Assembly: GCA_002280485.1 (NCBI GenBank)
Contig: NCED01000013.1
Location: forward strand, 1 to 30,004
Direction: 5' to 3'
DNA length: 30,004 bases
DNA from: Caulobacterales bacterium 32-69-10
GTDB lineage: Bacteria > Pseudomonadota > Alphaproteobacteria > Caulobacterales > Caulobacteraceae
Below are positions 1 to 30,004 of this stretch, piece by piece. Made by a program: the position numbers and the translations under genes. How positions within the stretch are numbered: position 1 is the stretch's first letter; each line of letters opens with the position of its first letter. Below the pieces are notes generated by a model, which was not told the DNA's origin, ran no database searches, and was given only the letters and a program-made list of their open reading frames with translations.

Positions 1-1349
1 GGCGCTTCGGCGATACAGAAGCCCTCGCTCTCGATGCGAGCGGTGTCGAGCACGTCGGTGAGCATCCTTTGCAGAACCGTGGCCGACGACTGGATGATCG
101 ACACCATCTCCTTCTGGGCCGGCTCCAGGCCGGAGTGCTGCAGGGCGCTCGCCACCCCCAGGACGCCGTTCAGCGGCGTGCGGATCTCATGGCTCATATT
201 GGCCAGGAACTCGCTCTTGGCCCGGCTGGCGGCCTCGGCGGCGTCCTTGGCCCGCAGCAGGGCCTCGGCGGCGTGCTCGCGAACCGTCACGTCGAAGAAG
301 GCCGAGAGCAGCACCTTGCGCCCGCCCCAATCCACCGACTGGGCGATCGGCTGCATCAGAAGCTCGCCGCCGTCGGCCCTGACGTGACGCCAGTAGCGCT
401 CGCCGTCGTAGGCCGTCTCCCTGGCGGCGACAAAGGCGTTCAGCGCCTCGTGCTCGCCAGGGTGGATCAGGTCGAAGGCCGACAGGCGCTCGAACTCTTC
501 GACGCTGTAGCCATAGGCCCGGGCGGCGGACTCGTTGGCCGAGATGATCTTGAGATCGTCCAGCTCCATCAGCCACATCGGAACGGGGTTGGCGGCGAAC
601 AGCAGCCTCATCTGCTGCGCGCTGGCCCGGCGACCGCGCAGGTCCTGGGCGAGCAGGGCCCCGGCCCCGACCAGCAGGGTCGCGGCCAGCATGGCCACCC
701 CGATCGCCATCTGGCTACGGTCCAGCAGCGCGTCCGGCATCGCCACGGTCGGGTCGGGGGTGATGGTGGCCGCGGCCATGGCGATGAAGTGGAGGCTGCA
801 GATGGCCAGGGTCAGCAGGCCGGCGGCCGCCAGCTGCCGCGACCGGTGCTTGGGACGGAAGACGATCATGGCCAGGATGGCCAGAGCCAGTCCCAGCACC
901 AGCGACGCGCCGACCATGACGGGATCGTAGTGCAGGCGGCCTTGCGGGTGGAACGCCTGCATGCCGCGCCAGTGCATCGAACCGATGCCGGCCGCGAACA
1001 CGGCGCCGCCGGCGATCTGGCGAAGGCGGCTGGACGGCGCCGATACGATGAACGCGATGGCGGTGACGGTCACGCCGATGATCAGGGAGGTGACGGTTCC
1101 GCTCAGGTCGTAGGCCACCGGTATGGCCGGCTCGTAGGCGAGCATGGCGATGAAGTGCGTGGACCAGATGCCCGTGCCGGCGGCCAGGCCGCTGAGCAGC
1201 AGCCAGCCGACCCTGCCGTTTCGCGACGCCTCGTTGGCGCGCTCATAGAGCCTGACGGCCGCCAGGGTGGCGGTCAGGCAGATGACGGCGGCGACCACCA
1301 CGAGGCGGAGATCGTGGCTTTCGGTGATGCAGGCGACAACGCGAAGCAT
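1..1349 (-). CDS. MHYT-PAS sensor histidine kinase (3' end beyond window)
   Basis: Membrane-bound sensor histidine kinase of a two-component system; 449 residues are visible and the reading frame runs off the left edge. The N-terminal 240 residues form an MHYT-type sensor with repeated hydrophobic helices and three His motifs (STHFIAM with H65, SMHWRGM with H126, SLHFIAM with H187). A PAS domain follows at about 245-365, then the dimerisation/phosphoacceptor segment NMSHEIRTPLNGV, whose H387 is the predicted phosphorylated residue. The ATPase domain and any receiver domain lie outside the window. Start ATG at 1349 has GAGGG four bases upstream. MHYT domains are proposed metal sensors for O2, CO or NO; that role is family knowledge and not visible here. 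The stimulus and partner regulator are unknown. Confidence 0.9.
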   Translation of the reverse strand, partial: MLRVVACITESHDLRLVVVAAVICLTATLAAVRLYERANEASRNGRVGWLLLSGLAAGTGIWSTHFIAMLAYEPAIPVAYDLSGTVTSLIIGVTVTAIAFIVSAPSSRLRQIAGGAVFAAGIGSMHWRGMQAFHPQGRLHYDPVMVGASLVLGLALAILAMIVFRPKHRSRQLAAAGLLTLAICSLHFIAMAAATITPDPTVAMPDALLDRSQMAIGVAMLAATLLVGAGALLAQDLRGRRASAQQMRLLFAANPVPMWLMELDDLKIISANESAARAYGYSVEEFERLSAFDLIHPGEHEALNAFVAARETAYDGERYWRHVRADGGELLMQPIAQSVDWGGRKVLLSAFFDVTVREHAAEALLRAKDAAEAASRAKSEFLANMSHEIRTPLNGVLGVASALQHSGLEPAQKEMVSIIQSSATVLQRMLTDVLDTARIESEGFCIAEA

Positions 1350-1407
1350 GGGGCCCTCGTACAGACCGCCCCATCATCCGTGCTCGGCGTTAAGCTTGGG
1401 TTCCTAA

Positions 1408-1438
1408 TGAAAACGCTGAGTTAAGCGGTTTTCAGCGT
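1408..1438 (-). terminator. Intrinsic terminator after the 46-aa peptide gene
   Basis: On the minus strand a 7-bp stem ACGCTGA/TCAGCGT (1438-1432 pairs with 1419-1413, 12-base loop) is followed directly by TTTCATT. The upstream arm contains the TGA stop codon of the small gene at 1432-1572. Position and shape fit a Rho-independent terminator separating that gene from the histidine kinase. The stem is short and the T tract is brief, so this is a moderate call. Confidence 0.45.
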
Positions 1439-1572
1439 CCGAACGCCGCCGCCTCTAGGCCGGTCCAGGCGGCGGCGGGCAGGGCGACGATCAGCACCAG
1501 GGCGATCAGGCTCACCACCAGCCAGAACCCGTCCGAGGGGCGGTGCTTGGCGATGTAGGCGATCAGGCGCAT
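1432..1572 (-). CDS. Small single-pass membrane peptide, 46 aa
   Basis: Unrecognised 46-residue protein. A short basic N-terminus (MRLIAYIAKHRPSDG) is followed by a strongly hydrophobic stretch at residues 16-36 (FWLVVSLIALVLIVALPAAAW), which predicts one transmembrane helix with the N-terminus probably inside. ATG at 1572 has GGAG six bases upstream, and the stop codon lies in the stem of a terminator-like hairpin, so it looks like a proper transcription unit. A longer overlapping frame (1421-1651) is arginine/proline-rich without hydrophobic structure and is rejected. The gene lies 102 bp downstream of ppx on the same strand and may be its last operon member. No function is assigned. Confidence 0.55.
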   Translation of the reverse strand: MRLIAYIAKHRPSDGFWLVVSLIALVLIVALPAAAWTGLEAAAFGR

Positions 1573-1652
1573 GGCCGGCTCCAAAGCTGGGCGGCGGCCG
1601 ACGAATCGGTCGCGATATAGCGATCCTAGTAGTTTCGTTAAAACTGGACAAG

Positions 1653-1666
1653 TCCCGAAAGCGGGA
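1653..1666 (-). terminator. Weak hairpin downstream of ppx
   Basis: A 5-bp perfect stem TCCCG/CGGGA with a four-base loop lies 8 bases after the ppx stop. The minus-strand sequence that follows reaches TTTT only about 9 bases later, so this is a poor intrinsic terminator and may allow read-through into the 46-aa gene. Confidence 0.2.
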
Positions 1667-1674
1667 GGTACGGC

Positions 1675-3210
1675 TCAGGTTGTCCTGAGCTTCGGTTCCA
1701 GGCCCAGGGGCTGAGCCAGGCTGGCCAGGCGCTTGGCGGTCTGCTCGCCGAGCAGCAGGTCGGCGTTGGCGCGGTCGGCGCTCAGCACCACCTGGGCCTT
1801 CTCCAGGGTCAGGCGGGCGGCCGCCAGCAGGGGCGGGCTACGGCCCGACAGGTCGCAACCCAGCCGCATGGCCATCCCCAGGATGCGGGCGCGCTCCAGC
1901 CGTTCGGGGGTCAGCAGCCGGTGTACGGTCTCCGGCTCGGGCGGAGGCTGGGAGGTGTGGCGGGTGAAGATGGCCACGGCCAGGAAGGCGCGCTCGGCGT
2001 GGGTCTGGCCGGGAATCGGGGCGCGCAGCACCTGGTCGAACACCAGCTGGGCGCGGTGGTCCGGATGCAGGCGGGCGCCCAGGTCGGCCAGGCGGCAGGC
2101 GGCGGCCAGCAGCACCGCGTCCCGCTTGCCCTCGAAAACCGGGCCGAGCTTGGTCCAGAACGGCGCGAGCCAGGCCTCCAACGCCGCGCCGAGCTCCTCG
2201 ACCGCCCCCTGGCGCGAGCCAAGCGCCGCGCAGCCCTCGACCAGGGGATCGAGCTTGCGGGTCAGGGCCGGCAGGGCCTCGAAAATCTGGCCCTCGCGCA
2301 GGCCGAAGGCGGAGATCACCACCCGCTGCAGCTCCAGCCGCTCGATCAGGCCCTCCATCACCAGGGCGGCGAAGGGCAGGGTCTCGGCCCGCTTGCGCGA
2401 CACCCCGTCGATGCGTTCGAGGGAGCTGCGCGACTGGCCTGCGACGAAGCGCACCGCCTCCAGGGCGTCGCGCGGGGTCATCTCGTACTGGTGCACGATG
2501 CGCAGGGGATAGCGGACCAGGCTCATGTTGAGCAGGGCGATGTTCCGCCAGGCCCCGCCGACGGCGTAGAAGCAGCCGCCCTTGTAGTCCCTGGCCACCT
2601 TGGACAGGCGCCGGGCCACCTCGGCGCGCACCCGGTCAGGGTCGAAATGGTCGGGAGCCCCCAGGGCGAAGGGGCCGAGCGGCAGGGTGATCCCCGCCCC
2701 GGGCTTGCCGCGGGACAGGCGGATCAGCTCCAGGCTGGAGCCGCCGAGGTCGCCCACCACTCCGTCGGCTCCGGGCTGTCCGGCCGCGACGCCGAGCGCC
2801 GAGAGCCGCGCCTCTTCCTGGCCGGCGATGATGCGGATCTTGAGCCCGGTCTCGGCTAACACCCGGGCGACGAAGTCGGCCCCGTCGCGGGCGTCGCGCA
2901 CGGCGGCGGTGGCGGCGGTGAAGATCTCGTCGGGGCGGACCCCGTCGAGCACGGCCCTGAAGCGGCGCAGGGCGGCGAGCGCGATCTGCACCCCGTGGTC
3001 GGACAGCCGGCCGGTCTGCGGCAGGTCGCGGCCGAGGCCGGCCAGCACCTTCTCGTTGAAGACGGTCCAGATCGCCCGCCCCTCCACCCGGTAGAGCACC
3101 AGGCGGACGGAGTTCGAGCCGACGTCGATGACGGCGAAGTCGCGGTGGGTCCGTTCCGTCTTAACGTCTCGGGCCCACGTGGTCGAAGGCGCGGGGGAGG
3201 TTTTTGACAC
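1675..3210 (-). CDS. ppx: Exopolyphosphatase, Ppx/GppA family
   Basis: Predicted cytoplasmic exopolyphosphatase that removes terminal phosphates from inorganic polyphosphate; guanosine pentaphosphate hydrolysis (GppA activity) cannot be excluded because the family overlaps. The 511-residue protein has the ASKHA-fold phosphate motif [12 protein letters not shown] from D29, a second nucleotide-type loop [10 protein letters not shown] at about 153-162, [10 protein letters not shown] near 127-136, and the [17 protein letters not shown] segment. The C-terminal third is helical, as in longer Ppx proteins. The only plausible start is GTG at 3210, because no ATG, GTG or TTG occurs in frame before the conserved core. 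That start places the first 50 bp inside the end of ppk, implying coupled translation of the kinase and the phosphatase. Confidence 0.92.
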
Positions 3211-5404
3211 TGCGTCCGCGGCCCGAAAGACTAGGGTTGGTCATGAAATAGTCGTGAGCAGAGAACGGCTGGCGATCGCCATGCAGGTCGTAACGCACGA
3301 ACGAACCGTTCGGCTGCAGGTACCAGCTTTGCGCCTCGTCATTCAAGTTGGCGACCATGATCTGCCCCAGAACCTGCTGATGCACGGTGGGGTTTTCGAT
3401 GGGGACCAGGGATTCGATGCGGCGGTCGAGGTTGCGGGGCATCCAGTCGGCGGACGAGATGAACACCCGCGCCTTGGGGCTGGGCATGGGCGCGCCGTTG
3501 GCGAAACAGACCACTCGGCTGTGCTCCAGGAAGCGCCCGACGATGGATTTGACGGTGATGTTCTCGGACAGGCCCTTCACCCCGGGGCGAAGGCAGCAGA
3601 TGCCCCGCACCACCAGTTCGATGCGCACCCCGGCCTGGCTGGCGCGGTAGAGGCCGTCGATGATCTCAGGGTCGACCACCGAGTTGAGCTTGGCCCAGAT
3701 GCCGGCCGGCTTGCCCGCCTGGGCGTTCTCGATCTCGCAGGCGATCCATTCCAGCAGCCGCGGCTTCAGGCTGATCGGCGAGAAGGCCAGCTTCTCCATG
3801 TGCTCCGGCTCGGCATAGCCGGTGATGTAGTTGAACAATCGGTTGGAATCGCGCCCCAGGGCCGGGTCGGAGGTGAACAGCGACAGGTCGGTGTAGATCT
3901 TGGCCGTGATCGGGTGGTAGTTGCCGGTCCCGAAGTGGCAGTAGGTCTTGAGCTCCGAGCCCTCGCGCTTGACCACCAGCGACAGCTTGGCGTGGGTCTT
4001 GTACTCGACGAAGCCGAACACGACGTGGACCCCGGCGCGCTCCAGGTCCCGCGCCCACTTCAGGTTGGCGGCCTCGTCGAAGCGGGCCTTGATCTCGACC
4101 AGGGCGGTGACGTTCTTGCCGTTGTCGGCCGCCTCGATCAGGGCGGCCACGATCGGGCTGTCCGACGAGGTGCGGTACAGGGTCTGTTTGATGGCCAGGA
4201 CCTGGGGGTCGTTGGCCGCCTGGCGCAGGAACTGCACCACCACGTCGAAACTCTCGTACGGGTGGTGGATCAGGATGTCCTTCTCACGGATGGCCGCGAA
4301 GACGTCGCCGCCCTGGTCGCGCACCCGCTCGGGGAAGCGCGGCTCGTAGGGCGGGAACTTCAGGTCGGCCCGGTCCGGCGGGATCAGCTTGCCGAGCTGG
4401 TTCAGCCCCAGCATGCCCTCGACGGTGACCACGTCCTGGGGCTCGGCGTTGAGGTTGCGGACGATGAATTCGCGCAGGTCGGCGGGCATGGAGCCCTCGA
4501 TGGCCACGCTGACCACCAGGCCCAGCCGGCGCTGGCGCAGCATGGCCTCCCATGAGCGAACGAGGTCTTCGGCCTCTTCCTCGACCTCGACGTCGCTGTC
4601 GCGCAGCACCCGGAACACCCCTTGCGCCTCGACCTCGCAGCCGGGGAACAGGTGGTCGAGGAACAGGGCGACGATGTCCTCCAGGGCGATGAAGCGGCGC
4701 TCGCCGTTGCGGGCGCCGACCTCGGCCATGGGCCAGAAGCGGTCGACCTGGGTGGGCACGGGCACCAGGGCGTACATGTGCCGGCCGTCCGAGCGTCGCC
4801 GCAGCTTCATCGCCAGCGAGAAGCCCAGGTTGGGGATGAAGGGGAAGGGGTGGGCCGGGTCGATGGCCAGGGGCGTCAGCACCGGGAACAGCTGGTTGAG
4901 GAAGACCTTCTCCAGCCGCCTGCGCTCGTCCTTCCTGACCTCGTTGGGCTCGACCACCACGATCTTCTCGGCGGCCAGGTCGCGGCGCAGCTTTAGCCAG
5001 CGGTCGGCCTGGGCGTGCATCAGCTCGGCGCCGGCGGCGGTGATGCGGATCAGCTGTTCGTGCGGCGTCAGGCCGTCCTGGCTGACCACGCGCACGCCTT
5101 CACGGACCTGGCCCTTCAGGCCGGCGACGCGGACCATGTAGAATTCGTCGAGGTTGTTGGCCGAGATGGACAGGAACCGAAGCCGCTCGAGCAGCGGGTG
5201 GCGGGGATTCTCGCTCTCCTCCATCACCCGGCGGTTGAAGGCGAGCCAGGAGAGCTCGCGGTTGAAGAACCGCTCGGGTGAGGCCAGCAGCGCCTCGTCC
5301 AGCACGAGGCCGCTGGCGGCCGGCCGCGGGCGCGCGCCGGGCAGGTCGGCGGCCCCCTGGGGTGGGTTGGGGGGCAGTTCGGGCAAAGGGGTCGCGTCGT
5401 CCAT
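3161..5404 (-). CDS. ppk: Polyphosphate kinase 1
   Basis: Synthesises inorganic polyphosphate reversibly from ATP through a phosphohistidine intermediate. The 747-residue length suits PPK1. Domain order: helical N domain containing [15 protein letters not shown] (about 46-60), head domain (about 140-345), then two phospholipase-D-like catalytic domains. The predicted autophosphorylated histidine is H471 in KTHAKL; the second catalytic histidine is H628 in RFLEHSR, and the 157-residue spacing matches remembered E. coli H435/H592. [16 protein letters not shown] (491-506) is the typical PPK1 signature. ATG at 5404. The gene is 92 bp downstream of hdaA and overlaps ppx by 50 bp. A dense group of TTTGT/ACAAA half sites upstream suggests its own regulation. 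Confidence 0.97.
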
Positions 5405-5447
5405 CGAGTATTTGTCGCCCTTCAGGCGGAAGCGGGCAAGCTACGCC

Positions 5448-5481
5448 TTTGTGACAAACCTTTACGAGACAAACCTTTGTC
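5448..5481 (-). promoter_or_regulatory. Clustered TTTGT/ACAAA half sites upstream of ppk
   Basis: Within 34 bp of the hdaA-ppk gap are a near-palindrome TTTGTGACAAA (5448-5458) and a palindrome GACAAACCTTTGTC (5468-5481). The 11-bp block GACAAACCTTT also occurs twice, 15 bp apart (5453 and 5468). The arrangement resembles a double operator, 44-77 bases before the ppk start codon. The protein that might bind it is unknown. The spacing does not fit the 11-bp period of a Pho box. Confidence 0.4.
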
Positions 5482-5496
5482 TTGGCTGAACAGGCG

Positions 5497-6177
5497 CTAG
5501 TCGCCGACGCCCGACTGAGCCTCGAGTTCGAGGATTTCGCGGGCCAGGGCGCGGGACACCGGCCGGCGTTCGGCGTCGGCCTTCTCGTCGAGCAGGCGGA
5601 CGATATCGCGGGCCTTGGAGGCCGAGCGTTCGATGCGCCACACCAGATAGGTGAGCAGGTCCTCGGGCGGCTTGATGTTGCGTTCGCGGAAGAACTTGCC
5701 GAGCAAGGCGGCCAGCACCGCGTCGTCCGGCTCGGTCAGCGCCGCCACCGGCAGGGCGTTCAGCCGCGAGCGCAGGTCCGGCAGCCGTTCGGCCGGCCAG
5801 GCGGTGGGCGGGGTGCGGGCGGTGAGCAGCAGGCTGCCCCCGGGCCGCGCGGCCATGTTGATGAGGTGGAACAGCAGCTCCTCCAGCCCGCCCCGGTCGG
5901 CGTTCTCCAGCAGGACCGGTCCCCCCTCCAGTTCGTCGAGGGAGGCCAGGGTCCAGCGCGAGCCGGTCAGGACCCGGGCGCCCACCCGGTCGGCCCAGGC
6001 GGTGGCGAGGTGCGTCTTGCCGGCGCCGGCCGGTCCGACCAGGGCCAGGGCCCCGCCGCGCCAGGCCGGCCAGGAGTCGAGGAGGCTGAGGGCGGGAGCG
6101 GTATCCGCCGACGCAATGAAGTCCTCACGCCGAAACGGCGCTGTGCGATCAAGCTCCAGTCGAAGCTGAGGTGACAA
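5497..6177 (-). CDS. hdaA: HdaA, DnaA-related regulator of replication initiation
   Basis: AAA+ protein homologous to E. coli Hda; with the DNA-loaded sliding clamp it stimulates ATP hydrolysis by DnaA and so limits re-initiation. The 226 residues lack a DNA-binding domain, as expected for Hda. A clamp-binding motif QLRLEL lies at residues 4-9, Walker A is GPAGAGKT (48-55), a Walker B-like LLENAD follows at 89-94, and a conserved arginine region RLPDLRSRL is near 134. The start is TTG at 6177: an in-frame TAG lies just upstream, no ATG or GTG is available, and the clamp motif must be N-terminal. A Caulobacter-type DnaA box overlaps the ribosome-binding region. It follows the AI-2E permease by 98 bp and precedes ppk. 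Confidence 0.9.
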   Translation of the reverse strand: MSPQLRLELDRTAPFRREDFIASADTAPALSLLDSWPAWRGGALALVGPAGAGKTHLATAWADRVGARVLTGSRWTLASLDELEGGPVLLENADRGGLEELLFHLINMAARPGGSLLLTARTPPTAWPAERLPDLRSRLNALPVAALTEPDDAVLAALLGKFFRERNIKPPEDLLTYLVWRIERSASKARDIVRLLDEKADAERRPVSRALAREILELEAQSGVGD

Positions 6178-6182
6178 GGTGT

Positions 6183-6196
6183 TGATCCACAGACTC
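6183..6196. promoter_or_regulatory. DnaA box (TGATCCACA) and adjoining GANTC site at hdaA start
   Basis: The plus strand reads TGATCCACA at 6183-6191, identical to the sequence I remember for the moderate-affinity G-box at the Caulobacter origin and one base from the TTATCCACA consensus. The next bases, 6192-6196, are GACTC, a GANTC site of the CcrM cell-cycle methylase. The box ends 5 bases before the TTG start of hdaA, so it overlaps the likely ribosome-binding site. It probably lets DnaA affect hdaA expression; that is inference. Confidence 0.55.
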
Positions 6197-6275
6197 TAGT
6201 CTTCCGTTCACCCTAGCAGTTTTGTGCAGTGCGGTCGATGACCTCGCAACTGACCGGCCAGGCCGCGGCGCCGTC

Positions 6276-7310
6276 TCAGGGTTCACCGTTGCTGGACAGC
6301 AGGACGGCCAGCCAGCGGGTGCTGCGGAACTCGGCCAGGATGGCCATCACCATCACGGTCAGCGGGGTCGACAGAAACGCCCCGACCATGCCCCACAGGG
6401 CGCCCCAGAACGCCAGGGAGAGCAGCACCACCACCGGGTCCAGGTTGAGGCTCTCGCTCTGCATGCGCGGCTGCAGGATGTTGCCGACCGCGAATTGGAT
6501 CGCCTGCAGGCCGACCAGCAGCACCACGGGGCCGACCAGGCCGTCGAGTTCGACCAGGCCGAATATGGGCGGCAGCAGCACGCCCACCGCTCCCCCGACG
6601 ATCGGGATGTAGCCGGCGACGAAGATCAAGAAGCTCCAGAACAGCACGTGCGACAGGCCCACCGAGGCCATCAGCAGGCCGGAGGCGACGGCGATGATCA
6701 GGCCGGTGATGGTCTGGACCCAGATGTAGCCTTCAACCCCCGTCTGGATGCGGGTGAAGATCCGCTTGGCCTCTTCCCCCTTGGGCCCGTCGTCCGGGAA
6801 GAGCTTGCCGGCCTTGTTGGCGAAGCCTTTGCGGGAGGCGAGCAGGAACCCGAGGTAGATCAGGACGAACACCGCGAACGAGCCGGCGTTCTGCAGGGCC
6901 CCGGCCACTTGGCTGGCGTAGCGGGAGGGGTTGGCGGTGGCCAGCAGGCCGCGGATCGTCGGCGAGTCCTGCATGTCGAAGCGCGCCGACAGGCTCCGCA
7001 GCAAGGTGTCCAGGCGCGCGGCATAGAGGTCGGACTGGCCGACGAAATCGGTGGTGTTGTCCACCGTGATCCAGAGGGTCAGGCCGAAGAAGGCGACGAT
7101 CAGGATGATGGCCGTCGGCACGGCGAGCGGCGTGGGAAAGCGCGGGATGCGTGTGGCCAGGGCCCTGGCCAGGCCGTCGATCATCAGCAGCAGGAAGATC
7201 GCCAGGACGAGGGGGGTGAAGATGTCCCGCAGCGCCCAGAGCACGAAGCCCGAGGCGATGACCGCCAGGAGGATCCCGACCACGCGCAGGGTCGCCAGAT
7301 TGCCGACCAT
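6276..7310 (-). CDS. AI-2E family transporter (PerM-like permease)
   Basis: Inner-membrane protein of the AI-2E/PerM family, 344 residues, close to the family norm. Hydrophobic helices occur in two blocks: about 5-90 (VGILLAVIASGFVLWAL, LVLAIFLLLMIDGLA, PTAIILIVAFFGLTLWI) and about 140-335, including GYIWVQTITGLIIAVASGLLM and the loop FVAGYIPIVGGAVGVLLPPIFGL typical of the family. Transported solutes differ among members (autoinducer-2, Na+/H+ exchange, others), so no substrate is assigned. ATG at 7310 is chosen; longer frames run inside the upstream gene and are arginine/serine-rich. A roughly 30-residue cytoplasmic extension from CTG is possible but less likely. It lies between the CNNM protein and hdaA on the same strand. 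Confidence 0.87.
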   Translation of the reverse strand: MVGNLATLRVVGILLAVIASGFVLWALRDIFTPLVLAIFLLLMIDGLARALATRIPRFPTPLAVPTAIILIVAFFGLTLWITVDNTTDFVGQSDLYAARLDTLLRSLSARFDMQDSPTIRGLLATANPSRYASQVAGALQNAGSFAVFVLIYLGFLLASRKGFANKAGKLFPDDGPKGEEAKRIFTRIQTGVEGYIWVQTITGLIIAVASGLLMASVGLSHVLFWSFLIFVAGYIPIVGGAVGVLLPPIFGLVELDGLVGPVVLLVGLQAIQFAVGNILQPRMQSESLNLDPVVVLLSLAFWGALWGMVGAFLSTPLTVMVMAILAEFRSTRWLAVLLSSNGEP

Positions 7311-7410
7311 CCGGCGTTCGGCGGTCTTGGCCCTTGCCGTGGCTCTGGGCGCGGTCCGGGCCGGGCTGTCGGAAACGGCCGCAGGTGGGGTCCGGGGCTT
7401 TCGCAGGCGC

Positions 7411-8727
7411 CTATTCCTTCGACGTCGAATCGGGCTGGGCCGATCGGTGGAACAGCAGCTTGTCGATCCGGCGTTCGTCCATGTCGACCACTTCGACCTG
7501 GAAGCGGCCGATCCGCACCACCTCGCCCTCGCTGGGGATGCGGCCGAGATGGTGGAGCACGAGGCCGGCGGCGGTGTGGAAACCCTTGTGGTCGTCGAAG
7601 GTCTCGCCGAGGGCATGACCCAGCTCGACCAGGTCGGTTCGGCCATCGACCAGCATGGAGCCGTCGGCGCGCCGGACGATGTCCTCGCCGAGGTCCTCGT
7701 CGTGCGCCTCGTGGAAGTTGCCGGCGATCATCTCCAGGATGTCGGTGGCCGTGACGATGCCGGTGAAGACCCCCAGTTCGTCGACGATCAGGGCCATGTG
7801 CACCGACTGCTGCTTGAACATCTCGATCACCCGCAGCAGGGGCGCGGTCTGGGGGATGAACAGGGGCGTCCTGATCAGCGGCGTCAGGTCGAGCCGGCCG
7901 TGGTCGAGCAGGGCGTTCAGCACGTCGCCCTTGTGGACGACGCCGATGGGGCTTTCGGCGTCCGAGCCGGACATCACCACCATGCGGGAGTAGGGGCAGT
8001 CGCGAACCTCCTGGCGCAGTTCGGGCTCGGGCTCGGTCAGCGATACCCAGAACACCTCGCGGCGCGGCGTCATCGCCACCCGCACCGGGCGGTCGCCCAG
8101 GCGCATCACCTCGGCCATCATCGCCTGCTCCTGCGGCTCGATGACCCCGGCGCTCGTGCCCTCGGCGAGCACTGTGTCCACCTCCTCCTGGGTCATGGTC
8201 GAGCCGCGATCGTCCCGGATCCGCAACAGTTTGAGCACCCCCGCTGTCGAGGCGGTGAGCAGGGTGACGAAGGGGCCCATCAGCCGGGCCATGGCGGCGA
8301 GCGGCGCCGCCATGCGGCTGGCGATCGCTTCCGGGAACAGCATGGCGAACCGCTTGGGGACCAGTTCGCCCGCCACCAGGGACAGATAGGTGATCAGCAC
8401 CACCACGATGGTCGTGGCGATCACCTCCGAATAGGGCGCCAGGGCGGGGGAGGCGGTCTCCAGCAGCTTGTCCAGCTCGGCGGCGATGGTCGCCTGACCG
8501 TAGGCGCCGGAGAGGATGCCGATCAGGGTGATGCCGACCTGCACCGCCGAAAGAAACCGGTTCGGGTTATCCAGCAGCTTCAGGGCGGCCGCCGCGCCCT
8601 TGTCGCCCCGCTCGGCGCGCAGGCGAAGGCGCGGCTTGCGCGACGAGACCACGGCCAGCTCGGACATCGAGAACAGGCCGTTCAATAACACCAGCAGCAG
8701 CACGATGGCGGTGGCCAGGAAGATCAT
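7411..8727 (-). CDS. CNNM/CorC-HlyC family membrane protein with CBS domains
   Basis: Member of the hemolysin C/CorC (CNNM-like) family, linked in other bacteria to Mg2+/Co2+ efflux and homeostasis. The 438 residues comprise a DUF21 membrane domain with helices at about 1-20, 60-85, 98-122 and 135-155 and the motif NGLFSMSELAVVSSRK; a pair of CBS domains at about 215-335 (TPRREVFWVS, MVVMSGSDAESPIGVVHKGDVL, ALIVDELGVFTGIVTATDILE); and a C-terminal CorC_HlyC domain at about 350-430 with a typical DG(R/S)xxL segment. CBS domains probably bind ATP-Mg. ATG at 8727 is the family N-terminus, although no strong ribosome-binding site precedes it. It is divergent from aspS across 204 bp and heads the run leading to hdaA-ppk-ppx. 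Confidence 0.9.
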   Translation of the reverse strand: MIFLATAIVLLLVLLNGLFSMSELAVVSSRKPRLRLRAERGDKGAAAALKLLDNPNRFLSAVQVGITLIGILSGAYGQATIAAELDKLLETASPALAPYSEVIATTIVVVLITYLSLVAGELVPKRFAMLFPEAIASRMAAPLAAMARLMGPFVTLLTASTAGVLKLLRIRDDRGSTMTQEEVDTVLAEGTSAGVIEPQEQAMMAEVMRLGDRPVRVAMTPRREVFWVSLTEPEPELRQEVRDCPYSRMVVMSGSDAESPIGVVHKGDVLNALLDHGRLDLTPLIRTPLFIPQTAPLLRVIEMFKQQSVHMALIVDELGVFTGIVTATDILEMIAGNFHEAHDEDLGEDIVRRADGSMLVDGRTDLVELGHALGETFDDHKGFHTAAGLVLHHLGRIPSEGEVVRIGRFQVEVVDMDERRIDKLLFHRSAQPDSTSKE

Positions 8728-8931
8728 GGGGGTGGGGACTTCGCCGTTTCAGATGGTCGAACTGTAAGGGCGATGCCGCCGTCGCGATATCGCTTGTTTG
8801 AACGGATGGCGGCGGTCGTCCTGGTCGCTCCAGCTTGACAACCCCCGGCCCCCGTGCGCCCTTCCCGCGCCTCCCAAAACAGGGGCGGCCGCCCTTTGCG
8901 CGCCCTCCGCCAGCCCAAGATTCGCCCCTCC
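8728..8931. promoter_or_regulatory. Divergent promoter region between CNNM gene and aspS
   Basis: This 204-bp gap contains starts for both flanking transcripts. A TTGACA hexamer at 8835-8840 faces aspS, but no convincing -10 follows. A short palindrome GCGATATCGC occurs near 8788-8797. No operator or riboswitch was recognised. Confidence 0.35.
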
Positions 8932-10710
8932 ATGCACGCCTATCGCACCCACAAATGCGGCGAGCTCCGCGCCTCCGACACCGGTTCTCTGGTGCGCCTT
9001 TCGGGGTGGATCCATCGCAAGCGCGACCACGGGGGCCTGGTCTTCATCGACCTGCGCGACCACTACGGCCTGACCCAGCTGGTGCTGCACCCGGAGACCC
9101 CGGGCTTCAATATCGTCGAGCGCCTGCGCGCCGAGAGCGTCATCCGCGTCGACGGCGAGGTGGTGGCCCGCGACCCCGAGGCGGTGAACCCCAACCTGCC
9201 GACCGGCGAGATCGAAATCCGCGTCCGCGCCGTGACCGTGCTGTCGGAAGCGTCCGAACTGCCCCTGCCGGTGTTCGGCGAGCCGGACTATCCCGAAGAG
9301 ATTCGGCTGAAGAACCGCCACCTCGACCTGCGCCGCGACACCCTGCACAAGAACATCGTCCTGCGCTCGCGGGTGATCCAGTCGATCCGTAACCGGATGA
9401 CGAACCAGGGCTTCCTGGAGTTCCAGACCCCGATCCTGACCGCCTCGTCGCCGGAGGGCGCCCGCGACTTCCTGGTGCCGTCGCGCCTGCACCCGACCAA
9501 GTTCTACGCGCTGCCCCAGGCGCCGCAGCAGTTCAAGCAGCTGCTGATGGTCTCGGGCTTCGACCGCTACTTCCAGATCGCCCCCTGTTTCCGCGACGAG
9601 GACCTGCGCGCCGACCGCAGCCTGGAATTCTACCAGCTCGACGTCGAGATGAGCTTCGTGACGCAAGAAGACATCTTCGCGGCCATCGAGCCGGTGATGC
9701 ACGGGGTGTTCGAGGAGTTCGGGGCCGGCAAGCCGGTCACCGCCTATCCGTTCCCGCGCATCCCCTACCGCGAGTGCATGGCCAAGTACGGCACCGACAA
9801 GCCGGACCTGCGCAACCCAATCCAGATGTCCGACGTCTCCGAGCACTTCCGCGGCGCGGGCTTCGGCCTGTTCGCCCGCATCCTTGAGGACAGGAAGAAC
9901 GCGGTGTGGGCCATCCCCGCCCCGGGCGGCGGCAGCCGCGCCTTCGCCGACCGGATGAACAGCTGGGCCCAGGGCGAAGGCCAGCCGGGCCTTGGCTACA
10001 TCTTCTGGCGCGAGGGCGAGGAGGGCGGCGCCGGCCCCATCGCCAAGAACATCGGGCCGGAGCTTGCGACCACCATCCGCGAGCAGCTGGGCCTCAAGGT
10101 CGGCGACGCGGCCTTCTTCGTGGCCGGCGACCCCAAGGTCTTCGCCAAGTTCGCCGGGATCGCCCGCACCAAGGTCGGGACCGAGCTGAACCTGGTCGAC
10201 GAGAACCGCTTCGAGTTCGTGTGGATCGTCGACTTCCCGATGTTCGAGCTGAACGAGGAGACCCACAAGGTCGACTTCAGCCACAACCCGTTCTCGATGC
10301 CCCAGGGCGAGCTGGAGGCCCTGAACACCAAGGACCCGCTCGACATCCTGGCCTACCAGTACGACATCGTCTGCAACGGCTATGAGCTGTGCTCCGGCGC
10401 GGTGCGTAACCACCTGCCCGAGATCATGCTCAAGGCCTTCGAGATCGCCGGCTACGGCCCCGAAGTGGTCGAGGAGCAGTTCGGCGGCATGCTGACCGCC
10501 TTCCGCCACGGCGCCCCGCCGCACGGGGGCCTGGCCCCCGGCATCGACCGCATCGTCATGCTGCTGGCCGGTCAGACCGCCATCCGCGAAGTCATCGCCT
10601 TCCCCCTGAACCAGCAGGGCCAGGACCTGATGATGAACGCGCCGTCGCCGGTCGACGAGAAACAGACCCGCGAACTGCACATCCGCACGGTCGCCCCGAT
10701 CAAGGTTTAG
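8932..10710 (+). CDS. aspS: Aspartyl-tRNA synthetase, probably non-discriminating
   Basis: Class II aminoacyl-tRNA synthetase charging tRNA-Asp with aspartate; 592 residues, standard for bacterial-type AspRS with a GAD insertion. Visible parts: N-terminal OB-fold anticodon domain (about 3-105; [19 protein letters not shown]), motif 2 [18 protein letters not shown], the GAD insert (about 290-420), VDFPMFE, and motif 3 [12 protein letters not shown]. His33 occupies the position where discriminating E. coli AspRS has Leu (RRRDLGS); His there is a reported mark of enzymes that also charge tRNA-Asn, which would pair with GatCAB. ATG at 8932 opens the conserved N-terminus; upstream in-frame starts would add only low-complexity residues. 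Its TAG overlaps the stop of the convergent AraC gene. Confidence 0.97.
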
Positions 10711-11663
10711 GCCGGCCTTCGGTAGCTCGTCGCCGTGCGGCCGTATTGTCGCTTGAAGTGGCGGCAGAACTGGGACTGGTCGGCATAGCCGCAGCGGGCG
10801 GCGACCTCCTGGATCGTCAGGCCCTCGCAGGCCGGATCGGTTAGCATCTCGGCGGCGCGCTCCAGCCGCAAGGTCCGAACCAGCTGGGTCACGGAGTCTC
10901 CCGTCCGGCCGAACAGCCGGTTCAGGTGCCGGACGGACATGCCGGCGGCGCGGGCGATCTCGTCACGGTCGAGGTCGAAGTCGCCCAGACGGCTCAGCGC
11001 ATGGGCCTTGGCGCGCATCAGTGGCTGAAGCGCCGCCGCGCCGTGGATGGTGTCCGCAGTTGAGCGGATCATCTCGTGCGCGATCACGTCCAGAGCCAGG
11101 ATCAGGCTGTCGGCGGCCTGCGCTGCCACCTCGTCCGGCGCTCCGCTGGTGGAGCGCACGAGGCTCTCGGCCATCATGCCGACCATGGCCCCGTTGGAGA
11201 GCCGACGCGCCGACAGGAGTTCCGGACGGTCTAGCACATGCTGCAGCCGGGCCAGGGGGATCGACACCTCAAGGATGTCCATCTCCGCACCCCGCAGGGG
11301 CTTATGGATCTCATAGGGACGGGTGCTGACGAGCAGGGCGGCGTCGCCGGGCCCCAGGCGCGCCTCGTTGCCGGCCTGGATCACCGTGCACTGGCCGGCG
11401 CGGACCCACAGCAGGTCGACGACCTCGCGCTCGCACAGGCGGATGTTGCTGGGGGTCCGGTAGACGCTGAGGCCGGTCGCACGGGTGCAGCGGGTGATGG
11501 TCAGGTCGGCCAGGGCCGCGACCTCGATGCGGCTGCTCAGCAACTGCCCGGCGTCGACCCGCAGGTCGCACGAGCCGAACAGGGCGCGGGTCTCGTCGCG
11601 GTAGTAGGCCGAGCGGTCCCGGAGCGCGACGATGTCGGTATCGATGACGGTCTGGAGCGCCAT
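10707..11663 (-). CDS. AraC family transcriptional regulator
   Basis: Predicted DNA-binding regulator, 318 residues. The N-terminal 190 or so residues form an effector/cupin-like AraC-binding domain containing [14 protein letters not shown]. The C-terminal 100 residues are a double helix-turn-helix: [42 protein letters not shown], then [33 protein letters not shown], the classic AraC signature. ATG at 11663 is chosen because AGGGA lies five bases upstream; a longer frame would cross the receptor promoter. The gene is divergent from a TonB-dependent receptor and PHP-domain gene, which are its likely targets. The effector may be a product of that pathway; this is inferred from layout only. Confidence 0.9.
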
Positions 11664-11821
11664 GACGTCCCTGTGACGAACCTCGCCGCGGGATGTCCCA
11701 GATACGCAAGAGATCGGACCCGCAGCGCAAAGCAGAATCCTAGAGCGGCGCTGTATGAATCGCGTGACGGCTGGACCGGGCCCTTTCACCCGCGGACCGC
11801 CATGTGCTGATCGGAGGTTGC
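11664..11821. promoter_or_regulatory. Divergent control region of AraC gene and receptor operon
   Basis: This 158-bp intergenic region must hold promoters for the AraC gene (minus) and the receptor operon (plus). By analogy with other AraC systems it is the likely regulator binding site. I found no clear direct repeat or -10/-35 pair by eye. Confidence 0.35.
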
Positions 11822-14197
11822 GTGTCCCCAAGTCGTGTTTTCCTGTTCGGCTGCGTCGCGGCCGGCGCCCTCGCGGCCGCCTCCGGCGCCAGCGCTCAAT
11901 CCACCGGCACCCAGGTCGGCGAGATCGTCATCACTGGGCCCCGCGGCGCCGCCGTCGGTCTGATCGCGGCGGAACAGGCCCCCAAGCAGCGGGCCACCAT
12001 CGGCGAGGCGGTCATCCAGCGCGCGGCCCCGGGCCAGACGCCGATGGCGTCGGCCAACCTGGTCCCCGGCCTGAACTTCACCAACAACGACGCCTACGGG
12101 TCGAGCGGCGGCACGATCCGCATCCACGGCTTCGATGGCACGCGCCTCGCCGTCACCCTGGACGGGGTCCAGCTCAATAGCGCGGTGAGCAACCTCGTCT
12201 TCACCAGCGACATCATCGACCCGGAGCTGATTCAGCAGATCAACGTCAACCTTGGCTCGACCGACATCGACAGCGCGACCCCGTCCGCCTCGGGCGGCAC
12301 GGTCAATGTGGTCACCGTCCGGCCCTCCGAGCGCTTCGGCGCAATGGTCCAGCCCTCCGTGGGCTCCTCGGACTACCGCCGCCTGTTCGGCCGGATCGAC
12401 ACCGGAGCGATCGGGCCCACCGGGGCGCGGGCTTTCGTGGCAGCCTCTCATCAGCAGTACGACAAGTTCAAGGGGCCGGGGGGGATCGAGAAGAGCGAGT
12501 TCAACGGCCGGGTCTTCCAGCCGCTGAAAGGCGACGACTTCGTCAGCCTCGCCGCCCGCTACCTCCGCACCCGCAACTACTTCTACCGGGCCCTGACCCG
12601 GACCGATTACCGGACCGCGCCCGACCTCGACCTCTCGACGACCTACCTCGCGCCAACGGTCCGCCCCGGGCTGGCTGACGTCGAGCCCGCCGCCAACGCC
12701 AGCTACTTCGCCTTCTCGCGCAATCCGTCCAACACCGGCACTTTGCGCGGCCAATCCAGCTTCGCTCTGAGCGACAGGCTGCGGCTCACCGTCGATCCGT
12801 CCTTCGCCTATACCCGCGGCGCCGGCGGCAGCACCCTGGTGACGCCCGAGACCGATGCGAGGCTGCGCGGGGCGAGCGCGGCGCCGGGCGTTGACCTGAA
12901 CGGCGACGGGGACGTGCTCGACAGCGTCCGGCTGTACACGACCTCCTTCGCGGAATCGTCGCGCTACTCCCTGACCGGTTCGCTGATCTACGACTTCAAC
13001 GCCGACCACCGGGTCCGCATCGCCTACACCGGCGACTATACCCGCGGCCTCCAGCGCAGCGCGGTGACCAACATCGTCGGCGGCGAGCCGGGCAGCGTCT
13101 ATGGCGGGATCACCGGCTATGGGCCCAAGGTGCGCACCGCCGACGGCAGCTATCTGCGCACCCGCGACCGGGTGTCCAAGGCCCTGCTGAACCAAGTGTC
13201 GGCCGAGTACCGGGCCGAGTTCCTGGAGGATCGCCTCAGCGTCACCGCCGGGGTCCGCGCGCCCTTCTTCAAGCGCGACCTCGTCCAAGGCTGCTACAGC
13301 GCCGTGGGCACGGCCGAGACCTGCACCACCCAGACCACGGGGCTGGCCGCCTTCCTGCCGCCCTATCGGCGCGAGGTGAAGTACGACCGGTTGCTGCCCA
13401 ACCTCGGGGTCTCATGGCGGCCCGGCGAACGCCACCAGCTGTTCGCCAGCTATTCGGAGGGCTTCTCGGCGCCCAACCTCAACATCCTCTACACCGTCGC
13501 CGCCCTGGCCCCGGGGGCGAAGGCGGGGGAGGAACTGGGCGACCAGTACTTCGCCGCCGTGCGGCCCGAACTCGCCTTCAACTACAATTTCGGCTACCGC
13601 TTCCAGACGGGGCGGACCCTGGCCTCGGTCACCCTGTGGAAGACCGACTTCAAGAACCGCATCGTCACCGCGTTCGATCCCGTCTCGACCCTCAACGTCA
13701 GCCGCAACGTCGGCGACGCCAGCCTGTGGGGCGTGGACGCGGAGGCCGGCGTCTCGCCGCTGGCCGGCCTCGACCTCTACCTTTCGGCCTCCTACGCCCG
13801 TACCAAGGTGCTCAGCGACCTGCAGACCGGGGCGACAAGCTTCCTGCGCATCGCCGGAAACGAACTGGTCGACACGCCGCAGTGGACAGTGGGCGGCCGG
13901 GCGCAGTACCGGCTGGACCGCTTTACCCTAGGGGTCCAGGCCAAGTGGGTCGACACGCGCTGGGCCACTGACGCCAACGACCAGACGGCGCCGGCCTATA
14001 CGGTGGTCGACGCCGACCTGCGCTATGACTTCAAGCTGTTCGGCCGCGACGGCTCCCACCTGCAGCTCAACGTGCAGAACTTGTTCGACGAGGACTATGT
14101 CTCGACCATCAACACCGCCCGCAACGCGGCCGCCAACCCGACCTTCTATGTCGGCGCGCCGCGGACCGTCATGCTGACCCTGCGCGCGGCCTACTGA
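11822..14197 (+). CDS. TonB-dependent outer-membrane receptor
   Basis: Outer-membrane active transporter energised by TonB-ExbB-ExbD, 791 residues. A signal peptide (about 1-26, ending ASGASAQ) is followed by a TonB-box-like EIVITG (about 34-39). The plug domain (about 50-165) includes GTIRIHGFDGTRLAVTLDGVQ and ASGGTVNVVT. The 22-strand barrel follows, with the receptor signature GERHQLFASYSEGFSAPNL, and ends NVQNLFDEDYVS...LTLRAAY with the expected C-terminal aromatic residue. GTG at 11822 is preferred to GTG at 11804 because GGAGG lies four bases before it and it gives a compact signal peptide. The stop overlaps the ATG of the PHP gene (TGATG), showing translational coupling. The substrate is unknown; the partner enzyme suggests a phosphorylated or ester compound. 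Confidence 0.93.
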   Translation: MSPSRVFLFGCVAAGALAAASGASAQSTGTQVGEIVITGPRGAAVGLIAAEQAPKQRATIGEAVIQRAAPGQTPMASANLVPGLNFTNNDAYGSSGGTIRIHGFDGTRLAVTLDGVQLNSAVSNLVFTSDIIDPELIQQINVNLGSTDIDSATPSASGGTVNVVTVRPSERFGAMVQPSVGSSDYRRLFGRIDTGAIGPTGARAFVAASHQQYDKFKGPGGIEKSEFNGRVFQPLKGDDFVSLAARYLRTRNYFYRALTRTDYRTAPDLDLSTTYLAPTVRPGLADVEPAANASYFAFSRNPSNTGTLRGQSSFALSDRLRLTVDPSFAYTRGAGGSTLVTPETDARLRGASAAPGVDLNGDGDVLDSVRLYTTSFAESSRYSLTGSLIYDFNADHRVRIAYTGDYTRGLQRSAVTNIVGGEPGSVYGGITGYGPKVRTADGSYLRTRDRVSKALLNQVSAEYRAEFLEDRLSVTAGVRAPFFKRDLVQGCYSAVGTAETCTTQTTGLAAFLPPYRREVKYDRLLPNLGVSWRPGERHQLFASYSEGFSAPNLNILYTVAALAPGAKAGEELGDQYFAAVRPELAFNYNFGYRFQTGRTLASVTLWKTDFKNRIVTAFDPVSTLNVSRNVGDASLWGVDAEAGVSPLAGLDLYLSASYARTKVLSDLQTGATSFLRIAGNELVDTPQWTVGGRAQYRLDRFTLGVQAKWVDTRWATDANDQTAPAYTVVDADLRYDFKLFGRDGSHLQLNVQNLFDEDYVSTINTARNAAANPTFYVGAPRTVMLTLRAAY

Positions 14198-15711
14198 TGC
14201 GCCTTCTGCCCCTGATCGCCATCGTCCTGGCGGCGGCGTTCGCCCCGGCCTTCGCTGCGGCGCCGGGCCCGATCGTGGTGACGGGCGAGACCGCCGCCGC
14301 CGACGGCGCTTCATACAGGGAGGTTCCGTTCACGGTCCCGAGGGGCGTGACCCGGATCACGGTGACCACGCCAGGTTCCGACCACGGCGGCGTCAGCCTC
14401 GGCGTCGCTGACGCGGACGGCCTGCGCGGCTGGAGCGGCGGGGCCCGCAACGACGTGACGCTGTCGGCCAACGACGCCACGCCCGGCTACAGGGTCGGCC
14501 CCATCGTCCCCGGTCCGTGGAAGCTGGTCCTCGGCTTCCCGCCGCTGCAGCCGGGCGCGCGCCTGCACTACGAGGCGCGCATCGCCTTCGTCACCGGACC
14601 TCTCGCTGGCGCCGGCGACAAGCCGCTGCGCGAAGGCCCGGGATGGTACCGGGGCGACTTCCACGTCCACACCGGTTTCACCAGCGACATCCTCTGTCCC
14701 GCCCAGAGCGGCGCGCCCGCGCCCTGTCCCGCCATCCGCTCCGCTGAGGCGGCGGCGCGGCGGGGCCTCGACTTCATCGCCGTCACCGACCGCAACACAA
14801 CCTCCCACTTCGCCGCCTTGAGGGAGCTGCAACCCGCCTTCGACCGCTTGCTGCTGATCCCCGGGGAGGAGGTCACCACCTACTACGGCCACGCTAACGT
14901 CTTCGGCCTGTCGTCCCTGGTCGACTTCCGTATCGACGCCGGGCGGCCGATCTCGACGATCCTCGATCAGGTGGAGCGCCAGGGGGCGGTGCTGTCGATC
15001 AACCATCCCGGCGAGCCGGCCTGGACCAACGGCTGCACCGGCTGTCGCTGGACGGCCCCGGGAACCGACTTCGGCCGCGTCCAGGCGGTCGAGGTGGTCA
15101 ACGGCGGCTTCCAGATCAACACCAAGTCGGCGGAGGGGCGCTACCAGGGCATCGACTTCTGGCAGGCCCAGCTTTCGGCGGGACAGCGCATCACCGCCAT
15201 CGGCGGCAGCGACAACCACGACCCGGCCATCGCGCCGGGCGGATTCTCGGCCATCGGGCAGCCGACGACCGTGGTCTACGCCGCGGCTCTGTCCACCCCG
15301 GCCATCCTCGACGGCCTGAGAAGCGGCCGGGTCTTCGTCGACGTGGAAGGGACCCGCGACCGCAGCCTCGATCTTGAAGCCGCAGCCGGCGATCGGAGGG
15401 CCGTGATGGGACAGACCCTGTCCGTGCGTCCTGGCGAGACCGTCCATTTCCAGGCTCGAATCGCCGGGGTGGCCGCTGGCCGACTGGAGATTGTCGTCGA
15501 CGGCAGTGCGGCGGCGCTGCTGGCCGATCCGAACCTGTCCGCCGCGCCGACGACCGCCGCATTCGCGTGGACGGCCGACGCCGCGCCGCACTGGATCCGC
15601 CTCAATGTTCGCTCGGCCGGCGGGGATCTCCTGCTGCTCGGCAATCCAATCTACCTGCGTCCGAACGATCTCGGTGCGAAAGAGGGGCGGAGGTCTCGGG
15701 CGCCGGGCTAG
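14197..15711 (+). CDS. Secreted CehA/McbA-type PHP-domain metallohydrolase
   Basis: Exported 504-residue protein with a signal peptide (about 1-22, MRLLPLIAIVLAAAFAPAFA), a beta-rich N-terminal domain (about 25-145), a PHP phosphoesterase domain (about 150-350) and a C-terminal beta domain. Metal-binding residues of the PHP fold are visible: HxH at H156/H158 (GDFHVHTGF), D198 (AVTDRN), E224/E225 and H232 (PGEEVTTYYGHAN), H270 (INHP), and D339/H341 (GSDNHD). A CxxC pair (NGCTGC) sits near 280. Related proteins are annotated CehA/McbA-type metallohydrolases and act on phosphoesters or other esters; the substrate here is unknown. Its ATG overlaps the receptor stop by one base, so both are made together. 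A periplasmic role in cleaving what the receptor imports is a reasonable inference. Confidence 0.85.
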   Translation: MRLLPLIAIVLAAAFAPAFAAAPGPIVVTGETAAADGASYREVPFTVPRGVTRITVTTPGSDHGGVSLGVADADGLRGWSGGARNDVTLSANDATPGYRVGPIVPGPWKLVLGFPPLQPGARLHYEARIAFVTGPLAGAGDKPLREGPGWYRGDFHVHTGFTSDILCPAQSGAPAPCPAIRSAEAAARRGLDFIAVTDRNTTSHFAALRELQPAFDRLLLIPGEEVTTYYGHANVFGLSSLVDFRIDAGRPISTILDQVERQGAVLSINHPGEPAWTNGCTGCRWTAPGTDFGRVQAVEVVNGGFQINTKSAEGRYQGIDFWQAQLSAGQRITAIGGSDNHDPAIAPGGFSAIGQPTTVVYAAALSTPAILDGLRSGRVFVDVEGTRDRSLDLEAAAGDRRAVMGQTLSVRPGETVHFQARIAGVAAGRLEIVVDGSAAALLADPNLSAAPTTAAFAWTADAAPHWIRLNVRSAGGDLLLLGNPIYLRPNDLGAKEGRRSRAPG

Positions 15712-15720
15712 CTGCCGGGC

Positions 15721-16257
15721 CTAGGCGTTCGCCAACGCCTGCAGCTTGAGCGCCGTGTTCCAGTTGCGGCCCGTCGTCTTGGCGTCAAGCTGGCGCTCGA
15801 TGACGGTGATGAGCAGCTTCGAGGTCCCGATCCCGTCGGGATAGAAGGCGTAGAGGGTTCGCCCGGCGATCTCGACCGTCTCGCGGCCCTTGATGACGGC
15901 GCGCAGCCGCTCCAGCGCCGCGGCGTCGACGGGCGTCTTCAGGGGCATGACCACCAGGTGGCTGGGGTCGGCCTTGGCTTCGGCGGTCATGGGATTGTCC
16001 GCGATCACCGCGTCCCACTCCTTGGCCGTGCGGACGATGACGTCCGTCTCGATGCCGAAGCTCGTCTTCAGCGCCGCCTCGATCCGGGCCTCCGTCTCGG
16101 CGTCGGCCCCGGCCGGGGCGTCGAACACCAGGTTGCCGGTCTGCAGCAGGGTCTGGACGCCCGAGAAGCCGGCCGTCTCCATCATGGCCCTGAGCTCGGC
16201 CATGATCACCTTGGCGCCGCCGACGTTGACGGCGCGTAGAAGGGCGACGCGCCTCAT
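15721..16257 (-). CDS. DUF1697 family protein
   Basis: Cytoplasmic 178-residue protein of the DUF1697 family, function unknown. The family hallmark N-terminus RRVALLRAVNVGGAKVIMAELRAMMETAGFSGVQTLLQTGNLVF is intact, followed by the ferredoxin-like core (IVRTAKEWDAVIADNP) and the C-terminal segment GRTLYAFYPDGIGTSKL...TGRNWNTALKL. No signal peptide. ATG at 16257 lies one base after the TGA of the upstream DUF6644 gene, so it is the third gene of a coupled operon. It converges on the PHP gene with a gap of 9 bases. Confidence 0.9.
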   Translation of the reverse strand: MRRVALLRAVNVGGAKVIMAELRAMMETAGFSGVQTLLQTGNLVFDAPAGADAETEARIEAALKTSFGIETDVIVRTAKEWDAVIADNPMTAEAKADPSHLVVMPLKTPVDAAALERLRAVIKGRETVEIAGRTLYAFYPDGIGTSKLLITVIERQLDAKTTGRNWNTALKLQALANA

Positions 16258-16258
16258 C

Positions 16259-16765
16259 TCAGAACGGCGCGGCCGAGACGGTCCAGCCGACCCAGCGGCC
16301 GCAGACCACGACCCCGATCCAGAAGACCAGGGACAACAGGCCCGCGAGCTTGGCGGCCGGCGGGGTCGGGGTCGCGGTGTTCCATGCGTCCACGCTGCGC
16401 CAGGTGATGAAATGGAACAGCAGCATGTTCAGCCCGGCGGCCGCCATCAAGGCCAGCTTCAGCTGGAACTGCAGGTTCTGGGCATAGGCCCCGGCCTGGC
16501 TGGTGAACAGCAGGGCGCCGGTGACCGCCGCCACGGCGAAGGCGGTCCAGGTCCAGGGAAGAACCTCGGCCGACAGCCGGGTCACCGCGTGGTTTCGCGA
16601 CGAGACGCCGACCAGGCGCAGATCGAGCATGAAGATCGATCCGACCACCAGCATGATGGCCACCACATGGGCCGCCTCCAGCACCGGGAAGGCGTACTGG
16701 TTGACCTGGACGAACTCGGCGACCGGGTTGTTCCCGATGGCTTCGATGATGTCGGAAAGGGCCAT
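16259..16765 (-). CDS. DUF6644-type membrane protein (second of tandem pair)
   Basis: Integral membrane protein of 168 residues with about four helices (FPVLEAAHVVAIMLVVGSIFML, LPWTWTAFAVAAVTGALLF, LKLALMAAAGLNMLLFHFI, LLSLVFWIGVVVCGRWVGW). It is clearly paralogous to the next gene upstream: both share an early (E)xxHxxxxxxxxG helix, a P-W-x-W/S turn before helix two, and a terminal CGRW. The conserved helix His and the Arg-Trp near the C-terminus could be ligand or heme contacts, but nothing proves it. ATG at 16765 starts 8 bases after the stop of its paralogue. A long N-terminal extension of the same frame overlaps the paralogue out of frame and is not coding. Confidence 0.85.
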   Translation of the reverse strand: MALSDIIEAIGNNPVAEFVQVNQYAFPVLEAAHVVAIMLVVGSIFMLDLRLVGVSSRNHAVTRLSAEVLPWTWTAFAVAAVTGALLFTSQAGAYAQNLQFQLKLALMAAAGLNMLLFHFITWRSVDAWNTATPTPPAAKLAGLLSLVFWIGVVVCGRWVGWTVSAAPF

Positions 16766-16773
16766 GGGTCTAC

Positions 16774-17283
16774 TCAGTAGGCGGGCGGGAAGAAGGCGCT
16801 GGAATAGGCCAGCCAGCGGCCGGCGCAGACCGTCGCGATCCAGGCCAGGAAGCACAGGGGCGCGAGCACCCTGGCGCCGGCGCGGCGGGCCGGGCTCAGC
16901 TCCCAGAAGGCGGCGTTGCGCGACAAGGTGAGTTGCAGGATCGCGGTGGCGCCGACGGCCAGGGCCATGGCGGCGACCTTCACCGCGAACATCGGGTTCT
17001 CCAGCCCCCGCCGGCCCGCGCCGGTGAGGAGCACGAGCCCCGTGATCGCGGTGACCGCCAGGGCCGACCACACCCAGGGGGCGAAGCGCTGGGTCATGCC
17101 CGCCGCCGACTGGCTGCGCCCGGCCAGGCCCATCAGCCGCAGGGTGATCATGCCGATCGAGAACAGGATCACCGCATTGGATAGGATGTGCAGGGATTCC
17201 AGCAGCGCCTTGACCGAAACGACGTCGCGCACGGGCGCAGCGGTTGGCCACGTCTCCAGCCAGGCCTGGATGTCGTGCAGCAT
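16774..17283 (-). CDS. DUF6644-type membrane protein (first of tandem pair)
   Basis: Integral membrane protein of 169 residues with about four helices (LHILSNAVILFSIGMITLRLMGL, FAPWVWSALAVTAITGLVLL, FAVKVAAMALAVGATAILQL, LAPLCFLAWIATVCAGRWLAY). Same fold and motifs as the downstream paralogue: His in the first helix (ESLHI), FAPWVWSA turn, and C-terminal CAGRW. ATG at 17283 is preceded by GGAGG at seven bases, a strong start. It heads the operon DUF6644-DUF6644-DUF1697 and is divergent from the FkbM methyltransferase. Function unknown; the two chains may form a heterodimer. Confidence 0.85.
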   Translation of the reverse strand: MLHDIQAWLETWPTAAPVRDVVSVKALLESLHILSNAVILFSIGMITLRLMGLAGRSQSAAGMTQRFAPWVWSALAVTAITGLVLLTGAGRRGLENPMFAVKVAAMALAVGATAILQLTLSRNAAFWELSPARRAGARVLAPLCFLAWIATVCAGRWLAYSSAFFPPAY

Positions 17284-17409
17284 GGGACGCCTCCTCGGCG
17301 GGCGTCTCTGACGGGCGCCCTTGCGGCGAAGCTTACGTCAGTTCCGCGAGGCGGGCGCGCGGCATTTCATCCATATTCGACGCCCGGCGACGATCTGCGA
17401 TAAGGCCGT

Positions 17410-18216
17410 ATGAAGAAGCCCATCCCCAGGCCCGTGGCCTTCGTCCTGGCCTCGACCGATCACGGCGCCATGCTGGTCAACCGGCACGACCACGCCACCG
17501 TCGGCGCCGAGACCTATGGCGTCGGCCATCAGCTGCTCAGCACCTCGTCCTATGACGCCGGCGAGGTGTCGTTCCTGCTGATGCTGCTGGAATCGCGGCG
17601 GGCCAATTTCGGCGACGGGGTGGTGGTGATCGACGGCGGCGCCAATGTCGGGGTCCACACCGTCGAATGCGCCCGCTTCATGCACGGCTGGGGCGAGGTC
17701 GTCGCCTTCGAGGCCCAGGAGCGGGTGTTCTACGCCCTGGCCGGCAATATCGCCCTCAACAACTGCTTCAACGCCCGGGCCGTGTGGGCGGCCATCGGGG
17801 CGTCGAGCGGTCAGATCGCCGTGCCCGTGCCGGACTATCTGACGCCCTCCAGCTTCGGCAGCCTGGAGCTGCGCCAGACCCAGGCGACCGAGGACATCGG
17901 CCAGCCGATCGACTATTCGCCCGGCGCCGGGTCGCTCACCGCCATGACCGCGATCGACGACCTGGGCCTCAGCCGCATCGACTTCATCAAGATCGACATC
18001 GAGGGGATGGAGGTCGAGGCCCTGGTCGGCGCCAGGGCCGCCCTGGAGGCCTTCAAGCCGCAGCTGCTGATCGAGCGGATCAAGTCGAGCGAGGCGGACA
18101 TCGTCGGCCTGCTTCAGCCCCTGGGCTACAAGCTGTTCCCGTTCGGGCTGAACCTTCTGGCCGTCCACGAGGACGACCCGGCCTGGCGCCAGATCAGGGT
18201 CGGCTCCCCGGCCTAG
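17410..18216 (+). CDS. FkbM family SAM-dependent methyltransferase
   Basis: Predicted S-adenosylmethionine-dependent O-methyltransferase of the FkbM family, 268 residues, cytoplasmic. The SAM-binding motif I is VVVIDGGANVGVHTVECARFM (about 76-96), followed by VVAFEAQERVFYALAGNIALNN, where the acidic residue binds the SAM ribose. The family-diagnostic IDFIKIDIEGMEVEALVGA lies at about 193-211, and LLIERIKSSE near 220. FkbM members methylate hydroxyls on polyketides, glycans or lipids; many in this group act on surface polysaccharide, but no glycan genes lie nearby. ATG at 17410 has AAGG five bases upstream. Divergent from the DUF6644 operon across 126 bp; 3 bases separate its stop from the convergent pentapeptide gene. 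Confidence 0.88.
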   Translation: MKKPIPRPVAFVLASTDHGAMLVNRHDHATVGAETYGVGHQLLSTSSYDAGEVSFLLMLLESRRANFGDGVVVIDGGANVGVHTVECARFMHGWGEVVAFEAQERVFYALAGNIALNNCFNARAVWAAIGASSGQIAVPVPDYLTPSSFGSLELRQTQATEDIGQPIDYSPGAGSLTAMTAIDDLGLSRIDFIKIDIEGMEVEALVGARAALEAFKPQLLIERIKSSEADIVGLLQPLGYKLFPFGLNLLAVHEDDPAWRQIRVGSPA

Positions 18217-18219
18217 GGT

Positions 18220-18717
18220 CTAGCGGCAGGGCCGAAGCGACAGCCCGCGCGGCAGGCGGGTGGAGGCGTCTCCGCAGGCGCCGTTGAGCTGGCCCTGCGT
18301 CAGGCCCACGGCCCGGTCCATCTCGGCGCCGGAGAAGTTGGTCCCGGCCATGCGGGCGCCGGCGAAATTGGCCCCCTGCAGATAGGCCCCGACGAAGCTG
18401 GCGTTGGTCAGGTCGGCCCCGGCGAAGCTGACCGAGGACAGCACCGCGCCATAGGCGTTGACGTCGCGCATGTCGGTGCGGGCGAAGCTGGTGCGGTTCA
18501 TGATCGAGGCCGACAGATCGGCCTGGCGCAGGCGGGCGCCGGCGAAGTTGCGGCCCTTCAGCTCCTTGTTGCCGAAATTGGCCTGGAACAGGTTGCAGCC
18601 CGGACAGCTCGCCCCGCTGGCGGCGCGCTGCACCTGGCCGGCGTTCTGCGAGAAGGCGGGCGCGGCGAGCGCCAGGCAAGCGGCCAGGACAGCGGTGAAG
18701 GCAGGGGTGCGGTTCAT
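18220..18717 (-). CDS. Exported pentapeptide-repeat protein
   Basis: 165-residue protein with a signal peptide (MNRTPAFTAVLAACLALAAPAFSQ) and then about fifteen consecutive A(D/N)LXX-type pentapeptides (for example NFAGA RLRQA DLSAS, VSFAG ADLTN ASFVG AYLQG ANFAG ARMAG TNFSG AEMDR). These predict a right-handed quadrilateral beta helix of roughly four turns. CPGC precedes the repeats and a further Cys pair sits near the C-terminus. ATG at 18717 is chosen because it starts a textbook signal peptide; upstream frame is basic and would spoil it. The role of such periplasmic solenoids is unknown. It lies just downstream of an intergenic inverted-repeat element. Confidence 0.87.
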   Translation of the reverse strand: MNRTPAFTAVLAACLALAAPAFSQNAGQVQRAASGASCPGCNLFQANFGNKELKGRNFAGARLRQADLSASIMNRTSFARTDMRDVNAYGAVLSSVSFAGADLTNASFVGAYLQGANFAGARMAGTNFSGAEMDRAVGLTQGQLNGACGDASTRLPRGLSLRPCR

Positions 18718-18794
18718 TCTTGATCGCGCCTCGAATGGATTTCGGGGCACCCTAAAGCCAAGGCGTTTCAAAATGCTGAGGGCGAAACTCTTTT

Positions 18795-18924
18795 CCCTCC
18801 CCTTCATGGGGAGGGCGACTCGCGGGCGTCAGGCCCGCGAGCGGGGTGGGGCGGAAACGCCGACGCGTCGGTCACTTCCCCCCACCCGACGCCTTCGGCG
18901 CCACCCTCCCCATGAAGGGGAGGG
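18795..18924. repeat. 130-bp intergenic inverted-repeat element
   Basis: Two perfect 21-bp inverted arms (18795-18815 and 18904-18924) bound the element. Each arm is itself a hairpin, CCCTCCCC-TTCAT-GGGGAGGG in shape. Inside are a 9-bp stem CTCGCGGGC/GCCCGCGAG (18819-18841) and G-rich/C-rich complementary tracts (18842-18851 with 18878-18887). It lies between the acetyltransferase 3' end and the pentapeptide gene. I recall similar CCCTCCCC...GGGGAGGG blocks as dispersed repeats in Caulobacterales genomes; copy number cannot be tested here. Confidence 0.75.
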
Positions 18925-18935
18925 ACAAGAAAGAA

Positions 18936-19358
18936 CTAATCCAGCCGCTTGCCGAAGACCTGCACCGCGTTGATCGTGTAGCCGAGCGCCTCGTAGAAGG
19001 CCGCCGCCGGGTTGTCGTCGCGGACCATCAGCTGCAGCTTTGGCGCGCCGAGATCGCGGGCCCAGGCCTCGCAGGCCGCCATCATCGCCCGGCCGAAGCC
19101 GCGGCCCTGCCGCTCCGGCGCGACGCCGAGGTAGTAGACGCTGGCCCGGTGGCCGTCGAATCCGACCATGGCGGTGGCGACCAGCGCCCCGTCCAGCCGC
19201 CCGGCCAGGATGGTCGAGCCGGGGCCGTACAGGGCCAGGTGCGCGTCGATGTGCGGGTCGTTCCAGGAGCGGGTCAGGCCCGCCGCCCGCCACAGGGCGA
19301 TCACCGCCTCGACCTCGTCGTCCCTGAGGTCGCCGATGACCAGCGGCGGGTCGATCAA
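18936..19358 (-). CDS. GNAT acetyltransferase, YpeA-like
   Basis: Predicted N-acetyltransferase using acetyl-CoA, 140 residues, cytoplasmic. It follows the remembered E. coli YpeA pattern throughout: [46 protein letters not shown] (acetyl-CoA loop QGRGFGRA), [24 protein letters not shown], and terminal FGKRLD. The acceptor substrate is unknown. The best start is TTG at 19358, which overlaps the TGA of the upstream NrdJ-like gene by three bases (TTGA). Longer versions would begin inside that gene with non-homologous sequence. Tight overlap implies translational coupling with the NrdJ-like protein. Confidence 0.85.
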
Positions 19359-22114
19359 CCCGTCGCCCCGGTGGTCTCCCCGCAGGCTTCGCAGACCATC
19401 CGGCTGCCGCGCCGCGACAGGCTGACGTCGCCGCAATGGGGGCAGATGTCGAGGCTGTCGGCCAGGGGCGGCGGGCCGCGCTTGGACGAGGGCAGGAACA
19501 GCAGGTTGTCGGGGGCCGCGCCGCGGGAGAAGCCCTTGGAGATGAAGCGCGAGGCCGGCTGCGGCTGCGGCTCGGCCGCCGCCTCGTCCAGCCCCTCGGC
19601 CTTGCCGCGGCCGAGGCCGTCGGCGTTGAGCTCCTCCGGATCGCCCAACTCCTGGCGGTCGAGGTAGGACACGCCCAGCTCGCGGAAGATGTAGTCGAGG
19701 ATCGAGGTGGCCGAGCGGATGGTGTCGTTGCCGGTGACCTGGCCGGCCGGCTCGAAGCGGGTGTAGACGAAGGCGTCGACGAACTCCTCCAGCGGCACGC
19801 CGTACTGCAGGCCGATCGAGATCGCGATGGCGAAATTGTTCATCAGCGATCGGAAGGCGGCGCCTTCCTTGTGCATGTCGATGAAGATCTCGCCCAGCTC
19901 GCCGTCGTCGTACTCGCCGGTGTGGATATAGACCTTGTGGCCGCCCACGGCCGCCTTCTGGATATAGCCCTTGCGCCGGTCGGGCAGCTTGCGCCGCGCC
20001 GGCGCCCGGTCGACCTCGACGATGCGCTCGACGACCCGTTCCGGGCCGGGCGCGGCGCGGGGCGAGGGGGCTTCAGCTTCCGGCGGCAGGACCAGGGCGG
20101 GGCGATGCTGCGGGCGCACGATGCATACGGCGCGCACGCCGGCGGCGGCGGCGAGCCGCACCTGCGACACGGCTTCGGCGGGCGTCTGCAGGGTCAGGGG
20201 CGTCGCGGCGGGGGCGCAGGCGAAGCGCTCGGTCGCCGCGGCCATGGCCAGCCGCGCCTCCAGGCTGGGCTCGGCGAACACCGCCGCCGGGTCGGGCATG
20301 AGGCCGGGCAGGTCGCTCAGCCGGCCGGAGCCGAACACATAGGTTTGCGCCGCCGCCAGGCCCCGGGGCGAAAAGCCGGCGAAGGCGAGGGTGTCGAAAC
20401 TGGGATCGCCCATCGCTTCGGCCGGGGCGCCCAGCACGTCGCGCACGAAGCCCTCGCCGAGCACGGCCGGCGCGAAGGCCTCGCGCAGGCTGCGCGAGGA
20501 GAGCAGGGCGCCTTCGGCGAGGCTGATCTCGAGCGGGGTGAAGCCCAGGGCCTTGAGCGCCGCCGGGTCGATCTCCGGGGCGCCGTCGAGGGTGCGGGCC
20601 CCAAGCAGATGGGCGCGGACCTCGGCCGGGTCGACGCCGAACCGGCGCAGGGCCTGGAAGGCGGGCTCGGACAGCACCCGGACGACCACCCCGTCGGCGG
20701 TTTCGGCCGCCCCGACCGGCCCGCTCCAGGGTGCGGCGCCGGGCGCGCCGCCGCCGAGGCGGAGGGAAAGCTCGGGGTCCGGGGTCAGGACCGCGACGGT
20801 CAGGTTGCGCAGGCCGTCGGCTTCCGCCCCGGCATGCGCCGCCTCGAACAGGGCGGCGGCGGCCTCGCCGGCCTCGCCGCCAAGGGCGCGGGCGGCGTCG
20901 GCGCGGGCCTGCAGGCTGGCCAGGCGCGCGGTGCTGCCCTCGGCGAAGGCGGGGCAGGCTCCGGCCAGCGTCGCCATCTCGGCCGAGGCCGCCAGGCCCA
21001 CGCCGGCGGCGAGGGCGGTGAGGGCCGAGGCCAGGTTGCGGCCGGCCTCGGAGCCATAGGCCAGGCCTTCGGCGACCAGCATTTCGTGCAGGCCGACGAG
21101 ACCGAGCGACAGCGGCCGGGCGGCGAATCGGGCGGCGGCCTCGGCCTCGGTGGCGCAAAAGCCGCTGGCCGATTCGATCTCCAGGGCCACCGTCCACAGG
21201 CGGGCCAGGGCCGCGAAGCCCTCGGCGTCGAAGCCGTCCTCGGCGCGGAAGGGCTGCAGGGCCAGGGCCGCGCGGGGGGCCAGGGGCGCCAGGGCCAGGA
21301 GCGCCGCGTCGTCGGCGGTGAAGGCGAGGCGGAGCGACCCGTCCTCCCAGGCGGCCAGGGCGGCGATGTCCAGGGTCTGCGCGCCGGCGTGCACCGCCAC
21401 GGGGGCAGGGGGGATGGGATCGGGCACGGCGGCTGGGTTTCGCGCCAGGCCGGCGGCGGCCAGGGCCAGGGCGTCCTGGATCAGGGCGTCGGTCGTCCCC
21501 AGTCCTTGCGCGGCGCGGATGGCGCGGGCGAGGGCAGGGTTGCGCAGGGGGTCGGCGCAGGCCTCGCGGTCGCCCTCGCAGCGGTCGACGGCGTCGGCGA
21601 TGCTGGCCAGGGCCGCCTCGATCACCGCCGCGCCGGTTCGGGCGGCGGCCTGGGCGCGGACGCTCGCCAGGCGCGCGGACAGGTCAGCTTGTCCTCCGAG
21701 GAAGCCGGGCAGGGTCGAGAGCGGCGTCATCGGCGTCAGGGGATCGACGCGGGCGCCGAGCTGAAGTCCAGCCGCGGGTGCGGCCAGGCCGGTGAGCAGG
21801 CTGGCGAACACCTCGTCGCGGAAGACGCCGGCGTCCTCGATGCGGTCGAACAGGCCGAGCCGCCAGCCCCAGGCGGCGAGCCGGTCGGCATAGGCCAGGG
21901 GGGCGCCGTCCAGGACCGCGTCGAAGCCGTCCTCCGCCGGCGGGACCGGCGCGTCGGCGGGCCGGTCGGCGGGCAGGCTGGCGGCCCAGTCGCGCCAGGC
22001 GTCGAGCCGGGCCGCGGTCCAGCTGTCCGGCGCGACGGTCTCGCCGCCGTCGACGGCGCGGGGGCTCACCGCCAGATTGGCCAGCCCGTCGTGAAAGCGC
22101 CGCTCGAACCGCAT
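19355..22114 (-). CDS. NrdJ-derived pseudoenzyme with TSCPD and zinc-ribbon domains
   Basis: A 919-residue relative of the B12-dependent class II ribonucleotide reductase NrdJ that appears catalytically dead. Homology is visible along its length: MRFERRF N-terminus; [16 protein letters not shown] (about 75-90); [17 protein letters not shown] (179-195) matching the NrdJ CEGADGDCFDPEKNPAL insert; [40 protein letters not shown]. But NSPQWFN is replaced by an [14 protein letters not shown] stretch (111-120), and the NPCSE finger loop and catalytic CNLASLN are gone (about 261-286). The C-terminus is well kept: a TSCPD domain (about 710-821: [37 protein letters not shown]) and a four-Cys zinc ribbon (C891, C894, C908, C911). 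ATG at 22114 has GAGGGG just upstream. A regulatory or partner role is possible; function unknown. Confidence 0.85.
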
Positions 22115-22331
22115 TCCGCCCCTCTTGCCCGCCAGAGTCACAAGGCTAGGCAGGGCCGGGAGCCGGCGCAATAGATGTCGTGGTCCAAGCGCCTTCGATC
22201 CACAAGATATGGGATTGGCCCCCCGCGCCTCCCGGCTGGACGGGGCGGGGGCGCGGGGCTATGTTCGCCGCGTCCGCGACGGCCTCGGCCGGCGCGGGAT
22301 TCCCTTGTCGTTTGTGCGGGTTCAAGCCGTC
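22115..22331. promoter_or_regulatory. Divergent region between NrdJ-like gene and NDUFA12 operon
   Basis: 217 bp without a supported gene; it must carry promoters for both directions. Open frames cross it but show no family similarity. No B12 riboswitch or NrdR-box pair was recognised by eye. Confidence 0.3.
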
Positions 22332-22733
22332 GTGCTCAGCAAGATTTTCACCTGGTGGAGCGGCGCGACAGTCGGCGCCCTGTGGACCATCCATCGGCTC
22401 GGCCGCTTCGTCGGCGAAGACGCCATGGGCAACAAGTATTACGAGGCCAAGACCGACAAAGAGTCCTACGACAAGGGGCGCAAGCGCCGCTGGGTCGTCT
22501 ACAAGGGCTATGCCGAGGCCTCCAAGATCCCGCCCGAGTGGCACGGCTGGATGCACTACACCTGGGACGACCCGCCGACGGTGACGCCGGTGCTGCGCCG
22601 CTCGTGGGAGCTGGACCACCAGCCCAACCTGACCGGCACCCCCATGGCCTACCGTCCGAAGGGCTCCATCGCCCGCGGCGGCGTGCGCGCCCCGGCCACC
22701 GGCGACTACCAGGCCTGGCGTCCGGGCGAATAG
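22332..22733 (+). CDS. NADH:ubiquinone oxidoreductase subunit NDUFA12
   Basis: Accessory subunit of respiratory complex I, homologous to mitochondrial NDUFA12/B17.2 and characteristic of alphaproteobacteria, 133 residues. Diagnostic segments: FTWWSGATVGALWTIHRLGRFVGEDAMGNKYYEAK (about 6-40), RRWVVYKGYAEASKIPPEWHGWMHYTWDDPP (about 52-82), and HQPNLTGTPMAYRPKGS. The mature family acts at the membrane-matrix arm junction of complex I. GTG at 22332 is chosen as the family-like N-terminus MLSKIF; another in-frame GTG is 18 bases upstream, and neither has a strong ribosome-binding site. Two bases separate its TAG from the GTG of the MlaD gene. Confidence 0.9.
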   Translation: MLSKIFTWWSGATVGALWTIHRLGRFVGEDAMGNKYYEAKTDKESYDKGRKRRWVVYKGYAEASKIPPEWHGWMHYTWDDPPTVTPVLRRSWELDHQPNLTGTPMAYRPKGSIARGGVRAPATGDYQAWRPGE

Positions 22734-22735
22734 TC

Positions 22736-23245
22736 GTGACCACCGCGGCCGGCCAGGATCAGTGGGCTGAGACGGCGGTTGGCGCCGTGGTGCTGGCCGC
22801 GGCCGCCGGCTTCCTGATCTATGCGCTCGGCCACGCGGGCGCGGGCGGCAAGGCCGGCGGCTACCAGGTCTCGGCCCGCTTCGGCGAGGTCGGCGCCCTG
22901 GCGCCCGGCGCAGACGTGCGGGTGGCGGGGGTCAAGGTCGGGGCGGTGTCCAAGGTCGAGCTCGACCCCAAGACCTTCCTGGCCAAGGCGACCTTCTCCC
23001 TCGACCCCGACATCCAGCTGCCCACCGATTCGACGGCCAAGATCACCTCCGACGGCCTGCTCGGCGGCCAGCACGTCTCGATCTCGCCTGGGGGCGCGAC
23101 GGACAACCTCAAGGCCGGCGGCGAGATCGCGAACACGCAAGGCGCCGTGGACCTGTTCGGCCTGATCGGCCGGGTGCTGCGTCCGGAAACGCCCGCTCAA
23201 CCCCCGGCGGCCGCGGCCGCCGACCCCTATCCTGCTGGAGGCTGA
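22736..23245 (+). CDS. mlaD: MlaD-type MCE domain lipid-transport protein
   Basis: Inner-membrane-anchored periplasmic protein of the Mla phospholipid transport system, 169 residues. A short cytoplasmic tail is followed by a transmembrane helix at about 13-32 (TAVGAVVLAAAAGFLIYALG) and one MCE domain at about 42-128: YQVSARFGEVGALAPGADVRVAGVKVGAVSKVEL, then ITSDGLLGGQHVSISPGG. The C-terminal GAVDLFGLIGRVL is typical of MlaD pore helices, followed by a Pro/Ala tail. MlaD forms a hexameric ring with MlaFEB, whose genes are not in this window. GTG at 22736 lies two bases after the NDUFA12 stop, and DUF2155 follows after three bases, so all three are one transcription unit. Confidence 0.92.
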   Translation: MTTAAGQDQWAETAVGAVVLAAAAGFLIYALGHAGAGGKAGGYQVSARFGEVGALAPGADVRVAGVKVGAVSKVELDPKTFLAKATFSLDPDIQLPTDSTAKITSDGLLGGQHVSISPGGATDNLKAGGEIANTQGAVDLFGLIGRVLRPETPAQPPAAAAADPYPAGG

Positions 23246-23248
23246 GCC

Positions 23249-23947
23249 ATGGCCCGCCGCATCGCGCTCCTGGGTCTCGGCGTGGCCGCCTGCGCCGCCA
23301 GCGTCGGCCTCGTGCTGGCGCAGGACCTGTCGCCGCCGCCGCCGCCCGGCTATGTGCCCGGCCAGGGCTACGCCCCCGCGCCCAGCCCGCCGGCTCAGGT
23401 CCAGCCAGGGCCGTTCCAACCGGGGCCGTTCCAGCCCGGGCCGGCGCCGACCCAGCCTCCCTCCGGTCCTCCGCCGGTGGTGACCCTGCAGCAGGCGCCG
23501 CCGCCCGAGGAGGCGACCCCGCCGCCGGAGATCGCCGAAGAGGTCAACGAGCCGCCGATCCCCGACACGCCGCCGCCGGTCAAGAAGGGCGAGGTCCAGA
23601 AGCGGCCCCGCTTCGCCTCGGCCATCCTGCAGGCGGTCGACAAGATCACCGCCCAGACCCTTCGCTTCGAGGCCAAGGTGGGCGAGCCGGTGCGCTACAA
23701 GGGGCTGGTCCTGACCGTCCACGCCTGCGAGGGCGCTGCGGGGGACGAGGGCTTCACCGACTCCATCGCCCACGTCGACGTCCAGGCCCAGCCGGAGGCC
23801 CTGTCCCGCCAGGCGGCGCGCATCGTGTTCCGCGGCTGGATGTTCGCCTCGTCGCCGGGCCTGCACCCGGTGGAGCACCCGCTCTATGACGTCTGGCTGA
23901 TCGCCTGCAAGACGCCGGCCCCCGGCGCCCCGGGCGTCAAGCTGTAG
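23249..23947 (+). CDS. DUF2155 domain periplasmic protein
   Basis: Exported 232-residue protein of the DUF2155 family, function unknown, common in alphaproteobacteria. A signal peptide (about 1-25, ending VLAQ) is followed by a proline-rich linker (about 26-115) that includes a short repeat [14 protein letters not shown], encoded by 15-bp tandem units around 23408-23450. The DUF2155 domain (about 120-223) reads [39 protein letters not shown]...[28 protein letters not shown], with two conserved Cys that may pair. ATG at 23249 has GGAGG seven bases upstream, inside the MlaD stop region. The last 64 bp overlap the convergent aat gene on the opposite strand. Confidence 0.9.
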
Positions 23948-24537
23948 AAATCCCCGTCCAGCTCCAGCGCCGCAGCCAGCCGGGCGCGGTACTGGGCGCG
24001 GCTGATCTCCTGGGCCCCGAAGGTCGCCAGGTGGTCGGTCATGAACTGGGCGTCGAGCAGGCCGTAGCCGCCGACCTTCAGCCGCGCGATCAGGTGGACC
24101 AGCGCCACCTTCGAGGCGTCGCGCGCATCCGAGAACATGCTCTCTCCGAAGAAGGCCCCGCCCAGCGACACCCCATAGAGCCCGCCGACCAGCCGGCCCT
24201 CGTCCCAGGTCTCGACGCTGTGGGCCTGGCCGCGGGCGAACAGCTCGCCGTAGAGCGCCTGGATCTGGCCGTTGATCCAGGTCTCCATCCGGCCGGGCCG
24301 CGGCGCGGCGCAGGCCTCCACCACGGCGGGAAAGGCGGTGTCGATCCGCACTTCGAAACGGTCCGACCGCACCGTGCGGGCCAGGCGCCGGGCGAGGTGG
24401 AAGCCGTTCAGCGGGATGATCCCCCGCGTCTCCGGGTCGATCAGGTAGATCCTGTCGTCGCCCCGCGCGTCGGCCATGGGGAACACCCCACGCCGATAGC
24501 AGGCGATCAGTTCGTCGGCGGCGGACAGGGCAGGCAC
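23884..24537 (-). CDS. aat: Leucyl/phenylalanyl-tRNA--protein transferase
   Basis: Cytoplasmic transferase that adds Leu or Phe from aminoacyl-tRNA to proteins with N-terminal Arg or Lys, marking them for ClpS/ClpAP (N-degron pathway). 217 residues, family-typical. Signatures: [15 protein letters not shown] near the N-terminus, [27 protein letters not shown], the diagnostic [31 protein letters not shown] (about 106-136), and [37 protein letters not shown] at 24537 has AAGGA about seven bases upstream. The 3' end overlaps the convergent DUF2155 gene by 64 bp; the overlapping C-terminal tail (about 20 residues) is beyond the conserved core. Confidence 0.95.
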
Positions 24538-24646
24538 GCCGCTTCCTTAGTCCCGACCGGGGCGTCGACCAACCGTGGGCGAGACGCCGCTTGCGGAGTT
24601 TCTCGCAAGGCGTAGCTTTTGCCTCTGTGTAACGGGGCCCCGACGG

Positions 24647-24994
24647 ATGCGACTCCAGCTTCTAGCCGCCGTGATCGGCCTGGCCGCGACCCCGGCCGCC
24701 GCCCAGATGACCACCTTCAACGGCGGGTCGGCCAACTATTCACCCAATGCGGCGCTCGGTACGTCGCAGGACGTGCAGTCGGCCAACATCAGCCTGGCCA
24801 AGCAGTTCGCCCGGATCGACATCAGCCACAATGGCCTGATCACCCGCGGCGAGTGGGGCGCGGCGGGCCTGTTCAGCCCCGACTTCGCCAAGCTCGACAG
24901 CGACCGGGACAACAAGGTCTCGCTGGCCGAGTGGAGCGGGGGCCTGGCTGGCCGCTCCAGCCACAAGGACGATGTCGCAAGACGCGGCAGGTAG
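24647..24994 (+). CDS. Exported EF-hand domain protein
   Basis: Small exported calcium-binding-like protein, 115 residues. Signal peptide at about 1-19 (MRLQLLAAVIGLAATPAAA). Two EF-hand loops are visible: D58-I-S-H-N-G-L-I-T-R-G-E69, and D84-S-D-R-D-N-K-V-S-L-A-E95; both have acidic or Ser/Asn ligands at loop positions 1, 3, 5 and Glu at 12. Each loop is followed by Trp, and the pair probably packs as one EF lobe. ATG at 24647 is chosen because it starts a clean signal peptide; the longer frame adds residues with Cys and Arg that would disrupt it. The next gene starts 8 bases later, so they are co-transcribed. Confidence 0.85.
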   Translation: MRLQLLAAVIGLAATPAAAQMTTFNGGSANYSPNAALGTSQDVQSANISLAKQFARIDISHNGLITRGEWGAAGLFSPDFAKLDSDRDNKVSLAEWSGGLAGRSSHKDDVARRGR

Positions 24995-25002
24995 GGGACG
25001 TG

Positions 25003-25548
25003 ATGCGTAGGATTCTCGTAGGCGGGCTCGGCGCCCTGACGGCCTGGGCCGGCGCCGCGGCCGGTTCCGGCGCCCTGGCCCAGGGCATACTGGTCGCCAC
25101 CGACAATATTCCCGCCGTGGGCGACCTGCGGGCCTGCATGATCGCGGCCCGCACGGCGCTCAGCGGCACGGGCATGGTGATCCAGGTCTCGGGCGGCTCG
25201 GTGATCGGGTCGAACGAGGAGCGCACCTTCACCGTGCGCTGCGACGTCGCCGGCACGGTGCTGTTCATCGAGGCCTTCTTCCCCGGCGGCAAGGACCAGC
25301 TGGACCCGGTGATGGACGCCTTCAAGGCCAGGGCCAAGGCGCCCCTGATCGCCTCGGAGACCAAGTTCCACCAGTACACGGTCGATTGCACCCGCCAGAC
25401 CAGCTGCGAGATCGATCCGCCCGCCATCTGCAAACAGGCCTATCAGTCGAGCGCCAAGCCGGCCTCCAAGGTGCTGAACAAGGTCGACTGCCGCGACGCC
25501 CAGGGCGTCTACGCCTGCACCATCGATTACGAACTCAACTGCAGCTGA
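25003..25548 (+). CDS. Exported eight-cysteine protein of unknown function
   Basis: Unrecognised 181-residue exported protein. Signal peptide at about 1-27 (MRRILVGGLGALTAWAGAAAGSGALAQ). The mature part holds eight Cys residues, five of them in the last 50 residues (DCTRQTSCEIDPPAICKQ ... DCRDAQGVYACTIDYELNCS), suggesting up to four disulfides in the periplasm. The middle segment IQVSGGSVIGSNEERTFTVRCDVAGTVLFIEAFF looks like beta strands. ATG at 25003 has AGGGG four bases upstream; GTG at 25000 is an alternative. It is immediately downstream of the EF-hand gene. Confidence 0.75.
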   Translation: MRRILVGGLGALTAWAGAAAGSGALAQGILVATDNIPAVGDLRACMIAARTALSGTGMVIQVSGGSVIGSNEERTFTVRCDVAGTVLFIEAFFPGGKDQLDPVMDAFKARAKAPLIASETKFHQYTVDCTRQTSCEIDPPAICKQAYQSSAKPASKVLNKVDCRDAQGVYACTIDYELNCS

Positions 25549-25598
25549 GCCCGGCTGGCGGACGGCCCGGCCGGACCGCCCGCCTCAACCGCGGATGA

Positions 25599-25973
25599 TC
25601 AGCCTTGCACGTCGGTGCACAGATTGACGGGGCAGACCAGGCTGCGCGGCACATAGCCGACGCCCGTCCCGTTACGGCCGATGAGCAGGAAGGCGCCCAT
25701 CGTCGTCTCGCCCAGGGTCTGCAGGCGCTCGCCTCGCTCCACAGTGAGGCCGGTCTGCTGGGCCGGGTCGTACTGGGCGGCGCGGTACACCGGGGTGGTG
25801 TTGGTCACGACGTATTGGGTGGTGGAGGGCGTCAGATCCTTGGCCAGCTCGACGCCTGGGGCCAGCGGCGGCGCGGTTGCGACCGCGGCGGATGCGGATG
25901 TGGCCGCCAGCAGGGCGAAGGCGGCGGCTCCAGCCAGGCGGTGGAGCGATGCGATGGGGTGTGCCGTTCTCAT
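25599..25973 (-). CDS. Exported bacterial SH3-like domain protein
   Basis: 124-residue exported protein. A signal peptide spans about 1-29 (HRLAGAAAFALLAATSASA), and a bacterial SH3-like fold is predicted for about 50-115 (YVVTNTTPVYRAAQYDPAQQ, VERGERLQTLGETTMGAFLLIGRNGTGVGYVPRSLV): paired strands ending in the G(V/Y)GYVP turn common in SH3b domains. A C-terminal Cys pair (VCPVNLC) may form a disulfide. Of two ATGs, 25973 is preferred because GGAG lies six bases before it, while the ATG at 25979 directly abuts that GGAG. Function unknown; SH3b domains often bind cell-wall peptides. Convergent with the eight-cysteine gene across 50 bp. Confidence 0.75.
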   Translation of the reverse strand: MRTAHPIASLHRLAGAAAFALLAATSASAAVATAPPLAPGVELAKDLTPSTTQYVVTNTTPVYRAAQYDPAQQTGLTVERGERLQTLGETTMGAFLLIGRNGTGVGYVPRSLVCPVNLCTDVQG

Positions 25974-26221
25974 TTCCATCTCCTCGAACGAGCAAGTTGG
26001 ACCTGAGGGGCGCCCGCAGGCCGGGGCCCCTGACGTGCGCCGGACCGAAAACGGGCTCCGGCGAGGGATGATTTAGAGCGCGGCGATCGGCCTTCAAGAC
26101 CGATGAGGCGCGGACTCGCCAAAGGTATGAACCGCCGCCGCCGACGATGAGATGGCGCTGCCCGCCGTAAGCGCTAAGCTCGCCGCAACCGGCGATGGCG
26201 ACCGGACGGAGGAATTCAGGG
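25974..26221. promoter_or_regulatory. Divergent intergenic region, SH3-like gene / alpha-beta hydrolase
   Basis: 248 bp between two divergent exported-protein genes; promoters for both are expected here. I saw no RNA gene, operator-like repeat or convincing -35/-10 pair. Confidence 0.3.
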
Positions 26222-27277
26222 ATGTCGGCAACCAACACTTGGCGTCGCCCGCTGGCGCGGCTGCTCCTCGGCGCTTGCGCCGCCGCGACGCTCGCGGCGC
26301 CGGCCATGGCCGCTCAGCAGCCGGGACAGGGGCCCGCCGCGCCGGCGCCGCCCGAGATGGCCGCTACGCCGCAGCGCAGTTTCCCCAACGATATCGTCGG
26401 GCTGATGGACATCACCTACGCCCGCCATGACGGTTTCCGGCCGCAGAAGCTCGACATCTACACCTCCCGCACCAAGGCGGCGGCCCCCAAGCCCTTGGTG
26501 ATCTGGCTCCACGGCGGCGGCTGGTACACGGGCGACCAGCGCGGCGGCGGCGTCGCCACCGCGTCCTATCGCGACTGGCCCGCGACCCTCGCGGCCCTGG
26601 CCGCCCGCGGCTATGTGGTGGCCTCGGTCGCCTACCGCTTCTCGGGCGAGGTGAAGTATCCCGAGCCGATCAAGGACGTGAAGGCCGCCATCCGCTGGCT
26701 GAAGACCAACGCCGCCACCTACGGCGCGGACCCGAACCGGGTGGTGATCTGGGGCGGCTCGGCCGGGGCCCACATCGCCGAGGTGGTCGGCCTCAGCTGC
26801 AACGTGCCCGAGCTGGAGGCCCCGGCCATGCGCGGCGCCGACGCCTCGTCCTGCGTCAACGGGATCATCGACTTCTACGGCCCGAGCGACTTCGCCCAGG
26901 TGCAAGGCCAGCTCGTCCCCGGCGCGCCGCCGTCGCGGTTCGGCGACCTGCTGCCCGGCGCCTCGGGCTATCTCGGCTGCGATGTGGTCAAGACCTGCAC
27001 CGCCGAACAGCTGCGGGCCGCCAACCCGATCACCTACATCGACCGTCAGGACCCGCCGGTCCTCATCGTCCATGGCGACGCCGACGCCACCGTGCCGATC
27101 GGCCAGGGCCGCATCCTCCACGACGCCCTGGTCAAGGGCGGGGTGAAGTCCGAACTGATGGTGATCCCCAAGGCCGACCACGTCTTCGCCGGCAGCGACG
27201 ACGCCGTGGGCAAGCAGATCATGGACAAGGTCTACGCCTTCCTCGACGCCACCACCGGCGTGACGCCGGCCAACTAG
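26222..27277 (+). CDS. Exported alpha/beta hydrolase (BD-FAE/carboxylesterase type)
   Basis: Predicted periplasmic esterase, 351 residues. Signal peptide at about 8-32 (LARLLLGACAAATLAAPAMA). The alpha/beta-hydrolase fold shows the oxyanion motif HGGGW (97-101), the nucleophile elbow GGSAGAH with S180, acid D286 in HGDADATVP, and base H320 in KADHVF. The HGGGW plus DVKAAIRWLKTNAATYGADPNRVVIWGGSAGAH pattern is that of the hormone-sensitive-lipase/feruloyl-esterase-like group. Four Cys in the cap region (about 193-260) may form disulfides, consistent with export. ATG at 26222 has GGAGG nine bases upstream. Convergent with the next gene over 16 bp. The natural ester is unknown. Confidence 0.9.
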   Translation: MSATNTWRRPLARLLLGACAAATLAAPAMAAQQPGQGPAAPAPPEMAATPQRSFPNDIVGLMDITYARHDGFRPQKLDIYTSRTKAAAPKPLVIWLHGGGWYTGDQRGGGVATASYRDWPATLAALAARGYVVASVAYRFSGEVKYPEPIKDVKAAIRWLKTNAATYGADPNRVVIWGGSAGAHIAEVVGLSCNVPELEAPAMRGADASSCVNGIIDFYGPSDFAQVQGQLVPGAPPSRFGDLLPGASGYLGCDVVKTCTAEQLRAANPITYIDRQDPPVLIVHGDADATVPIGQGRILHDALVKGGVKSELMVIPKADHVFAGSDDAVGKQIMDKVYAFLDATTGVTPAN

Positions 27278-27285
27278 CGAGGCGG

Positions 27286-27306
27286 GGAGGGGGCTATCGC
27301 CCTTCC
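27286..27306. terminator. Possible shared terminator of convergent genes
   Basis: GGAGGGGGC-TAT-CGCCCTTCC can fold into an 8-9 bp stem with G-U pairs, between the stops of the hydrolase and the convergent gene. No T tract follows on either strand, so any effect would be weak. Confidence 0.25.
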
Positions 27307-28319
27307 GCGGCGGCCGTGGCGGTATCGCGCGGCCGTCCGGCCCGCTCTTCGGCGCGGGCCCCTTCGAGGATGCCCACGAGGCCGTAGTTCCCTTCGTGGC
27401 AGGCGTATTCGTACTGCTGCCCGGAGGAGGTGTGGAACTCGTATTCCCCGCCCCAGGGCTGGGTGTAGGTCTCGGGGTCCTCGACCCGGAACTGGTAGAG
27501 CAGCCGGTCCTGGCCGACGCGGGTGAAGCGCTCGGTCACCTTCAGCTTGTCGGAATTCCGGGTCAGCTGCTCGGGGTGATAGTTCGTGGTCTCGGCCACC
27601 AGGGTGTCGCCCTCGAAGCGGCCGATGGTGTCGCCGTACCACTTGGGAAAGCCGTCGTGCTTGCCGTTCAGGCGGATGATGCGCGGCTCGTGGCTCATCT
27701 CCAGCACGATCACCACCGTGTCCGGCGACTGCTGGATCACATAGGTGTTGTTGTAGAGGCTGGGCGACATCACCGCGCCCATGAAGGTGTTCTGGCCGAT
27801 GATGCAGCGGTCGGCCAGGCTGCGCTGCTCCGGGTGGTCGGCGACGCCGGGGCCCCAGGCGCTGCGCGACTGGTTCTTGCCCGGCTGGTAGGGGATGCGG
27901 CCGTTGGCCGGGAAGGTGATCAGGGAGGTGCGCGGCTCGCCGTTCACGCGACCGACCCGTTCGCCGGCGTCGATCCAGGCGGTGTTGACGCCGCAGTCGG
28001 GCCCGCCGGCCGGGACGCCCGGGATGTTGCAGGTCTTCACCAGGTCGGTGATCGTCGCGTCCTGAGGGGTCGGTTCGTCGCCGGACTTGCGCATCTTCTC
28101 GCGGTCGTCCTCCAGGGCCTTCACCTCGGCGGGGGTATAGACCAACCGGTCGCCGAGGGCCGCAGGCCGCTCCATGCGGGTGGCCATGGTGTTGCTCCAC
28201 ACCCCGCCCAGGTCCGGCTGGCCGAAGGCGTTGCGCGGCGCCGTATAGGCCGCGGCCAGCGCCGGGCCCCCGACAGCGGCCAGGGCGCAGACGAGCAGGC
28301 AGACGATCTTGGCCTTCAT
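27294..28319 (-). CDS. Exported protein of an uncharacterised periplasmic family
   Basis: 341-residue exported protein; signal peptide about 1-23 (MKAKIVCLLVCALAAVGGPALA). It belongs to an unnamed family I recognise from proteobacteria and acidobacteria by N-terminal NAFGQPDLGGVWSN, then GDTIGRFEGDTLVAETTNY, LKVTERFTRVGQDRLLYQFRVEDPETYTQPW, and C-terminal YEYACHEGNYGLVGILEGARAEE. The middle and C-terminal parts look all-beta. No enzymatic motif is evident, and no function is known to me. ATG at 28319 starts a clear signal peptide; the upstream extension of the frame has no similarity. Divergent from the VOC gene, convergent with the hydrolase, so it is probably monocistronic. Confidence 0.85.
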   Translation of the reverse strand: MKAKIVCLLVCALAAVGGPALAAAYTAPRNAFGQPDLGGVWSNTMATRMERPAALGDRLVYTPAEVKALEDDREKMRKSGDEPTPQDATITDLVKTCNIPGVPAGGPDCGVNTAWIDAGERVGRVNGEPRTSLITFPANGRIPYQPGKNQSRSAWGPGVADHPEQRSLADRCIIGQNTFMGAVMSPSLYNNTYVIQQSPDTVVIVLEMSHEPRIIRLNGKHDGFPKWYGDTIGRFEGDTLVAETTNYHPEQLTRNSDKLKVTERFTRVGQDRLLYQFRVEDPETYTQPWGGEYEFHTSSGQQYEYACHEGNYGLVGILEGARAEERAGRPRDTATAAAEGR

Positions 28320-28460
28320 GCGTCGGGCCTCCCTTTGCTTTTGCGGACACGATAGCATCGCGGCGCGCGGGGGCCACGGCTTGCGTCGATCTAAGGGGCC
28401 GCTCTGGCGCGCGGCCGCGACATGGTCAGGTTCCTGGACAGACGACACAGGACTCAACCT

Positions 28461-29477
28461 ATGCGCATGCCGTCCCTGGCCGCCGCCTGCCTGCTCTTTG
28501 CCGGAGCCGCGGCGTTCTCCGCAGCGCGGGCCGCCGAGCCCCCGCCCGGGACGATCCCGCCGGCCGGGGCCACCACCGGCTTCATGCACTATCTCCACGC
28601 CACAGCCGACGTCGACAAGACCCTGGCCTTCTACACGGCCGTGTTCGGGGTGAGCGGCCAGGTCGCCGCCTTCGCCAACCCGAACGTGCCGATCCTGACC
28701 AACTCCCCCGGCGCCAGCCTGAGGCTGACCATGCTGCGCCTGCCGGGGAACGCCTTCGGCTTCGAGCTGACCGAGTTCTCCAACGTCCCGCGCACCCCGG
28801 CCCAGCCGGAGCTGACCGACCCCGGCGCGCCGCACCTGAAGGTGCTGGTGCGCGACATCGAACCGGTGGTGGCGACGGTGAAGCGGCTGGGCGCGCCGAT
28901 CCTGACCACCTCCAAGGCCCCGGTCGCCGTCGACACCGCCGTCGGCCGGGGCCGGGCCATCTTCTTCCGCGACCCCGACGGCTACATCGTCGAGGCGATC
29001 GAGACGACGCCGCCGGCCGACGCCCCCGAGGGCAATGTCATCGGCGCCGTCATGGGCGTCACGGTCGGCGACCTCGACACCGCCGCCAGGTTCTGGACGG
29101 ACGTGATGGGGCTTCAGCTGGCCGGCGACCGGCGCTTCTCCACCGACAAGGCCCAGCTCGACCTGATGGGCCTCAAATCCGGCGCCGCGTTCCGGACCGT
29201 GACCAGCGTCATCCCCGGCAGCCGGGCCCGCATCGAGTTCGCCGAGTTCAAGGGCATGCCGCGCAAGCCCTTCTCGCTGCGCGTGCCTGATCCGGGCGCC
29301 GGCGGCATGGCCATCCGGGTCGCCGCCATCCAGCAGCTGCTGCCTCGCCTCAAGTCGCAGGGCTATCGGGTGATTTCGAAGGATGGCGAGCTGGTGAACT
29401 GGGACGAGCGGCTCCGCAACGTGTTCATCAAGGACCCCGACGGCCTGAACCTCGAACTGGTCGGGACCGTCCAGTAA
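28461..29477 (+). CDS. Exported protein with two VOC (glyoxalase-like) domains
   Basis: 338-residue exported protein. Signal peptide about 1-24 (MPSLAAACLLFAGAAAFSAARA). Two vicinal-oxygen-chelate domains follow. The first (about 35-180) begins GFMHYLHATADVDKTLAFYTAVFG and ends FFRDPDGYIVEAIE; the second (about 190-335) begins VIGAVMGVTVGDLDTAARFWTDVMG and ends FIKDPDGLNLELVG. His in strand one and Glu in the last strand of domain one are candidate metal ligands; domain two lacks the first His. The fold covers dioxygenases, glyoxalases and epimerases, so activity is unassigned. ATG at 28461 is preferred (AGGA eight bases upstream); ATG at 28467 is possible. Likely in one unit with the cytochrome gene downstream. 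Confidence 0.85.
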   Translation: MRMPSLAAACLLFAGAAAFSAARAAEPPPGTIPPAGATTGFMHYLHATADVDKTLAFYTAVFGVSGQVAAFANPNVPILTNSPGASLRLTMLRLPGNAFGFELTEFSNVPRTPAQPELTDPGAPHLKVLVRDIEPVVATVKRLGAPILTTSKAPVAVDTAVGRGRAIFFRDPDGYIVEAIETTPPADAPEGNVIGAVMGVTVGDLDTAARFWTDVMGLQLAGDRRFSTDKAQLDLMGLKSGAAFRTVTSVIPGSRARIEFAEFKGMPRKPFSLRVPDPGAGGMAIRVAAIQQLLPRLKSQGYRVISKDGELVNWDERLRNVFIKDPDGLNLELVGTVQ

Positions 29478-29578
29478 AAGGGCGCCTTTCGAACGTCGAC
29501 ACGGCCAAGCCGCCGAGGCTATTCTCCCCCCGTTTCAGCCGCCCGGAGAGCAGGCGGCATGACCTTGGGGAAGACGAC

Positions 29579-30004
29579 GTGCGAACTGGTTCCGTGGCTG
29601 CGTGGCTTAAGACCACGGCGATTGCTGTCGTCACTCTCGGGGCCGGGGCGGGCGCGGCCCAGGCCCCCGCCCCCTTCGCCGGCCAGACCTATGATGCGGT
29701 CGCGGCGACCCGTGGCCAGACCGCCTATCTCGAGACCTGCGCAGCCTGTCACGGCGCCGACCTCGGCGCCGGGGAGTTCGGCCCGGCCCTCTCGGGTGCG
29801 GAGTTCGCGTCCCATTGGCGGGGACAGGACGCCGCGGCTTTCCTGACCTACATCCAGACCAAGATGCCGCCGGCCTCGCCCGGCTCGCTTAGCACGAGCA
29901 CCTACGCCGCCATCGCCGCCCACATCCTGAAGGGCAACGGCGCCAGCGCCGGGGCGGCGGTCGCCGCCGCGCCCGCACAGGCCGCCGCCCCCGCTCCGGC
30001 CGGC
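29579..30004 (+). CDS. Exported c-type cytochrome (5' part, truncated by window)
   Basis: The first 142 residues of a periplasmic c-type cytochrome; the frame is still open at the right edge. Signal peptide about 1-29 (WLKTTAIAVVTLGAGAGAAQA). The heme-binding motif is C54-A-A-C57-H58, followed by GADLGAGEFGPAL, and M96 in TKMPP is the probable sixth ligand. After the cytochrome fold (about 45-118) a Pro/Ala-rich linker begins, as in proteins where a further domain follows, for example PQQ-dependent dehydrogenases; that extension is not visible. GTG at 29579 is chosen: GGGGAAG lies about six bases upstream. The longer ATG frame at 29559 is in another phase and lacks the CXXCH motif. Confidence 0.88.
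   Translation, partial: MRTGSVAAWLKTTAIAVVTLGAGAGAAQAPAPFAGQTYDAVAATRGQTAYLETCAACHGADLGAGEFGPALSGAEFASHWRGQDAAAFLTYIQTKMPPASPGSLSTSTYAAIAAHILKGNGASAGAAVAAAPAQAAAPAPAG

Follow-up and report, generated by a model that had tools for sequence, protein, structure and literature searches.

The window, that is, the whole 30,004-nucleotide stretch of DNA analysed here, encodes on its minus strand a protein of 919 residues (19355..22114, with the ATG start at 22114 and the stop codon at 19355 included) that, judged by its sequence, is almost certainly the in-place orthologue of the alphaproteobacterial class II ribonucleotide reductase (RNR) NrdJ, turned pseudo-enzyme. This protein, ex-NrdJ, has shed the radical-cysteine loop, the active-site cysteine pair and the terminal redox cysteine pair, and has kept an RNR-fold body together with the near-invariant TSCPD core of its C-terminal domain (CRD). 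The best overall explanation, and in our judgement a reasonably probable one, is that the pseudo-enzyme has been retained for a CRD job that has no need of ribonucleotide reduction. The lineage of a model bacterium shares this RNR pseudo-enzyme.

A preliminary description of the window had proposed this reading frame and its relationship to NrdJ, and both hold: the RNR barrel (E 2.3e-17, 63.3 bits against a cut-off of 23.9) and the TSCPD domain (PF12637; E 4.6e-11, 43.3 bits against a gathering score of 22.8) exceed their Pfam thresholds, and the locus is shared with 14 of 20 intact NrdJ genes. Against NCBIfam PRK07562 (B12-dependent RNR) the window protein scores 428.8 bits, below the cut-off of 1737, and an intact NrdJ (L152) reaches 1947.9 bits. 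Met1 is invariant in an alignment of 34 sequences. The protein comprises, in order along the minus strand, a body (residues 1-690; 20045..22114) that lacks the catalytic loops and is predicted by a structure model of the full protein to keep the RNR barrel fold; within it, an insert bearing a cysteine pair (residues 178-195, with C179 and C186; 21530..21583); the nearly invariant TSCPD core (residues 706-820; 19655..19999); and a zinc-ribbon-like tail without the redox cysteine pair of NrdJ (residues 886-915, with C891, C894, C908 and C911; 19370..19459). The Cys-rich insert [17 protein letters not shown] and the helix [11 protein letters not shown] remarked on previously are both present in the translation, and so is the Ala-rich middle, with 29-31% alanine over residues 110-440. 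The full-length model renders the tail with moderate confidence; modelled by itself, the tail comes out poorly (mean pLDDT 55.9), and the fold comparison covers the body. Searched by sequence against the PDB, the tail yielded five weak matches, the best at E 0.27. Neither Rfam nor tRNA scanning found a match in the window. Elsewhere in the window, polyphosphate kinase and Ppx/GppA reading frames (1675-5404, minus strand) overlap by 50 bases with their starts as listed.

To place ex-NrdJ within its family, we compared three sets of proteins. A protein search with the window protein returned 123 matches (120 listed, the window's own among them), and a genome scan retained 79 loci out of 120 stretches encoding a relative, titled Caulobacter, Phenylobacterium, Brevundimonas, Asticcacaulis, unclassified Caulobacteraceae or Caulobacterales, and a few higher-rank MAGs. 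The window and 64 of these loci form a close dead set (n = 65), the other 15 being cut by a contig end, shorter than 780 residues or broken. Two loci, L038 (781 residues, aberrant end) and L080 (564 residues), have a short or disturbed frame and stand outside all counts. The distant dead set (n = 20, L161-L180) was hand-picked from the higher-scoring dead-like rows of a search of 298 genomes of the order, and the clade around L170 within it is Maricaulis. The intact NrdJ set (n = 20) comes from the 65 genomes of that search with E=0; 18 of its members exceed the PRK07562 cut-off and two fall just under it. A search with the tail only returned 8000 matches, those among the 120 listed lying mainly on short contigs. 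Across the class, NrdJ exceeds the cut-off in 222 of 385 alphaproteobacterial genomes, some of the others scoring at intermediate levels. Databases often still carry ex-NrdJ under the enzyme's label.

The locus speaks for orthology. Upstream of the window gene lie NDUFA12 (PF05071; 22377..22733, plus strand), an MlaD-domain gene (PF02470, 5.3e-22; 22736..23245, plus strand, start approximate), DUF2155 (PF09923; 23249..23947, plus strand) and Aat, the Leu/Phe-tRNA protein transferase (PF03588; 23884..24537, minus strand); NDUFA12 and DUF2155 are divergent from the ex-NrdJ gene. The MlaD-domain gene adjoins some, and not all, of the ex-NrdJ and NrdJ loci viewed. NDUFA12, DUF2155 and Aat occur upstream of 64/65, 59/60 and 60/60 close dead genes, upstream of all 20 distant dead genes and upstream of 14 of the 20 intact NrdJ genes, the remaining six lacking all three in the stretch fetched; these counts omit loci that are too short on that side and show no match. 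Sharing of this locus identifies ex-NrdJ as the orthologue of NrdJ and not a paralogue, as had been supposed. We also rejected a paralogue standing beside a true NrdJ, since the NrdJ locus is shared and a PRK07562-level NrdJ is missing from 30 of 30 dead-gene genomes. In a quick tree of 26 of the 65 close dead, 20 distant dead and 20 intact proteins plus one Methylocapsa NrdJ, all 21 intact rows fall on one side of a branch; the Methylocapsa row, intended as outgroup, lies within them, many branches are long, and the tree is compatible with one loss of catalysis or with several.

The catalytic motifs are missing throughout the dead proteins. NSPQWFN and N-x-CSE are each found in 19 of the 20 intact NrdJ, CNLxS and an ACFI-type motif in all 20, and none of the four in any of the 65 close or 20 distant dead proteins, in keeping with the absences reported earlier for NSPQWFN, N-x-CSE and CNLxS. 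We take the N-x-C-x-E finger loop to carry the radical cysteine and the ACFI-type and CNLxS motifs the active-site pair, and, from RNR biochemistry, Cys 203, 479 and 490 (L152 numbering) to be the catalytic residues. These three presumed catalytic cysteines are missing from 65/65 close and 20/20 distant dead proteins, the sole exception being one cysteine of L167 that a gapped alignment places in the first catalytic column and in which the motif test finds no motif. Whole segments are missing with them: L152 residues 171-269, which hold the first active-site cysteine, and 461-479, which end in the radical cysteine, are absent from 80% or more of the close dead set, and 313 well-filled positions of the intact alignment, including both segments, lack a counterpart in the window protein.

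The C-terminal cysteines tell a more selective story. All 20 intact Caulobacterales NrdJ carry a six-cysteine array, as do, by eye, six NrdJ from plasmid-collection records; none of the 85 dead proteins does. In Stackebrandtia nassauensis NrdJ, according to PMC5704485, all six are required for activity with TCEP, four being assigned to zinc (one of these ligands can be mutated without loss of the zinc) and Cys-933 and Cys-945 to a redox pair. Both redox-shuttle cysteines are missing from all 85 dead proteins, the window's included, and the four zinc-position cysteines are retained in 59 of the 65 close and all 20 distant ones. Of the earlier claim that the tail, with its four ribbon cysteines, is an intact electron shuttle, the ribbon cysteines therefore stand and the shuttle does not; we rejected an intact electron shuttle because the redox pair is gone. 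The six close dead proteins without ribbon cysteines are all from Asticcacaulis and end ahead of the ribbon, so that the ribbon is dispensable there. C179 and C186 of the insert are each present in 59 of the 65 close dead proteins, and the six that lack them are these same ribbon-less ones (L009, L013, L015, L023, L025 and L075, one lineage). Such joint absence hints that the body pair and the ribbon cysteines work together; on the contrary side, several distant dead proteins (e.g. L167, L177 and L180) keep the ribbon without the pair.

Conservation is distributed very unevenly along the protein. Within the close dead, distant dead and intact sets, mean identity between pairs of proteins is 0.90, 0.92 and 0.89 over the TSCPD core (residues 706-820) and 0.40, 0.37 and 0.66 over the body. 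Of the positions that never vary among the 20 intact NrdJ, those kept by 80% or more of the close dead set (n = 65) number 79 of 86 in the tail core and 27 of 291 in the body. dN/dS, which the preliminary description had suggested comparing between N- and C-terminal parts, is lower in the core (residues 706-835) than in the body in every usable pair: 1573/1573 close dead, 38/38 distant dead and 51/51 intact, with median body and core values of 0.73 and 0.16, 0.42 and 0.07, and 0.20 and 0.05, respectively, for pairs that are not independent and an estimator (Nei-Gojobori) that saturates. The trend is no different in the intact enzymes, so slow change of the core is general; the distinctive feature is that it remains slow once the body is released. 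The body, at a median of 0.73 in the close dead proteins versus 0.20 in the enzyme, is clearly less constrained than in NrdJ, yet the twelve closest dead pairs give dN/dS of 0.09-0.25 for the body and 0-0.13 for the core, indicating purifying selection on both.

Among the 298 genomes of the order, sorted by best E with two candidates scored per genome, 65 are intact-like (E=0; 57 over the cut-off), about 13 have neither version (E no better than 1.7e-57) and the remaining 220, a number obtained by subtraction, are dead-like (E about 8e-122 to 5e-72). In the intact-like genomes a TSCPD match occurs once in 62, not at all in G223 and twice in two, where the second match is a 740-residue class II enzyme (G204) or a 135-residue frame (G243). 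No NrdJ over the PRK07562 cut-off was found in any of 30 genomes of relatives that carry the dead gene. In this sample, then, a genome with one version almost never has the other. Weak RNR matches only, seemingly neither version, were seen in G049, G054, G059, G062, G082, G126, G136, G145, G184, G195 and G289.

What, then, might the protein be kept for? That it is a decaying pseudogene whose tail has yet to drift can be all but dismissed: the strongly diverged body (mean identity 0.40, and the high median dN/dS over 1573 pairs) and the two broken-looking copies L038 and L080 could be read this way, but frames of more than 780 residues stay open in 65 of 80 copies (the window and the 79 loci), the body of the twelve closest pairs is under constraint, and the gene occurs across Caulobacter, Phenylobacterium, Brevundimonas and Asticcacaulis. 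We rejected simple decay on dN/dS; random decay that takes in the tail, which the preliminary description had named as refuting its proposal, is not what the orthologues show. Very unlikely, too, is the role proposed in the preliminary description, that of a redox partner or regulator serving a true class II NrdJ encoded elsewhere. A different class II RNR exceeds the TIGR02504 cut-off in 9 of the 30 dead-gene genomes, where a partner role is conceivable, and the one such enzyme read out (L186, from G012; 790-2997, plus strand, about 740 residues, with NPCGE) suggests by its sequence that some Caulobacteraceae have an additional class II RNR that looks active; but that enzyme owns a six-cysteine tail, and 21 of the 30 genomes are without any class II enzyme over either cut-off. 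With ex-NrdJ sitting at the NrdJ locus itself, this shows that partnership with NrdJ is not its general role, and absence from all 85 dead proteins of the two cysteines assigned to the shuttle (PMC5704485) undercuts a redox partnership further.

Two other partners have somewhat more to recommend them. As a dNTP-sensing regulator of class I NrdAB, ex-NrdJ would bind dNTPs through its body or CRD and modulate, or hetero-oligomerise with, NrdA. We hold this to be unlikely. It would fit the RNR-like body fold predicted by the model, the nucleotide-driven, CRD-dependent oligomers described for NrdJ in PMC5704485, and the finding of NrdB in every one of the 47 genomes tested, of which 28 carry the dead gene; however, the other 19 carry intact NrdJ, so NrdB presence is not specific, and linkage is lacking: in the five genomes in which both matches lie on one contig (G084, G138, G185, G292 and G298), 0.7 to 1.2 Mb separate nrdB and the dead gene. 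The preliminary description had asked whether the genome also holds intact nrdJ or nrdAB; among the dead-gene genomes of relatives, a PRK07562-type NrdJ is found in 0/30 and NrdB in 28/28. Less likely still, and on balance improbable, is a functional partnership with the pentapeptide-repeat protein encoded downstream (PF00805, 3.1e-19; 18220..18807, minus strand, with a GNAT gene in between in the window). A same-strand pentapeptide-like frame lies no more than 2 kb downstream of 92/97 genes (19/20 in the intact set, 19/19 in the distant dead and 54/58 in the close dead, leaving out one distant and seven close dead loci that are too short), ten of ten frames sampled from these positives match PF00805, and seven control segments give no match in any group at a strict threshold. 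Nevertheless, controls match in at most 4/19 cases at a loose threshold, several of the proteins look exported by their signal-like N-termini (by eye) when NrdJ is expected to be cytoplasmic, and the adjacency may merely reflect an old operon. Several pentapeptide-repeat proteins beside NrdJ (L141-L180) show, by eye, a CxxC after the signal-like N-terminus, e.g. SCxxCNLFQADxS in L143, L149 and L177.

We therefore return to a CRD job for the retained pseudo-enzyme. Core identity, dN/dS and motif loss together support well the earlier proposal that the protein does something other than catalysis and that its tail is under selection, and the TSCPD core very probably has a role independent of catalysis; a dNTP sensor, likewise suggested there, is a conceivable role. 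ex-NrdJ would have been kept for a CRD job that never needed ribonucleotide reduction and that outlived the enzyme. In S. nassauensis NrdJ, as reported in PMC5704485, the tetramers and hexamers induced by dATP and dGTP require the CRD, which also lowers the effector KL. This role in oligomers makes an oligomeric scaffold or regulator that responds to nucleotides the likeliest mechanism, one that may act by binding some other conserved component of the cell. The two CRD functions described in that source would then have been separated, electron transfer being lost and the part compatible with oligomerisation retained. That nucleotide-responsive oligomerisation is the chemistry of the core is, by this analogy, conceivable but somewhat doubtful. 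A slightly firmer, still tentative, account is that an old catalysis-independent function of the TSCPD core, perhaps nucleotide sensing, is common to bacteria whose NrdJ is active and to those whose NrdJ is dead, and that Caulobacterales that had come to rely on class I RNR gave up the chemistry but could not give up the function, so that the B12 enzyme was turned into a dedicated scaffold or regulator without leaving its locus. ex-NrdJ would in effect be a natural separation-of-function experiment, indicating a CRD role besides electron transfer. The CRD occurs in about 70% of the NrdJ sequences considered in PMC5704485, and its extra role is open to test in an organism amenable to genetics.

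These findings may bear on the annotation of Caulobacter crescentus. PMC6538847 gives NrdJ (CCNA_01966), NrdE and NrdB as its nucleotide-reduction pathway and dNTP production as a use of B12, the legend of panel D naming NrdE, and not NrdJ, among the B12-dependent enzymes; CCNA_01966 is named a vitamin B12-dependent ribonucleotide reductase in PMC5869019. C. vibrioides OR37 and DSM 9893 carry only the dead gene and an RNR-like frame of about 630 residues, presumably class I NrdA, and none of the control genomes, named C. vibrioides among them, exceeds the PRK07562 cut-off. Because these genomes show no NrdJ over the cut-off, we infer that CCNA_01966 is the Caulobacter orthologue of ex-NrdJ, in which case the C. 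crescentus 'NrdJ' would be no B12-dependent reductase. In the openly licensed literature searched, we found no functional description of ex-NrdJ and no paper linking NrdJ with Caulobacterales or the TSCPD domain with a ribonucleotide reductase, and the only one to bring together pentapeptide repeats, RNR and Caulobacter concerns a phage; a word search of PMC9531940 and PMC3019208 found neither 'Caulobacter' nor 'inactive'.

Four known systems invite comparison. Alphaproteobacterial class II NrdJ (PRK07562/NF005736, with a solved relative from Rhodobacter sphaeroides, 7b9p), differs from ex-NrdJ in having the three catalytic and two redox cysteines. Betaherpesviruses have repurposed inactive R1 homologues in which the RNR large-subunit fold is retained for a non-catalytic job, but these are unrelated to ex-NrdJ in class, host and mechanism. 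The CRD of S. nassauensis NrdJd resembles that of ex-NrdJ in its four zinc-assigned cysteines, whereas ex-NrdJ lacks the equivalents of Cys-933 and Cys-945 and bears its CRD on a dead body (PMC5704485). Finally, NrdJb of Pseudomonas aeruginosa NrdJa+b, as the same paper describes it, is a separate CRD subunit, and so likewise a CRD off an active catalytic chain; however, NrdJb serves NrdJa, whereas in ex-NrdJ the redox pair occurs in 0 of 85 proteins, a TIGR02504 partner in only 9 of 30 genomes and, in the other 21, no class II enzyme over cut-off that it could serve.
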